A DNA stretch of 64,000 nt, taken from the NCBI GenBank assembly GCA_030653545.1, contig JAURZE010000024.1, positions 248,001 through 312,000 on the forward strand, in the 5' to 3' direction. The notes under the pieces were generated by a model, which was not told the origin of the DNA, did not search any database, and saw only the letters and a program-made list of their open reading frames with translations. Source of the DNA: Nitrospira sp. (lineage in GTDB: Bacteria > Nitrospirota > Nitrospiria > Nitrospirales > Nitrospiraceae). A program made the position numbers and the translations under genes. Shown here one piece after another: positions 1 to 64,000 of the stretch. Position 1 is the first letter of the stretch. Every line of letters begins with the position of its first letter.

Positions 1-697
1 CCCGCAACGTATCGCCGATGCCTTGCGAGAGCAGATAACCAAGCCCCATGGCCGACTTGACGGCACCGGTCATCGCCGTCCCGGCTTCAGTGATGCCGAT
101 ATGGAGCGGGTAATTGGATTGATGGGCAAACAGCCAGTAGGCATCAATGGCGTGATGCACATCGGAGGCCTTCAGCGACACTTTCATGTTGGTGAAGCCA
201 ACGTCCTCCAACGCATGGACCGCATTCAGTGCAGATTCAGCGAGAGCTTCCGGCGAAGGCCACCCATACTTGTCGAGCAGGTGACGCTCCAACGAGCCGC
301 CGTTGACCCCGACACGCAACGGAATGCCTCGCTCATTCACGGCCTTGATGACTTCTTCGACTTTCCACCATGCCCCGATGTTACCCGGATTGATGCGCAC
401 GCAATCCACGACTTCTGCGGCCTTGAGTGCCAGCCGGTGATCGAAGTGAATGTCGGCGATCAACGGGACGGTCATCGCCGCCTTGATTTTCGGGAGAGCC
501 GCAGCCGCCTCATCATCCGGCACCGCGACACGAATCACTTCACAGCCGGCCGTTTCAAGCTGACGAATTTGCTCAACCGTCGCAGCGACATCGCGGGTAT
601 CGGTCGAGCACATCGACTGAACAGATATCGGGGCGTCTCCCCCGATCTTGAGCGAGCCAACCTTGATCTGCCGAGTTTTTCGTCTGGCTATATGCAT
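1..697 (-). CDS. ispG: 4-hydroxy-3-methylbut-2-enyl diphosphate synthase (IspG/GcpE), C-terminus beyond window
   Basis: IspG converts methylerythritol cyclodiphosphate to HMBPP in the MEP isoprenoid pathway, using a [4Fe-4S] cluster and reduced ferredoxin or flavodoxin. Reading the minus strand from the ATG at 697 gives a start MHIARRKTRQIKVG, followed by the family segments SVQSMCSTDTRDV, LIADIHFDHRLA, CVRINPGNIG and LRVGVNGGSLE. These are typical of the TIM-barrel half of IspG. The frame stays open to base 1, so about 232 residues are visible and the cysteine-bearing cluster domain lies outside. The start sits 13 nt after the dxs stop, with an AGGGGAG-type ribosome site overlapping the dxs end. 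It is therefore very probably co-transcribed with dxs, the first enzyme of the same pathway. Confidence 0.95.
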   Translation of the reverse strand, partial: MHIARRKTRQIKVGSLKIGGDAPISVQSMCSTDTRDVAATVEQIRQLETAGCEVIRVAVPDDEAAAALPKIKAAMTVPLIADIHFDHRLALKAAEVVDCVRINPGNIGAWWKVEEVIKAVNERGIPLRVGVNGGSLERHLLDKYGWPSPEALAESALNAVHALEDVGFTNMKVSLKASDVHHAIDAYWLFAHQSNYPLHIGITEAGTAMTGAVKSAMGLGYLLSQGIGDTLR

Positions 698-710
698 GGT
701 GTGAGGTCGC

Positions 711-2660
711 TCAGCTCCCCTGCTCGTCCCCGTGCGGGAGATGATCGATCGACGCGCCGACCGCGAACCGATCTTGTTTCGTGACCGGAGCCTTCCCGAC
801 GAGTTCCTTCACGCTTTGATAAATGCCTTCCGCCGTGAGCCCATACCGCTCCCGCAAGAAATCCTGGGGCCCTTGCTCAATATACCAATCCGGAAGCCCG
901 AGCACCTTAGTCGTCACGTCGGTGATGCGGGCATCGGACAACGCTTCGAGCACTGCGGAGCCGAAGCCGCCCATCTTGCAGCCCTCTTCTACCGTCACCA
1001 CATATCGCACCTGTTTGGCCACATCGACGATCAGCTCCTGATCGAGCGGTTTCACGAATCGGGCGTTCACCACGGCGGTTGAAATACCCTCCCTGGTGAG
1101 CCGTTCGGCCGCTTGCATTGCCTGCCAGACCGAGACTCCGATGGCCATGATTGCGACATCGGATCCGTCCTTCATCAACTCGCCCTTCCCGATCGGGAGT
1201 GCGGCAGGAGCGGCGTCCATCGGAACCCCGAGGCTGACCCCGCGCGGATAACGGAGCGAGACCGGCCCGTCATGCTGGATGCAGGTCTTCATCATGTGCT
1301 GCAGCTCGTTCTCATCCTTCGGCGCCATCACCACCATATTCGGGGCGTGCCGCAGATAGGCGTAGTCGAACGCCCCATGGTGCGTGGTGCCGTCTTCCGC
1401 AACGAGACCACCGCGATCGATACAGAAAACGACGGGGAGATTCTGCGTGGCCACATCGTGCACTACCTGATCGTAGGCGCGCTGCAAGAAGGTCGAGTAC
1501 ATGGCCACCACAGGTTTCAGACCCTGCGTCGCCAGTCCGGCCGCGAATGTCACGGCATGCTGTTCGGCGATTCCCACATCGTACAACCGATCGGGGAATT
1601 CTTTTTCAAACCCTGTGAGACCGGTTCCTTCGCACATCGCCGCCGTAATAGCGACGATCCGCTTGTCCTCGCGAGCCAGCTTGACCAGCGAGTCCATGGC
1701 AATTTGGGTATATGAGGGGCGCGCGGCCTTTTTCGCCGGCACACCGGTCTCGCGCACGAAGGGCGGACAGGCATGGAACCAGACCGGGTTATTGATGGCC
1801 GGGTCATACCCGAGACCCTTCTTCGTAATCACGTGCAGTAAGACCGGCCCCTTCATCTTCAGCACATTCTCCAAGGTCGGGAGCAAATGCTCAAAGTTGT
1901 GGCCATCGATCGGCCCGCAATACTGGAAACCCAGTTCTTCGAACAGCAATCCAGGAAGAATCGCTCCCTTCGCCAGCTCTTCGGCCCGGCGAGCCAGCTT
2001 CTGCATGTCCTCCCCGATGTGAGGAATCTTTCGCAGGAGTTGGCCGGTTTCCTCACGCATCTTCCCGTAAAATTCACCGGTAATAGTTCGGCTCAGGTAG
2101 GCGGAAATCGCGCCGACGTTCTTCGAAATCGACATTTGATTGTCGTTCAAGATCACCAGGAAATCTTTGCCCATCCCGCCGGCATGATGCAGACCCTCCA
2201 GAGTCATCCCGGCGGTCATCGCGCCGTCCCCGACGACACAGACGACTTTATTTTTCTGTCTCAATTGCTCGCGCGCTTCAACGAGTCCGAATGCCGCCGA
2301 CACGCCCGTACCGGCATGCCCGGCATTGAAGGAATCGTATTCGCTTTCTTCTCTTTTACAAAATCCGCTGAGCCCGCCGTACTGACGTAGCGTATGGAAC
2401 TGCTCACGACGGCCCGTCAGCAACTTGTGCGTATAAGCCTGATTGCTGGTATCCCAGACGATCTTGTCGGTCGGTGTTTTCAACAGGTAGTGCAACGCCA
2501 CCGTGAGTTCCACCACGCCGAGATTCGACGCCAAGTGTCCGCCAACGCTGGATACGGTACCAATGATCTGCTCACGGATTTCTTCGCACAGCGCGGGCAA
2601 TTGGCTCGGCGATACCCGCTTGAGATCTGCTGGACTTTGAATGGTCTTGAGGATCGACAT
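711..2660 (-). CDS. dxs: 1-deoxy-D-xylulose-5-phosphate synthase
   Basis: DXS condenses pyruvate and glyceraldehyde 3-phosphate to DXP, the entry step of the MEP pathway. The 649-residue product has the usual family length. It shows the thiamine diphosphate motif (GDGAMTAGM ... NDNQMSIS, about residues 143-180), the GGHLASNLG segment with its conserved His at residue 42, the pyrimidine-domain stretch IAEQHAVTFAAGLA and RYPRG. One departure is visible: the usual DVGHQAYPHK motif reads DTSNQAYTHK, so the histidine is Asn73. The neighbour downstream is ispG, and upstream lie the hopanoid/Mla genes, so isoprenoid precursor supply is adjacent to isoprenoid use. The call is secure; the effect of the substitution is not known. 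Confidence 0.97.
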   Translation of the reverse strand: MSILKTIQSPADLKRVSPSQLPALCEEIREQIIGTVSSVGGHLASNLGVVELTVALHYLLKTPTDKIVWDTSNQAYTHKLLTGRREQFHTLRQYGGLSGFCKREESEYDSFNAGHAGTGVSAAFGLVEAREQLRQKNKVVCVVGDGAMTAGMTLEGLHHAGGMGKDFLVILNDNQMSISKNVGAISAYLSRTITGEFYGKMREETGQLLRKIPHIGEDMQKLARRAEELAKGAILPGLLFEELGFQYCGPIDGHNFEHLLPTLENVLKMKGPVLLHVITKKGLGYDPAINNPVWFHACPPFVRETGVPAKKAARPSYTQIAMDSLVKLAREDKRIVAITAAMCEGTGLTGFEKEFPDRLYDVGIAEQHAVTFAAGLATQGLKPVVAMYSTFLQRAYDQVVHDVATQNLPVVFCIDRGGLVAEDGTTHHGAFDYAYLRHAPNMVVMAPKDENELQHMMKTCIQHDGPVSLRYPRGVSLGVPMDAAPAALPIGKGELMKDGSDVAIMAIGVSVWQAMQAAERLTREGISTAVVNARFVKPLDQELIVDVAKQVRYVVTVEEGCKMGGFGSAVLEALSDARITDVTTKVLGLPDWYIEQGPQDFLRERYGLTAEGIYQSVKELVGKAPVTKQDRFAVGASIDHLPHGDEQGS

Positions 2661-2772
2661 AGGATGATCTCCCTTGAATCGTATCTCAGCTATTCTGCTT
2701 GGTTTTTATGCACGAGGAGGCAGAAAAACGGATGCAACCGCATCCCCGTCAATTAAGATGGAATTGCTCGTC

Positions 2773-2801
2773 AGTTTCACACAAAGATCCTTTGCTGTCA
2801 A
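2773..2801 (-). promoter_or_regulatory. possible weak sigma70-type promoter upstream of dxs
   Basis: On the minus strand a consensus TTGACA (2796-2801) is followed after 17 nt by GAAACT (2773-2778), a poor -10 match. It lies in the 176-nt gap between the DUF3187 gene and dxs and could start a dxs-ispG transcript separately from the hopanoid operon. The -35 is good and the -10 weak, so this is tentative. Confidence 0.3.
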
Positions 2802-2836
2802 GCAGTTAGAGACGCCGCCTATCGAGCCATCCCTCT

Positions 2837-3850
2837 TCATGACCCAAATTGAAATGTCACCACTGTGGAGAGGGTAAAATCGGCGGCACTCCCGACAATG
2901 AAATCGAGATTTTCCACCGCGTACACCTGCCAGAGCAGCTGCGGGCGCAAGCGATAGCTAAAACCGAGCACGCCTTCCGTGACTCCCTTGTCGAACACAT
3001 GCGTGCCGGTTCCGTACAGCGGCGACGAGAAATAGTCGAAATGTCCCACGATGGAGAAATTCTCCGACCAGAGATACTCCACTGCCACCAGGGCAGAGAC
3101 GACCGGCTGCAACCCGAATCCTGCAATGTGGCCAGTCGGAATCACCCCGTTGATGTTCGCATACACCATCCAGTCCTTGGCCACATGTTTCTCCAGGGCC
3201 AAGCCAAACCCGTAATCCGGACTGCCGCTTCCCAAGAGGTGCGATTCGTCTCCCGTTGGAAGTTTCAGTGCAGCGCGAAGCGACAAGGCCGGCAATGAAC
3301 TCGTCTCCGTCAGCACCTGATACTTGCCCATCACCGAGGCATCGCCCAATCCAACGACACCCTCCCGCGCATTAATCACGGTGCGTCCGCCCGATGTCAC
3401 CTGGTAGGCATACCCTGTTCCCTTGAGCGCCCTTCGATCAGGCGCCAGGCCGGTCGTCGCCCGCTCAACCGCCGTGATCATGCCTTCCATGATACCCCGA
3501 TAGCGGTTCACTATCGGTACTTCCACGGCCATCTCCAGCCGCTCGGTCACTCCATAGCGGAGAAACAATCCTGACCGGATACTCTCAAACTTCATCGTGA
3601 CTGACGTCTGCGGGGTAGCATCGGAAAAGATGTTGGCGGTATTGGCGAGTTCGATACGGAGATCGAGGGATCCGGGCTTCAAGACCGTCGCGCGATCGCC
3701 GGGCATTCCAAGCACTAATTGGTGCACCGGCTGAAAATTTCTCACGGGGAACGGTCCAAACCCTTCAGCCCATAGGAGCGGAGGGATCGCCCCACCCGTC
3801 AACACGATACTCACGAACAGGATGGCGAATAGAATCTGACCCCACGACAT
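2837..3850 (-). CDS. DUF3187-family outer-membrane beta-barrel protein
   Basis: This 337-residue protein has an N-terminal hydrophobic signal (about residues 6-28) and then a series of short amphipathic strands with alternating aromatic residues. It ends in TVVTFQFGS, as outer-membrane barrels often do. The FGPFPVRNFQPVHQL segment right after the signal and the later ALKLPTGDESHLLGSG and DYGFGLAL stretches match what I recall of DUF3187, a family of unknown function. It is the last gene of the tight run that begins at shc, 15 nt after the BamA-type gene. I infer an outer-membrane role connected with the lipid-transport genes upstream. The family assignment is from memory and the function is unknown. 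Confidence 0.75.
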   Translation of the reverse strand: MSWGQILFAILFVSIVLTGGAIPPLLWAEGFGPFPVRNFQPVHQLVLGMPGDRATVLKPGSLDLRIELANTANIFSDATPQTSVTMKFESIRSGLFLRYGVTERLEMAVEVPIVNRYRGIMEGMITAVERATTGLAPDRRALKGTGYAYQVTSGGRTVINAREGVVGLGDASVMGKYQVLTETSSLPALSLRAALKLPTGDESHLLGSGSPDYGFGLALEKHVAKDWMVYANINGVIPTGHIAGFGLQPVVSALVAVEYLWSENFSIVGHFDYFSSPLYGTGTHVFDKGVTEGVLGFSYRLRPQLLWQVYAVENLDFIVGSAADFTLSTVVTFQFGS

Positions 3851-3865
3851 CCTACAACTCGCTTC

Positions 3866-5068
3866 CTAGTAGGGGAAATCAAGACCGGCGAAAATCGCAC
3901 CGCCTTCACGACTGAATCCATAATCGAGGCGACCCACGACATTCGGCCGTACAATACCGCGGATGCCGAGCCCCGGAGTCATCCGGTAATCTTTGACACT
4001 GACATCTTTGAAATTCCCGAAGACCTGACCTGTATCAAGGAACGGGGCCAATTCAAAATCCGCCATGACACCCGCCAGTCTGGTGCGGGCGATATGAATC
4101 CGCTCTTCGATGCTCACGGAGATCAGATGCTTGTCGATGTAACGGTCGACGCCGAAGCCGCGGAGATTGTTCTGCCCGCCCAGCGAGCTTTGTTCGAAGA
4201 ATGGAACCTGCGTGCCGATCGTAGCCTGCAAATTTGCCCGCACGACAAGAATGGCCCGCTTCGATTCACTGGGAAACAGCTTCTTGATGTCGAGTTCATA
4301 CCGCGAATACACCGGATGCTCACCGTTCCTCACATTCTGATTCAACTCCGCATACGCGGTTACGGCCATCCCATCCGTCGGTGTCACCAGATTGTTGCGC
4401 GTGTCATAGTGAAAACTAACACGGTGCCCGACGATCGTCGATTGCCCCTTGACACCATCCACATCCCCGAACCGCTCGCCGGTAAACGGAAGATTGGTGG
4501 CCCCGCGCTGAAGCTGCACATCACGAACACGCTGAGCCAGCGCAATCTGCGTCACCTCGTTCATATAGACGCCGAACCGCCAGTTTGCCCGTATTTCCCG
4601 GGCCGTGTAATTGGTCTCATTGCCTTCGATGGAATCCTGCCCGGGGCCGAAAAACCGGGACGTGGCGTTCTTGAAAAACGACCCGCCGAACTGCAGAAAG
4701 TACCGCCCGTTGCTGAAGGCGGGATCCAGATAGTTAAACACGAGCTTGCGCTCGATCTTCTCCGTGAACGAGCCGATAAACTGAATTTGCCGCCCGCCCG
4801 GCTCGTACTGAAAGAAATTGAATGCCCCTCTGGTTCCAACAATCGAATTCCGAATCACCATGGGGGCCATCAAATACTTCAGTTCCCCGTCAGGGTCGGT
4901 GATCAAAATCGGCATGATCAGCCCGAGATCGTTGCCGTCGTTGCGCGTCGTAGAGACCGACGGAACGGGGATGACTTGCGTGTCGGCCCAGGCGGACACG
5001 AGACACACCGCGGCCGTCCCTGCCCACAGGCAGACGATCAAACTAACAAGTCGACGCAGGGAGGACAT
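3866..5068 (-). CDS. BamA/TamA-type outer-membrane barrel without POTRA domains
   Basis: This 400-residue protein has a signal peptide (about residues 8-29) followed directly by a surface-antigen D15-type barrel. The family hallmark LGGQNNLRGFGVDRY lies near residue 300, and the chain ends FAGLDFPY with a terminal aromatic residue. Full BamA or TamA proteins carry several POTRA repeats before the barrel. Here only about 35 residues separate the signal from the first strands, so there are no recognisable POTRA domains. It lies 21 nt after mlaC and 15 nt before the DUF3187 gene. With no mlaA in the cluster, this barrel is a candidate for the outer-membrane end of the lipid pathway. That role is inference. 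Confidence 0.82.
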   Translation of the reverse strand: MSSLRRLVSLIVCLWAGTAAVCLVSAWADTQVIPVPSVSTTRNDGNDLGLIMPILITDPDGELKYLMAPMVIRNSIVGTRGAFNFFQYEPGGRQIQFIGSFTEKIERKLVFNYLDPAFSNGRYFLQFGGSFFKNATSRFFGPGQDSIEGNETNYTAREIRANWRFGVYMNEVTQIALAQRVRDVQLQRGATNLPFTGERFGDVDGVKGQSTIVGHRVSFHYDTRNNLVTPTDGMAVTAYAELNQNVRNGEHPVYSRYELDIKKLFPSESKRAILVVRANLQATIGTQVPFFEQSSLGGQNNLRGFGVDRYIDKHLISVSIEERIHIARTRLAGVMADFELAPFLDTGQVFGNFKDVSVKDYRMTPGLGIRGIVRPNVVGRLDYGFSREGGAIFAGLDFPY

Positions 5069-5089
5069 GAACAGGCTGCCTGACTGGTC

Positions 5090-5746
5090 TTACGGAGATT
5101 TGAGCTTATCGGATTTTTTCCGGAGCTGATCGACAAGATCGGGGTAGGACGACGCACGAAGGATCTTGGTAAATTGCCCGCGATAGTTGTTCACCAAACT
5201 CACACCATCGACCACGACATCGTACACCCGCCAGTCCGTGCCCCGGTTGATGAGACGATAGTCAAGCGGGATTTCCGTTTTCCCCGAGAGGATCTTGGTC
5301 CGCACTTCGGCATAGTCTTTTTCGGTTCGTTCATTCAGATACTGCACGCCTTCACCGGAATAGGACTCCACTTTTTCTGCGTACGAACTGGTCAGGAGCG
5401 TCTGAAACAGGGACACGAATTCCTGCTTGTCTTGATCTGAAAGCTGGTTCCAGGGGGCTCCGAGCGCCCGGCGCGACATTTCCTGATAATCAAACCGCTC
5501 GGCCACCACTTTCTCCAGCAACGATCGCCGCTCTTCAGCCTTGGCCGTCTGCTTCAAATCCTTATCGCGAATGATGCGAAGCACCTCGTCGATCGTGCCC
5601 TTCATCGAATCCGTCGGAGGCCCGGCAAGGGCCTGCGATAATTCACCCCCGAGAGAAAGGCAGATCCCCACCAGACCGACCGCGACCAACCGGCCGACCT
5701 GTCGCATTACCGACCCCGCTCGCCCCACTGCATTGTGCGTCACCAT
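5090..5746 (-). CDS. mlaC: MlaC-type periplasmic lipid-binding protein
   Basis: MlaC proteins shuttle lipids across the periplasm between the inner-membrane MlaFED complex and the outer membrane. The start at 5746 (MVTHNAVG) is chosen because an AGGAG lies 6 nt upstream; a longer reading from 5767 lacks such a site. The 218-residue product has a signal peptide ending near SQALA-GPP. It then shows the Ttg2/MlaC fold signatures VVAERFDYQEMSRRALG, SDQDKQEFVSLFQTLL and the late DWRVYDVVVDGVSLVNNYRGQF. The mlaE, mlaF, mlaD, mlaC order is complete, but the STAS gene mlaB is absent. Family assignment is firm. The lipid carried is unknown and, from the operon, may be a hopanoid. Confidence 0.92.
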   Translation of the reverse strand: MVTHNAVGRAGSVMRQVGRLVAVGLVGICLSLGGELSQALAGPPTDSMKGTIDEVLRIIRDKDLKQTAKAEERRSLLEKVVAERFDYQEMSRRALGAPWNQLSDQDKQEFVSLFQTLLTSSYAEKVESYSGEGVQYLNERTEKDYAEVRTKILSGKTEIPLDYRLINRGTDWRVYDVVVDGVSLVNNYRGQFTKILRASSYPDLVDQLRKKSDKLKSP

Positions 5747-5802
5747 ACGACACTCCTGTATATACATCAGGCCACGAAATTCCCTAGGGGAAATCGAAGC
5801 AA

Positions 5803-6246
5803 TCAGTTCACCTTACCATGGACATATTGACTCACCAACTCTTCAAGGTCCAAGCCGGACTCAGTATCTCGAATGGTGTCGCCTGGTTTCAAGGGATCGC
5901 CGCCACCGCCCGGCGACAACGCCAAAAACTTCTCCCCGATAATTCCTCTCGTCTTGATCGACGCAATGGTATCCGTATAGAGCTTCACCCCGTTGCCGAC
6001 GGCGAGCGTGACGATCGCGCGATCCTCTTTGAGCGCAATGCCCCTGACACGCCCCACCTCCACGCCGGCAATTTCAATGGTCGCGCCAGACTTCAAGCCG
6101 GTCGCGGTATTGAACAGCGCGGTCACTTCATATAGGTCGCCGCCGATCACCTCCAGCTTGCCCAGCTTGATGGAGAGATAGCCCAGACACAGAATCCCGA
6201 CCAGGACAAACGCGCCGACCACCAGTTCGAGCTTGGTATTTTCCAT
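5803..6246 (-). CDS. mlaD: MlaD-type MCE-domain protein
   Basis: MlaD forms the periplasmic MCE ring on the MlaFE transporter. The start is placed at 6246 (MENTKLELVVGAF) because GGGAG lies 7 nt upstream. An ATG at 6252 is too close to that site, and longer readings would run into mlaF. The product is about 147 residues, the same size as E. coli MlaD. It has one N-terminal membrane helix (about residues 8-26), then the MCE core with LYEVTALFNTATGLKSGA, VEVGRVRGIAL and SIKTRGIIGEKFLALSPGG. It ends soon after LEELVSQYVHGKVN. It follows mlaF by 13 nt and precedes mlaC by 56 nt. Confidence 0.93.
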   Translation of the reverse strand: MENTKLELVVGAFVLVGILCLGYLSIKLGKLEVIGGDLYEVTALFNTATGLKSGATIEIAGVEVGRVRGIALKEDRAIVTLAVGNGVKLYTDTIASIKTRGIIGEKFLALSPGGGGDPLKPGDTIRDTESGLDLEELVSQYVHGKVN

Positions 6247-6259
6247 CGCCATACTCCCG

Positions 6260-7018
6260 TTACGAGCTTGCAGCGGCGCCGGACAGCACGACCGGCCCCC
6301 CGACTGAAATAAATTCATGGATCTCCGGATCTGTCGTTCGAATGAATTCGGCAGGCGGGGCCATCACCGCAATCCGTCCCTGTTTCAAGATGGCGACGTA
6401 ATCGGACAGGAAGAAAATCTCCGGGATCTCATGACTGACCATGACCGCCGTAAATCCGAAGGTCCGCTGCGTCGTCGTAATCAACTCATGAATGGCCTTC
6501 GCCATCAACGGATCCAGTCCCGTGGTCGGCTCATCGAACAAGACAATCTCAGGCCGCATCACTAAAGCGCGGGCCAAGCCGGCGCGCTTCCGCATTCCTC
6601 CGCTGAGCTCTGCCGGAAATTTGTGCCCCATGCCGGCCAATCCGACCTGTTCGAGCATCTCGTTCACCCGCGCCGCCACTTCCGGCCCCTTCATGCGCAA
6701 CTTCTCTTTCAATGGAAAGGCCACGTTCTCAAAAACGGACATCGAATCGAACAGTGCCGCCCCTTGAAACAACATCGAAAACCGCTTCCGCACTTCATTC
6801 AACGGCTGGCCGCGCAGGCGGGAAATGTCGACATCGCCGACCCAGACCTGTCCCTCGTCCGGTTGCAGCAGCCCGATCATGTGCTTCAGCAGCACACTCT
6901 TCCCCTCACCGCTGCGTCCGATAATGGTCGTCAACTTCCCGGCCGGAATCGTCAGGTCAACTCCCCGCAACACGGGCTGGGTTCCCAACGTTTTTTTCAC
7001 ACCGACAAGCTTGAGCAT
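6260..7018 (-). CDS. mlaF: MlaF-type lipid ABC transporter ATPase
   Basis: This is the ATPase of the MlaFED lipid transporter. The ATG at 7018 (MLKLVGVKK) is chosen because it starts 2 nt after the mlaE stop; the open frame extends upstream only by running through mlaE. The 252-residue chain has Walker A GRSGEGKSVLLKH (around 38-50), a Q-loop FQGAALFDSM, the ABC signature ELSGGMRKRAGLARAL, Walker B IVLFDEPTTGLDP and the switch His in VMVSHEIPE. The Gly-Glu-Gly form of Walker A and the MRKR in the signature are usual for the Mla/Ttg2A group. No strong ribosome site is visible, so translation is probably coupled to mlaE. Confidence 0.93.
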   Translation of the reverse strand: MLKLVGVKKTLGTQPVLRGVDLTIPAGKLTTIIGRSGEGKSVLLKHMIGLLQPDEGQVWVGDVDISRLRGQPLNEVRKRFSMLFQGAALFDSMSVFENVAFPLKEKLRMKGPEVAARVNEMLEQVGLAGMGHKFPAELSGGMRKRAGLARALVMRPEIVLFDEPTTGLDPLMAKAIHELITTTQRTFGFTAVMVSHEIPEIFFLSDYVAILKQGRIAVMAPPAEFIRTTDPEIHEFISVGGPVVLSGAAASS

Positions 7019-7020
7019 AC

Positions 7021-7788
7021 TTACAACAAGATCGACGTCAGAAAATAATCCCACACCAGGATCACCACAGAAGACAACACCACAGCCTCCGTCGTCGCCG
7101 AACCCAATCCCTCGGCACTCATACGGGTATAGAAGCCCTTGTAGCAACAGACCCAGCTGATGATCAGTCCGAAGCTGATCGATTTGAGAATTCCGCCGTA
7201 GACATCTTTCCATTCGACGGCAGACTCGATCGACGTCCAGTAGGATCCGGCATTCACGCCGAGGAGATCCACGCCGACCAGATACCCACCGTAGATTCCG
7301 ACGACGTCGAAGAGGGCCACCAGCAACGGGACTCCGATCAACCCCCCGACCACCTTCGGCGCAATGAGGTACTGGAGCGGATTGATGGCCATGGTGTCGA
7401 GGGCATCGATCTGTTCCGTGATGCGCATGATGCCGATTTCAGCGGTCATGGCCGAACCGGCCCGAGCCGTCACCATCAACGCCGCCAACACCGGTCCGAG
7501 CTCTCGAATCATGCTCAACGCAACGGCCGACCCGAGCAATCCCTCGGAGCCGAACTTCCGCAAGGTGTAATAACCTTGAAGGGCGAGTACCATGCCGGTG
7601 AATCCGGCCGTCAACACGACAACAAAGGTGGATTTATATCCGATGAAGTGCAGCTGTTTGACGAACTGGATGAACCGGAATGGCGGTCGCACCAGCCACC
7701 CGAACGATGACACGAGAAAAATGAGCATGCGGCCCATTTCCCGGACATACTTCAAGACCAGCCGCCCTATCGCTTCGAGCATCGTCAT
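7021..7788 (-). CDS. mlaE: MlaE-type permease
   Basis: This is the membrane permease of the MlaFED complex. The 255-residue protein has several hydrophobic helices and the typical core GFTGMVLALQGYYTLRKFG, followed by VALSMIRELGPVLAALMV, ARAGSAMTAEIGIMRITEQ and IDALDTMAINPLQYLIAP, all strongly conserved in MlaE/YrbE proteins. The start overlaps the end of the hpnG-like gene by 4 nt (ATGA-type junction), and its stop lies 2 nt before mlaF. That places lipid transport and hopanoid synthesis on the same transcript. Confidence in the family is very high. Confidence 0.95.
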   Translation of the reverse strand: MTMLEAIGRLVLKYVREMGRMLIFLVSSFGWLVRPPFRFIQFVKQLHFIGYKSTFVVVLTAGFTGMVLALQGYYTLRKFGSEGLLGSAVALSMIRELGPVLAALMVTARAGSAMTAEIGIMRITEQIDALDTMAINPLQYLIAPKVVGGLIGVPLLVALFDVVGIYGGYLVGVDLLGVNAGSYWTSIESAVEWKDVYGGILKSISFGLIISWVCCYKGFYTRMSAEGLGSATTEAVVLSSVVILVWDYFLTSILL

Positions 7789-8630
7789 GGCGTCATCGTC
7801 ATGTGTGAATCCGGCCTGGCTCCGAAACGAGCATGGACTACGATCCGCAGACTATTCGTGAGCGCCGCCGCCGCGATGGCACTCTGTTTCCGCAACCGGT
7901 TGAGCCCCAGCAGACTCGACGGATGCGCAAGCAAAGCCCCTACGCCTTTTACCCATCCAGTGGGCCTGAGAAAGAGATTGAAGTCAAGAGGCAGTTCTTC
8001 CATCAACAAATCCGACACCGACCGCACGATGAGAAATGGCACCTGAGCCGCCTTCGCCTCACTCGCTATCGCCGCGCTCTCCATATCCAGCCCCGTCGCG
8101 CGCGTTTGTTCTGCCAAGGCCACTTTCTCCGCGGCACGGTGGACGATGCGATCCGCAGAAATGAAACAGCCGAAGGTGGCACGACGCGCAAGCGCCTCGC
8201 TCCCGCTCAACATGGCGCACCACCGTTGCCGTTCGTCCCCCGCCACCTCAAGATAGTCGAGCGCCTCTCCGTCACGAATCGTCGCCGCGCGAGTGCCAAT
8301 CAGGATATCGCCGATGGCGGCCTGCGTCAGCGCGCAGGCAAATCCGCTCGAGAGGGCCAAGGCGAATGTCTGTTGTGACAGGACATCCCGCGCGGCGGCA
8401 TGCGCCTTCTGCGGACCCACCCCGGTCTGAATCACCCAGCACTCCCCCCCGCCCGCCGACGCGCAATACCGCGATCGCCCCTGCACCCTGTCCATACGAC
8501 CGCCGGGAACGGCGGCCCGCACTGCGGCAAACTCCCAGACCGTGGCGACGAATATCACAATGCGGATGGGGACCGGAGGAGCGACAAGAGAAGAAACCGG
8601 CACCGTCGTGAGAACGTGCGCGTCCGTCAA
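7785..8630 (-). CDS. hpnG: HpnG-like nucleoside phosphorylase (hopanoid side chain)
   Basis: HpnG proteins remove adenine from adenosylhopane to give a ribosylhopane during extended hopanoid synthesis. The protein belongs to the nucleoside phosphorylase superfamily. It shows the nucleotide-binding start PIRIVIFVATVWEFAAV, a phosphorylase core GVGPQKAHAAA and ALSSGFACAL, and the signature TGLDMESAAIASEA with its conserved acidic residues. The open reading frame starts at a TTG (8630) that overlaps the shc stop; a later start near residue 20 is possible. The assignment to HpnG rather than an MTA/SAH nucleosidase rests on its 4-nt overlap with squalene-hopene cyclase. HpnH, which makes adenosylhopane, is not in the window. 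Confidence 0.8.
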   Translation of the reverse strand: MTDAHVLTTVPVSSLVAPPVPIRIVIFVATVWEFAAVRAAVPGGRMDRVQGRSRYCASAGGGECWVIQTGVGPQKAHAAARDVLSQQTFALALSSGFACALTQAAIGDILIGTRAATIRDGEALDYLEVAGDERQRWCAMLSGSEALARRATFGCFISADRIVHRAAEKVALAEQTRATGLDMESAAIASEAKAAQVPFLIVRSVSDLLMEELPLDFNLFLRPTGWVKGVGALLAHPSSLLGLNRLRKQSAIAAAALTNSLRIVVHARFGARPDSHMTMTP

Positions 8631-10801
8631 TGATCAAACCGATAGCATCCGGAAGACTCCACGTGCTCCCGAAGCTCTTCGGCTCGCATGCGGCCCCGTG
8701 ACCGGAGATTGCGATACATCGCGAGCGCCCACAGAGGGAAATACTGGCAGTACCAGTGGTAGCGAAGATAGAACACGCGCGGGAATCCCGTGCCGGTATG
8801 CATGACTTCTTCCCAGGAGCCGTCCTTGAGCTGATGCCTCAGGAGATACTGCACGCCACGGGCGATGCTCAACGATTCCGTCACCCCGGCGGACATCAAC
8901 GCCATCAAGGCCCAGGCTGTTTGCGAAGGGGTGCTCTGGCCTTTGCCGCTATGCGCGTCTTCCGCATAGGAGAGACAGGCCTCACCCCATCCGCCATCGG
9001 GATTCTGCTTGGACTCAAGCCAGGACACGGCCCGGCGAATGTAGGGAGACGAGACGTCTTCTCCGATCGCGCGAAGGCCCGCCAGCACCGACCACGTGCC
9101 GTAAATGTAATTCACGCCCCAGCGGCCATACCAACTCCCGTCCGCCTCCTGTTGCTTCTTGAGAAACGCCAGCGCCGGCTGCACCGCCGGATGGGACCGG
9201 TCGTAACCTAAGGCGCCCAGCATTTCTAGACAGCGCCCGGCGAGATCCGCCGTGCTCGGATCGAGTAACGCCTTATGGTCCGCAAACGGGATGTAGTTAA
9301 AGACAACCCGATTATTATCCTTGTCGTACGCGCCCCACCCGCCGTCGGAACTCTGCATGGCCAGCACCCATTGCATCCCACGGCGAATGGATTCCCGCAG
9401 GTCGGCCGGCTCCGGCATCTTGAGCTTCGCGAGCGCCATCAACACGACGGCCGAGTCGTCCACATCGGGATATAGCTCGTTTTCAAATTGGAAATACCAC
9501 CCGCCCGGCTCGGCTTGCGGTGAAGAAATCGTCCAATCACCGACCGTTTTCGTCTGCCGGGACATAAGATAGCCACCCGCCTTCACCAGCGCCGGATGGT
9601 CTTGCGGCATGCCCGCTTCGATCAGCGCATTCATGAGCAAGGCCGTATCCCAAATCGGAGAATGGCAGGGCTGCAGATGTAAGGTCGGGACACGCTGGCC
9701 ATCCACCGTCGCGGTTTCGTGCACTTCCAGATCTTCAATCTCACGAAGGGCTTTCTGCACCAGCGGGTCATCCATCTCATAGCCTAAGCACCGGAGCGCC
9801 AGCACGGAATTCGCCATCGCCGGATAAATCGCGCCCAGCCCGCCCTTCCCTTTGAGGTGATCCAACATCCACGTGGCAGCCTTGTGCATCGCCTTCTCGC
9901 GCAACCACAGGAGGGGCATCCGGTCATAGAGCTTGAGCACCGCATCGAGCATGACGAAGAAATTATGCGGCGTGAACCAGGCTTGATCTTTGTTGAAGGG
10001 CGGATACTTCCAGTACGGCACCTGCCCGCGTGGAACGAGATACAGCTCCTCGATACCCTGCTCTCGCGGAATCCGGCACACCGGTTGATGCGCAAACACG
10101 ATCAGCAACGGAATGAGCACGGCGCGGGACCAATAGGAAATTGCGTAGATGCTGAAATAAAACCGCTTCGGCAGCAGCATGATCTCGACCGGCATGTGGG
10201 GCACGCCTTCCCAGTCATACTGATCGAACAACGCCAAGGCAATTTTCGTGAAGACGTTCGCCTGCACGACTCCGCCCATGGTCATGATGCACTCACGCGC
10301 ACGCAGCAAGCAGGGATCGGACGCAGGGATTCCGCTGAGCTTCAGCGCAAAGTAGGCCTTCACGGAGGCGCTGATTTCCGCGGGCCCACCGTAATAGATC
10401 GGCCAGCCGCCGTCGGGCAACTGCATGGACTTTAAATACCGGACAGCGCGTTCTTCCTTGACGGGATCGACGCAATCGAGAAACCTCCGCAACATCAGGT
10501 ATTCCGACGTCAGCGTGGTATCGGCCTCGAGTTCCGCCACCCAAAATCCTTCAGCGGGATCCTGTTTGGATAAAAACCAGCTTTGACTCCGACGGATCGC
10601 GTCGTCGATCGCGTCCGGTTGACTCACGGTGTGAGCCGATGGGCGGCGCGATGAATCGGTGGCCGCCGACGGAGCCACTTTATCTGAGACCAGCCTGAGC
10701 GGAGGTGTTTGCGCATATTCGACCGCCGGATTGTATTTCCCGGGAATCGTCGCGAGCCAACTACTGGAGATCCGGTCAAACAGTGTGCGAAAGAGCTTCA
10801 T
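8627..10801 (-). CDS. shc: squalene-hopene cyclase
   Basis: This enzyme cyclises squalene to hopene or diplopterol at the inner membrane. The 724-residue product shows the protonating DXDD motif as YPDVDDSAVVL (about residue 440; the common Thr after DXDD is Ser). It also has multiple QW repeats such as LPDGGWPIYYG, MQSSDGGWGAYDKDNN, QQEADGSWYGRWGVNYIYG and KQNPDGGWGEACLSY. It carries an unusually long N-terminal stretch of about 80 residues before the first barrel helix. A clear promoter lies 106 nt upstream. It is the first gene of the run that continues into hpnG and mlaEFDC. Squalene-forming genes (hpnCDE) are not in the window. Confidence 0.96.
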   Translation of the reverse strand: MKLFRTLFDRISSSWLATIPGKYNPAVEYAQTPPLRLVSDKVAPSAATDSSRRPSAHTVSQPDAIDDAIRRSQSWFLSKQDPAEGFWVAELEADTTLTSEYLMLRRFLDCVDPVKEERAVRYLKSMQLPDGGWPIYYGGPAEISASVKAYFALKLSGIPASDPCLLRARECIMTMGGVVQANVFTKIALALFDQYDWEGVPHMPVEIMLLPKRFYFSIYAISYWSRAVLIPLLIVFAHQPVCRIPREQGIEELYLVPRGQVPYWKYPPFNKDQAWFTPHNFFVMLDAVLKLYDRMPLLWLREKAMHKAATWMLDHLKGKGGLGAIYPAMANSVLALRCLGYEMDDPLVQKALREIEDLEVHETATVDGQRVPTLHLQPCHSPIWDTALLMNALIEAGMPQDHPALVKAGGYLMSRQTKTVGDWTISSPQAEPGGWYFQFENELYPDVDDSAVVLMALAKLKMPEPADLRESIRRGMQWVLAMQSSDGGWGAYDKDNNRVVFNYIPFADHKALLDPSTADLAGRCLEMLGALGYDRSHPAVQPALAFLKKQQEADGSWYGRWGVNYIYGTWSVLAGLRAIGEDVSSPYIRRAVSWLESKQNPDGGWGEACLSYAEDAHSGKGQSTPSQTAWALMALMSAGVTESLSIARGVQYLLRHQLKDGSWEEVMHTGTGFPRVFYLRYHWYCQYFPLWALAMYRNLRSRGRMRAEELREHVESSGCYRFDH

Positions 10802-10906
10802 GGAATCCTAGTGAACGCATCGAGATGGGGGGATAGACGTGACGGCGTGCCACATGGCCCTGGAGACGCCGACCCACCAGCGAGCGAGAGCCGCCCATCG
10901 GTGGGG

Positions 10907-10935
10907 GATATAACAGACACCCCTACGTGAGTCAA
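10907..10935 (-). promoter_or_regulatory. sigma70-type promoter for the hopanoid/Mla operon
   Basis: On the minus strand TTGACT (10930-10935) and TATATC (10907-10912) are separated by 17 nt. The predicted start is near 10900, giving a leader of about 100 nt before shc. It is the only convincing promoter seen in the gap between smc and shc, so shc through the DUF3187 gene probably form one transcript. Confidence 0.65.
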
Positions 10936-10984
10936 GCAACGAGAACGGAAAGTTCTCTGCGATATCCAAGCCTTGCGGCTTGCC

Positions 10985-13900
10985 TCAGGCCGGCTGGAGA
11001 TCGCCCAACCGCACCGACACCAGCTTGGACACGCCCGGCTGTTCCATCGTCACGCCGAACAACGAATCGGCAATCGCCATGGTGCGCTTATTATGGGTAA
11101 TGACGAGGAACTGCGCGTTCTTCGACATCTCCCGAAGCACGCTGGTGAAACGCCCGATATTTTCCTCATCGAGTGGAGCGTCGATTTCGTCGAGCAGACA
11201 AAACGGCGTCGGCCGGATCAAGAAACTGGCGAAGAGGAGCGCCATCGCGGTCAAGGTCTTCTCTCCTCCGGACAGCATCGTGATGCTCTTTAAACGCTTC
11301 CCCGGAGGCTGCGCCACGATATCCACACCCGGCTCTTGATTCCCTGCGCCTTCTCCGTTTTCGCCGACCGGCTCATCGACCAACAGCAGCTCCGCACGTC
11401 CTCCGGGGAAAAACTGGCCGAAGACTTCAGTGAACTTCTGCTGAAGCTCGGCGAAGGTGGTCACGAACATGTCCTTCGTCGTTTTGTTGATCCGCTGAAT
11501 AATTTCCTTGAGGGAGTTAATCGACGTGGCAAGATCCTGCTCTTGAGTGGTGAGAAAGGTATAGCGCTGGTCGAGTTCCTGATGCTCGCTGATCGCAGCA
11601 AGATTGATCGGCCCCATGCGGTCGAGCCGTTCGCGCAGCTTTTGCAATTGTTCCTTCAGTTCAGCGTGTGGCGCCTGAGCCAATGGATTCGGAACCGCCT
11701 CAGCAGCGGCCTCGCTCCCGGCATCCGCGACAGCCTCGGGACCGGGTACCGCACCGCCGCTGGCGAGCGCAACCGGATCCAGCTGATACGTTCCCGACAA
11801 GGTGCTTTCGACCGCGCTCAACTGCGTGCGTAGTTCAGCCCGCCGGACCTCCACCGCCATACGCGCATCCCGCACCGCCGACATGTCGCGACGCACCACG
11901 TCCAGACTGGCCTCTAACGACTGTCCGACAGCCATCTCTTGAGCCTGCTGTTCTTGCGTGGCAATCAACTGAGCCTTAATCTTTGCCGCGGCCTCGCCGA
12001 ATTCCTGGCACAACAGTTCCTGGCGGCTGCGTTCTTCCTGGCTGTGTTGAATGTCACGGTCCAATCCCTCAAGGTGACTCTGCAGGGCCTGCCGACGTTG
12101 TTCGCTTTCGACTTGCTGCTGCCTGATTCGCAAACGATTCGCCTGCTCATGCCCTTGTTTGGCACGCAGACTTTCGGACAGCAGTCGGGCTTCCGTCACC
12201 CGTTCTTGAAACACCCGGCCTTCTTGATCGATGGCCGTCAGCCGCTCCCGCACACGCCCTAAACTGGCCTCTTGCCCGGCCTTTTCGCTGAGCCACTGCC
12301 CTAGCTGAGCCTGCGCCGAACGCGCCTCCTGTTCGAACCGCTGCCGGTCGACGATCCCTTTTTGTATCTCGGCGGCAATCCCGGCCAGACGCACGTCGAG
12401 ATCCGCCATAAATTGCCGGAGGTTTTCTTCATCCTTCCGCAAGGACAAATCCTGCATTTCCGTATCCCTTAGGGATTCGGCCAACTGCCGAATCTGCAGA
12501 GTCAAACTCTGCCCGAGCCCCTGCAATTCAAGACGCCGCTGTTTGTCGGACTCGACCGCTGCGGTGAGCTCGCTCCGCTTGGCCTCCAGGCTGACGACCT
12601 CGCGCCGACGCTCCAACAACCCTTGCCCCGCATGGGCATGGCCGCCGCTGATGACGCCGGAGGCATCCATTACTTCGCCCCCCAAGGTGACCAAGATCGG
12701 TCCCTCAGCCCCGGCCCAGAGCTGTCGTTCCCACAATCGCACCGCATGGTCCAACGACTCCACAATCACCACCCGATCGAACAGACAGTCTTTCGCCGCT
12801 GTGCGAGCCTCGTCCGCTTGAATCAGGTCGACCGCTCTGCCCACCACACCGGCCTGATCGGCGAGCGCCTGCCACCAGGCCTGAGACCCTGATCCGGCGC
12901 GTTCCCAACGCGGCTGTTGCGGGATAAACGTCCCGCGCCCCAGTTCCTTCTCCCGAAGAAAACTAATCGCGCGCTGCGCCACCGACGGTTCATCGACAAA
13001 CCACCCGTGCACACGCTCTCCTAAGACCGCTTCGACCGCCCGGTCCATGCCGGGAGGGATCACGAGCCATTCGGCGATCGCATCGCGAACTCCCTCGCAG
13101 GATTTGAGCGCCGTGCCTTCATCCTGGCCTTCCCGCCCGTACCCCATTTCTTCCCGCACGACGCCTTGCAGCGCCTGCAACCGTGAATCGACGGCCGCCA
13201 ACTCTTCCGACCGCTGAAGGATGACACGATCGAGCTCCTGCTGCTCAGCCGCCACGTTGGACGCCTCAGTTTGGACGCTCTCTTGCTGCGCGCGAATCGT
13301 GGCGACCATGCGCCCGGCCTCGCCATACTCCTGTCTCAAGGCTTCATGGCGCGTCAACGCCGTCGATCGATGACCTTCCAGCTCTTCTTGCTCCGCGGCC
13401 AGCTTGGTCCCCCGATCGGAGACTTCGCCCATTCTGGCAATCAACTGCGCCACCGTCTGCTCGGTATTCGCCACCAGAACCGCCAGCTGCATAATGTCGA
13501 GACGCCCGCGTTCTTCCTCCGCCACGGCAGAAGCTCGCTGATGGAGGAGGCGCTCCATATCTTGATCCAGCGCGGCGAAGGCCTGTTCGCGCGACAGCAA
13601 CTCCTCTTCAAGCGAGACCAGCGACGCTTCGATGGTTTCCAGCGAGTGCGCCAACTCCTCCTGGGCGTTCGCCAGACTTTCCAACTCACGGGACTCTTGC
13701 TGTTGCTGCTGTTCGAATAATTGGCTCCGGTTCCGCTCGACTTCGGCCGCCGTCAGCGCCTGCGCCTGCTGATGCTCGATCCGGCCCAGCTCTTCGCGAA
13801 TCTTACCGGTCGACTCGCCGATTTCAATTGCCCGCAACCGGGATTGCTCCAAATCCGTCGCGAACCGCGCCTGCCCGGCGGCTTTTTCGGACTCTTGTTG

Positions 13901-14689
13901 ATCGAGACTCAGCACCTCGGCTTCGACGTCCTTCAAGCCCGCCCGTAACGCGACAAACTCCCTGGTCAGCAGTTCGATCTCGACCGAACGCGCTTCCTGT
14001 TGCAACGTCTGGTAGGTGCGCGCCTGCCGCGCCTGCCGCTCCAGGGAATTCAGCTGTTTCTTCACTTCCGCGATGATGTCACGGACACGCAACATGTTTT
14101 GCTGGGTCGCATCGAGCTTGCGAAGGGCTTCGGCCTTCTGCTTTTTGTACCGGACGATCCCGGCCGTCTCTTCAATCAATTCGCGCCGGTCTTGAGGGGA
14201 CGCGTTCAGGATCTGATCGATCTGGCCCTGGGCAATGACCGTATGTCCCTTGCTGCCGGCACGCGTATCCATGAGCAGCGTCCGGATATCTTTGAGCCGG
14301 CAGGCCGTCTTGTTGATGAGGTATTCGCTGTCCCCGTTCCGGTAGAGCCGCCGCGTGATCATGAGCTCTTGGAACTCGGTCAACTCGCTCGGCAATCCCG
14401 ACCCACCTTCCTGCGGCAAGGCCGTGTGATCGAGTCCGCCGATGATGAGCGAGACCTCCGCCATCCCGAGGGGCTTGCGCAATTCGGTGCCGTTAAAAAT
14501 CACATCTTCCATTTTCTCGCTTCGCAACGTCTTGGTGCTCTGCTCGCCCAACACCCAGAGAATGGCGTCTACCACGTTGCTCTTGCCGCTGCCGTTGGGG
14601 CCGACGATAGCCGTCACCCCTTGCGGGAACTCGATCCTCGATTCGGCAAATGACTTGAACCCCAGCATATCGAGCGATTTCAAATACAT
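10985..14689 (-). CDS. smc: chromosome segregation protein SMC
   Basis: SMC is the ATPase of the condensin-like complex with ScpA and ScpB. The start at 14689 ([16 protein letters not shown]) has an AGGGTGA ribosome site; a longer frame to 14752 begins with unrelated sequence. The 1234-residue product has Walker [11 protein letters not shown] near residue 32 and long coiled coils. A hinge region around residues 500-640 includes GRAVDLIQ and [19 protein letters not shown] second coil follows, then the C-terminal signature [16 protein letters not shown] and Walker [19 protein letters not shown] proline/alanine-rich insert (about 1015-1045) sits just before the conserved [10 protein letters not shown] segment. 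scpA and scpB are not in the window. Confidence 0.97.
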
Positions 14690-14787
14690 CGATTCACCCT
14701 TGGTTGAGCAGCCGGATTGGCGAGCGGAAAAATAGCTCGGCCCTTGTAACATAGGGCCAAAAGGAAATCAAAATAAAATACCGCAGG

Positions 14788-14815
14788 TAGTAGGGGGCCG
14801 TTCAGCCCCCTACTA
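14788..14815. terminator. 11-bp perfect hairpin between ispH and smc
   Basis: The arms TAGTAGGGGGC (14788-14798) and GCCCCCTACTA (14805-14815) pair perfectly around a 6-nt loop. On the minus strand it follows the ispH stop by about 30 nt and precedes smc. A T-rich stretch (TATTTTATTTTG) begins about 8 nt after the stem rather than directly, so it may be an imperfect intrinsic terminator for ispH or an mRNA-processing hairpin. Confidence 0.5.
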
Positions 14816-14843
14816 GATATATGAATTCCTCAGAGTGAGACGA

Positions 14844-15806
14844 TTATCTGGCGGCGCCCGCAGCGGGCTTACTGGCCGATTCGATCTGAACGAGTTCTTT
14901 GGGCAGGAGAAATTCGACGTCTTCTTCAATCACGGTCAGCTCTTCCACCTCTGATGGGCCAGAGCTCTTGAGGAACGCCACGACTTCCGTCACCAGGACT
15001 TCCGGAGCTGATGCGCCGGCAGCGATCCCGACCGCCTTGGCCGCCTTCAACCAATCCGGGTGAATATCACTGGCGGAATCGATCAGATAGGACGGGATCC
15101 CGCACTGCTCCCCTAACTCGCGCAGGCGGTTGGAGTTCGAACTATTCGGCGATCCAATGACCAGGATGACATCCACCAAGCGGGATAATTCTTTCACCGC
15201 ATTTTGCCGGTTTTGCGTCGCGTAGCAAATGTCTTCCTGGTGCGGTCCCTTGATGTTCGGAAACCGCTTATTGAGCGCGCCGACGATGTCCCGGCACTCA
15301 TCCACGCTGAGCGTCGTCTGCGTCACATAGGAAAGATTCAGCGTGTTATCCACATGGAGCTTCTCCACGTCTTGGACCGAGGAGACCAGGTGGAACTTAT
15401 CGGGAATCTGCCCCAGCGTCCCAATCACCTCGGGGTGCCCGGCATGGCCGATGAGAATCAACTCATAGCCCTGCGTGTATTCCCGATTCACTTCATTGTG
15501 AACCTTGATGACCAGCGGACAAGTGGCATCGATGACGTGTAGCCGGCGCTGATTCGCCTCCGCCCATACCGACTTCGCGACGCCATGCGCGCTGAAAATC
15601 ACCACCGATCCTTCAGGCACTTCACTGAGCTCCTCCACGAACACGGCGCCCTTTTGGCGAAGCGAATTCACCACATGGCGGCTGTGGACGATTTCATGGC
15701 GAACAAAAATGGGGGCACCGTACTTCTTGAGCGACAGATCGACGATATCGATCGCTCGATCGACCCCGGCGCAAAATCCCCGCGGATTGGCAAGGTATAT
15801 CTTCAT
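14844..15806 (-). CDS. ispH: 4-hydroxy-3-methylbut-2-enyl diphosphate reductase
   Basis: IspH (LytB) is the last MEP-pathway enzyme. It reduces HMBPP to IPP and DMAPP with a [4Fe-4S] cluster. The 320-residue protein starts [19 protein letters not shown], where the Cys is the first cluster ligand. Further ligands are in [13 protein letters not shown] (Cys near 95) and the region around [14 protein letters not shown] (Cys near 190). The conserved [12 protein letters not shown] and [13 protein letters not shown] segments complete the active site. The C-terminal tail (about residues 285-320) is acidic and then Ala-rich, as in many LytB proteins. It is divergent from the two-component pair. With dxs and ispG it makes three MEP genes within 16 kb. 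Confidence 0.97.
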
Positions 15807-15946
15807 AACGCTTCAGGCTCCTTCAATGGTTGACGAGACCAGACCGACCCCGGTCGGCTCACCGCACGCGTTTCACCTTACGTCAGATCGTCCAATGTCG
15901 TCAACAGATTCACTCCGTCGACCGGCCCCTTCCGTGCCCCGGCCGC

Positions 15947-15975
15947 TTGACAGGACCTCCCCTCCCCCGTAGGCT
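15947..15975 (+). promoter_or_regulatory. possible promoter of the PhoB/PhoR-type pair
   Basis: TTGACA (15947-15952) is followed after 17 nt by TAGGCT (15970-15975). The -35 is perfect, the -10 only fair. Transcription would start near 15982, seven bases before the regulator ATG at 15989, giving an almost leaderless mRNA. This would fit the lack of a clear ribosome site there. Confidence 0.4.
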
Positions 15976-15988
15976 GAGACCCGCTATT

Positions 15989-16699
15989 ATGAGTACCGCG
16001 TCCATCAAAAAAGTCCTCATCGTCGAAGACGAGAAAGACATCCTTCAACTCGTTAAACTCTACCTGGAGAAGGAGGGCTACCGGACCGTCACGGCCTCGA
16101 CCGGTTCGGAAGGGCTGGCCCAGGTTCGCACGGAAAAACCCGACCTCGTCGTCCTCGACTTGATGCTCCCCGAAATCGACGGGCTCGAAATCTGTAAGCG
16201 CCTTCGCTCAGCCCCCGATACCGCGATGCTGCCGATCATCATGCTCACGGCCAAGGCCGAGGAATCGGATACGATCATCGGCCTCGAGTTAGGCGCCGAC
16301 GACTATGTGACCAAGCCGTTCAGCCCCAAAACGCTGGTCGCGCGGGTGAAAGCGCTGTTCCGCCGACTCGAACGGAAACCGGAGGACGGCCCGACCCGTT
16401 TCACCTACGGCCCGCTGATCCTGGATCTCACTCGCCATGAAGTCACGGTAAAAGGGAAAGAAGTCCCGCTCACGGCGAAAGAATTTGGGCTGCTCGAACA
16501 TCTGCTCCGCCATCCCGGACGAGTACTGACGCGCGATGTCCTGCTCAACGCCGTCTGGGGCTATGAGTACTACGGAACCACCCGAACCGTCGATGTGCAT
16601 ATCCGTCGGCTCAAACAAAAGCTCCCGTTGCTGGATGACGCCATTCTCTCCGTGAAATCGCTCGGCTATAAACTCAAAGAAGCGGACGGGTCCGGATGA
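15989..16699 (+). CDS. OmpR/PhoB-family response regulator
   Basis: This is a two-component transcription factor of 236 residues. The receiver domain (about 8-125) has the acidic pair in VEDEKD, the phosphorylated Asp in DLVVLDLMLPEIDG, the switch Thr in IIMLTAK and the Lys in VTKPFSP. The winged-helix DNA-binding domain (about 140-235) shows LTAKEFGLLEHLLRHPG, LNAVWGYEYYG and TVDVHIRRLKQKL. The start at 15989 is chosen because the receiver domain begins there; the open frame extends upstream but encodes nothing recognisable. It overlaps the kinase gene by 4 nt. The Pit/DUF47 genes downstream suggest a PhoB-like role, although the sequence alone does not fix the regulon. Confidence 0.92.
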   Translation: MSTASIKKVLIVEDEKDILQLVKLYLEKEGYRTVTASTGSEGLAQVRTEKPDLVVLDLMLPEIDGLEICKRLRSAPDTAMLPIIMLTAKAEESDTIIGLELGADDYVTKPFSPKTLVARVKALFRRLERKPEDGPTRFTYGPLILDLTRHEVTVKGKEVPLTAKEFGLLEHLLRHPGRVLTRDVLLNAVWGYEYYGTTRTVDVHIRRLKQKLPLLDDAILSVKSLGYKLKEADGSG

Positions 16700-18531
16700 G
16701 ATTGTCCATCCGCTGGAAGGTGACCCTCGGCAGCCTCCTCGCCGTCACCTGCGGGCTTGCAGTCGCCGGCCTGCTGGCCATGCAATCGCTCGAACAACAA
16801 GAGATCACACAACTCAACGACGTACTGGACGCCAGAACCAACCTGGTGGAATACAGCCTCAGGTCGGCGTTCCCCGCGCCGCTATCCCTGGAACAACAGA
16901 CGCACCTGAGAGACGTCGTCCGTCAGCTGGGAGCGAGAGCGCTGGCTCGGGTGACGCTGGTCACTGCAGACGGCGCCGTCATCGCCGATAGCGCCGTGGA
17001 CGACGCGGGACTCTCGGCAGTCGAAAATCACCTCTCGCGGCCGGAAGTTCAACAAGCGCTCGCGACCGGCCAGGGGCGAGATATACGCGCCAGCCGCACG
17101 ACCGGCGCTCGCACCATGTATCGCGCGCTCCGAACGGAGTTGCGCCATGAAGGCAAGTCGGTTGTCCTGCGCGTCGGCCTGCCGATGACGATGCTGGAGC
17201 GGGAGACGGCCACACTCCAACGCAATCTGGCCATCGCGCTCGGGGTCGCCTTTCTGATGGCCCTCCTGCTCAGCCTCTGGATGGCCCGCAATATTACGAA
17301 GCCGCTCTCGGACATAGCCAGCGTGGCTCGCCGGCTTTCGGCGGGCGATGCGACGATTCGCATCCAGATTCACTCCCAAGATGAGGTCGGCCTGCTGGGC
17401 GAAACCCTCAATCAGATGACCGACCAGCTCCGCACGAAGATCGACGAACTCTCGGAAGACCGCGCCCAACTCCTCGCCATGTTGACCTCGATGGTCGAGG
17501 GCGTCATGGTCTTGGACTGCCGAGGGCGCATTCTCCAGATCAATCCGGCTCTCGAGCGCATGTTCGATATCCGCCGCACTGAAATTCGCGGGCAGATCAG
17601 CACGGAGGTGTTGGCCCATCCGGAACTCAACAGCCTGATCACGACCATCCTCGCGAATCGGGCCGGCCAGGAAGCGGAGATCACCCTCACGCCAGGGGGG
17701 CGCTGTCTCCATATCGAAACCTCGGTGGCGGGATGCGAACGCGAAAACGAAGCTTGCGCCGTGCTGGTCTTTCACGACATCACCGAACTGCGCCGCCTGG
17801 AAAAAATTCGCAAAGACTTCGTGGCCAATGTGTCGCATGAATTGCGCACGCCTCTGACGTCCATTAAAGGCTATGTGGAGGCGCTATTGGATGGGGGGAA
17901 AGACGATCCGGACACCGCCGTCAGCTTTCTCACGATCATCCTGAAACAGAGCGACCGGCTCAACCTGATCTTGGAAGACCTGCTGGAGTTGTCCAAAATC
18001 GAGTCGGGAAGAGTGTCATTTAAAGAAGATCCTCTCGATCTTCGTAGTTTGATCGAACGGACCCTCTCGATGATCAAACCCCTGGCCGACAAAAAAGGAC
18101 ACCAGCTCGTCTCCCGCATCGACGACCGGATTCCGCCCATCGCCGGGGACGAAGGTCGCCTCGCGCAAGTCCTTACCAACCTCCTCGACAACGCCGTGAA
18201 ATACACGCCCGAGCGGGGGACGATTACCGTGACAGCCAGCCGTGTGCCCGACCAGGCAGTAGAACTTACCGTGAGCGATACGGGCCTCGGGATACCGGAG
18301 CAGGATCGCCCGCGCGTCTTCGAGCGCTTCTACCGGGTCGACAAAGCCCGCTCACGCGAAATGGGAGGAACCGGACTCGGCCTCGCCATCGTGAAGCATA
18401 TTGTGGAAGGACATGGGGGACAGGTGTGGGTAGAGGCTCACGCCCCGCAGGGAAGCCGCTTCGTGGTCCGTCTGCCGATCACTCGCCAGACGAGAGGGCC
18501 TCTTCACGCAAAAGAGGACAAAATCATATAG
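16696..18531 (+). CDS. PhoR-like sensor histidine kinase
   Basis: This 611-residue membrane kinase partners the overlapping regulator gene. It has a first membrane helix (about 9-30), a periplasmic region of about 150 residues, a second helix (about 178-198), a HAMP linker, and a PAS domain (about 255-350). These are followed by HisKA with the phospho-accepting His in FVANVSHELRTPLTSIKGYV, and the ATPase domain with NLLDNAVKYTPE, DTGLGIPEQD and [19 protein letters not shown]. This layout matches PhoR-type kinases. Its last 28 bases overlap the 3' end of the convergent Pit transporter gene. Phosphate sensing is inferred from family layout and neighbours. Confidence 0.9.
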   Translation: MRLSIRWKVTLGSLLAVTCGLAVAGLLAMQSLEQQEITQLNDVLDARTNLVEYSLRSAFPAPLSLEQQTHLRDVVRQLGARALARVTLVTADGAVIADSAVDDAGLSAVENHLSRPEVQQALATGQGRDIRASRTTGARTMYRALRTELRHEGKSVVLRVGLPMTMLERETATLQRNLAIALGVAFLMALLLSLWMARNITKPLSDIASVARRLSAGDATIRIQIHSQDEVGLLGETLNQMTDQLRTKIDELSEDRAQLLAMLTSMVEGVMVLDCRGRILQINPALERMFDIRRTEIRGQISTEVLAHPELNSLITTILANRAGQEAEITLTPGGRCLHIETSVAGCERENEACAVLVFHDITELRRLEKIRKDFVANVSHELRTPLTSIKGYVEALLDGGKDDPDTAVSFLTIILKQSDRLNLILEDLLELSKIESGRVSFKEDPLDLRSLIERTLSMIKPLADKKGHQLVSRIDDRIPPIAGDEGRLAQVLTNLLDNAVKYTPERGTITVTASRVPDQAVELTVSDTGLGIPEQDRPRVFERFYRVDKARSREMGGTGLGLAIVKHIVEGHGGQVWVEAHAPQGSRFVVRLPITRQTRGPLHAKEDKII

Positions 18532-19496
18532 ACGAGGGCGCCCAGGGCTCCCGCCCCCGGCATGGTAAAAATCCAGGCGGAGAGAATCTTCGTCGTCACC
18601 CCCCACCGCACCGCGGAGAGACGTTTGGTCGCCCCGACCCCGAGAATCGACGAGGTAATCGTGTGCGTCGTACTCACGGGCAGACCAAAGTGCGCCGTGA
18701 ACAAGAGAACACTGGCCGCGCCGGTCTCGGCGGCAAATCCATGCACCGGATCCAGCTTGACGATCCGCATACCGAGCGTGCGCATGATCCGCCGACCCCC
18801 GACCATCGTGCCCGCACCCATCGCCAGCGCACAGGACACCACGACCCATGTCGGCACCTCCGACGAGGTCAGCTGGCCGGATGACACCAGCGCCAGCGTG
18901 ATAATCCCCATCGCCTTTTGCGCGTCATTGGACCCATGGCTGAAGGCCATAAAACTCGCCGACAGCAACTGCAACCGGCTGAAGACTTTCTGCGCCACGC
19001 CCCGCGGCACCTTGAAAAATGACCAGCTGACCGCCACCATAATCAGCAATCCCATCAAGAACCCAAACAGCGGAGAGAAAATCATCGCCTCAAGAATCGC
19101 CCGCAGCCCTTTGAACTGCACCACCGACCAGCCCCCGTGCGCCACGGCCGACCCGACTAAAGCGCCGATCAAGGCATGCGATGAACTCGTCGGCAAGCCC
19201 AGAATCAGCGTGACGAGATTCCACAGAATCGCGCCGGCCAGCGCGGCCCCCACCACCACACTGGTGATGGCCTCGGGGAAAACGATTCCGCCGCCGATCA
19301 TCTTCGCCACGGCGGTGGAGAAAAACGCGCCGGCCACGTTCAGCACCCCGGCCCACATGACGGCCGCCAAGGGGCTCATCACCCTGGTCGAGACCACCGT
19401 CGCTACCGCGTTCGCGCAATCGTGCCAGCCGTTCGAAAAATCGAACAGCAGCGCCAGCACGACCGTCAACAATAAAAACCCCGTCAAATCAGGCAT
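18504..19496 (-). CDS. pit: inorganic phosphate transporter, PiT family
   Basis: PiT proteins import phosphate (often as a metal-phosphate complex) driven by ion gradients. The 330-residue protein is almost entirely hydrophobic helices. It carries the two duplicated PiT signatures: FDFSNGWHDCANAVATVVST near the N-terminus and MAFSHGSNDAQKAMGII in the middle. LPTSSSHALIGALVGSA and LPVSTTHTITSSILGVGA are the paired substrate-loop repeats. The gene lies downstream of the DUF47 gene on the same strand, separated by an inverted repeat, and its 3' end overlaps that of the kinase gene. Cation specificity cannot be told. Confidence 0.95.
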   Translation of the reverse strand: MPDLTGFLLLTVVLALLFDFSNGWHDCANAVATVVSTRVMSPLAAVMWAGVLNVAGAFFSTAVAKMIGGGIVFPEAITSVVVGAALAGAILWNLVTLILGLPTSSSHALIGALVGSAVAHGGWSVVQFKGLRAILEAMIFSPLFGFLMGLLIMVAVSWSFFKVPRGVAQKVFSRLQLLSASFMAFSHGSNDAQKAMGIITLALVSSGQLTSSEVPTWVVVSCALAMGAGTMVGGRRIMRTLGMRIVKLDPVHGFAAETGAASVLLFTAHFGLPVSTTHTITSSILGVGATKRLSAVRWGVTTKILSAWIFTMPGAGALGALVYMILSSFA

Positions 19497-19504
19497 TCAA
19501 CACC

Positions 19505-19594
19505 GTGATGAGTTATGGGTGACAGGTGAGGGGTAAGCCATGGCAGGTATCGGAGCGCGATTCGCCCCGTTACTCATCACCGATCACGCGTCAC
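19505..19594. repeat. imperfect inverted repeat between DUF47 gene and pit
   Basis: A left arm beginning GTGATGAGTTATGGGTGAC (19505) and a right arm ending ACCGATCACGCGTCAC (19594) match as inverted copies at about two thirds of positions over roughly 29 nt. Related purine-rich arms occur at 39352-39410, and a half-site (AATCACGCATTTCACTCATC) lies just upstream of ahcY. It probably folds into a hairpin between two co-directional genes. Confidence 0.45.
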
Positions 19595-19599
19595 ATCCT

Positions 19600-20217
19600 T
19601 TAGTTATGCTTCAAGACGATCCGCTCGAGAATGTTGGCGACGTCTTCACATCGATCGGTTCCCGCCTCGAACGTCTCGTAAATCTCTTTCCACTTAATGA
19701 CGGAAATCGGATCGGTCTCTTTCTCAAACAGACCGGAGATGGCATCGCGCGACACACGGTCGGCTTCATTCTCCAGGCTGTTCACTTTCACACTGCATTC
19801 GTTGATTTGCGCATGCGACATCCCTACGCGATCGACCGCTTGGCCGACCGCGACCGAGGCTTGATAGAGAATATCGGCCAGCCGAATCGCCGACTCGGTC
19901 GGCTTGGTAATTTTATAGATGACAAACCGGTCGGCCACGGCTTCCACGGCATCGAGAATATCGTCCAGCGCGCTGGCCAGGTCGTGAATATCTTCGCGAT
20001 CGATGGGCGTAATGAAGGTCTGATTGAGCTTGGTCGCGATGTCGTGCGTGATGCCGTCGCCGATATGCTCGACATCTTTAATGTGCTTCGCCTGCGCCGC
20101 AGGATCGCCAAACTGGTCCATCATGTTTTTCAGCAGGCGGCTCCCCTCGATCATATTGTGGGCGGCCTTCTTAAACATGTCGAAAAAGGCGTCTTCTTTG
20201 GGTATGAGACTAAACAT
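19600..20217 (-). CDS. DUF47/PhoU-like Pit accessory protein
   Basis: This 205-residue, all-helical soluble protein of the DUF47 family (also called Pit accessory or PhoU-like) starts MFSLIPKEDAFFDMFKKAA. It carries the family stretches HIKDVEHIGDGITHDIATKL, TPIDREDIHDLASALDDILDAVEAVADR and EADRVSRDAISGLFE. The acidic and His residues in EHIGDGITHD and DREDIHD form metal sites in relatives. DUF47 genes are usually paired with Pit, as here. The protein is thought to modulate the transporter, but the mechanism is unsettled. It lies about 100 nt upstream of pit, with a repeat element between. Confidence 0.92.
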   Translation of the reverse strand: MFSLIPKEDAFFDMFKKAAHNMIEGSRLLKNMMDQFGDPAAQAKHIKDVEHIGDGITHDIATKLNQTFITPIDREDIHDLASALDDILDAVEAVADRFVIYKITKPTESAIRLADILYQASVAVGQAVDRVGMSHAQINECSVKVNSLENEADRVSRDAISGLFEKETDPISVIKWKEIYETFEAGTDRCEDVANILERIVLKHN

Positions 20218-20310
20218 CGCAGTCCGCGCTCCTGAATGGTGAATTGCTGCCCGTGATCGTGTCCGCGAGCAATGTGACGCACGCCTTCCCTGCCGGCACG
20301 GTTTCCCCGG

Positions 20311-21303
20311 CTACCACCGCAGTAAGCCTGTCGCCCAGGTCAGGCCGCCCCCGAAGCTTCCTAACAGCACCACATCGTCCGTTCGAATCTTTCCCGCCCG
20401 GACTGCCGCATCGAGCGCAATGGGGACGGACGCCGAGGAGGTATTCCCGTACCGGTCGATCACAGACATCAGCCGATCAGCCGGAATGCCCAGCCGGTCC
20501 GCCACATTCGAGAGAATCCGGCCGTTGGCCTGATGGAGTACGACCTGACTGAGTTCATCGATCCGGACACCAAATTCTTTGAGAAGGTCCTGCACCGCCT
20601 GCTCGACTCGCCTGACGGCGATGCGAAATAACGAGGCACCTTGCATCCGCAACACATGATCATGATGTGCTACGGTCTCCGCCGACGCCGGCACCCGTGA
20701 TCCGCCGGCGGGCACGCGGATCAGATCATGTTTCGACCCATCCGAATGGAGCCGAATCCCGAGTACTCCGCGGCCCTTCGATCCCTGATTGTCCTCACCC
20801 CGCACCACGACGGCCCCGGCGCCATCACCGAATAAAACCGCGGTCGCCGCATCGGTCGGATCCAAAAATCTCGACTTCACTTCAGCCGCCACGACCAGGC
20901 AGGTGTTCGCCTGCCCGCTCAGAATCATGGCATTGGCCATCGATAACCCATAGAGGAATCCCGAGCAGGACGCGGACACATCGAATGCGGCCACTCCGCG
21001 ACAGCCTAACCCTCGCTGAACAAAGCAGGCGGTCGAGGGGAACGCCATATCCGGCGAGGTGGTCGACAGGATAATCGCATCCACCTCCCCTGCTGAACAT
21101 CCGGCTGCCTGGAGGGCGTGACGGCTCGCCTCCATCGCCAGATCCGAAGAAGCCTGGCCATCAGCCGCCCACCGCCGCTCGCGGATGCCCGTCAGCCGCT
21201 CGATCCTGGCCGGTGACAGTCCCAGAGAGCCCGCGATCTCGCTATTGGCGACGATCCGCTCAGGGAGATAACTGCCGGTTCCTATGACACGCATTCGTTT
21301 CAT
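20311..21303 (-). CDS. fabH: beta-ketoacyl-ACP synthase III (FabH-type)
   Basis: FabH condenses acetyl-CoA or another acyl-CoA with malonyl-ACP to start fatty-acid synthesis. The start at 21303 (MKRMRVIGTGSYLPE) is preferred; the frame extends to 21399, but that would take in the promoter. The 330-residue product has the catalytic triad Cys-His-Asn: Cys in DVSASCSGFLYGL (about 113), His in VVLHQANGRIL (about 252) and Asn in DRYGNTSSASVPIAL (about 282), plus LLGSFGGGLTWA near the end. It is not beside other fab genes, so it could start ordinary fatty acids or a specialised acyl chain. It diverges from bamD. Confidence 0.92.
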   Translation of the reverse strand: MKRMRVIGTGSYLPERIVANSEIAGSLGLSPARIERLTGIRERRWAADGQASSDLAMEASRHALQAAGCSAGEVDAIILSTTSPDMAFPSTACFVQRGLGCRGVAAFDVSASCSGFLYGLSMANAMILSGQANTCLVVAAEVKSRFLDPTDAATAVLFGDGAGAVVVRGEDNQGSKGRGVLGIRLHSDGSKHDLIRVPAGGSRVPASAETVAHHDHVLRMQGASLFRIAVRRVEQAVQDLLKEFGVRIDELSQVVLHQANGRILSNVADRLGIPADRLMSVIDRYGNTSSASVPIALDAAVRAGKIRTDDVVLLGSFGGGLTWATGLLRW

Positions 21304-21366
21304 GGCAATTGACCACTCTCGGCGCGGCGAGGCTATACATATTGGTTTTATTTCATGCGCGGCGGA

Positions 21367-21395
21367 ATTATAGGGGGCAGCGGGGAGCCGGTCAA
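21367..21395 (-). promoter_or_regulatory. strong sigma70-type promoter for fabH
   Basis: On the minus strand TTGACC (21390-21395) and a perfect TATAAT (21367-21372) are spaced by 17 nt. The predicted start near 21360 leaves a leader of about 57 nt to the ATG at 21303, which supports that start over the longer reading. Confidence 0.75.
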
Positions 21396-21411
21396 CCAAT
21401 CAGGCGTGCCA

Positions 21412-21440
21412 TTGCTTTTAGGCCCGGTTCTTGTTATCAA
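21412..21440 (+). promoter_or_regulatory. possible promoter for bamD
   Basis: TTGCTT (21412-21417) and TATCAA (21435-21440) are 17 nt apart, 30 nt before the bamD TTG start and ahead of its AGGAAAGGA ribosome site. Both boxes are partial matches, so this is tentative. Confidence 0.35.
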
Positions 21441-21469
21441 TTTAGCGGTCCAGGAAAGGAATCGACCAG

Positions 21470-22402
21470 TTGCCACGCATCCAGAAGAACCACCATCGTC
21501 AGTCCCGCATTCTGACCAGCGGCCTTCTGCTCGTTTCATTGCTGGCCGTCGGATGTTCGAGTACGCCCAAAGAGCCGGCCGTTGCAGCAGGGGCCAAGGC
21601 TGTCGGGGGTACAGACGAGCAGATCTTCCTCGGCGACACGATCGAAAAGAACTACGACCCGAACGTCATCATGAAGCGCGGCGAGGCCTTTTTCGACAAG
21701 GAAGAATACGCCGAAGCGCTCGTCGAATATAACCACTTCCTCGACCTGCATAAGAGTCATGTACTCGCCCCCTACGCCGCTTTTAAGATAGGCGAGTCCC
21801 ATTTCAAAATGGCAAAGTCCATCGATCGGGACCCTGAACCGCTGACCAAAGCCATCACGGCACTCGAGCGCATGCGCAAGGACTTTCCCGGCAGTCGGTA
21901 CGATGCCCAGGCGCAACAAAAGATCCAGGAATGCCACGAGTGGCTCGCCCAGATGCACCTCTTCGTCGGGCAGTTCTACTACCGCCGCGAGTCGTATTTA
22001 GCCGCCGCCCATCGATTCGAACAGATCATGAAGATCTATCCGGATAAACCGGTGGCCCCCGATGCCCTCTACTTCCTGGCGATGAGTTACCATGAACTGG
22101 GCGCGGACGATTGGGCGGCCGATAACCTAACCTTATTGGCTGAGAAATATCCCAACAGCAAAGTGGCGGCCGACGGCCGGTCATTGATGGCCAAACTCGG
22201 CGGCAAGAAGTCAGACACAATGATCGCGAAAGATTCGTCGGCCACACCGTTCTCGGATGCTCGGCCGTACGCCTCACCGAACAACAGCCCCGATCTTCCC
22301 AACATCCCCAGTGCGGCCTCTGCATTCGGCGCTCTCAAGCTACCCTCCGCCAATGCCCTGGGCCAATCCTTCACCGCCTGCCGTCTCGGCGCCTGGTGCT
22401 AA
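21470..22402 (+). CDS. bamD: outer-membrane assembly lipoprotein BamD
   Basis: BamD is the essential lipoprotein of the BAM complex, which inserts outer-membrane barrels. Translation appears to start at a TTG (21470), 9 nt after an AGGAAAGGA ribosome site. The 310-residue product has a signal peptide with the lipobox LLAVGCSS (Cys near 29) and then tetratricopeptide-like helices. These include the family repeats GEAFFDKEEYAEALVEYNHF, LERMRKDFPGSRYDAQA, VGQFYYRRESYLAAAHRFEQ and ALYFLAMSYHELG. It ends with a disordered Pro/Ser-rich tail of about 60 residues. The full BamA partner is not in this window; the POTRA-less barrel at 3866 is a different protein. Confidence 0.9.
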   Translation: MPRIQKNHHRQSRILTSGLLLVSLLAVGCSSTPKEPAVAAGAKAVGGTDEQIFLGDTIEKNYDPNVIMKRGEAFFDKEEYAEALVEYNHFLDLHKSHVLAPYAAFKIGESHFKMAKSIDRDPEPLTKAITALERMRKDFPGSRYDAQAQQKIQECHEWLAQMHLFVGQFYYRRESYLAAAHRFEQIMKIYPDKPVAPDALYFLAMSYHELGADDWAADNLTLLAEKYPNSKVAADGRSLMAKLGGKKSDTMIAKDSSATPFSDARPYASPNNSPDLPNIPSAASAFGALKLPSANALGQSFTACRLGAWC

Positions 22403-22500
22403 CCGTCAGCAGGTAGCCGTCGGCTCTTAGCAAAAGGACGTCTGAAAGACCTAGCGCGCGGTGAGTTAACTGAAAGCTGAGAGCTGTTTGCTGATGGCGA
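22403..22500. repeat. inverted-repeat hairpin between convergent bamD and ccdA
   Basis: The left part (CGTCAGCAGGTAGC, from 22404, plus CGGCTCTTAGC near 22421-22431) is an imperfect inverted match to the right part (AGCTGAGAGCTGTTTGCTGA, 22475-22494). It fills the gap between two convergent stop codons and could act as a bidirectional transcription barrier. No clear T-run is present. Confidence 0.4.
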
Positions 22501-22502
22501 GG

Positions 22503-23249
22503 CTACTGGCTGAGGTACCAGCCGATGCCATACCGTTCAAGGAAGCTGGTGATCATCGTGAGGGAATTGGCGTAGATCATGACGCCCACCACAATGAGCA
22601 GCACGCCGCTCACCGTTGACACGCCCCAGAGATAGGCGCGCACCTCTTTAAAATAGGCCAGGAAGCGGTCGACTCCCAGCGCCGTGAGAAACAGCGGCAA
22701 GCCCAACCCCAAGGAGTAGCACGCCAACAAGACCACCCCGCTCCAGAGCGAATCGGTCGTGCTGGCGTAAAGCAGAATCGTACCCAACACCGGGCCGACG
22801 CAGGGCGTCCATCCGGCAGCAAACGCCACTCCGATGAAGAACGACCCCAAATAGCCGGCCGGACGATTGCGGAACTGATACCGGTGCTCCACCTTCAAGA
22901 AGTTGAGATTCAGAATACCCAGCAGATAGAGACCGAACACAATGATCATCACGCCGCCGATGCGGCGAATGTGATCCTGATAGGTGATCAGGATTTGCCC
23001 GAGAAAGCTGGCAGAGGCGCCGAACGCGATGAATACCGTCGAAAACCCGCCGATGAACAGGAGCGCATTGAGAATGATGGCGGATTTGAACTTGTTCCGT
23101 TCGCTCGCATCCGTCAGTTGTTCGACCGAAAGCCCGGTGATGTAGGAAATGTACGATGGCACGAGCGGCAGCACACAGGGCGATACAAACGACAGCAGAC
23201 CGGCTGAGAACGCGGCGAGCAGAGAAATCTGTGGCATGGATTGCATCAT
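22503..23249 (-). CDS. ccdA: CcdA-type cytochrome c biogenesis transmembrane protein
   Basis: CcdA carries reducing equivalents from cytoplasmic thioredoxin across the membrane to thioredoxin-like proteins that keep apocytochrome c cysteines reduced. The 248-residue protein has six hydrophobic segments. The two redox cysteines sit in the family motifs LLSFVSPCVLPLVPSY (about Cys 25) and AAGWTPCVGPVLGTI (about Cys 145). It follows the second TlpA/ResA gene by 2 nt and ends the System II gene run resB, ccsA, tlpA, tlpA, ccdA. Confidence 0.95.
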   Translation of the reverse strand: MMQSMPQISLLAAFSAGLLSFVSPCVLPLVPSYISYITGLSVEQLTDASERNKFKSAIILNALLFIGGFSTVFIAFGASASFLGQILITYQDHIRRIGGVMIIVFGLYLLGILNLNFLKVEHRYQFRNRPAGYLGSFFIGVAFAAGWTPCVGPVLGTILLYASTTDSLWSGVVLLACYSLGLGLPLFLTALGVDRFLAYFKEVRAYLWGVSTVSGVLLIVVGVMIYANSLTMITSFLERYGIGWYLSQ

Positions 23250-23251
23250 CG

Positions 23252-23809
23252 TCAGGATTTCATGAGGGCCTGAATCAGTGCGCGCGCATCAGGGCCGCCC
23301 CAATCACGGGCGCCCGGCACCTTCTGTCTGACAATGCCGTTACGATCGACCATGAACGTCATAGGCAAACTCCGCGCGCCGTACATCAACCCGACGCGAT
23401 ACTCGGCATCGTGCAGGATCGGGAAGGTGAATCCCATTTCCTGTTGAAAGGGCCGAGTCACCGCCGCGCCCTGTGGGTCGGTAGAGACGGCGAGAATCTC
23501 GAAGTCTTTGCGCGAGTAGCTCCGATACAACTGCTCCATCGCCGGCATTTCGATCCGACAGGGCCCGCACCAGGTCGCCCAGAAATTCACGAGCACCACT
23601 TTCCCGCGCAACTGGGCAAGCGACACGACGTTCCCATCCAGATCACGCAGCTGAAAATTGGGGGCTTCGTCGCCCACCTTGACGACCCCGCGATCGGCAA
23701 CCGGCAGGGAAAGAGAGGCGGCCTCGCCACGAGTCCAGGCCGATACTCCGGTAGAAGTATCCAGCAGACCGAGACCGCTCAGCAGCAACGCGACCAACAA
23801 CCGCTTCAT
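23252..23809 (-). CDS. TlpA/ResA-family thioredoxin-like protein, secreted
   Basis: This 185-residue periplasmic thioredoxin-fold protein has a signal peptide (about residues 1-24) and the active site FWATWCGPCRIEMPAM (CGPC near 79-82). The cis-Pro region SLPMTFMVDRNGIV follows near 150. Such proteins reduce the CXXCH cysteines of apocytochrome c, taking electrons from CcdA. It overlaps the upstream thioredoxin gene by 4 nt and precedes ccdA by 2 nt. Two different TlpA-type proteins in tandem suggest a division of labour, for example haem-site reduction versus another target. Which is the ResA equivalent cannot be told from sequence. Confidence 0.92.
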   Translation of the reverse strand: MKRLLVALLLSGLGLLDTSTGVSAWTRGEAASLSLPVADRGVVKVGDEAPNFQLRDLDGNVVSLAQLRGKVVLVNFWATWCGPCRIEMPAMEQLYRSYSRKDFEILAVSTDPQGAAVTRPFQQEMGFTFPILHDAEYRVGLMYGARSLPMTFMVDRNGIVRQKVPGARDWGGPDARALIQALMKS

Positions 23810-24450
23810 AATGCCCCTTCAAAACTTCCAGGCTTCATCGTACCACGGTCTTGAGGGAATGCGGGTTGGGGGGTCACATTCAGCAAGGTCGCGAGCGTCT
23901 TGAGATTGTCGATCCTCGTCCAGTCCTTCGGACCGATGATGATCTCTCGCACAATGCCCTGCTGATCGATGATGAAGGTCTCAGGTACTCCCAACCGCTT
24001 ATAGGGTTTGTCCGTGATGCCCCACGAATCGATGAGGACCGGGAAGGTCAGATTCAGGCTTTTGACGAACGGAGGAATATCTTTCGTGGTCGTCACCCGA
24101 TCGATACTCACGGCGAGCACGACCAACCCGTCTTTCTCAAAGCTCTTATTGAGGACTTCCATCGAGGGCATTTCCTCACGGCAGGGAGCGCACCACGTGG
24201 CCCAGAAATTCAAAAAGACCACTTTCCCGCGAAAGTCGGAGAGCCGATGGGGCTTGTCGTTTAGATCGGTCAGAGTGAAATCCGGCGCCGCCTTCCCAAC
24301 CACCAGCGGCTCATACTTCGAACTCTGCAGCCAGACAATGGCAAACGTCACGACGAGCACCACTGCTCCGGCGGCCAGGATAAACAACCGCGAACCGCCC
24401 TTCGGCCGTTCCTGATTGGTGGGTTGAGAAGAAGGTGTCTGATCAGCCAA
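23806..24450 (-). CDS. membrane-anchored TlpA/ResA-family thioredoxin-like protein
   Basis: This thioredoxin-fold protein has one N-terminal membrane anchor (LFILAAGAVVLVVTFAIVW, about residues 20-38) and the active site FWATWCAPCREEMPSM (CAPC). The cis-Pro segment is GVPETFIIDQQGIV. The start is placed at a TTG (24450), with a GGGGGA ribosome site about 6 nt upstream. A longer reading to 24498 would begin inside the palindromic repeat at 24473-24597 and is less likely. The anchored ResA-like layout fits reduction of apocytochrome c in System II maturation. The gene overlaps the next thioredoxin gene by 4 nt. Confidence 0.9.
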   Translation of the reverse strand: MADQTPSSQPTNQERPKGGSRLFILAAGAVVLVVTFAIVWLQSSKYEPLVVGKAAPDFTLTDLNDKPHRLSDFRGKVVFLNFWATWCAPCREEMPSMEVLNKSFEKDGLVVLAVSIDRVTTTKDIPPFVKSLNLTFPVLIDSWGITDKPYKRLGVPETFIIDQQGIVREIIIGPKDWTRIDNLKTLATLLNVTPQPAFPQDRGTMKPGSFEGAL

Positions 24451-24472
24451 ACCTAATCCCCCGTAAAATGTT

Positions 24473-24597
24473 GCAGGATGCTCAAAATGGCCTGTCAACG
24501 AGGCCGCAGGGAGTACGGGCCCCGAGGCGTACTGAGAAGTACGTCGAGGGGAACGGACGACCGAGAACGAAGTTGGCAGCCATTTTCAGCATCCTGC
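24473..24597. repeat. 125-bp palindromic element between ccsA and tlpA
   Basis: The terminal arms GCAGGATGCTCAAAATGGC (24473-24491) and GCCATTTTCAGCATCCTGC (24579-24597) are inverted copies with one mismatch in 19. The interior holds a further small palindrome, CGTACTGAGAAGTACG, and is GC-rich. The element fills the space between the ccsA stop (24599) and the next gene. I recall similar ends in Nitrospira intergenic regions, which would make it a dispersed REP/MITE-like element, but this needs a genome search. No transposase lies inside. Confidence 0.75.
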
Positions 24598-24598
24598 T

Positions 24599-25513
24599 CT
24601 AGGCGTAGGCGTGCAAGCCGGACAACAAGAAATTCACGCCCCAGAAACAGAAAATGACCATCAAGAATCCAAACACCGCGTAGATCGCCGCCTTATGGCC
24701 TTCCCAGCCTCGGGTCATCCGGGCATGGATGTAGGCGCCGTATATCAGCCAGACGATCAGCGACCAGGTTTCTTTAGGATCCCAGCTCCAATAGCCGCCC
24801 CACGCATAATTCGCCCACATGGCGCCAAGAATAATCCCGAAGGCCAGCATCGGAAACCCGACGGTAATGGCTTTATACCCTAACTCATCAATCGTTTCGA
24901 GATCAGGAAATGCGGCATAGAAGCCGGTTGTTTTCCCGAGACGCTCCGCCCGCTCCTTGAACAGATACATCACGCCAAGCCCACCCGCTGTCGCAAATGC
25001 GGCGTAGCTCGTCAACGTCACGGACACATGGATGTAAATCCAATAGCTGTTGAGCGCTGGCACCAACGGTTCCGCCGTCTGGTAGCGGTAGGGCAGGAGC
25101 GATGCGGCCCCCATAGCAATGAATCCGATGCCAACGACGAAAGCCCCGATCGCCTTAATCTTGTACCGCATCTCCAGGAGCACATAGCCGAGAATAATCG
25201 CCCAGGAAACATAGGCCATTGCTTCGAATTGATTCGACCAGGGCGCGAAGGTGCCGGAGTGTTCCATCCGCTCGAATGCCCGGGTCAAGAGCGCGCCAGT
25301 GTTCAACATCCACCCGAAGATGGTCACAAGCGTCGCGACTTGGCCCAACTGCGTCGCCCACACGCCGTCACGTTCATCGAAATTGTCTGGGACATGCCCC
25401 GCCGGGGCAAGCGTCATCGACGGCCGCCGTGCGAACAAATACCCGATGTACAACACCAACGCGGCCAAATACAGCCAGAAGGTCATATCGAACAGGAACA
25501 ATGACTTCATCAT
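24599..25513 (-). CDS. ccsA: CcsA/ResC-type cytochrome c synthase subunit
   Basis: CcsA forms, with ResB/Ccs1, the System II haem exporter and cytochrome c synthase. The ATG at 25513 is 7 nt from a GGAGG site; the open frame begins one codon earlier at a GTG. The 304-residue protein has about eight membrane helices. The haem-handling WWD domain is seen as WANYAWGGYWSWDPKETW (about 233-250), followed by a His in AYIHARMTRGWEG. Another conserved His lies in SYWIYIHVSVTLTSYAAF. It lies downstream of resB and upstream of the thioredoxin genes. The WWD motif makes the call firm. Confidence 0.95.
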   Translation of the reverse strand: MMKSLFLFDMTFWLYLAALVLYIGYLFARRPSMTLAPAGHVPDNFDERDGVWATQLGQVATLVTIFGWMLNTGALLTRAFERMEHSGTFAPWSNQFEAMAYVSWAIILGYVLLEMRYKIKAIGAFVVGIGFIAMGAASLLPYRYQTAEPLVPALNSYWIYIHVSVTLTSYAAFATAGGLGVMYLFKERAERLGKTTGFYAAFPDLETIDELGYKAITVGFPMLAFGIILGAMWANYAWGGYWSWDPKETWSLIVWLIYGAYIHARMTRGWEGHKAAIYAVFGFLMVIFCFWGVNFLLSGLHAYA

Positions 25514-25592
25514 CACATATCCTCCGTCTATCGACTGCGCAGCGTCCTACGCCCCGGCATCATACCCAAGGACAAGGCCGGTCGCTACCGGC

Positions 25593-27026
25593 TCACGCCT
25601 TGAACGTCTGGATCTTTTCCGTCAGCTTCCGGAATTCCTTTTGAAAATCGATCTGGCTTTTATGAGTCGTCCCGCCGAGATGGACCGTCACCCCCGTCTG
25701 ACCCGGCACAATCTTGGCCCAGAGACGGCGATGGAAGATGAACGACGAAAGCGTAATGCCCACGACGATCATGGTACACCCCGTCCACACAATATTGATC
25801 CCGGGATTCTTCGCGATCTGGAGGCCGGTGAACTTCCTCGGCTTGTACCCGACCAGTTCGAATTGGTACTTGGAGTCTTTGATATTGAAGAGGTCGGGAA
25901 ATTGTTGAAAGAGCCACGGCGTGGCCTGCACGGAATCCCGTTCATTGATCACCAGCTTCACCGCAGGATTCGCATGCTCGATGGTCTTGGAATAGACCTT
26001 CTTTTCCGTGGAGTTAAAGGCGAAATCCGCGACAAAGTCCGTGATCGACAGTTTCACATTGAGATCGGGCAGCGCCTGTACCTTCTGCCATTCGAGATCG
26101 ACCGTCTTCAACACCTTGTCCGTCTCTTTATCCTTAATGTTGATCCGCGCGACTTCGACCTGGTCCCACGCGTCGCCATAGCTGGATTGATAAAACCAGA
26201 TCCCCTTGTAGACCAGCGGATCATTCACCGAAATCGTCTTCGTCACCACCGACTGCCCGCCGTCCACCACGGTTAAGGTGCTGTTGTACGATTTGACCGA
26301 CCCGTTCTCGTGATAGTCGATCCAGAATTTATCGACCTTCAAATCGAAGTTGCCCCGGGGAATATGATAGGTCTGCCCTTCCAGGCACACGCCGAACTCC
26401 TGGAACCCATAATAGGTCCCAAGCAACCCGCCGAAGATAATGACCGTCGCGCTCAAATGGGCCATATGAGCTCCGACCCGCCCCATCACTCCTTTTGTGG
26501 CGTAGACCGTCACTTCTCCCGGCTCATTTTTCGCGAGAACCCGGTACCCCTTCGTCACAAAATGATGCACCATCTGCTGGGCCACCGCTTCTTTGGTGTT
26601 GTCGAGGGGAATTTCCGCCTGCTGTTTCATGTTCTTGATGAACGCCATCGTGACGCCCACCTTGTCCTGCTTCATGGAGCGCCAGACGGAAGGAAACCGC
26701 TTATAAAAACAGGTCAGCGAATTGACGCAGAGCAGGCCGAGCAGACTCGTGAACCACCAGGTGTGATAGACATCTGTAAACCCCAGGCGAAGAAACCACC
26801 GGTAGGCGTTCTCCCCGTACTCCTGAACATAGACCTCTGCCCGTTCACCTTGCTGGATCACCGTCCCGATCGTCGCGGTGATCGCAATAAACAGAAACAG
26901 GAAGATCGCGAGCTTGACGGAAGCAAAGAATTCAACGAGTTCACGCGAGAACTCCTCCCAGCCTAAACCGGGAGTCGACGGACGGATTGAGGGCTCTTTG
27001 GGGAGGGCATCAGGTTGGCTATTCAT
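25593..27026 (-). CDS. resB: ResB/Ccs1-type cytochrome c biogenesis protein
   Basis: ResB is the partner of CcsA in System II cytochrome c maturation. The 477-residue protein begins with a cytoplasmic tail and then membrane helices (FASVKLAIFLFLFIAITATIG; the TWWFTSLLGLLCVNSLTCF region; LSATVIIFGGLLGTYYG). A large periplasmic domain follows, then a last helix near 425-445. ResB family marks include SVKLAIFLF, IGTVIQQ and HMAHLSATVIIFGG with its His. A good promoter lies upstream at 27194-27223. Nitrifiers need many c-type cytochromes, so this operon is likely central to respiration. Confidence 0.94.
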   Translation of the reverse strand: MNSQPDALPKEPSIRPSTPGLGWEEFSRELVEFFASVKLAIFLFLFIAITATIGTVIQQGERAEVYVQEYGENAYRWFLRLGFTDVYHTWWFTSLLGLLCVNSLTCFYKRFPSVWRSMKQDKVGVTMAFIKNMKQQAEIPLDNTKEAVAQQMVHHFVTKGYRVLAKNEPGEVTVYATKGVMGRVGAHMAHLSATVIIFGGLLGTYYGFQEFGVCLEGQTYHIPRGNFDLKVDKFWIDYHENGSVKSYNSTLTVVDGGQSVVTKTISVNDPLVYKGIWFYQSSYGDAWDQVEVARINIKDKETDKVLKTVDLEWQKVQALPDLNVKLSITDFVADFAFNSTEKKVYSKTIEHANPAVKLVINERDSVQATPWLFQQFPDLFNIKDSKYQFELVGYKPRKFTGLQIAKNPGINIVWTGCTMIVVGITLSSFIFHRRLWAKIVPGQTGVTVHLGGTTHKSQIDFQKEFRKLTEKIQTFKA

Positions 27027-27193
27027 GCAGCTCTATGTTCGTCTTCGGCCCGGGCAATACTCACTCGTACGGAGAATTTTGGATAATCCCCAAAACAATC
27101 TGTTGCCGATTCTCTCGGCATCTCCGCTGAGTCTACGTCCCGGCCGAAGCTTTGGATTGCCAAAAGCGATTCTAAGTGCGCGAAAATTTTGTC

Positions 27194-27223
27194 ATCTTAC
27201 AAGTGGATTTTGCCGAGTGTCAA
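27194..27223 (-). promoter_or_regulatory. strong sigma70-type promoter for the cytochrome c maturation operon
   Basis: On the minus strand a perfect TTGACA (27218-27223) is followed after 18 nt by TAAGAT (27194-27199). Transcription should start near 27187, leaving a leader of about 160 nt before the resB ATG at 27026. Confidence 0.7.
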
Positions 27224-27269
27224 GCAACGCCAGCCCGCCCAAGAAAGGATGCCCCTACCATCGAATAAA

Positions 27270-27298
27270 TAGACAAAAGAGCCCTAGTCCGTTAAGAT
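27270..27298 (+). promoter_or_regulatory. probable promoter of metK
   Basis: TAGACA (27270-27275) and TAAGAT (27293-27298) are spaced by 17 nt, about 100 nt before the metK ATG. One mismatch in the -35 and two in the -10 make this a fair candidate. Confidence 0.5.
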
Positions 27299-27397
27299 TC
27301 AGCCAATTCTACAGAAACGAACCCGTCGCGGGCACAGTGCTCACCTGGCCAGACACCACACAGACGGTTTTCGACAACCAGAAACTAGAGGGGGTTC

Positions 27398-28546
27398 ATG
27401 AGAAACAACTATCTATTTACTTCTGAATCAGTCACCGAAGGGCATCCCGATAAGATTGCCGATCAGATTTCCGACGGAATCCTTGATGCAATCCTTGCCC
27501 AGGACAAATACTCGCGCGTCGCCTGCGAGACGATTCTCACGACCGGCATCGCCTTTGTCGCCGGTGAAATCTCGACCAAGGCCTATGTGGAAATTCCCGA
27601 TATCATCCGCGAGGTGATTAGGGATGTCGGCTATAACGATGCCTCCTGGGGCTTCGACTCCCACACCTGTTCGGTCCTGACAGCCATCCACCAGCAATCC
27701 GGCGATATCGCCATGGGTGTGGACTCCGGTGGCGCGGGAGACCAGGGTTTGATGTTCGGCTACGCCACCAACGAAACCACCGAGTTGATGCCGATGCCGA
27801 TCGTCCTGGCTCATCGCCTCACCAAGCGCCTCGCCGAAGTGCGCAAGAAGAAAATTCTCAACTGGGTGCGCCCGGACGGCAAGTCCCAGGTGACCGTCGA
27901 ATACAAGAACGGGAAACCCGTGCGCATCGATACGATCGTCGTATCCACGCAGCATAGCCCCGACGTCACCAATAAGCAGATCGAACGGGACATCATGGAG
28001 AAGGTCATCAAGCCCGTCATGCCGAAGGGGCTCTATAACCCGACCAGCGTGAAGCACCACATTAACCCGACCGGCCGCTTCGTGGTCGGTGGTCCGATGG
28101 GTGATACAGGTCTTACCGGTCGCAAGATCATCGTCGATACCTACGGTGGCCACGGCAGCCACGGAGGCGGCGCCTTCTCCGGCAAGGATCCGACAAAGGT
28201 GGACCGCTCAGCCTCGTACATGGCCCGCTACATCGCCAAGAACATCGTCGCCGCCGGGCTCGCCGACAAGTGCGAAGTCCAGCTCGCCTATGCGATCGGC
28301 GTAGCCGATCCGGTTTCAGTGCTGGTCGATACCAAAGGCACTGAGAAGATGGCCGTCGAGAGTCTCGATAAGCTCGTGCGGAAGCATTTCCCATTGACCC
28401 CGCGCGGCATCATCGATCACCTCAAGCTCCGCCGGCCGATCTTCCGCAAGACCGCGGCCTACGGGCACTTCGGCCGCAATGAACCGGAGTTCACCTGGGA
28501 AAAGACCGACAAAGCCAAGGCCTTGCGCCGGGATTCAGGTCTTTAG
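27398..28546 (+). CDS. metK: S-adenosylmethionine synthetase
   Basis: MetK makes S-adenosylmethionine from methionine and ATP. The 382-residue protein has the family length and signatures: [20 protein letters not shown] at the N-terminus with the active-site His, [12 protein letters not shown] in the middle, and the glycine-rich [21 protein letters not shown] loop for the triphosphate. It ends with TAAYGHFGR. The ATG follows an AGAGGGGG ribosome site by 7 nt. It is followed by a strong terminator and then ahcY, so SAM supply and removal of its by-product are neighbours but separately terminated. The window's own SAM users include the radical SAM enzyme and the Rsm22-like methyltransferase. 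Confidence 0.97.
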
Positions 28547-28562
28547 TTGAGATAGTCTCTGA

Positions 28563-29918
<1,356 letters not shown>

Positions 29919-29947
29919 GACCGTCTCAGACACGCGCGAGTAAATGA

Positions 29948-29983
29948 AAAGGCCGCCTCATTTGAGGCGGCCTTTCTATTTTT
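29948..29983. terminator. bidirectional intrinsic terminator after ahcY
   Basis: The arms AAAGGCCGCCTC (29948-29959) and GAGGCGGCCTTT (29964-29975) form a 12-bp stem with a 4-nt loop, followed by TTTCTATTTTT on the plus strand. It ends the ahcY transcript. Confidence 0.88.
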
Positions 29984-30161
29984 CAGACCACACGGACAAG
30001 CCTTTTGATCAACTCGCGCTGACTGAAAATCAGCGGAGCGCCGTAGGCTCATGACCCTACGCGCTGACATTGGGATTCTCACAACCTCGGACTAAATCAT
30101 ATTCAAACCCAGTATGATAAAGTGTCAGCAGACGCTGAGGTCCTACCGATCGGAGGCTCCT

Positions 30162-31364
30162 ATGAGACCGACGAACGTCACTCCTCTCGACCTCTCCAAC
30201 TACAGCATTTCTCCTGACCAAGGGTTTCTGCCGTCAGATCCGCTTGAACAGCTGCCGGACTCGCCGGCACTGAACCAACTTGGGCACAAGCTTCCGAAAT
30301 TACTCAGTACGCGTATGGTCCGGCAATTCATCGACGGGCAGCGACAGCTACTCCCCACTATTCCTGCAACATGGCGAGATCAGGACTATCGCGCTGCAAT
30401 GCGGATACTTTCGTTCGCTGGTCATGCCTATGTGTGGGAAACACCAGATCAGCCAGCTGTAACTATACCTCCACTACTCGCTCAACCCTGGTTCGACGTG
30501 GCGCTGAAGCTGGGCCGGCCCCCGGTGCTCTCCTATGCGTCCTATGCGCTCGATAACTGGCGCAGGCTCGATTCCGCCAAGCCTATTCAGCTCGACAATA
30601 TTGTGCTCCTCCAGAACTTCCTCGGCGGCCTGGATGAAGAGTGGTTCGTGGTCATCCACATTCAAATCGAGCGGCAGGCAGGACCAGGGTTGGCCGGGCT
30701 TATTCAGGCCATGAACGGAGCCGCCGGCGATAAGCCAGACGAGGTGCTCGCCGGACTTCGATCACTCGCAGCCGCCCAAACCGCGATGAGAGACACGCTG
30801 CTGCGTATGAAAGAACGGTGCGATCCCTACATGTATTACAACCGCGTGCGTCCCTACATCCATGCCTGGAAGAACAGCCCTACGCTCCCCCATGGTCTCG
30901 TCTATGAAGGCGTGGCCGCCTATGCTGGACAGCCGCAACAGTTCCGCGGAGAAACCGGCGCGCAGAGCTCCATCGTGCCCTGCCTCGATGCCGGGTTGGG
31001 TATTTCCCATGCGCCCGATCCTCTTACGGTATATCTGCAAGAAATGCGGGAGTACATGCCTCCACGACACCAGGCGTTTCTCCGCGCGATCGAGCAGACG
31101 ACTGATGAGAAAGGCAGACCGCTGCTCTCTGGTTATATCCGCGACCGCAAATCACGTATTCCAGAGCTTTGGAATGCCTACTACACATGCGTCGATCTGC
31201 TGGCGCAGTTTCGCGACATCCATGTCGGATACGCTGATAGCTACATCCATCGCCAACACCAAACCCATGCCAGCAACCCCAGCGCAGTCGGAACGGGCGG
31301 CACGCCCTTTATGGCCTATCTCCAGAAGCACTTGGACGAGACGAGGAGCGCGATCGTTGACTAG
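30162..31364 (+). CDS. indoleamine 2,3-dioxygenase-family haem protein
   Basis: IDO-family enzymes open the indole ring of tryptophan with O2 at a b-type haem. The start at 30162 (MRPTNVTPLDL) follows CGGAGG by 5 nt. The 400-residue product aligns well by eye with human IDO in its C-terminal half: AWKNSPTLPHGLVYEG, FRGETGAQSSIVPCLDAGLGI, EYMPPRHQAFL, the proximal haem His in FRDIHVGYADSYI, and the final GTGGTPFMAYL loop. The motifs needed for haem binding are therefore present. No other kynurenine-pathway gene is nearby, and the next gene concerns iron. The physiological substrate is unknown; tryptophan or another indole is likely. Confidence 0.88.
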   Translation: MRPTNVTPLDLSNYSISPDQGFLPSDPLEQLPDSPALNQLGHKLPKLLSTRMVRQFIDGQRQLLPTIPATWRDQDYRAAMRILSFAGHAYVWETPDQPAVTIPPLLAQPWFDVALKLGRPPVLSYASYALDNWRRLDSAKPIQLDNIVLLQNFLGGLDEEWFVVIHIQIERQAGPGLAGLIQAMNGAAGDKPDEVLAGLRSLAAAQTAMRDTLLRMKERCDPYMYYNRVRPYIHAWKNSPTLPHGLVYEGVAAYAGQPQQFRGETGAQSSIVPCLDAGLGISHAPDPLTVYLQEMREYMPPRHQAFLRAIEQTTDEKGRPLLSGYIRDRKSRIPELWNAYYTCVDLLAQFRDIHVGYADSYIHRQHQTHASNPSAVGTGGTPFMAYLQKHLDETRSAIVD

Positions 31365-31418
31365 ACCCGTCACCCGGCGTATCGTTTCACACACTCAACT
31401 TACCTCTGAGGTCTCACC

Positions 31419-32381
31419 ATGCAGGCTGCTTCAGCCTATGACCCTCGCCTCGCACGGGATCTGATCCTCGACGAGCTATTCGATCTTTCCCTCTACAAAG
31501 CCCTTCGGGGTGTGACTCAACCGGATGTCCATGACACGTTGGATGAATTGATCAAGGTTGAAACCGCCCATCTCGCCTTCTGGCAGCGATTCTTCAATCT
31601 CAAACTGGAGCAGCTCGACCTCGGACGGCGTATCAAACTATCCATCATGATGCTGGTCTGCCGGCTCTTCGGCTCGACGGCCGTCCACCTGGTCCTCGAA
31701 GCGATCGAAGTGCACGGGGTGCGGAAGTACCTGGCCGTCTGGCGGGCCTACCAGGGCAAACCGCTGGCCGAGGCCTTGCGCGGGATTCTCATGGATGAAT
31801 TCAAGCATGAAGACGTGCTCGTCACGGCACTCACGCAGCGAAAGATCAACCCGGAAAAAATCCGCAATATTTTCCTTGGACTGAATGACGGCCTGGTGGA
31901 GATTCTTGGCGCGGTGAGCGGATTCTTCGGAGCCTTCGGCAGCACGACGATGGTGCTGATCGCCGCTTCGACCACGGCCGTCGCGGGAGCCCTGTCGATG
32001 GCCGCCGGTGCATTCCTAGCGCTTAATTCTGAGAAAGAAGTAAAATCGACCGAGGTGGCAAAGAAAATCTTCTTGGGCGAGGAATCGGAATTCACTCCGA
32101 TGGAAGAGCAACCGTTGTCATCGGCGCTGGTGGTCGGCTCAGCCTACCTGCTGGGCGCCATCGTCCCGGTCTTCCCCGTGCTGATCGGCGCCACCGATGC
32201 GCTGTTTTCTATCCTGACGGCCGGCCTTATGGTGGTGCTCGTGTCGACGGTCCTGTCGTTCTTGTCCGGCATGGACATCAAACGACGGATCGTGCTCAAC
32301 CTGGTGATCATCACCGTGGCGGTCAGCATCAGCTATGGCATCGGAATCGTGGCGAAGAACTACTGGGGGATTGCGCTGTAG
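31419..32381 (+). CDS. MbfA-like fusion of ferritin-like domain and VIT1 iron transporter
   Basis: MbfA-type proteins export iron and peroxide-linked iron stress products from the cell. The 320-residue chain has an N-terminal ferritin-like four-helix region (about 1-145) with candidate di-iron ligands in LDELFDLSLYKAL, KVETAHLAFWQRFF and LMDEFKHEDVLV. It then has a VIT1/CCC1 domain with five hydrophobic helices, starting NIFLGLNDGLVEILGAVSGFFG, the hallmark of the family. It lies 54 nt after the IDO-like gene on the same strand and meets the radical SAM gene tail to tail, 3 nt apart. Metal specificity is inferred from the family; manganese cannot be excluded. Confidence 0.85.
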   Translation: MQAASAYDPRLARDLILDELFDLSLYKALRGVTQPDVHDTLDELIKVETAHLAFWQRFFNLKLEQLDLGRRIKLSIMMLVCRLFGSTAVHLVLEAIEVHGVRKYLAVWRAYQGKPLAEALRGILMDEFKHEDVLVTALTQRKINPEKIRNIFLGLNDGLVEILGAVSGFFGAFGSTTMVLIAASTTAVAGALSMAAGAFLALNSEKEVKSTEVAKKIFLGEESEFTPMEEQPLSSALVVGSAYLLGAIVPVFPVLIGATDALFSILTAGLMVVLVSTVLSFLSGMDIKRRIVLNLVIITVAVSISYGIGIVAKNYWGIAL

Positions 32382-32384
32382 GCG

Positions 32385-34043
32385 CTATCGTGCGGAAAAC
32401 ATGGGAAGTTCGCGTGACCCTTCGGCCTCTCGTTGAATACGCTCCCGTTCAGCACGGGAGGCTTCCAAGACATCGTGCAGCATTTCGTCCGTCATTTGCG
32501 TCATCTGCGCCGCCGCATCTTTCATGTCGGCGTGCTCGACCGCGCGCGAGAGCACTTCGGATTTTGTCGCGCCTTTTTTCTGCCCCATAAATGGCTTGGT
32601 AATCAGGAATACCACGTCACGCACCGGCATGAACCGCAAGAATCGGCGGAGCAGACGAATCGTCTGGATCGGATAACAGAAGAGCTTGTACATGAACAGC
32701 TTCTGCAACCCCTTCTGCCGCACACGATTGATGGTTTCTCCCGGCAGACAGGTTGGATCGATTTCAGAGCACTTGAAGTATTTGTACCAATCAGTGGATT
32801 CCTGCACCAGCCCGCGTTTCACATACTCCTGCCACAGCGGGGTCCCCCGGTAGACACAGAGCCGGTTGAAACCGAACGTATCCAGCGGCAGCTTGGCGGC
32901 GAAGTCAAACGTAGCCTTCATATCTTCGACCGTCTCGTCAGGATTGCCGACGGTGAAGAATCCGTGCACGATCTCGATGCCGGCCTTCTTGGCATTCTTG
33001 ACCGCCGTCGTCACCTCGGCCAGCGTCTGTTCTTTCTTCAGGCGATCCAGAATCTTCTGACTGCCGCTCTCGATGCCGAACATGATGGTGCGGCAATGGG
33101 CCTTGGCCATCGCGGGAAAAAGATGTTGTGCAACGGAATCGACACGACCTTCGATGCCCCACTGAATCGTGAGCTTTTCATCCATCACACCGTTGCAAAT
33201 AGCCTCGATCCGCTTCGGCTGAAGCAGAAAATGGTCGTCTACGAAATAGACCGACCCGTAACCATGCTCTTCGAGATACTTGAGCTCGGCGACCACGTGC
33301 GCAGGCGTTCGCGCCCGCCACTTGCCCTCGTTGAAAATCGGAATGTCGCAAAATACGCAAGGCCAGGGGCAGCCGCGCGAGGTCTGCATCGTGGTAAATC
33401 GTTCCATCGACAGGACTGCCGGCACATCCAACGGCATCGACTCGATGAAGTCGAGCTTCAGACTCTCTCGATCAGGGAAGGGCCATTGATCTAAATGGCG
33501 TTCCATCGGACGGTTTGGATTGTGAACGACTTTCCCGTCCTTCATCCACGTCAAGCTGGCAACGGCTTCCGGGCGGTCAAAATTCGCGAGCAGATCAAGC
33601 AACAGCTGCTCACCATCACCACGGCAAACATAATCGATTTCGGGGCACTGCAATTTGACCAGCGGGGCATTAAGACTGGCAAAGACGCCGCCGAAAGCCA
33701 GTTTTACTTTTGGATTGGTTGCGCGAATCTGGCGCGCAAGAATTTTGGCGTAGGGATAACTGGTCGTACTCAGGAAGCTCAGACCGACGAGATCCGGCTG
33801 CTCGCGATTGATCTGATCAATGATGACGTCGTTCGGCGTGTCGGGATTCGCCTGATCGAACATCACGCACTCGTGCCCGGCCTGCTTCACAACGGACGAG
33901 AGCGACATGATGCCGATGGGCGGGAAACCCATGACACGGATATTGCCGTTTTTCGCGCGGGTTTTCGCCGGAAGCGCGTAGAACTGGGGATCGCGGACGT
34001 GGATGAGAAAAACTCGCAGACAGACTCCTTGGTTCGACTTCAA
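32385..34043 (-). CDS. B12-binding domain radical SAM protein (BchE-like class)
   Basis: This 552-residue enzyme has an N-terminal cobalamin-binding fold (about 10-150; LRVFLIHVRDPQFY, IGIMSLSSVVKQAGHE, DLVGLSFLSTTSY, LAFGGVFAS). The radical SAM core follows (about 205-400), with the cluster motif SRGCPWPCVFCDIP (CxxxCxxC) and FGIESGSQKILDRL. A C-terminal region of unknown role completes it. Such proteins carry out methylations, cyclisations or ring formations at unreactive carbons. Substrate is unknown; a lipid such as a hopanoid is possible given shc elsewhere in the window. The start is uncertain: a TTG at 34043 has no clear ribosome site, while a CTG at 34019 lies 5 nt after AAGGAG. Confidence 0.85.
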   Translation of the reverse strand: MKSNQGVCLRVFLIHVRDPQFYALPAKTRAKNGNIRVMGFPPIGIMSLSSVVKQAGHECVMFDQANPDTPNDVIIDQINREQPDLVGLSFLSTTSYPYAKILARQIRATNPKVKLAFGGVFASLNAPLVKLQCPEIDYVCRGDGEQLLLDLLANFDRPEAVASLTWMKDGKVVHNPNRPMERHLDQWPFPDRESLKLDFIESMPLDVPAVLSMERFTTMQTSRGCPWPCVFCDIPIFNEGKWRARTPAHVVAELKYLEEHGYGSVYFVDDHFLLQPKRIEAICNGVMDEKLTIQWGIEGRVDSVAQHLFPAMAKAHCRTIMFGIESGSQKILDRLKKEQTLAEVTTAVKNAKKAGIEIVHGFFTVGNPDETVEDMKATFDFAAKLPLDTFGFNRLCVYRGTPLWQEYVKRGLVQESTDWYKYFKCSEIDPTCLPGETINRVRQKGLQKLFMYKLFCYPIQTIRLLRRFLRFMPVRDVVFLITKPFMGQKKGATKSEVLSRAVEHADMKDAAAQMTQMTDEMLHDVLEASRAERERIQREAEGSRELPMFSAR

Positions 34044-34220
34044 CTACCACTGTGTGCGCGGACACCGGAAGGATGCGGCGGAAAGAGCAGGGGTTACAAT
34101 CAACAAGTGCAATCCCTGGCGTGAGACTAACACGATATCAGGTTGGGGGAAAGCGGATATTTCTCTTAGAGACTCCGCTGGAGCGAAGCCCAGTCAATGC
34201 GGAAGATAGGGGCTGAAACA

Positions 34221-34257
34221 GATCGGGGGTGCTGAGCGTCGCTCGGCCCCCCCGATC
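34221..34257 (-). terminator. terminator-like hairpin after sucD
   Basis: GATCGGGGG (34221-34229) pairs with CCCCCGATC (34249-34257), and an inner stem pairs CTGAGC with GCTCGG. It lies 21 nt past the sucD stop on the minus strand. The following bases are only weakly T-rich, so termination strength is uncertain. Confidence 0.55.
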
Positions 34258-34278
34258 ACCACACACCGATAGAAATGA

Positions 34279-35151
34279 CTAGCGGCCTAACGCGAGCTTG
34301 ATGGCGTTGCCGATCTCTGCCGGATTCTTCACAACCTTCACACCGGCTGATTCGAGGGTCTTCATCTTTTCAGCTGCCGTGCCCTTCCCGCCGGAGACGA
34401 TGGCACCGGCGTGGCCCATGCGGCGGCCTGGAGGTGCCGTGATGCCGGCGATAAAACTCACGACCGGCTTCTTCACATTCTTCTTGATGAACTCAGCGGC
34501 TTTCTCTTCGGCATCGCCACCGATTTCACCGATCATCACGATCCCCTGGGTCTCGGGATCTTTCTCGAACAACGCTAACACATCGACGAAGCCGGTTCCA
34601 TTGACCGGATCGCCCCCGATCCCGACGCAGGTAGTTTCGCCAAGACCTAAGGTCGACAGCTGGTGCACCGCTTCATAGGTCAGGGTCCCGCTGCGCGAGA
34701 CGACACCGACGATGCCCTTCTTATGGATAAATCCTGGCATGATCCCGATCTTCGCTTCATCGACCGTAATCACGCCCGGGCAGTTCGGCCCGATCAATCG
34801 CACATCGCGGCCATGTAAGGCTCGCTTCACCTTCACCATATCGTTCACCGGAATACCTTCGGTGATACAGATGATCAGCTTCACCCCGGCATCGGCGGCT
34901 TCCAGAATCGCATCGGCGCAGAAAGGCGGCGGCACGAAAATCAGCGATGTGTCACAGCCCTCTTTCTTGACCGCATCCCGTACTGTATTGAACACGGGAA
35001 TGCCTTCAACTTCCTGTCCGGCCTTCCCGGGAGTGACACCGGCAACGACCTTCGTGCCATACGCCTTGCACTGCGTCGCATGGAACGAGCCTTCCTTGCC
35101 CGTTATCCCCTGCACTACCACTCGCGTGTTTTTATTCACCAAAATTGACAT
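34279..35151 (-). CDS. sucD: succinyl-CoA synthetase alpha subunit
   Basis: Succinyl-CoA synthetase interconverts succinate and succinyl-CoA with ATP or GTP. In the reductive TCA direction it activates succinate. The 290-residue subunit has the CoA-binding Rossmann start [22 protein letters not shown], the NTP region [10 protein letters not shown], and the phosphorylated His in [25 protein letters not shown] (about 246). [17 protein letters not shown] is also typical. It is separated from sucC by an unrelated lipoprotein gene, which is unusual because the two subunits normally overlap or adjoin. It is the last gene of the reductive TCA cluster and is followed by a hairpin. Confidence 0.97.
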
Positions 35152-35179
35152 AGTCTCGTCCCTTCACAGACTCCCGTTT

Positions 35180-35752
35180 CTAAAAAAGGCCCTTCTGGTG
35201 CGCATCCTCAATGGTGGCTCGGTGCATGTCATACTGCGCAGCACTCAGCTTTGCCGCAGGACTGTCAGCAAACGGCATAGCAAACAGCAAGAAGAACTGA
35301 ATCCAAAACCCCATCCCTTGGCGCTTCTCGATCGTCCCGACCTCTTTCGACTGGCGATCTCTATAACTCGTTCGCGTCGCGAGATCTTGAGCAACATACC
35401 CGGGTATCATAGTAAACGTAATCGCGGATAGGGCCGCGGACCAGGAAAGACCCTCGTCTCCCGCCTCGATCACTGCAATGTCTGCATGCAAATCCGCGGG
35501 CGCACCGTTCATGATAACGGAAGAAAACACACCGGAATCAAGATAGGCCTTGACCGCCTGCTCACGGGAATCGCCGAGCCCTTCCTTCCCCTGAGGACCG
35601 ATTCCAGCGACATGGAGCGCAATAGACTTTTTCGCCGGCTGAACCGACTGCGGTGCGTGCTGCCCCGACACCGATGACGCCCCATCCCGGACCATGAGGC
35701 ATCCGGAAGTGCTCAACGACAGGAGGACAAATGTGATGATGACCCAGGGCAT
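35180..35752 (-). CDS. hypothetical lipoprotein between sucC and sucD
   Basis: I do not recognise a family. The 190-residue product starts with a lipoprotein signal whose lipobox is LSTSGC (Cys near 18). A Ser/Gln-rich linker follows, then a mixed domain with the Gly-rich SIALHVAGIGPQGKEGLGDS, a hydrophobic patch (ALSAITFTMIPGYVAQ, about 107-122) and another near the end (GFWIQFFLLFAMPFAD, about 150-165). The two late hydrophobic stretches could be membrane helices. It sits 76 nt after sucC and 28 nt before sucD on the same strand, so it should be co-transcribed with reductive TCA genes. The ribosome site is weak. Function unknown. Confidence 0.7.
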   Translation of the reverse strand: MPWVIITFVLLSLSTSGCLMVRDGASSVSGQHAPQSVQPAKKSIALHVAGIGPQGKEGLGDSREQAVKAYLDSGVFSSVIMNGAPADLHADIAVIEAGDEGLSWSAALSAITFTMIPGYVAQDLATRTSYRDRQSKEVGTIEKRQGMGFWIQFFLLFAMPFADSPAAKLSAAQYDMHRATIEDAHQKGLF

Positions 35753-35828
35753 TTTCTACACACAACCTTCCACGCACGCGCCGGCCCATGAACCGAAACT
35801 TTCTCACAGAAACAAATGCAGGCCCCGC

Positions 35829-37007
35829 CTACGCCGCTTTTCCGGTCAGCTTCACAATCTTCTGCGCCGCTTCCCACAAGTCGTTGGCCACTTCGAGTTT
35901 CAAGCCGGACTCTGCCAATAGCTTGCGACCTTCTTCCGCATTCGTTCCCTGCAAGCGAACCACCAGCGGCACCGTGATCTTCACTTCCTTGGCCGCTTCG
36001 ATCACGCCGTTGGCAATGCGCTCGCAGCGCACGATGCCGCCGAAAATGTTGATGAAGATGCCCTTGACGTTCGGATCCTTGAGGAGAATCCGGAATCCGG
36101 CTGCCACGGTTTCTTTGGTCGCGCCGCCGCCGACATCCAGGAAGTTCGCCGGCTCGCTACCCGCCAGCTTGATCACATCCATCGTCGCCATGGCCAGACC
36201 CGCGCCGTTGACCATGCAACCGATGTTGCCGTCCAGCTTGACGTAATTCAGATTGCTCGCACCGGCTTCGATTTCCAGCGGCTCTTCTTCGTTGAGATCG
36301 CGCATCTGCTGAACATCGGCATGCTTGAACAGCGCGTTGTCGTCGAAGGACACTTTGCCGTCGAGGGCGACGATCGTCTTTTCCTTGGTGATGATGAGCG
36401 GGTTGATCTCGACCATCGCCGCGTGCTTTTCCATAAACATGCGATAGAGATTCCCCATCATCTGAATGAAGGGGTTCATCACGGCCGGTTCGATCGTATT
36501 GAGACCGAGGGCAAACGCCACATTGCGCCCGTTGTAGCCCTGGAATCCCACGGCGGGATCGATCAATTCCTTGATGATCTTTTCGGGTGTCTTTTCCGCG
36601 ACCTCTTCGATTTCCATCCCGCCTTCGGTGCTGGCGATGAAGACGGGCCAACCGGAATCGCGATCCACCAGGATGCTCAGATACAATTCCTTGCTGATGT
36701 TCGCGCCTTCTTCGAGCAGGAGCCGATGGACCTGGCGGCCTTTGGGACCGGTCTGGTGCGTCACCAGCGTCTTGCCGATCAATTCCTTGGCCAGACCTGC
36801 CACCGCCGCCTTATCCTTGGTGATCTTGACGCCGCCCGCCTTGCCTCGGCCGCCCGCATGGATCTGCGCCTTCACGACAAACACGGGCGTGTTCAGCTCG
36901 TTGGCCCAGGCCGTCGCCGCTTCCGGAGATGTCACTTCTTTTCCGCGTGGGACCGGCACCCCGAACTGCGCAAACAACTGCTTCGCCTGAAACTCATGCA
37001 CATTCAT
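35829..37007 (-). CDS. sucC: succinyl-CoA synthetase beta subunit
   Basis: This is the nucleotide-binding subunit of succinyl-CoA synthetase. The 392-residue protein has an ATP-grasp domain beginning MNVHEFQAKQLFAQFGVPVP. It has VKAQIHAGGRGKAGGVKI for the nucleotide, the catalytic stretch EINPLIITKEKTIVALDGKVSFDDNA, and a CoA-ligase-like C-terminal domain with LDVGGGATKETVAAGFRILL and FINIFGGIVRCERIANGVI. It is 12 nt before frdA in the direction of transcription (frdA upstream). All catalytic segments look intact. ATP versus GTP preference cannot be read from sequence by eye. Confidence 0.97.
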   Translation of the reverse strand: MNVHEFQAKQLFAQFGVPVPRGKEVTSPEAATAWANELNTPVFVVKAQIHAGGRGKAGGVKITKDKAAVAGLAKELIGKTLVTHQTGPKGRQVHRLLLEEGANISKELYLSILVDRDSGWPVFIASTEGGMEIEEVAEKTPEKIIKELIDPAVGFQGYNGRNVAFALGLNTIEPAVMNPFIQMMGNLYRMFMEKHAAMVEINPLIITKEKTIVALDGKVSFDDNALFKHADVQQMRDLNEEEPLEIEAGASNLNYVKLDGNIGCMVNGAGLAMATMDVIKLAGSEPANFLDVGGGATKETVAAGFRILLKDPNVKGIFINIFGGIVRCERIANGVIEAAKEVKITVPLVVRLQGTNAEEGRKLLAESGLKLEVANDLWEAAQKIVKLTGKAA

Positions 37008-37019
37008 GCTGTACCCCTC

Positions 37020-38603
37020 TTAGCTCTCTTTTCTGGTGTAGGCTGGGAGGACCATGGGCGAGATCACATTGCTCAGATTGCCGTGTTTTTTCGCATCGGC
37101 CCGGAACCGCTGCAGATGCTGCACGGTGAGCTTCCCCTGCTTCATCGAGCCGGCACGCCCGGCGGCCGTCAATCCCGAGCGCTTGCCGAAGACCATCAGG
37201 TCGAGCAACGAATTCCCCATCAATCGATTGCGTCCGTGGAGGCCTCCGGAGGCTTCGCCGGCCACGAACAAATTCTTCACGTTGGTTTCAGAATTCGTAT
37301 CGATCTTCACGCCGCCGTTCTGATAGTGCAGCGTCGGATAGATCAACACAGGATCTTTACTGATATCGATGCCGAACCGGTCGAACTGCATCAGCATCGC
37401 CGGGAAGTGTTTCTCAACAGTACCGGGTCCGTGCTCTACATCAAGCAGCGGCGTGTCCAGCCAGACACCCACCCGACCCGACATCGTACGGATACCGCGG
37501 CCCTCTTCGCACTCGCGGATGATGGAGGACGAGACAACGTCGCGGGTGTCGAGCTCGTTCACGAACCGTTCACCCTTGGCATTGACCAGATGACCGCCTT
37601 CCGAACGAATTCCTTCGGTCACCAACTGTCCCACCAACTGCTCGGGGAAAACTGCGCCGGAGGGGTGATATTGGAACGTATCGATGTGCGCCAGCTTTGC
37701 ACCCATGCGGTAAGAAAGACAGAGCCCGTCGCCGGTCGCACCGTAGTGATTGCTGGTCGGGAATCCTTGGATGTGGAGACGGCCGATCCCGCCGGTCGCG
37801 AGGATCACCGACTTTGCGGCCACGACGACATACCGGTGATTGTCCAAATCCTTGAAAATGGCGCCGCTGCACTGACCGTTCTCATCGCTGAGCAACTCCA
37901 CGGCTGCGCAGAATTCCAACAGCTGGATCTTTTGATTCAGCACTTCGTCCTTGAGCACCCGCATGATCTCCAGACCGGTATAGTCCGAGCAGGTCAGAAG
38001 CCGCGGCTTGGAGCTGCCGCCGCCTTTCTTCACATGCAGATTTCCATCGGCTTGGCGATCGAACAACACCCCCAGTTCGATGAGCCACTTGGCGATCGCA
38101 GGTCCGTCATCCACCATGGTCTTCAACAGATCATGGTCGTTGTGCATGTGGCCGCCCTTGAGGGTATCGAGGAAATGCGTGACCGGAGAATCCTCCGGCG
38201 CCACGGAGATCTGCATCCCGCCCTGCGCCATCACGCTATTGGAATCGCCCAGTCTGAGCTTGGTGGCCAGAATGACTTTTGCGCCGGCTCCGTGCGCGTG
38301 CAACGCCGCAGCGCAACCGGCCCCGCCGCCGCCGATCACCAGCACATCGGTGGTGTAGTCCGGAGTCAGATCCACATCGTCCTGGATCAGGCTGTCTCCT
38401 TCGAGCAACGTCGCCAACTCGACGACCGTCTTCTCGTCGATATTGGGACCGAACCGGATGGGACGATAGGCACTCGCCCGATAGTCCGGGTGATACTTGT
38501 GAATCAGCTGATCGCGATCGGCAGGAGAAAACTTGGGAAGAGTTTGCTTCCGGCGAGCATCCCGAGTTTTGTGCACAATCTGTTGGAGCGCGTGAATATC
38601 CAT
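37020..38603 (-). CDS. frdA: fumarate reductase/succinate dehydrogenase-type flavoprotein subunit
   Basis: This subunit interconverts fumarate and succinate at FAD. The ATG at 38603 has a GAGG site upstream; the frame opens earlier at a TTG (38621). The 527-residue chain has an atypical N-terminal extension of about 80 residues, then the dinucleotide fold DVLVIGGGGAGCAAALHA. Active-site segments FQYHPSGAVFPE, TEGIRSEGGHLVN, LDTRDVVSSS, LHYQNGG and GLHGRNRLMGNSLLD match the catalytic His/Arg residues of the family. The histidine that normally binds FAD covalently (SHTV in E. coli FrdA) is Asn122 here (DSNSVMAQGG). It pairs with the iron-sulfur gene 23 nt upstream. No membrane-anchor gene is adjacent. 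Confidence 0.92.
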   Translation of the reverse strand: MDIHALQQIVHKTRDARRKQTLPKFSPADRDQLIHKYHPDYRASAYRPIRFGPNIDEKTVVELATLLEGDSLIQDDVDLTPDYTTDVLVIGGGGAGCAAALHAHGAGAKVILATKLRLGDSNSVMAQGGMQISVAPEDSPVTHFLDTLKGGHMHNDHDLLKTMVDDGPAIAKWLIELGVLFDRQADGNLHVKKGGGSSKPRLLTCSDYTGLEIMRVLKDEVLNQKIQLLEFCAAVELLSDENGQCSGAIFKDLDNHRYVVVAAKSVILATGGIGRLHIQGFPTSNHYGATGDGLCLSYRMGAKLAHIDTFQYHPSGAVFPEQLVGQLVTEGIRSEGGHLVNAKGERFVNELDTRDVVSSSIIRECEEGRGIRTMSGRVGVWLDTPLLDVEHGPGTVEKHFPAMLMQFDRFGIDISKDPVLIYPTLHYQNGGVKIDTNSETNVKNLFVAGEASGGLHGRNRLMGNSLLDLMVFGKRSGLTAAGRAGSMKQGKLTVQHLQRFRADAKKHGNLSNVISPMVLPAYTRKES

Positions 38604-38626
38604 CTCGGGTAGCCTCGGCAATAAAA

Positions 38627-39337
38627 CTATTTTACGGTCGCACAGTGGTCGGCGAGTTCCTTCTCACTCATCGCAAGAACCTTCTTCCACTCATCGTTGA
38701 ATCGTCCGTCCTGAATTTCCTTGATCCGCACATCCAGCCCCAACGGCTTTTCGGTAAAGTGCGCGCCCTGGGCGCGACTCACATAGAGCGCCACCAGGTT
38801 GGGTGCAATGTCGGCGATGCAGACCGGCGTGCACATCCCGCACATGACACAGTCCATAAACATTTCTGACACGCTCTTGAAATCACCGAAGACCGCTTTC
38901 CAGACCCCTTCGCGGACATCGATCTTCTGGGGACAGGCTTCGGTGCAGGCGTTGCAATTCCGGCAGAGCGGGGCTTCAGGATAAAGATTGAACAGGTCCT
39001 GTTTGGGATCTTTGAGCGTTTGGATGTCGTAGGTCGCCTTCCGCGCGGGAAACGGCGGCATGATCGTGAACGACATCCCGTCCTGCACCGCCATCTGGCA
39101 AGCCAGGCATGTCCGTACCTTGGGATCGTCCTTCGTCCGATAGTAGGTCGCACAGGCGCCGCAGAACCCGCCGAGACAACCGGCTCCCCGCACCACTTCC
39201 TGCCCCGTGTACCACAGAGCCTTGATGACGGTGATGCCCTCCGGCACCTCATACTTCTTGCCGGAGATTTCGATCGAGACCATCCGGGGCTTCATCACCT
39301 CAGGCTGATCGATTACGTTGCTGTCTTCTTGTGCCAT
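38627..39337 (-). CDS. frdB: fumarate reductase/succinate dehydrogenase-type iron-sulfur subunit
   Basis: This 236-residue electron-transfer subunit has a plant-type [2Fe-2S] domain (VVRGAGCLGGFCGACATYY with later TCLACQ). A bacterial-ferredoxin domain with CRNCNACTEACPQKI (about 124-138) and CVMCGMCTPVC (about 163-173) follows. The second set has the spacing for another cubane cluster rather than a clear [3Fe-4S] site. It feeds electrons to or from the flavoprotein encoded 23 nt downstream. Without a membrane subunit beside it, the electron partner (quinone, ferredoxin or NADH system) is open. It lies downstream of IDH, with a hairpin-forming repeat between them. Confidence 0.9.
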   Translation of the reverse strand: MAQEDSNVIDQPEVMKPRMVSIEISGKKYEVPEGITVIKALWYTGQEVVRGAGCLGGFCGACATYYRTKDDPKVRTCLACQMAVQDGMSFTIMPPFPARKATYDIQTLKDPKQDLFNLYPEAPLCRNCNACTEACPQKIDVREGVWKAVFGDFKSVSEMFMDCVMCGMCTPVCIADIAPNLVALYVSRAQGAHFTEKPLGLDVRIKEIQDGRFNDEWKKVLAMSEKELADHCATVK

Positions 39338-39351
39338 GCTTCCTCAAACTG

Positions 39352-39410
39352 GTAAGGGGTGAAGGGTGAGGGGCAGGCGCAAACCAGACCCCTCACTCCT
39401 TACCCCTTAC
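39352..39410. repeat. 22-bp imperfect inverted repeat between IDH and frdB
   Basis: GTAAGGGGTGAAGGGTGAGGGG (39352-39373) is mirrored by the segment 39389-39410, whose reverse complement begins GTAAGGGGTAAGGAGTG. A 15-nt loop separates the arms. The purine-rich GGGTGA style resembles the element at 19505-19594. On the minus strand it lies between the IDH stop and the frdB start, so it may reduce read-through or protect mRNA ends. Confidence 0.65.
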
Positions 39411-39418
39411 TCGTGCCG

Positions 39419-41674
<2,256 letters not shown>

Positions 41675-43921
41675 TTAGTTCAGCGCGTTCAACGCTGAAC
41701 CAGCCTTGAACCAAGCGATCTGTGGCTCGGTGATGCTGTGGTTCGCCTGGATGGTGAGCGCGCTGCCATCCGTCTTGTGTATCGTCACCTGCACCGGCTT
41801 GCCGGGAGCCAAGCTGCTCAGCCCCGTCACACTGATACGGTCCTGCTGCTCGATCTTCTCGTAGTCCTTCGGGTCAGCGAAGGTCAACGCCAAGATCCCC
41901 TGTTTTTTCAAATTCGTTTCATGGATGCGTGCGAAGCCTTTGACCAGCACGACTTTGACGTTCAAGAATCGCGGCGACATCGCCGCATGCTCACGGCTGC
42001 TGCCCTCGCCATAGTTCTCGTCACCCACCACGACTGAACCGATTCCCTTCGCCTTGAAGGCCCGGGCAATCTGCGCGATGGTCAGGTTCGACTCGCCGGT
42101 GAGGACATTGGTCCCCTTCCCCGGCTCGGACGAAAACGCGTTATTGGCGCCCAGGAACATATTGTCGCTGATCTTGTCCAAGTGGCCGCGGAACTTCAGC
42201 CAGGGACCGGCCGGCGAAATATGGTCCGTGGTCGTCTTCCCCTTGGTCTTGATCAACAGCGGGAGCTTCTCGAAATCCTTTCCGTCCCAACGGGGGAAGG
42301 GCTGCAAGGGCTGCAAGCGCTCGCTGGTCGGCGGAATATCGACGGTGAGTCCATCGCCATTATCGGCCGGCGCAACGAAGCCTTCTTCGCCCTTCGCGAA
42401 GCCCTTTGCTGGGAGCTCTTCACCTTGCGGCGGCTCCAGCTTGAATTCTTTCCCGTCCGCACCCTTGAGCGTGCCATTGACCGGATCGAAGCCCAAGTCA
42501 CCGGAGAGCGCATAGGCCGTGACCACTTCGGGGCTGGCAAGGAACGACAAGGTTTCATTGATTCCGTCGTTGCGGCCAGGGAAATTACGATTGAACGAAC
42601 TGACAATCGAATCCGCCTTGCCCTTTACACCATCCGCGCGCTTCCACTGACCGATGCAGGGACCGCAGGAATTCGACAGGACGGTCCCACCCATCTTCTC
42701 GAAGGTCTCCAGGAATCCGTCGCGCTTCATCGTGTGATAGATCCGCTCGGAGCCCGGCGACACGAGGAACGAGGCCTTCGCCTTCAGACCAGCCTTCATG
42801 CCCTGCTTGGCAATGTGCGCCGACCGGCTGATGTCTTCATAGGAGGAGTTCGTGCAGCTACCGATGAGGGCGGCCTTGACCTCGATGGGATAGCCCTTTT
42901 CCTTCGCTTCAGCAGCCATCTTGGAGATGGGCCGGGCAAGGTCAGGCGTATGAGGACCGACCACATGCGGCTCCAGTTTCGACAGGTCCACTTCGACGAT
43001 CTGGTCGTAATACTTCTCCGGCGATTGCGAAACTTCAGGATCCGCGACGAGCAATTCCTTGTTCGCCATGGCGAGATTGGCAAGGTCTGCACGATCCGTG
43101 ATGTTCAGATAGGCCACCATCTTCTGATCGAAGGGGAATACGGAGGTCGTCGCACCAAGCTCCGCGCCCATGTTGCAGATAGTGCCTTTGCCGGTCGCGC
43201 TGATGGTCTCGGCGCCGGGCCCGAAGTACTCGACGATCTTGTTGGTTCCGCCCTTGACCGTCAGCAGGCCGCAGAGATAGAGGATCACGTCTTTGGGAGA
43301 CGCCCAGCCGCTCAACTTGCCGGTCAGGCGAATCCCGATCAACTTCGGATGGAGCACTTCCCAGGGCAGCCCGGCCATGACTTCGCCGGCATCCGCTCCG
43401 CCGACTCCAATGGCCAATCCGCCCAATCCGCCGCCGTTCGGCGTGTGGGAATCGGTCCCGATGATCAAGCTGCCAGGGAACGCGTAGTTCTCCAGCACGA
43501 CCTGGTGAATAATGCCGGCACCCGGCTTCCAGAACCCGATGCCATACTTCTTCGCAGCGGATGCGAGAAAATTATAGACTTCCTTGTTCTCGTCCATCGC
43601 GCGGAGCAGGTCCTTCTCAGAACCCATCTCGGCACGGATCAAGTGATCGCAATGGATTGTGCTGGGCACAGCCGCCTGCTTCTTGTTCGCCTGCATGAAC
43701 TGCAGGATAGCCATCTGCGCCGTCGCATCCTGCATCGCCACGCGATCCGGGCGCAACGCCAACATCGCCTTGCCGCGCTCCCAGGTCTGCGTGTCAAAGT
43801 TATCTGCGTGGGAGACCAAAATCTTGTCTGCCAGCGTCAGGCCGCGACCGAACTTCTTTCTGGCCTTGGCAAACACATCCGGCATCTTGGCGTACAGTTT
43901 TTTTGCGAGATCCATCGACAT
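41675..43921 (-). CDS. acn: aconitate hydratase
   Basis: Aconitase interconverts citrate and isocitrate with a [4Fe-4S] cluster. The 748-residue protein resembles the mitochondrial type in length and motifs: IHCDHLIRAE, GTDSHTPNGGGLGGLAIGVGG, and the cluster Cys residues in IGSCTNSSYEDISR and LSNSCGPCIGQW. The C-terminal swivel domain carries GDENYGEGSSREHAAMSP. It lies between aclA (89 nt upstream in transcription) and the IDH gene, so citrate cleavage and the next two steps share a transcript or gene run. No insertion or missing ligand was seen. Confidence 0.96.
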   Translation of the reverse strand: MSMDLAKKLYAKMPDVFAKARKKFGRGLTLADKILVSHADNFDTQTWERGKAMLALRPDRVAMQDATAQMAILQFMQANKKQAAVPSTIHCDHLIRAEMGSEKDLLRAMDENKEVYNFLASAAKKYGIGFWKPGAGIIHQVVLENYAFPGSLIIGTDSHTPNGGGLGGLAIGVGGADAGEVMAGLPWEVLHPKLIGIRLTGKLSGWASPKDVILYLCGLLTVKGGTNKIVEYFGPGAETISATGKGTICNMGAELGATTSVFPFDQKMVAYLNITDRADLANLAMANKELLVADPEVSQSPEKYYDQIVEVDLSKLEPHVVGPHTPDLARPISKMAAEAKEKGYPIEVKAALIGSCTNSSYEDISRSAHIAKQGMKAGLKAKASFLVSPGSERIYHTMKRDGFLETFEKMGGTVLSNSCGPCIGQWKRADGVKGKADSIVSSFNRNFPGRNDGINETLSFLASPEVVTAYALSGDLGFDPVNGTLKGADGKEFKLEPPQGEELPAKGFAKGEEGFVAPADNGDGLTVDIPPTSERLQPLQPFPRWDGKDFEKLPLLIKTKGKTTTDHISPAGPWLKFRGHLDKISDNMFLGANNAFSSEPGKGTNVLTGESNLTIAQIARAFKAKGIGSVVVGDENYGEGSSREHAAMSPRFLNVKVVLVKGFARIHETNLKKQGILALTFADPKDYEKIEQQDRISVTGLSSLAPGKPVQVTIHKTDGSALTIQANHSITEPQIAWFKAGSALNALN

Positions 43922-44010
43922 GGAAGTTCACTCCTTTATAGTTTTGAGTCCTGAGCGATGGGTCGGTAGCAGGAGCGACGACCCACGATACAGTACTCGC
44001 TGCTTCGCGA

Positions 44011-45831
44011 CTATTTCAGCGGCGGCACTTCACGCCGCTTCGGGGCTGCGTAGTTCACGAGATAGTCGAACAGCCGAATCAGGCGGCTGTCCTGACGCTT
44101 CTGATCCACCCAGTGGCCGATCAAGCCGATCGTCCGCGAGAGGATGAAGAATCCGTTCAAACTATCGACCGGGAATCCGATATCGACCAACACGGCCGCC
44201 ATCGTTCCGTCCACGTTGAGGATCAAGTTATCCTTCTTCGCCGCCGTGACCTGCTCGACCTGCAACGCAAAATCGAGGCACGGGGTCTTGATGGGCAGGC
44301 TCTTCACATACCCCACCAACTCCTTCACCCGCTTGTCCGGATTGCGGAGGCTCTTCACGCGATGGCCGATGCCGGGCACCGGGCCATGATTCTTCTTCAT
44401 ATAGGTCAGGAATTCATCGACCGTCATCTTGTTATCGACGGCATGTTTGAAAAAGCGTCCGGCATCGGTGACGGCGCCGCCGAAGCGGGGGCCGATCATG
44501 ATGAGCCCCGCGGCCACCGACTGGGACAGGCCGATCCCGGCACAGGCCGCGATGATCGTCCCCAACGCGCCGCTCACGCAGGGGCCATGGTCGGCTGAGA
44601 GCATCATGATGCGCTTGATAATTTCGGCTTCCTGCTTGGAGATCAACCGCTTGTCCCACAAGAGTCCGACGACATGAGGAATTTCGTAGCCCTTGTTGAT
44701 GAGCTCGGACGCGGGATATCCGTCGTAGCAGGGTTCATCTCCGCGATCGTCGCTGATCGTGGTGCGAATCAGTGGAGTGACCACGACTTCATCGGCCTTC
44801 ATAGCCGCTTCAATACTCTTGGGCAACTTTGGCAGCGAGGCCGGCTCGACCGGTTCCTTTACCTGGCCGGACTTCAACATGTCCTGATAGACGTCCTTGA
44901 TCGCCGGACCGAGCGCCCCGAAGGTCGCCGGCACAATCGCGCCGGACTTTTTGAGGGCATCGGACTTGGACCGGGCCGACCCTTCGCCCTTCAATCCCTC
45001 TTTCGCGCCCGCGTGACCGAACTTCATGCCCTTCGGCAAACTTTCCTGGCAGAAGCCGGAGACCACAGCCATCAACTTCACGCGCCGCTTCTTGGCGCCG
45101 TACCACTCAGCCGCGCGCTCTTCGAGATCGCCGCCCATTTCGCCAACAATGATGACCGCTTTCGTCTGCGGATCGTTCTCGAACATTTCGAGATAGCTCA
45201 CATAGTCAGTTCCAGGATAGGCGTCGCCGCCGATGCCGATGGCCGTCGTGATACCGTCAGCGAACTGCGAGCAAATCCAGATAATTTCGTTGGAGAGACC
45301 GCCAGACTTGGTGATGACGCCGAAGGAGCCTTCGCGATAGAGCTTGGACAATACGAGATTATCGAACGCACCACCGATGACACCGAGGCGGCAGGATCCG
45401 GCCGACACAATACCGATCGACGAGGGGCCATTAAATACCTTGCCGAGCTTTCTGGCATGGGCCCCGAGGATCTTGGCATCTTTCTCAGGCACGCCTTCGG
45501 TGATCATCGACACCACCTTGATGTGCGTATCGTCGAGGGCTTCCATCCCGCCCTTCATGGCACGATCAGCACCGATGTAGACGAGGCTGGTGTTGATCTG
45601 AGGATGGTGTTTGGTGGCTTCGGCGACCGTTTTATAGATGGGGACCGCAACCAGGCCGCTTCCGTAGGGAATCTCGTGCGTCTTGCCGGCATCCGGCGGA
45701 TAGACAAAGGCCAGGACGTTCAGCGAACGCTTAATCAGGTAGCAGAACTCGGCCATCCGGCGCGCGGCGTTGACGCCTGCCACGCCGCCCTGAATGACCA
45801 CATAGGTATCTTTGTTTGCCAGGATACTCAT
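44011..45831 (-). CDS. aclA: ATP-citrate lyase alpha subunit
   Basis: ATP-citrate lyase cleaves citrate to oxaloacetate and acetyl-CoA, the key step that lets the TCA cycle run in the reductive direction. The 606-residue large subunit joins a succinyl-CoA-synthetase alpha-like half to a citrate-synthase-like half. The first contains GVAGVNAARR, GPSSIGIVSAGSCRLG and the phospho-His segment GMKFGHAGAKEG. The second contains MLSADHGPCVSGALGTI, LIMIGPRFGGAVTDAG and VPGIGHRVKSLRNPDKRV. The length equals AclA of green sulfur bacteria. It lies 40 nt after aclB. Confidence 0.97.
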   Translation of the reverse strand: MSILANKDTYVVIQGGVAGVNAARRMAEFCYLIKRSLNVLAFVYPPDAGKTHEIPYGSGLVAVPIYKTVAEATKHHPQINTSLVYIGADRAMKGGMEALDDTHIKVVSMITEGVPEKDAKILGAHARKLGKVFNGPSSIGIVSAGSCRLGVIGGAFDNLVLSKLYREGSFGVITKSGGLSNEIIWICSQFADGITTAIGIGGDAYPGTDYVSYLEMFENDPQTKAVIIVGEMGGDLEERAAEWYGAKKRRVKLMAVVSGFCQESLPKGMKFGHAGAKEGLKGEGSARSKSDALKKSGAIVPATFGALGPAIKDVYQDMLKSGQVKEPVEPASLPKLPKSIEAAMKADEVVVTPLIRTTISDDRGDEPCYDGYPASELINKGYEIPHVVGLLWDKRLISKQEAEIIKRIMMLSADHGPCVSGALGTIIAACAGIGLSQSVAAGLIMIGPRFGGAVTDAGRFFKHAVDNKMTVDEFLTYMKKNHGPVPGIGHRVKSLRNPDKRVKELVGYVKSLPIKTPCLDFALQVEQVTAAKKDNLILNVDGTMAAVLVDIGFPVDSLNGFFILSRTIGLIGHWVDQKRQDSRLIRLFDYLVNYAAPKRREVPPLK

Positions 45832-45871
45832 CGGGATCTCCCCTTAATATTCAGTTGGTCATTGACGGCGA

Positions 45872-47071
45872 CTACTTCGCTTGGAGCGCCTTATCAACGA
45901 TGTCGGTGAGCGGCGTGTTGCGATCGAAGACACTGATGTCGAACCCTTCGTCCTTGAGCGCGCGCATCGCGTCGAGCCCTTCCTTCTCTCGCGGGCCTCC
46001 ACGACGCACCCAGATCTTCACGCCCTTGAGCTTCCCTTCCGCCTTGGCTTTGCGGAATCCGTTGATGATGCCGCCGAACGTCTTCACCACGTCGGTGAAA
46101 TTGGCAATCGCGCCGCCGACAATGATGTTCTTGATTCCAGGCAAGGAGCAGACTTTCTCCGTCAGCACTTCAACCGCCCAGTCGGGTGGATCGCCGGAGT
46201 ATTCGGCATAGTTTGCCAACTTACCGCCTCGGGCCACGACCGCATCGGAGTAGTACACGCTGGCACCGCCGCCGGCTGGCAGCATCGCCGTATCACCACC
46301 GGGAATTTCGATGAACTTGACCGAGCCCTTGATCTTGCTGTCGACCGCCATGACCTCCTCTTCCTGCTTGGAGTAGGCCCGGCCGAACTCTGCCGCAAAC
46401 GCAAAATTCCAATCCGGATGGCGGAACTTGGCATCGCCGTCGAGCAAAGTCACCGCATCGAGCGCCACCAGTTCGCCATCGCTCGCGCGAGTCACGACGG
46501 GATTGACTTCTAGGTACTGCGCGTCTTCACTATCGAAGCAGGCAAACATTTTCCCGGCAAACTCGGCCATTTTCTTGGTCAGCGGCCCGGCAAATCCCGC
46601 CTCTTTCGAAAGCTTTTCGAGTGCCTCGGCGGAAGGGGCCTGCCCGATCTCGAGGCAGAGCCGCTTAACCCGTTCCCAATTCGATTCGACTTCAATACCG
46701 CCGCAATTCGCGACGAGAATTTCACTGCCTTCGCGCGTGGATTTCACGGCGCAATAATATTCTTCCTTGTGGGCAATCATTTCTGACACGATGACCTGCG
46801 TCACCGTGATGCTTCCGACTTGGCGGCCGATCATTTCCTTGGTCGCGGCTTCCGCTGCCTTGAAATCCAGATCGACTTTGACCAAACCAAGCTTAAACCG
46901 CGACCCAAGGGCCTCGTGGGCCTTGGCGACGAGCTTGGATTTCTTCAGCCATTCATTCGCTTGCCCCAGCTTCGTCAACTCATCGACAGATGTGACGACG
47001 ACGTAATTGGGGACGTTGATCCCCCACTTCTTCATCAGCCCCATTCCGGGGCCTTCAAGCACCTTGGCCAT
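45872..47071 (-). CDS. aclB: ATP-citrate lyase beta subunit
   Basis: This is the ATP-grasp/CoA-ligase-like small subunit of ATP-citrate lyase, 399 residues, the usual AclB size. The start MAKVLEGPGMGLMKKWGINV follows an AAGGAG ribosome site. The ATP-grasp part includes KSKLVAKAHEALGSRFKLGLV and EVNPVVTRASDGELVALDAV. The C-terminal domain has LPAGGGASVYYSDAVVARGG and NIIVGGAIANFTDVVKTFGG, both typical of AclB. A good promoter sits 47 nt upstream, so aclB is the first gene of the reductive TCA run extending to sucD. Confidence 0.97.
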   Translation of the reverse strand: MAKVLEGPGMGLMKKWGINVPNYVVVTSVDELTKLGQANEWLKKSKLVAKAHEALGSRFKLGLVKVDLDFKAAEAATKEMIGRQVGSITVTQVIVSEMIAHKEEYYCAVKSTREGSEILVANCGGIEVESNWERVKRLCLEIGQAPSAEALEKLSKEAGFAGPLTKKMAEFAGKMFACFDSEDAQYLEVNPVVTRASDGELVALDAVTLLDGDAKFRHPDWNFAFAAEFGRAYSKQEEEVMAVDSKIKGSVKFIEIPGGDTAMLPAGGGASVYYSDAVVARGGKLANYAEYSGDPPDWAVEVLTEKVCSLPGIKNIIVGGAIANFTDVVKTFGGIINGFRKAKAEGKLKGVKIWVRRGGPREKEGLDAMRALKDEGFDISVFDRNTPLTDIVDKALQAK

Positions 47072-47117
47072 GACGACACTCCTTCAGCGTAGTGGAAACC
47101 AGCGATAAGGGAGCCGG

Positions 47118-47146
47118 ATTGTAGCGAAATCGAAGGGATGACTCAA
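47118..47146 (-). promoter_or_regulatory. sigma70-type promoter for the reductive TCA cluster
   Basis: On the minus strand TTGAGT (47141-47146) and TACAAT (47118-47123) are spaced by 17 nt. Transcription would start near 47111, leaving a 40-nt leader to the aclB ATG. It separates aclB from mutM upstream. Confidence 0.7.
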
Positions 47147-47194
47147 TACACCAGAGGTACTAACTTGGGGAAGCTCAAAAGGCCTAGTCCGCTG

Positions 47195-47215
47195 GCTTGC
47201 CCATACTAGGCAAGC
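47195..47215 (-). terminator. small hairpin between mutM and aclB
   Basis: GCTTGCC (47195-47201) and GGCAAGC (47209-47215) form a 7-bp stem with a 7-nt loop. On the minus strand it follows mutM by about 90 nt and precedes the aclB promoter. A short T-run (CCTTTTG) comes about 18 nt later, so termination is only possible, not clear. Confidence 0.35.
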
Positions 47216-47303
47216 GGCACGTAACATATTGAATCATTAGGATATATCCTCAAGATAGCACCGCCGTATTGCATTCATTGCGTACATGACCTCAGAGGTA
47301 ATC

Positions 47304-48143
47304 TCAACGACACGTCCGAATCTTCTGACACGTGGTGCAAATAAATGAACTTCGCTCGCTTTGTATGCGCCGGATTAGGGCCCCACATTTCCCCGGACAA
47401 GGGAGCCCCTCCTTGCCATACACGAGGTGGCGTTGCTTATACGTCCCTTCGGAACCGTCCGGGGCAAAGAAATCCTTCACGCTGGACCCCCCGCACTCAA
47501 TGGCCTGCATTAGAATCGATTGCATCTCATGGTGGAGACGGCTGGCGGCAGAAGGTGCAAGCTCACTCGCGATCACATTCGGATGCAAGCGCGCTCGAAA
47601 CAGGGCCTCATTCGCATAAATGTTTCCGATACCCGCGATCGCTTGTTGATGCATCAACACCGCCTTCAAGCGACGTCGGAAGCGGCGGAGCAGCTGAGCA
47701 AACTCTTCGCTGGTTACATGAAGCGGGTCGCATCCAAACCGCCTGGCCAGATAGCGATCGAGCCCCGCGCGATCCAGCAAGGAAAGCCGTCCGAACCGGC
47801 GCGGGTTCCAATAGCGCAATGAGCCGGTCGACGAGGAATCGAAATGCATCGTGTAGTGCACATGCTGAGGGAACTTGATCGACACGGCCGGGAATAGCAG
47901 CAGCCCGGTCATCCCGAGTTCTGCCACGAGGTAGCGCCTGTCCCCCGCTTTCTCAAATTCAATCGCCACACTCTTGCCGTATCGATCGACCGCCGTCACC
48001 ACACTCCCGGGATACCACCAATCCGTCTCGCCGCCCTCGCGAACGATATCGGATCTCCCGACGACGACATCGGTAACCTGCGCTCCAATCAAGCGCGCAC
48101 GAAGTTGACGAGCCGCGACCTCGGCTTCGGGAAGTTCAGGCAT
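47304..48143 (-). CDS. mutM: formamidopyrimidine-DNA glycosylase
   Basis: MutM (Fpg) removes oxidised purines such as 8-oxoguanine and cleaves the abasic site. The 279-residue protein starts MPELPEAEVAARQL, giving the catalytic Pro and Glu after Met removal, and has the lysine in DRYGKSVAIEF. The helix-two-turn-helix region contains QQAIAGIGNIYANEALFRA. The C-terminal zinc finger has cysteines in CPGKCGALIRR and FICTTCQKI. All catalytic features are intact. It lies upstream of aclB on the same strand but is separated by 232 nt with its own hairpin and the aclB promoter. Confidence 0.95.
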   Translation of the reverse strand: MPELPEAEVAARQLRARLIGAQVTDVVVGRSDIVREGGETDWWYPGSVVTAVDRYGKSVAIEFEKAGDRRYLVAELGMTGLLLFPAVSIKFPQHVHYTMHFDSSSTGSLRYWNPRRFGRLSLLDRAGLDRYLARRFGCDPLHVTSEEFAQLLRRFRRRLKAVLMHQQAIAGIGNIYANEALFRARLHPNVIASELAPSAASRLHHEMQSILMQAIECGGSSVKDFFAPDGSEGTYKQRHLVYGKEGLPCPGKCGALIRRIQSERSSFICTTCQKIRTCR

Positions 48144-48244
48144 AGGGCCCTTTACGCGATGAAAAGAGATGGCGCATCAACATAAATCATTACGCCATGC
48201 GAACGGAGGGAAACGCAATACTGGAACGACCTCACGTAGGCGAG

Positions 48245-48697
48245 CTACACGGCACCCGGAGCAGACGTGGATCCGGATTTCTTGCCGGCTCGATTGGCAC
48301 GCAGGTTGAGTACGTTCTCAATGGTCGTCTGCAACTGAGGAAGCGGCATCGCTCCAGGCCGACGGGCTTTGACAAACGCCAAGGCCTCTTCATAGGGCAG
48401 GCCTTGGTTGCAGCAAAAGTAGGCAATCAAGACGGACGCAGACCGCCCCATCCCCGCACGACAGCAGACCAGCGTTCTGGCTCCTGCGGCCCGCGCTTCG
48501 AGCCACGTCACCGCACGGTCGAGCCGAGCAGGGTCGACGGCTGAAAACTCTTTGAATGGAATATACTCGTAGTCCAACCAGGCAGGAGGCTCAACTTTAA
48601 ACTCTGCTGCCACCAGCAACAGTCCGGTAACTCCCGGCATGGGGTTCCGAGCATCGTCGATATTGCCAAGTATCAAGGTTTCAGAAATCGCATGCAT
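48245..48697 (-). CDS. dual-specificity protein phosphatase family protein
   Basis: This 150-residue protein has the cysteine-phosphatase active-site loop CRAGMGRS (CX5R plus Ser, about 99-106), in the context LVCCRAGMGRSASVLIAY. The His that usually precedes the catalytic Cys is Cys here, a variation seen in some relatives. Upstream, DDARNPMPGVTGLL and IPFKEFSAVD match the small DUSP fold with a possible general-acid Asp near residue 54. No membrane segment or extra domain is present. A Ser/Lys-rich tail follows. Substrates are unknown. It is encoded between mutM and a divergent zinc-ribbon gene. Confidence 0.85.
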   Translation of the reverse strand: MHAISETLILGNIDDARNPMPGVTGLLLVAAEFKVEPPAWLDYEYIPFKEFSAVDPARLDRAVTWLEARAAGARTLVCCRAGMGRSASVLIAYFCCNQGLPYEEALAFVKARRPGAMPLPQLQTTIENVLNLRANRAGKKSGSTSAPGAV

Positions 48698-48760
48698 AGC
48701 AATCTAAGTATAGGATTGCGTGGAACGGGTCAAGGAAATCACGGCTGATCGGCTTCGCCG

Positions 48761-48790
48761 TTGCAGTCTACTCAACCCTCTCGCTATACT
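48761..48790 (+). promoter_or_regulatory. sigma70-type promoter for the zinc-ribbon protein gene
   Basis: TTGCAG (48761-48766) and TATACT (48785-48790) are spaced by 18 nt, with a predicted start near 48797 and an AAGGGGA ribosome site before the ATG at 48824. Confidence 0.6.
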
Positions 48791-48823
48791 TACCTATCCG
48801 TTCATAACGATAAGGGGAACTGA

Positions 48824-49183
48824 ATGCCTTCTCTCTCGCCGGAAGAAGTTGAACAAAGACTGACTTCGGTCCACTGCGCCATTTGCAAGGGTGATCGGTT
48901 CGGGATCGACCGCCGTTTCATGCAACCGGATGGCGAGTGGCGCGGCGTCTGCATAAAATGCCGCTACAGCTTTCCTGTCTACACTGACATGGAGTTTTAC
49001 CAGCGCACCCAGCCGGACATTCCCTATCGCCTCAAAGAAATCGCCTGCCGCACCTGTCAACACCGCGGAGTCTCATTGGATTTTCGTATTACCATGTCGG
49101 TTCGTGAAGCGATCTACTTTGTGACCTGTCTCGGCTGCAAGACCCAATTCCCCGAGCAATCGTCACTGGAAGCCTTCGAATAA
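48824..49183 (+). CDS. hypothetical protein with four CxxC zinc-ribbon knuckles
   Basis: I recognise no named family. The 119-residue protein has four CxxC pairs: CAICKG (about 18-21), CIKCRYS (about 43-46), CRTCQHR (about 75-78) and CLGCKTQ (about 103-106). These would form two zinc ribbons or one larger cluster. The stretch between them contains GEWRGVC and YSFPVYTDMEFYQRTQP. No signal peptide or membrane helix is present, so it is probably cytoplasmic. It has a clear promoter and ribosome site. A small acidic protein gene follows by 37 nt. A nucleic-acid or protein-binding role is inference. Confidence 0.75.
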   Translation: MPSLSPEEVEQRLTSVHCAICKGDRFGIDRRFMQPDGEWRGVCIKCRYSFPVYTDMEFYQRTQPDIPYRLKEIACRTCQHRGVSLDFRITMSVREAIYFVTCLGCKTQFPEQSSLEAFE

Positions 49184-49220
49184 CTCCCCTTAAGTCAGCC
49201 TGCGGGTGTATACTGAAATT

Positions 49221-49394
49221 ATGGAAGATAAGAACAAACAGCAGGAACCAGCGGCGGCACCGAAGGTCCGCAAGGAAATCCCCCTTATTTCCGTGCCCAA
49301 TGATCGCGATATGATCGCCGCCGAAATGGCAGAAATGTTCGACGAGGACCGCGTCAGCCACCAGCACGGCAGTTCAGAGCCGGAAGCGGACTAA
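49221..49394 (+). CDS. small acidic hypothetical protein
   Basis: A short frame of 57 residues begins at an ATG (49221); an in-frame GTG at 49206 is the alternative. The product is hydrophilic and acidic, with a Lys/Gln/Ala-rich start, a central RKEIPLISVPNDRDMIAAEM and an Asp/Glu/His-rich end. It has no cysteine, signal or membrane segment. The ribosome site is weak. It lies 37 nt after the zinc-ribbon gene and meets the Rsm22-like gene tail to tail, 9 nt apart. It is plausibly real because it fills the gap neatly, but no family is known to me. Confidence 0.5.
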   Translation: MEDKNKQQEPAAAPKVRKEIPLISVPNDRDMIAAEMAEMFDEDRVSHQHGSSEPEAD

Positions 49395-49403
49395 CGCGCT
49401 TCA

Positions 49404-50645
49404 TCAGACCGATCGAATTATCTGTACGGTCCCGTCTCGCTCGATTCGTCCCACCGCCGACATTCTCCCTTCCCGCTCTTTCCGCACGACTCGCTCAATC
49501 CGCACGATCGCACCGCGATGCCAGTCATCCAGTGGCGCATTCGATTCCGATTGCAAGCGATCCTGACGTCCGATTTCCGACCGCCCCAACTCGTTGCAGA
49601 GCCACGCCCGCTTCTCACCTTTCAACTCCCGCAACTCACTCACGACGCGATAGACATCCGGCCTACGCTCGACGATGGTTCGCCCGTCTTTTCGGAGCAG
49701 GAGATACGAAAACTTCAAGGCGTCTTTTATGAAACCCACCGCGTCGTCAATTTGTTGAATGCCTGGCGGGGTCTCCCAGACTCGCTCTTCATGGCACCAA
49801 TCGAACGGATTTACCAGTGCCGGACAACTGTTTTCGTGGAGACAGGGGCTATAGAGCGTACACAGCTGTTCCTGAATCAATCGATCCCGTAGCTGATGCA
49901 GCGCTCTCGAGGTAGCCCGTAAAGCCGGCTCGACGATCATCAGCGTGCCGGTCGGAGCTATCCTTGCCAGAAGCTGGGTCACGAGTCCTACTTTTGCCTG
50001 CACAGGATCGGCATTTCGGGAGTAGAGTTCGTTCAGGCAATTCGCCGCAATGATCAGATCATAGGGAGCGTGCTGTTCAACCTGACTGAGCCACCCCCCA
50101 TTCGGCAATCGCTCAAGATTTCCCTCATGGGTAATCAGTCTTCCGTCAAGAGCTCCAGATTCCCGGCCGTAGACCTCCCAGAGGCTCCTCGCCTGTTTCA
50201 GCGCTTCAACTGAACCATCGACCGCGACAACGGTGAGGTCCTTGATTCGCTCCGGCCAATGCTGATGGAACCAATCAAGGACGGCCAGCGCCCCTGCGCC
50301 CGGTCCCGACCCCACGTCAAGAATGCGGATCGAACGACCGGAGGCTTGCTCCGGCCAGGCCTGCGGCATTTCGTCGAGCAGAACCTGAATCTTGGACAGG
50401 CTTACCGGCAGGAAGTATTTGAGATAGGCTGCGGCATGCCCCGGATGATCGAGATAGTCGGATCTCAGTGAGGCGCGATCTTTTGTAAAGAGTCTCGAGA
50501 GTGCGGCTACGGCTTCCGCAATGCGATCCATGCCGCTCCTGACAGAACTGGAGGCGACCTGCTCAATGGCGTTGAGGAGGATCGGTGAGAGACGGGACAC
50601 TGTCCGGCGTTGGTTGAAGGCCATATTCGTGTAGTGTATGCTCAC
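49404..50645 (-). CDS. Rsm22-like SAM-dependent methyltransferase
   Basis: Rsm22/METTL17-type proteins bind the small ribosomal subunit and resemble class I methyltransferases. The 413-residue product has a SAM-binding motif ILDVGSGPGAGALAVLDW (about 109-126), then VVAVDGSVEALKQA and IIAANCLNEL. It has a cysteine cluster SPCLHENSCPALVNPFDWCHEE (about 261-283; three Cys and His residues) that in the family is proposed to hold an iron-sulfur cluster. The open frame starts at a GTG (50645); an ATG at 50624 (MAFNQRRTV) is an equally reasonable start. It diverges from a small gene at 50664. Its role in ribosome assembly is inferred from family. Confidence 0.85.
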   Translation of the reverse strand: MSIHYTNMAFNQRRTVSRLSPILLNAIEQVASSSVRSGMDRIAEAVAALSRLFTKDRASLRSDYLDHPGHAAAYLKYFLPVSLSKIQVLLDEMPQAWPEQASGRSIRILDVGSGPGAGALAVLDWFHQHWPERIKDLTVVAVDGSVEALKQARSLWEVYGRESGALDGRLITHEGNLERLPNGGWLSQVEQHAPYDLIIAANCLNELYSRNADPVQAKVGLVTQLLARIAPTGTLMIVEPALRATSRALHQLRDRLIQEQLCTLYSPCLHENSCPALVNPFDWCHEERVWETPPGIQQIDDAVGFIKDALKFSYLLLRKDGRTIVERRPDVYRVVSELRELKGEKRAWLCNELGRSEIGRQDRLQSESNAPLDDWHRGAIVRIERVVRKEREGRMSAVGRIERDGTVQIIRSV

Positions 50646-50663
50646 CGCACGAGGAGAACAATC

Positions 50664-50912
50664 ATGAGTGAATCATTGCTGCAAGCCTACAGGGAAGTCG
50701 AGATGGCCATGGAGCGCTTTACATTGGTGCTGCATGACCACGTCGACCACCTTCGGAATACGGAGCCGCCGGGATCCGACAAACTGCATCGCATGAGCAA
50801 CGGAACAAAAGCCATGCGCGACAGCGCGTCGATTTATTTGTCCTATGCCAAATACGTCGCTCACGGGATGCCCGCCAGCGAGGAGCTGATCGAGGACGAT
50901 CTGCAGGGGTAA
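50664..50912 (+). CDS. hypothetical protein, 82 residues
   Basis: I do not recognise a family. The start at 50664 follows a GAGGAG ribosome site by 7 nt. The product (MSESLLQAYREVEMAMERF at the start) is predicted mostly helical, rich in Glu, His and Met, with HDHVDHLRN near residues 24-32 and no signal or membrane segment. A textbook terminator follows, which supports it being a real single-gene transcript. It diverges from the Rsm22-like gene with starts only about 20-40 nt apart, so promoters must overlap the coding ends. Confidence 0.65.
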   Translation: MSESLLQAYREVEMAMERFTLVLHDHVDHLRNTEPPGSDKLHRMSNGTKAMRDSASIYLSYAKYVAHGMPASEELIEDDLQG

Positions 50913-50957
50913 CAGCCGGCGCGTCGATTGATCGAGCCCACTGCTTCCGAGAAAACG

Positions 50958-50990
50958 AAAGGCCCGCCGGGTGATCCCCGGCGGGCCTTT
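50958..50990. terminator. bidirectional intrinsic terminator
   Basis: AAAGGCCCGCCGGG (50958-50971) and CCCGGCGGGCCTTT (50977-50990) form a 14-bp perfect stem with a 5-nt loop, T-rich on both sides. It lies between the convergent 82-residue protein gene and the alpha-subunit gene of the oxidoreductase operon and should end both transcripts. Confidence 0.92.
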
Positions 50991-51011
50991 TCATTGCGTG
51001 GGTCGCTTCGA

Positions 51012-52334
51012 TTAAATGCTGCGCATGAAATGGGACACGTCGTCTTGATTGACGGCCCCGCCCATGACAGAAGACATCGCAACGTTCGTGGACTTCTTAC
51101 CGGTGAGTCCGGACTCCACTTCGTCCACAATCAATTCGACCGGCATGGACTGCCCACCATAGACCCGCGGCCCACCGATGATTTTGGCCTTGGAATAGCC
51201 ATAAATCGCGGTCGCCACTTCCTTGGCCAGCCAACCGACATAATTGAACTCGGGCACCACGATCAGCTTGGCATTTTTGCAGAGCTCCCGCAGTTCCTGC
51301 GTCGGGAACGGCCGCAACGAACGTACCTTGATCAGGCCGATCTTAATGCCCTTTTCTGCGCAAATACGGACCGCTTCGCGGGACTGAGCGGCGGCGCTTC
51401 CTGACGCAATGATCACAGCCTCGGCACCGTCCACATTTTCGGCCGTGAGCAACCCGCCCATATACTGATTGATATACTTGCGGGATCGTTCAACCGCAGC
51501 CCACACTTCCTGCTGCCAGACCGCGTGAATGTTGTAGGCCATGAAGTTCGATTTTTGAACCGGGGCGTCGCGCGAGAGACGCGCGGGAGGATTCTCCGCA
51601 TCGAGGACGGGCACCGCGCCGCGCCATGCTTCACGCGGAGGCAGCTTCATGCTGCGATCCTGCATGCGCACATAGCCACGAGCATGCGTGACAAAGAATC
51701 CATCGCAGCAGACACCGACCGGCAGGGTCACATCGTTCTTCTCGCTGATGACGAACCCGGCCATCGTGAAATCGAACATGTCCTGCTGATTCTCAGCATG
51801 GAACACGATCATACCGCAATTGAGGAGATAGGAGACCTCAATATTATCCGGCTGAATCGCGAGCGGAGCATTGACCACGCGGCAGGTGAACATCGCCACG
51901 GCCGGCAACCGATGGCCTGGCCACGAGGCAATGCCTTCGAGACCTCTCAAGGTCCCAGGTCCCGCAGTGGCGGTATAGCAGCGAACGCCTGCGCGGGATC
52001 CTCCGGCGATGGCGGCCATGACGCCGACTTCTTCCTCACCGCGATAGTATTCTTTTACATATCCTTCGCCGTAGAGCACACCCACGAGCTGCATGGTTTC
52101 GCTCTGAGGCGTAATCGGGTAGGCAATGGCCAGATCCACATTCGACCGGCGAATGGCTTCTTTCGCGGCTTCGCTGCCCGTAATAAATTCCTTCGTCCTC
52201 GGGGCCTCGTGAAACAAGTACTCAGGGCTGACGACCTTCTGTCGTTTGGCTTCGGCATGCGGATCTTTCTTAGCCGGCGCCACAGTGGCAGCAGGAGCAC
52301 CCGGGGGATTTGTTTTGACTTCAGCTTCGCTCAT
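51012..52334 (-). CDS. 2-oxoacid:ferredoxin oxidoreductase alpha subunit (PorA/ForA type)
   Basis: This is the large subunit of a CoA-dependent oxidoreductase that, in reductive TCA organisms, carboxylates acetyl-CoA to pyruvate or succinyl-CoA to 2-oxoglutarate. The 440-residue product has a Pro/Ala/Lys-rich N-terminal stretch of about 45 residues. The pyrimidine-domain core follows: ITGSEAAKEAIRRSNVDLAIAYPITPQSE, EEEVGVMAAIAGGSRAGVRCYTATAGPG and RLPAVAMF. The C-terminal domain has VIIASGSAAAQSREAV and LIKVRSLRPFPTQEL. It is the last of the five operon genes. Pyruvate versus 2-oxoglutarate specificity cannot be decided from sequence by eye. Confidence 0.9.
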   Translation of the reverse strand: MSEAEVKTNPPGAPAATVAPAKKDPHAEAKRQKVVSPEYLFHEAPRTKEFITGSEAAKEAIRRSNVDLAIAYPITPQSETMQLVGVLYGEGYVKEYYRGEEEVGVMAAIAGGSRAGVRCYTATAGPGTLRGLEGIASWPGHRLPAVAMFTCRVVNAPLAIQPDNIEVSYLLNCGMIVFHAENQQDMFDFTMAGFVISEKNDVTLPVGVCCDGFFVTHARGYVRMQDRSMKLPPREAWRGAVPVLDAENPPARLSRDAPVQKSNFMAYNIHAVWQQEVWAAVERSRKYINQYMGGLLTAENVDGAEAVIIASGSAAAQSREAVRICAEKGIKIGLIKVRSLRPFPTQELRELCKNAKLIVVPEFNYVGWLAKEVATAIYGYSKAKIIGGPRVYGGQSMPVELIVDEVESGLTGKKSTNVAMSSVMGGAVNQDDVSHFMRSI

Positions 52335-52373
52335 CGTTGCACCTCTTGGCTATAGCGCCCGTGATCCCGATCC

Positions 52374-53138
52374 TTACCCTTCACGCTTCATCTGTTCAGC
52401 CGAATGGCCAAACGTACCCGCGCTGCCGACTCCGGCAACCGTAGGCATAAAGGTCAACGGATTGGTGTGGGTCTTTCCACCGTGGACTTTGGACTGCGTT
52501 CCGGTAAACCGAACATTCTCGCCGTTTTCCGGCAACTTGATCCCCATTTCCTCACGAATCTTCTTGAAGATCTGCGCGGTCTTTTTCAGCTTGAGCACAT
52601 CCGAATCGCGGATCGTCAACATGGCATCTTCGTGGCCCTGCTCGGCGCAGATCGCCATCGTGCAGCAATTCGTCCCCGCACGGATCATCTTCAACGTCAG
52701 ATTGGCATAATGACAATGCACGCCGATAAAGATACAAGCCTCAATCTTATTTCCCCAAATCGTCAAATTCGGGTGATTGGGATTGATGACCTCTTCCGGA
52801 TCGATCTTGGGATACTTGGGCCGGTAGTCCGGCATCGGGATAATCATCACGTTCGGAATCTGGGCGGCAATTTCCAGCGTGGCCTTGGCCTTTTCAATCG
52901 CATGTTCGTTCCAGGCCCACAACACCATCGGCCCTGGGAAGAGCGTCGCGTTGGGACTGGTCAACATCTTCCGGGCCATCTCTTCGATGACCTTATCCTC
53001 ATTGGGTTCCAGCAGTCCGTAAAACAAGCCTTCGCCTGGATCGGGCAGCGACACACCAAGCTGTGCAGCGGACGGAGGATGAAATCCAGCCGGCCCCGGA
53101 ACAATGATTCTCTCTCTCTTATCTTGCGTTGTTGCCAC
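52374..53138 (-). CDS. fifth (epsilon-type) subunit of the 2-oxoacid:ferredoxin oxidoreductase
   Basis: A 254-residue soluble protein encoded between the ferredoxin-like and alpha-subunit genes. From memory it matches the extra PorE/ForE-type subunit of the five-subunit enzymes of Hydrogenobacter, sometimes annotated as a CO dehydrogenase beta-subunit family protein. It has LFYGLLEPNEDKVIEEMARKM, a Rossmann-like middle (NVMIIPMPDYRPKYPKIDPE) and ACIFIGVHCHYANLTLKMIRAGTNCCTMAIC with Cys and His residues. A Gly/Ser-rich C-terminus (VAGVGSAGTFGHSAEQM) follows. No thiamine or iron-sulfur motif is visible. Its function in the complex is unclear. Confidence 0.75.
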   Translation of the reverse strand: MATTQDKRERIIVPGPAGFHPPSAAQLGVSLPDPGEGLFYGLLEPNEDKVIEEMARKMLTSPNATLFPGPMVLWAWNEHAIEKAKATLEIAAQIPNVMIIPMPDYRPKYPKIDPEEVINPNHPNLTIWGNKIEACIFIGVHCHYANLTLKMIRAGTNCCTMAICAEQGHEDAMLTIRDSDVLKLKKTAQIFKKIREEMGIKLPENGENVRFTGTQSKVHGGKTHTNPLTFMPTVAGVGSAGTFGHSAEQMKREG

Positions 53139-53164
53139 GCCCGTTCCCCTTTCTTGCCGAATGA

Positions 53165-53485
53165 TCAGACGCTAGGGCTTACCAAAACCGCCGTTGTGCT
53201 CTTGTCGCCATAGGTAATATTGTCGGTGATGGCGGCCAACGGTAATTGATCGATCATGATCATCTTAATGGCGTTGTTCTTAGCCATGTTGTCGCAGACC
53301 CACACGCACTGCGCACAACCCTTACAACGATCCACCGCCACGTACGCGGAACCGTACTTGAAACCCTTGTCCTTCCCCATCTCCTCGCTATATTGGATGG
53401 TGTTGGCTTCCGGGCAATACTGCGTGCAGAGCTTGCAGCTCTTTGCGGCACAAATTTCAACGTTGATATCAGCTACGAGATACAT
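53165..53485 (-). CDS. 2-oxoacid:ferredoxin oxidoreductase delta (ferredoxin-like) subunit
   Basis: The start at 53485 (MYLVADINVEICAAKSCK) follows GAAGGAG by 7 nt; the longer open frame encodes nothing family-like. The 106-residue protein has two cubane cluster motifs, ICAAKSCKLCTQYCPEANT and RCKGCAQCVWVCDN, so it is the two-[4Fe-4S] electron-transfer subunit. The usual first CxxC spacing is stretched (C-A-A-K-S-C-K-L-C), so one of these cysteines may not be a ligand. It lies between the gamma and epsilon-type genes. Confidence 0.88.
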   Translation of the reverse strand: MYLVADINVEICAAKSCKLCTQYCPEANTIQYSEEMGKDKGFKYGSAYVAVDRCKGCAQCVWVCDNMAKNNAIKMIMIDQLPLAAITDNITYGDKSTTAVLVSPSV

Positions 53486-53508
53486 GGAAAACTCCTTCTG
53501 TATCGCTA

Positions 53509-54228
53509 TTACGCACTGGCAGCGGCGGCGACTGGCGTCTCGACACGTTTCACGTCGGGAGCCGCCCATCCGTGCTCAACGGCGTAGTTCCAACCGGCCC
53601 GCATCACGGCCACGTTCTTATCAATCAATTCCTGCTTCTTCTTGAACTTTCGTTCCACCACGCTATCCAACGCCGCCGTTCCGCCGGAAACGACGAATCC
53701 TTTTCCGAGGAACCGGTCTTTCACGGCCTGCTCCAAGCCGGCCATGTTCGTCAACCCGGTGATCGCTCCGATGCAGCCCATCAAGGCCATGTTCGTGGCA
53801 AGGTCCATCCCCGCCACTTCCAACGAAAGCTTCGTTGCCGGGAAGTAGTAGAGCTTCGCGCGACGCTCTTTCAGCTCAGCCGCCTGGTCCTTGTGCAGGT
53901 TCATCGGACCATCGTTATTGATCAGCGCGATCCCATCTTCCTTCAGACCGAAGTAGAAGGGCATCGTGTAGGACTTACCATGCGTAATAACCTGCGGATG
54001 GAAAATGATGATGATGTGGGGAAACGTGATTTCGCCGATCTCGTAGATCGGTTCATCAGAGACCCGCACATAACTCTCGACCGGCGCCATGCGCTTTTCC
54101 GATCCGTAGAACGGAACGATCGTGCTTTCCCCGCCGGCGTTGATGACCGCGGTGCTCAGGATGTGCGATCCTGTCACGACACCCTGTCCACCGACGCCTG
54201 CCATCCGAATGTTGAAACGCTTTGCCAT
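53509..54228 (-). CDS. 2-oxoacid:ferredoxin oxidoreductase gamma subunit (PorG/ForG type)
   Basis: The ATG at 54228 (MAKRFNIRMAGVGGQG) follows GGAGG by 7 nt. The 239-residue product shows the gamma-subunit signature MAGVGGQGVVTGSHILSTAV near the start, GSEKRMAPVESYVRVSDEPI (the region contacting the CoA/thiamine subunits) and NMALMGCIGAITGLT. A C-terminal stretch of about 45 residues rich in Lys and Ala is extra relative to the core. It lies 25 nt after the beta-subunit gene and is part of the beta-gamma-delta-epsilon-alpha operon. Confidence 0.9.
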   Translation of the reverse strand: MAKRFNIRMAGVGGQGVVTGSHILSTAVINAGGESTIVPFYGSEKRMAPVESYVRVSDEPIYEIGEITFPHIIIIFHPQVITHGKSYTMPFYFGLKEDGIALINNDGPMNLHKDQAAELKERRAKLYYFPATKLSLEVAGMDLATNMALMGCIGAITGLTNMAGLEQAVKDRFLGKGFVVSGGTAALDSVVERKFKKKQELIDKNVAVMRAGWNYAVEHGWAAPDVKRVETPVAAAASA

Positions 54229-54253
54229 GGGCAATCCTCCTTACCGGTCAGGC

Positions 54254-55156
54254 TTATGCTTTGTTGGGAATAGCGGCTGCGGGAGCGGCCGGCTTCGGAA
54301 GAAATTCCTTATAGCCATAACGCTCAGCCAAGTACTGCTTCGCTTCTTCGCTGACATATTCCGTGAACTGATATCGATCGTTTTCAACGGTCTTGGCGTC
54401 TTCCATGACCTTGTCGGTCGGAATCGCATACTCAATGTTGCAGGAGGTGTAGGCCTGAATGTAAGCAGAGCCCACTTCACGGGCGATCAGCACGGCTTTC
54501 TTGATGACGCTCTCGACACGGCGGGGATTGTTCGGGACGACGGTGGCGACATAGGCGCATCCGGCCACCTTTGCCATCTGCAACATATCCATCTTCTCGA
54601 ACTTCTTGCCCAAGGGGGCCATCTTCAATACCGCGCCACGGCTCGTCATACCGCTTTCCTGACCGCCGGTATTTCCGTAGACTTCGTTATCCAACATGAT
54701 CGTGGTGAATCGTTCCTTGCGGAACCAGGAGTGCAACACTTGCTGGAATCCGATGTCGGCCGTGCCGCCGTCGCCGGCCATCACGACCACATCCTTCGGC
54801 TTATCGCCGAACCGGAGGCGGAGACCGCGAGACAACCCGCTGGCCACACCATTCTGGTCGCCGTAGTTGCCGTACACGAAAGGGATCGCGGCCTGCGAAA
54901 TCGCCAAACGACCGCATCCGGCAGTACCCACCATGATCGTATCTTCAGGATTCGGCACGGCGATCATAGCCAGGCGGATGAACAAGGTCATCGCACAGCC
55001 GGCGCACATCGGATGCTCTTCTAAAATCTCCTTGAAACTTCCCATCTGGGAGACGGAAACCTTCTTGCCGAACGGACCATGTTCGACCATATCCCGATAT
55101 TCTTTCGGCATGAACTTCTCGAAGCCGTTTGTAAACTTCACATAATCGAGACTCAT
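54254..55156 (-). CDS. 2-oxoacid:ferredoxin oxidoreductase beta subunit (PorB/ForB type)
   Basis: This is the thiamine diphosphate-binding subunit, 300 residues, with an AGGGAGG ribosome site. It has CAGCAMTLFIRLA near the start (cluster/thiamine Cys), VGTAGCGRLA, the thiamine motif MAGDGGTADIGFQ followed by MLDNEVYGNTGGQ (about 130-165), and VIKKAVLIAREVGSAYIQAYTSCN near the C-terminus with another conserved Cys. It is the first gene of the operon, about 130 nt downstream of a strong promoter. Substrate (pyruvate or 2-oxoglutarate) is not resolved. Confidence 0.92.
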   Translation of the reverse strand: MSLDYVKFTNGFEKFMPKEYRDMVEHGPFGKKVSVSQMGSFKEILEEHPMCAGCAMTLFIRLAMIAVPNPEDTIMVGTAGCGRLAISQAAIPFVYGNYGDQNGVASGLSRGLRLRFGDKPKDVVVMAGDGGTADIGFQQVLHSWFRKERFTTIMLDNEVYGNTGGQESGMTSRGAVLKMAPLGKKFEKMDMLQMAKVAGCAYVATVVPNNPRRVESVIKKAVLIAREVGSAYIQAYTSCNIEYAIPTDKVMEDAKTVENDRYQFTEYVSEEAKQYLAERYGYKEFLPKPAAPAAAIPNKA

Positions 55157-55292
55157 CAGGCACCTCCCTTATGTCACTGCAACGGCAACCGTTGCGTATG
55201 GTTCAACTCAATCGCGAGAGACGAATAAACCCTGTAGGACGATGAGGATGGACAACACACATTCGAGTCTGATCGATCAATTGTGCCACGGC

Positions 55293-55322
55293 ATCCTAGC
55301 AAAGCTGAAAAAAGACTGTCAA
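55293..55322 (-). promoter_or_regulatory. strong sigma70-type promoter for the oxidoreductase operon
   Basis: On the minus strand a perfect TTGACA (55317-55322) is followed after 18 nt by TAGGAT (55293-55298). The AT-rich ATATATAATT just upstream of the -35 could act as an UP-element. The leader to the beta-subunit ATG is about 130 nt. Confidence 0.75.
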
Positions 55323-55533
55323 TTATATATTCCGATCAGCCCCTAAACTCCCAGCACTGTGAAAATACTATAACGTCCTGATATTCAACGCAACTTCTCA
55401 GAAGGCCCACGACATCCGAAAGAAGGCCTAGGCCCAGGCAGACCGGATAGGCCATTCGCCCCAACAAGAACCCCCAGGAGAACCTGTTTCCGGGATACAG
55501 TGGAAACTTCCCGGAGGAATTTCCTCTCGATGA

Positions 55534-55562
55534 TTGCCGATCACCGCCAATCCGGTTAGACT
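55534..55562 (+). promoter_or_regulatory. possible promoter giving a leaderless mini-protein mRNA
   Basis: TTGCCG (55534-55539) and TAGACT (55557-55562) are 17 nt apart. Transcription would begin at about 55569, only two bases before the ATG at 55571. No ribosome site is visible, which agrees with a leaderless transcript. Confidence 0.45.
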
Positions 55563-55570
55563 GACGAACT

Positions 55571-55819
55571 ATGCCAAATCGAGTTTTGATTCCCGGCGAA
55601 GACGATGCCGGAACCCATGTCGGCGGTGTGCACAAGCGCCCTCCCATCCCGGATCACACGCTCAAGGCCGAATGCCCGAAGTTCATGGCCCATGGCCCCT
55701 GCGGGGGTGTGCGCAAAGGCGGCCTCTGCGAAGTCTATCCGGAAATGAAATGCCCCTGGGTGTCGATGTTTATTGAACTCGAGAAAATCGGGCAGACCGA
55801 TTGGATGAAACAACTCTAG
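55571..55819 (+). CDS. stand-alone methylenetetrahydrofolate reductase C-terminal-like mini-protein
   Basis: This 82-residue protein carries a cysteine motif that resembles the MTHFR C-terminal domain: AECPKFMAHGPCGGVRKGGLCEV followed by PEMKCPWVSMFIELEKIGQ (cysteines near 35, 44, 53 and 61). In folate-dependent C1 metabolism this zinc-type domain occurs at the end of, or partnered with, MTHFR (compare MetV in acetogens). Here it stands alone with about 30 residues of N-terminal extension (MPNRVLIPGEDDAGTH). It is followed 19 nt later by queF and diverges from the oxidoreductase operon. The family match is by motif only; a catalytic MTHFR partner is not in the window. Confidence 0.72.
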   Translation: MPNRVLIPGEDDAGTHVGGVHKRPPIPDHTLKAECPKFMAHGPCGGVRKGGLCEVYPEMKCPWVSMFIELEKIGQTDWMKQL

Positions 55820-55838
55820 CAGACATGAGGCGTGACTC

Positions 55839-56255
55839 GTGAAACGTGTAGCGGCGCGAAGCAGATCGAAGACCACGAAACTGGGCTACAACGAACGGCA
55901 TGCCAAGAGCGGCATCAAGGCGCCATTGCCCGACATTGAAACCTTCCCCAACCAGTATAAGGGCTACGAGATCACGATCGAGATCCCCGAATACACCGCG
56001 ATCTGCCCCAAAACCAACCTGCCCGATTTCGGCACCGTCACCATCCACTACAGGCCCAACAAAGCCTGCCTCGAACTCAAGTCCCTCAAGATGTATATCC
56101 ACGCCTACCGCAACCTCGGCATTTTCTATGAGAACGCCGTCAATCGAATTCTCCACGATGTCGTGAAGTCCTGCAGGCCCGTCTGGGCCACAGTCACCGG
56201 CGGATTCACCGCACGCGGAGGGTTGTCGAGCAAGATCGAAGCGAAATATCCCTAG
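55839..56255 (+). CDS. queF: NADPH-dependent 7-cyano-7-deazaguanine reductase
   Basis: QueF reduces preQ0 to preQ1 in queuosine tRNA modification. The 138-residue product is the short, unimodular type. The catalytic Cys lies in YTAICPKTNLPDFGTVTIHY (about 55), followed by the signature ELKSLKMYIHAYRNLGIFYEN with the preQ0-binding Glu, and ILHDVVKSCRPVW. It appears to start at a GTG (55839); the next in-frame Met is internal. It is 19 nt downstream of the mini-protein gene and probably co-transcribed. No other queuosine gene is in the window. Confidence 0.93.
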   Translation: MKRVAARSRSKTTKLGYNERHAKSGIKAPLPDIETFPNQYKGYEITIEIPEYTAICPKTNLPDFGTVTIHYRPNKACLELKSLKMYIHAYRNLGIFYENAVNRILHDVVKSCRPVWATVTGGFTARGGLSSKIEAKYP

Positions 56256-56655
56256 TCGTCCCCTTCCTTCAAGTCCCGCTTTCTTCGGAACATTCTTCCT
56301 CATCTACCCGCAACCCAGTCCATCGGAATAACCCCTAAGTTTCGTTTTCTTAATCACACCACCCTTCACTGCCCTCAAGTTGCCGTCAGCAAGCACCGAT
56401 GAACGGACACGTACGCCCGATTGCCGGGTGTCAGCAGAGGTCGGCGTGCCCCTTCGCGTCAACGCCCACGCCACATACCACCCGCCCCTACCCAGCGCGC
56501 TTCAGCTTCATTGCACCTCTTCCGATAAGAACTACGGAGAACCAGGGCAAACCAGCTTGCCGACCGAGCCGACCGGCAAGCAGGGCTCCGGTATGTCCAA
56601 GAAGTCTGTTCGCACGCTGAATGATCAGCGCCAACGGCAATGAAGGAGTCGTGTC
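56256..56655. other. 400-nt leader/intergenic region before the TonB receptor gene
   Basis: No gene is supported. It includes a hairpin (GCTTGCCG at 56553-56560 with CGGCAAGC at 56573-56580) shortly after a GGGCAAACC sequence, and ends with an AAGGAG ribosome site 8 nt before the receptor ATG. No promoter with good boxes and no cobalamin-type riboswitch was recognised. Confidence 0.5.
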
Positions 56656-58674
56656 ATGTTCAGAGCCAAGACAACCCGCGTCGGCTGCGTCGTCCTCTGC
56701 CTCATGGCGACCTCTGCCATGGCGCAAACGGATCTGCCGCTCGATCCGATCACCACCGAGCAGGCGACATCCCCAGAGGCGGGACTCTTTCTCGAAATCC
56801 CCTCGGTCTATGGAGCGGCGAAGTACGACCAGAAGGTGAGCGAGGCGCCAGCCGCCGTCATCATCATTACGGCCGAACAAATCAGGAAATACGGCTATCG
56901 GAACTTCGCCCAAATTCTCGACAGTGTCCCGGGCTTCTATACCAACAATGACCGGAATTATGGGTACACGGGAGTAAGAGGGTTCAACCGGCCGGGCGAT
57001 TACACCACCCGCATCCTGCTATTAGTCGATAACCACCGGCTCAACGACGCCGTGTACGACCAGGGCGGGGCCGGCGCAGAAATGCCGATTGACGTCGATT
57101 TAATTGACCGTGTGGAGATCATCAAAGGTCCGGCCTCTTCGCTCTACGGCACCAACGCATTCCTTGGCGTGGTCAATGTCATCACGAAACGGGGACGGGA
57201 TCTCAAGGGCACGGAAGTGTCGGGAGAAGCGTCCAGCTTTAACACCTATAGAAGCCGGCTCAGTTACGGCAACAAATTCTCCAACGGGGTGGAGATGCTC
57301 CTATCAGGCTCGTTGTCGGACAGCGAAGGCCATCGAGAACTTCATTATCCGGCATTCTCCAGCGTGAATAACGGCATCGCCAAGGACGCAGATCGCGACA
57401 GCTTGAGCTACTACATGGGAAAGTTCTCCTTGGGGGATGTCACTCTTACCGGCGGACATCAGTGGCGGAAGAAGACCGTGCCGACCGCGGCTTTTGAAAC
57501 GGTGTTCAATGACAACCGCCACAATACTGTCGACGAACGATCGTATCTCGATCTCGTCTATCAGCATGATTTCGCAAACCAGCTCAATCTGAAGGCCCGG
57601 CTCTATTACGATCGCTACTATTATCGCGGCATATTCCCGCTCGACTACGCCGGGACCGGCACGCCTCCCTTTACTCTCAATAGAGATTTTGCGCAGGCCG
57701 ACTGGTGGGGAGCTGAACTCACGGCCACGAAAAGGCTGTTCGACCGCCACAAAGTCACGATCGGGACGGAGTATCGAGATCAGTTCAGGCTAAACCAAGG
57801 CAATGCAGACATCGAGCCTCCGGCCACTTACCTCGACGACAAGCGCCGGTCAAATTTCATCGCCGTCTACGCGCAGGACGAATGGGCAATCACTGATCAC
57901 ATCGTGTTGAACGCAGGAGTCCGGCACGACCAGTACAGTACGTTCGGCGGTACGACCAATCCGCGGGCCGGAATCATTTCCACCTGGGATAAGACCACGG
58001 TAAAACTGCTGTACGGTCAGGCCTTCCGGGCCCCCAATCCCTTCGAGCAATATTATGTGGCATCAACTACGAATAAGGCCAATCCCAACGTCAAACCAGA
58101 AAAGATCAAGACGCTGGAATTCGTCGTCGAGCAATACTTGGGCCATCACCTCCGCATACTTGGCAGCCTCTACCAATACAACATTTCCGGCTTAATCACC
58201 CAGACGACCGACCCCGCGGATTCGCTGCTCTTTTACAGCAATGTGGAAAACATCACTGCTCAGGGCGCGGAACTTACCATGGAAGGCAAATGGGCTTCCG
58301 GCCTCGAAGGACGGCTGAGCTATGCGCTGCAACGCACAGAGAACGATCAAACGAATCAGGATCTGACCAATTCCCCTCAGCATCTGGTAAAGGCCAATGT
58401 AATTGTCCCGGTGATCGGGGACAAGCTTTTCGCAGGCTTCGAGGGACGCTATACCAGTTCACGATTGACGCTTGCGGGAACCAACGCCAGTCCCTTCTAG
58501 ATCCTGAACGTGTCGTTATTCAGCCAGCAGTTCGTGAAGGGGTGGGAACTCTCCGCCCACCTCAACAATCTGATGAATCAAAAATACGGATACCCGGGAG
58601 CCGGCGAACACCAACAGAATGTCATCGACCAGGATGGGAGGACGTTCTGGGTGAAACTTAAGTACCGTTTCTAG
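56656..58674 (+). pseudogene. TonB-dependent receptor interrupted by an in-frame TAG
   Basis: TonB-dependent receptors are 22-stranded outer-membrane barrels importing siderophores, cobalamin or sugars. The frame from 56656 gives 614 residues with a signal peptide (cleavage near SAMAQT) and a plug domain (SEAPAAVIIITAEQIRKYG, VRGFNRPGDYTTRILLLVD, IDRVEIIKGPASSLYGTNAF). Most of the barrel follows, with QAFRAPNPFEQYY and LEFVVEQYLGHHLRI. It stops at TAG (58498-58500). In the same frame translation would continue for 57 codons through LFSQQFVKGWELSAHLNNLM and end FWVKLKYRF (stop 58674), the expected last strands with terminal Phe. A nonsense mutation, sequencing error or read-through are all possible. 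Substrate unknown. Confidence 0.85.
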
Positions 58675-58695
58675 CGGAGCGGGCGCCGGACGAAT

Positions 58696-59643
58696 ATGGA
58701 ATCCTCCTTGAAAACGACATCACTCAAACGGCTGGCACTGGCGCTGCTGCTCGCCTGGCTCCTGAGCACGACGGTGCAGGCAGGCGATGTTCGCGTCGTC
58801 ATCATCGCCAGCCAGGACGCGGCCCCCTATCAAGACCTGGCCAAGGGGTTTCGCCAGCACTTGGAATCGCACGCCGGGTCGGTTTCGTTCGAGACCTATA
58901 GCCTTCAGGGGAGCGCTGCCAAAGTGAGTGACCTGTTTCCTGCCATCAAGACCAAGTCTCCACAGCTGCTCCTGACGATCGGGACCCTGGCCACACAGGC
59001 TGCGCTTAAGGAACTCCCCGACATCCCTCTCGTGGCCGGATTAGTCGTGGACCCGGACAACCTGCTCAAAGGCGGCCGGGCCACGGGAATCGGCGTGGAG
59101 TTTCCCCTCGAGATCCAGTTGCAATGGCTCCAGCGAATCGTGCCCGGCGCCGGCACGATCGGCGCGTTGTACAATCCGAAGGAGAATCGCGCCAGGATCG
59201 AGGCCGCCACCAAAATTGCCCGCAACATGGGATTGAAATTGGTCTCGCGCGAAGTCGAGACACCGCGCGCCCTCCCCGATGCACTCGACAGTCTCGGCAA
59301 AGATGCCGACATCCTCTGGGGGCTCAGCGACCAGGTCGTGCTCTCCCCGCAAACGGCCGAACCGATTCTCCTGTTTTCCATGCAACACCGCCTTCCGCTC
59401 AGCGGACTGACCACCTCGTGGACCAAAGCCGGCGCCCTCTACTCACTGGACCGGGACTACGCCGATCTGGGGGCCCAATGCGGCGAACTGGCGCTCAAAA
59501 TTCTTGGAGGAGCCAAGGCCGGCACCCTGCCGCCGGTCCCGCCGAGAAAAGTGGTCTATTCCCTAAACCTGAAAACGGCCGATCACATGAAGATTGATGT
59601 CCCGCAAGCGATTATCGAAGGGGCTCAACACGTTTTCCGATAA
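58696..59643 (+). CDS. ABC-type substrate-binding protein (ABC_sub_bind family), orphan
   Basis: This 315-residue periplasmic protein has a signal peptide ([18 protein letters not shown], cleavage near 30) and the two-lobed fold of the TrpX-type ABC_sub_bind family. Marks are [76 protein letters not shown] and [11 protein letters not shown]. No permease or ATPase gene is nearby. It lies 21 nt after the receptor gene and ends 25 nt before the start of the hybrid kinase. It is therefore more likely a ligand-presenting partner of the kinase than part of a transporter. Ligand unknown. Confidence 0.85.
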
Positions 59644-59668
59644 CACCCGAACCCAGGACACCGGCACG

Positions 59669-62545
59669 ATGCGCTCGACACTCGCGACAAAATTCAACCT
59701 GCTGACCGGCTCTCTGATTCTCTGCGCCGCGGTGGTCATCGGCGGGCTCCTGGTCAGGCAACAGATCGCGGCGACCTCCGAGGGTCTCATCCATCGCGGC
59801 CAGATCCTCACGGCCTTGATCGCGCAGAACAGTGAATACGGCGTGTTCACGGAGAATCGCGACAACCTCCTGAAGCTTGTCGAGAGCCTGAGCGTCGACC
59901 CCGACTTTGCCTATGTGGAAATCCGGGGAAAGGATTCGAAGGTGTTGGCCGGGAAATCAATAGACGGGCAACCAATCCCGTTGCCTGGGACTCCGCCTCT
60001 TGAGGCTAGCCCCGAGGCTGGCACGGCCAACGCGCGCAGCATGATAACGAATCAGTCCTTCATCGAGTTCGTAGTCCCCGTCACGACGAAACCGATGGCG
60101 GATTCCGGCGGCCTCTTCGTCGACCCTTCAGCGGCCTCCACTCAACCGAGTGCGATCGGATCAGTTCGTCTGGGTTTAGGGAAGCAACGTCTTGAGCAAT
60201 CCATCGTACAAACCATTGCGTCCACAGGCATCACGGCATCGCTCGTCATCCTGCTTGGTATCGGGCTGACTCTCGTCGTGACCCGTCGGATCGCGGCGCC
60301 GATTCGCACGCTTCGCGACGCCACGCAAAAAGTCGCCCAAGGCGATTTGGCTCAACCGTTAACGATCGTCACGCGCGATGAAGTCGGAGACCTTGCGCAC
60401 TCGTTCAATCGCATGGTCGGAAAACTGCGAGAGGCCAAGGAGCAGGAAGTCCGCCATCAAGAGACGCTCGAAGCTACCGTCGTGGAGCGCACCTCCGAAC
60501 TGACCCAGACGGTCGCCGCACTCCAAATCGCCAAAGAAGCCGCCGAGGCGGCCAGCATCGCCAAGTCTCAGTTTCTCGCCAACATGAGCCACGAGATCCG
60601 CACCCCGATGAACGGCGTCCTCGGCATGGCGGAATTGCTGATGAACTCCCCGCTCACGGAGAAGCAACGGCATCTTGCCACGAGCGTGCACCGCTCGGGA
60701 ACCGCCCTGCTCGGCATCATCAATGACATTTTGGACTTCTCGAAGATTGAGGCCGGCAAGCTCGAGCTTGAACAGATGGAATTCGGGCTCCGGGACACGA
60801 TAGAGGAGGCAGTGGACCTCTTCGCCGAGCCGGCGGGCAAGAAAGGGGTGGAGTTGACCTGCTACATCCCCGCCGATATTCCTGACAATGTCCTTGGCGA
60901 CCCAGTACGCCTACGGCAGATTCTGCTCAATCTGGTCGGGAACGCCGTGAAGTTCACCCCCAGCGGCGACGTGGCGGTCCGGGTTACCTGCGTAAACCAA
61001 GGGATCGACGCACTCACCCTGAAGGTCGAGATCGCCGACACCGGGTTGGGCATCCCCGCTCAGGTCCAATCGCGGCTCTTCACCGCATTCTCTCAAGCCG
61101 ACGGATCCACTACGCGACGCTTTGGGGGCACCGGCCTCGGTCTCGCCATCGTCAAACAATTGGTAGAGCTCATGGGTGGAGAGGTCGGCGTAATGAGTGC
61201 GCCTGGCAAGGGCTCGACCTTCTGGTTCACCATCCAACTGGGACAGGGCACACCGCACGCCCCACAGGAGGCACCGGATACCCGATTCCTGCATCACACC
61301 AGAATCCTGGTCGTCGATGACAATGACATCAATCGTGACATTTTGGAGGCCCATCTCACGGCCTTGGGAGCCGACACGATCTGCGCCGAATCCGGGGCTG
61401 CCGCCCTGGCCGTCCTGCATGAGCGCGCGGGGACGCCGCCGATCGACCTGGCCATTCTCGACATTCACATGCCCGACATGGATGGCATCATGCTCGCCCG
61501 CGCCATCAAGGAGGATCCGCGCACCCGCCACATGGAGCTCCTGGCCCTCAGTTCCGTCGACAGCCAGGAACACGGGGGAGACGGGAAGGCGCTTGGATTT
61601 GCCGCCTGGCTCAGGAAACCCGTTCGCCAATCTCTCCTGAGAGACTGCCTCCGTCGGCTCCGACAGGGGGCTATCGATCGACCACCCGAACCGGTTCCGG
61701 CTCCGACACCAGCCACGCTACGGTCCTCTCTGGGGCGCGTGCTCCTCGTCGAAGACAATCCCGTCAACCGCGAGGTCTCCACCGGCATGCTCGACATCCT
61801 CGGCTATGACGTCACCGTCGCCGAAGACGGCCAGCAGGCGCTGACAGTATCCGCCGCCAATTCCTTCGACCTCATCCTGATGGATTGCCAAATGCCCGTC
61901 ATGGATGGATTCACGGCCACGGCGAGGATTCGGGATCGAGAACAACAGACCCAGGTCGCACGAATCCCGATCATCGCCCTCACCGCCAACGCGATGGACG
62001 GAGACCGCGAACGCTGTCTGGCTGCAGGAATGGACGACTACCTGAGCAAACCCTTCTCCCAACAAGCACTGGGAGACCTTCTGGCCCACTGGCGTCTCCC
62101 CCGAATCCCGGCTCAGGCATCTTTGCCCCCCACGACAACAGAAACGACTGGGACCAGCGAGCAACCGCCGTCGCCAGTGTCACACGTCGATCGCACCGCC
62201 TGGGCGACCATCACCGCGCTCCAACGACCGGGGAAGCCTAATCTGCTGCACAAAACGATCGGCCTCTATCTCACGAGTTCTCAGACGCAGGTCGATGGGC
62301 TTCGCCAGGCGCTTCAGGAAGGGAATCACCAGGCCATGATCGTCCCGGCCCATACGCTGAAATCGTCGAGCGCCATGCTCGGCGCCAGCCGACTGGCCGA
62401 ACTTGCCGGCCAGATCGAGACCGCCTGTCGAAACGGACAAGGGACGCGGTCGGCGGAACTGATCCCGGACCTGGAACGCGAGTACCAGCAGGCTTGCAGC
62501 ATTTTCCGTCAAGAACTTTCTCAAACAGCCGAGGAGGCAGCATGA
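59669..62545 (+). CDS. hybrid sensor histidine kinase with two receiver domains and Hpt
   Basis: This 958-residue membrane protein starts at an ATG (59669) just past the binding-protein gene; an earlier in-frame start at 59594 would overlap that gene. It has a membrane helix (about 12-34), a periplasmic region, a second helix (about 175-195) and a HAMP linker. HisKA follows ([19 protein letters not shown], His near 310), then the ATPase domain ([34 protein letters not shown]). Two receivers come next ([12 protein letters not shown] and [12 protein letters not shown] with their Asp residues). A C-terminal Hpt domain has the His in [21 protein letters not shown]. All phospho-relay residues are present. 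It resembles BarA/ArcB-type relays. The input is unknown, probably via the binding protein. Confidence 0.93.
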
Positions 62546-63684
62546 AACTCTCGACCTTCACGTATCCCGCAACTCATCCAACTCCAATCGCGAGCCATCC
62601 TCTCAAGGATCCTGCGCGGACACTCGTTATTCTCTTCGGCCCTTCCCACTTGATGGACGCTCCGGGCCCCATCCAAACAGTCCTGACCGCCTACGCCGGC
62701 GCCGCGGCCATCGGCTGCTCCAGCTCAGGGGAAATTTTCGGCACGCAAGTTCAGGACGATACCCTGGTCGTCGGACTCGTAGAGTTCGACTCCACCACCG
62801 TCCGTACTGCGTCGGCTCAGGTTACCGATCCAGGCCATTCCTTCGAAGCGGCACAGGCGCTTGCACATCAATTGATGGATCCCGCGCTCCGCGGCGTCCT
62901 GGTGCTCTCCGACGGACTGGGCGTCAATGGCAGTGAACTGATCCGTGGACTGAACGCGGTACTCCCGGCACAGGTGGTGGTCTCGGGAGGCTTGGCGGGC
63001 GACGGCGACCGGTTTAAGCGGACCTGGGTCATTAAAGACGGACTTCCGGTCGCTGGTCATGTCACAGCAGTCGGGTTCTATGGCTCCGCGATCCGGCTCA
63101 CCCACGGATCCAAAGGCGGATGGGATCTCTTCGGACCGGAACGGCTTATCACCCGTTCCAAAGGAAACGTGCTCTATGAGTTGAACCAGAAGCCGGCGCT
63201 CCAACTCTACAAAGACTACCTGGGTGAACTCGCGAATGGACTGCCGGGCACCGCGCTCCTTTTTCCTCTCGCGATCCGGCAGACGCAACAGGACACCAAA
63301 CGTCTGGTCCGCACGATCCTCGCCGTCGACGAGGCGGCTCAGTCCCTCACGTTTGCTGGCGATATGCCGGAGGGAGCCTATGCCCAGTTTATGCGCGCCA
63401 ATTTCGACCGGTTGATTCAGGGCGCCTCCGACGCGGCCACTGCGGCGGCCGCACCGAACCCGGAGCCTTCGCCGACGCTCTCGATTGCCATCAGCTGCGT
63501 CGGACGGCGGCTCGTGCTGGGTGAACGAACCGAAGAGGAAGTCGAAGCGGCCTTCGATGTGTTGCCCAAAGGCGCGGCACAGATCGGATTCTATTCCTAT
63601 GGCGAGATCTCGCCCTACAGCACGGGACACTGCGATCTCCACAACCAGACCATGACCCTGACCACGATTTCAGAGGCCGCCTGA
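62542..63684 (+). CDS. FIST-domain sensory protein
   Basis: FIST (F-box and intracellular signal transduction) domains are proposed small-ligand sensors, often linked to two-component and cyclic-dinucleotide proteins. The start at 62542 overlaps the kinase stop (ATGA junction) and has a GAGGAGG ribosome site. The 380-residue product has the N-terminal FIST_N part ([42 protein letters not shown]) and the FIST_C part ([72 protein letters not shown]). It has no membrane segment, so it acts in the cytoplasm. Amino acids are the ligands suggested for the family; this is not tested here. Confidence 0.9.
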
Positions 63685-63692
63685 GGCTAACG

Positions 63693-64000
63693 ATGCATCC
63701 ACTCCTGCGACGACAACTGAAACGACTGGGCCTCGACCCGGCGACGTGCCCGACGGACCCGGCAGGCTGGCAGGCCATGCTGGATCGCGTCAGTCAGAGT
63801 TATGTCGAAAACGATCAAGGCAGAGCCCTGTTGGAACAATCCCTCGACGTCACCTCCCGAGAGATGCAGGGGCTGTATGAAGACCTCCGGCGGTCCGGAG
63901 AAACAGAATTGGCGGAGGAGCGGAACAAACTCGAAGCCGTCCTCCACTCGCTCGGCGACGGGCTCTGCGTCGTCAATACGCAGTGGAAGATCGTCCTCAT
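63693..64000 (+). CDS. PAS-type sensor protein, N-terminal fragment (runs off window)
   Basis: The frame starts at an ATG (63693), 8 nt after the FIST stop, and is open to the end. About 102 residues are visible: a helical N-terminus (MHPLLRRQLKRLGLDPAT, YVENDQGRALLEQSLDVTSREM), a coiled-coil-like linker (about 60-82) and the start of a PAS domain (KLEAVLHSLGDGLCVVNTQWKIVL). This opening is common in kinases and GGDEF/EAL proteins linked to FIST genes. The output domain lies outside, so kinase versus cyclic-di-GMP enzyme is undecided. Confidence 0.75.
   Translation, partial: MHPLLRRQLKRLGLDPATCPTDPAGWQAMLDRVSQSYVENDQGRALLEQSLDVTSREMQGLYEDLRRSGETELAEERNKLEAVLHSLGDGLCVVNTQWKIVL

What the first reader, a model, noticed from the sequence alone, without database searches (positions are those of the whole stretch)
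58498..58500. In-frame TAG in a TonB-dependent receptor, with the missing barrel end intact downstream
Translation continues in the same frame for 57 sense codons after the TAG and ends with FWVKLKYRF, the expected last strand with terminal Phe. Without it the receptor loses its C-terminal insertion signal. This is either a recent nonsense mutation, a base error, phase-type variation or read-through.
Basis: seen in the sequence. Interest (0 to 1): 0.55.

Follow-up and report, generated by a model that had tools for sequence, protein, structure and literature searches.

The report
Nonsense mutation in a Nitrospira receptor
A nitrifying bacterium's outer-membrane uptake receptor gene carries a single premature stop codon that removes the end of its barrel; it most likely is an ordinary recent loss-of-function mutation in an accessory gene that related bacteria also tend to lose.

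Summary
ORF 56656-58500 (614 aa) is a TonB-dependent receptor ending at TAG 58498-58500. The same frame then runs 57 codons to FWVKLKYRF and a natural TAG at 58672-58674. All 21 distinct orthologous loci read have Tyr (16) or Phe (5) at that codon; none ends there. The 57 codons are as conserved as in intact orthologues, so the stop is young. Read-through has no support: no CTA-anticodon tRNA among 46 tRNA hits, no PylS, intact RF1, and TAG is an everyday stop, including this gene's own. No repeat or paralogue points to phase variation. Base error is unlikely but not excluded without reads: this was the only broken gene of 125 compared, with no frameshifts. Orthologues are broken in 5 of 24 judgeable genomes (window included) against 0 of 23 aconitases from the same genomes. 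Best reading: a genuine recent nonsense mutation inactivating an accessory receptor that heads a conserved receptor/periplasmic-binding-protein/hybrid-kinase cassette; both downstream genes are intact. Ordinary; the recurrent loss is mildly interesting.

The parts
56656..58500 (+). Truncated TonB-dependent receptor ORF (614 aa): signal peptide by eye, plug, most of the barrel, premature TAG
58498..58500 (+). In-frame TAG; 21 of 21 distinct orthologous loci have Tyr (16) or Phe (5) here
58501..58671 (+). 57 codons still homologous to the receptor C-terminus (last three predicted strands; low-confidence model), ending in Phe
58672..58674 (+). Natural stop codon of the receptor frame, also TAG
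58696..59643 (+). ABC_sub_bind (PF04392) periplasmic binding protein, intact, starts 21 nt after the natural stop
59669..62545 (+). Hybrid histidine kinase (HAMP, HisKA, HATPase, two receivers, Hpt), intact; third gene of the conserved cassette

Best explanation
A single-base nonsense mutation arose recently in this Nitrospira lineage in an accessory TonB-dependent receptor gene. Translation stops after residue 614, the last barrel strands and the terminal-Phe assembly signal are missing, and the product is presumably not assembled and is degraded. Shown: the stop, the sense codon in all orthologues read, conservation beyond it, intact downstream genes, and repeated breakage of orthologues. 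Inferred: that the base is real, that the protein is non-functional, and that loss is tolerated or favoured (for example because such receptors also admit phages or bacteriocins, or because the ligand is dispensable).
For: Sense codon at this site in 21 of 21 distinct loci read. Median dN ratio downstream/upstream 0.63 for window pairs and 0.62 for other pairs. Private residues 4/57 downstream and 35/572 upstream, p=0.77, so no decay since the stop. One broken gene of 125 and no frameshift in 146 kb compared, so the assembly looks clean (a second hit is nuoC/nuoD fused in the relative). Breaks in 5 of 24 judgeable genomes for the receptor, 0 of 23 for aconitase in the same genomes (p=0.05), 0 of 20 for the neighbouring binding protein. 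The G006 orthologue has its own independent in-frame TGA.
Against: No reads and no second genome of the same species were available. The two frameshifted orthologues L047 and L021 lie at runs of G and L048 has clustered indels, so some of those breaks may be sequence errors. Faster receptor change on this lineage (66:39 against 527:603 in 23 control genes, p=0.0015) could mean relaxed constraint older than the stop, or just gene-to-gene scatter: 2 of 23 controls have a higher ratio.
Confidence: 0.8

Rival explanations
1. The TAG is a single-base consensus or sequencing error and the gene is intact.
For: One substitution separates it from the commonest orthologous codon, and the downstream part shows no decay. 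The assembly is in 39 contigs and reads are not available.
Against: No frameshift and no other real internal stop in 125 genes / 146 kb compared. Among listed family-wide aconitase matches only G022 shows internal stops, so errors of this kind are rare, while this receptor family is often broken.
Confidence: 0.12
2. The TAG is read through (suppressor tRNA, recoding or leaky termination), giving some full-length receptor.
For: The downstream frame is conserved.
Against: No CTA-anticodon tRNA among 46 tRNA hits (44 by ARAGORN, two Ser tRNAs by eye); no PylS; RF1 present; TAG ends 384 of 1106 ORFs of 150 aa or more and also ends this gene; no unusual downstream fold (z -1.16); no orthologue read shares the stop.
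Confidence: 0.03
3. Reversible on/off (phase-type) variation of the receptor.
For: Orthologues are repeatedly broken, and two relatives (L047, L021) have frameshifts in runs of G.
Against: No tandem repeat in 56300-58800, only weak chance-like repeats around the stop, no close paralogue in the genome to recombine with (best other match 35% identity). A point substitution is not a known high-frequency switch (recalled).
Confidence: 0.03

Closest known systems
TonB-dependent receptors of the CirA / heme / BtuB branch (TIGR01785, TIGR01779, PF00593+PF07715)
   Same: Plug and barrel architecture; best solved relative by sequence is the colicin I receptor (2hdf, E 2e-25)
   Different: The listed NCBIfam cut-offs are all missed (156 against 316.85 bits for the best, TIGR01785), so the substrate is unassigned; truncated here
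Pseudomonas aeruginosa PA1613-PA1612-PA1611 cassette next to fabA
   Same: Same set and order of genes (receptor, periplasmic ABC component, hybrid histidine kinase) in the gene table of PMC12054119 (passages seen); PA1612-PA1611 operon in PMC3462791 (passages seen)
   Different: Compared by annotation only, no sequence comparison; mapping the receptor to PA1613 is my inference; in the window the receptor is broken and the genomic context differs
Recent bacterial pseudogenes by single nonsense mutation
   Same: One stop, otherwise intact frame, orthologues mostly intact, no decay yet
   Different: Nothing beyond recurrence across relatives

Membership tests
TonB-dependent receptor | Plug domain plus TonB-dependent barrel domain | tested here: met
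   PF07715 75.2 bits and PF00593 137.7 bits, both above cut-off
TonB-dependent receptor | Complete barrel with terminal aromatic assembly signal | tested here: not met
   Translated product ends at residue 614; the C-terminal 57 codons ending in Phe lie beyond the TAG. So: gene of this family, product not a complete member
TonB-dependent receptor | TonB-dependent transport | not testable with these tools
   Needs experiment
Nonsense pseudogene | Premature stop absent from orthologues | tested here: met
   0 of 21 distinct loci share it
Nonsense pseudogene | Stop present in the organism's DNA, not an error | tested here: inconclusive
   Assembly looks clean, but no reads
Stop-codon recoding / read-through | Dedicated tRNA, recoding signal or conserved stop in relatives | tested here: not met
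Phase-variable gene | Hypermutable repeat, invertible element or recombining paralogue | tested here: not met

The most novel reading that the evidence does not exclude
The receptor of this receptor/binding-protein/kinase cassette is under recurrent selection for loss in Nitrospiraceae, for example as a phage or bacteriocin entry point, while the sensory half of the cassette is kept; the window's TAG would be the newest of several independent knock-outs.
Probability: 0.2. Interest if true: 0.45.

Novelty: new member of a known kind. Interest (0 to 1): 0.2.

Why it matters
As a single event it matters little: annotation should mark the gene as a probable pseudogene and not as evidence of recoding. 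If the recurrent breakage holds up with read-level checks, it would point to a receptor whose loss is repeatedly tolerated or selected in nitrite-oxidising bacteria, and so to a candidate phage or bacteriocin receptor or a niche-specific nutrient.

Tried and rejected
Read-through and recoding: rejected. Phase variation: no support. Tandem paralogue as donor: a second copy exists in G037/L046 but not in this genome. Structure prediction: mean pLDDT 44.7, too poor for a fold search; only its three strands at or after the stop (614-623, 628-637, 663-671) are mentioned, with that warning. Branch-specific dN/dS: dS is saturated (over 1.0 in every pair where it could be computed), so I used dN ratios, private residues and a relative-rate test. 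The first break scan with unfiltered ORFs was dominated by antisense and upstream artefacts and was replaced. In one search the 'sum others' line wrongly includes the truncated copy of the receptor (60:37); I subtracted it by hand to get 23 genes, 527:603. In one search the rows L047 and L048 were misaligned because of frameshifts; their codon was read. The promoter/terminator scan gave nothing above shuffles. A length-weighted binomial on breaks in receptor against neighbours gave p=0.018 for five breaks and 0.09 if L047 and L048 are left out (with rounded lengths). Literature: searches gave no paper on this gene; only the passages or listings named were seen.

Full report
What is there. The frame 56656-58674 encodes a TonB-dependent receptor with one internal stop, TAG at 58498-58500, followed by exactly 57 sense codons ending FWVKLKYRF and a TAG at 58672-58674. 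Plug and barrel domains are both above Pfam cut-off. The read-through product matches TIGR01785 to its last position, the truncated one stops at 604 of 677; both are far below that family's cut-off, so the substrate is not assigned. The closest solved relative by sequence is the colicin I receptor. The genome is held as G000 (3.94 Mb, 39 contigs, 99.9% complete); its nearest named orthologues are all Nitrospira MAGs.

Orthologues at the codon. brought 24 loci with the orthologue (L009-L021, L038-L048); three pairs are the same contig (judged by equal contig length), leaving 21 distinct loci. All 21 have a sense codon at this position: Tyr in 16, Phe in 5. None ends there. The nearest are about 75-82% identical in protein, so no genome of the same species was available.

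Age of the stop. dN of the 57 codons relative to the upstream part has median 0.63 in pairs with the window and 0.62 in other pairs. Residues private to the window are 4 of 57 downstream and 35 of 572 upstream (p=0.77). There is no sign of decay after the stop, so it is young compared with the split from the nearest relatives, or is not real. Against a simple picture, the whole receptor has changed faster on this lineage: in a three-way comparison with G079 and G080, 66 window-only against 39 G079-only residues, while 23 control genes give 527 against 603 (with the truncated receptor row removed by hand; Fisher p=0.0015). The controls scatter widely (ratios 0.23 to 4.14) and 2 of 23 exceed the receptor, so this is weak evidence for earlier relaxation.

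Error or real. Relatives' genes were compared with 1.51 Mb of this genome: 125 places, 146 kb, two with an internal stop and none with a frameshift. One of the two is nuoC and nuoD, separate here and fused in the relative (gene names recalled from the sequence). So the receptor is the only broken gene found. Across the family (175 genomes searched) 27 hold an orthologue at E<=1e-100. Combining searches are intact, 5 are broken (window TAG; G006 TGA; G063 frameshift; G104 = L047 frameshift; G120 = L048 clustered indels), and 3 cannot be judged (G025 with a 100-N gap; G122 partial; G152 split over two contigs). The equation of G with L handles is by matching contig and position. Aconitase, a gene of similar length from the same window, was found in 162 of 175 genomes; among the listed rows only G022 has internal stops (the list is cut). 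For the 27 receptor-bearing genomes, 23 have a listed aconitase without stops, G025 matches but its row is not shown, and G009, G054 and G104 have no match. 5 of 24 against 0 of 23 gives p=0.05. The neighbouring binding protein is unbroken in 20 of 20 distinct loci where it is covered. Aconitase is probably essential, so it controls for sequence error and not for the tolerance of loss. The G006 stop lies at a different codon and differs by one base from its relative L017, so it is independent. The frameshifts in L047 and L021 lie in runs of G and L048 has several indels in a short stretch; these may be sequence errors.

Read-through. RF1 is present and intact, PylS is absent, and none of 46 tRNA hits has a CTA anticodon (two unread ones are Ser tRNAs by eye). 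TAG ends 384 of 1106 non-overlapping ORFs of at least 150 aa. The 100 nt after the stop do not fold unusually. No orthologue read shares the stop. Phase variation: no tandem repeat, only weak repeats, and no close paralogue.

Consequence. The low-confidence model (mean pLDDT 44.7) places three strands at or after the stop, and loss of these together with the final-strand signal should prevent a closed barrel (inference). BAM can also use internal signals (PMC10945584, abstract and passages), so 'no insertion signal at all' would be too strong. The downstream binding protein and hybrid kinase are intact. The three genes stand together in 11 of 11 named loci, and the same set and order is listed next to fabA in P. 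aeruginosa (PMC12054119, passages; PMC3462791, passages). PA1611 is one of the kinases of the Gac network (PMC4866733, listing only). Whether the cassettes are related by descent was not tested. TonB-dependent receptors are known phage receptors in other bacteria (PMC12054119, passages), which is the basis for the selection idea in the novel case; nothing here tests it.

Verdict. A genuine recent nonsense mutation in an accessory receptor is the best reading (0.8); base error is the main rival (0.12). The finding is ordinary, with a mildly interesting pattern of repeated loss.

Noticed in passing
window 56656-62545; L038-L048: Conserved three-gene cassette: TonB-dependent receptor, ABC_sub_bind periplasmic protein, hybrid histidine kinase. 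The receptor is about 64-82% identical, but the binding protein and kinase only about 41-53% except in L038 (77% and 65%).
   Followed up: partly
L018 (G006), 1501-3507: Independent in-frame TGA in another orthologue of the same receptor.
   Followed up: partly
L046 / L010 (G037): Tandem duplication of the receptor upstream of the binding protein.
   Followed up: no
window, 24 sites: CTAG is strongly under-represented (24 seen, 88.9 expected); two of the 24 are the premature and the natural stop of this gene.
   Followed up: no
G000 C28:199021-200775: nuoC and nuoD are separate in this genome and fused into one ORF in relative G080.
   Followed up: no
window 62542-63684: FIST-domain protein with a sub-threshold NosP match (56 against 450 bits), directly after the kinase.
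   Followed up: no
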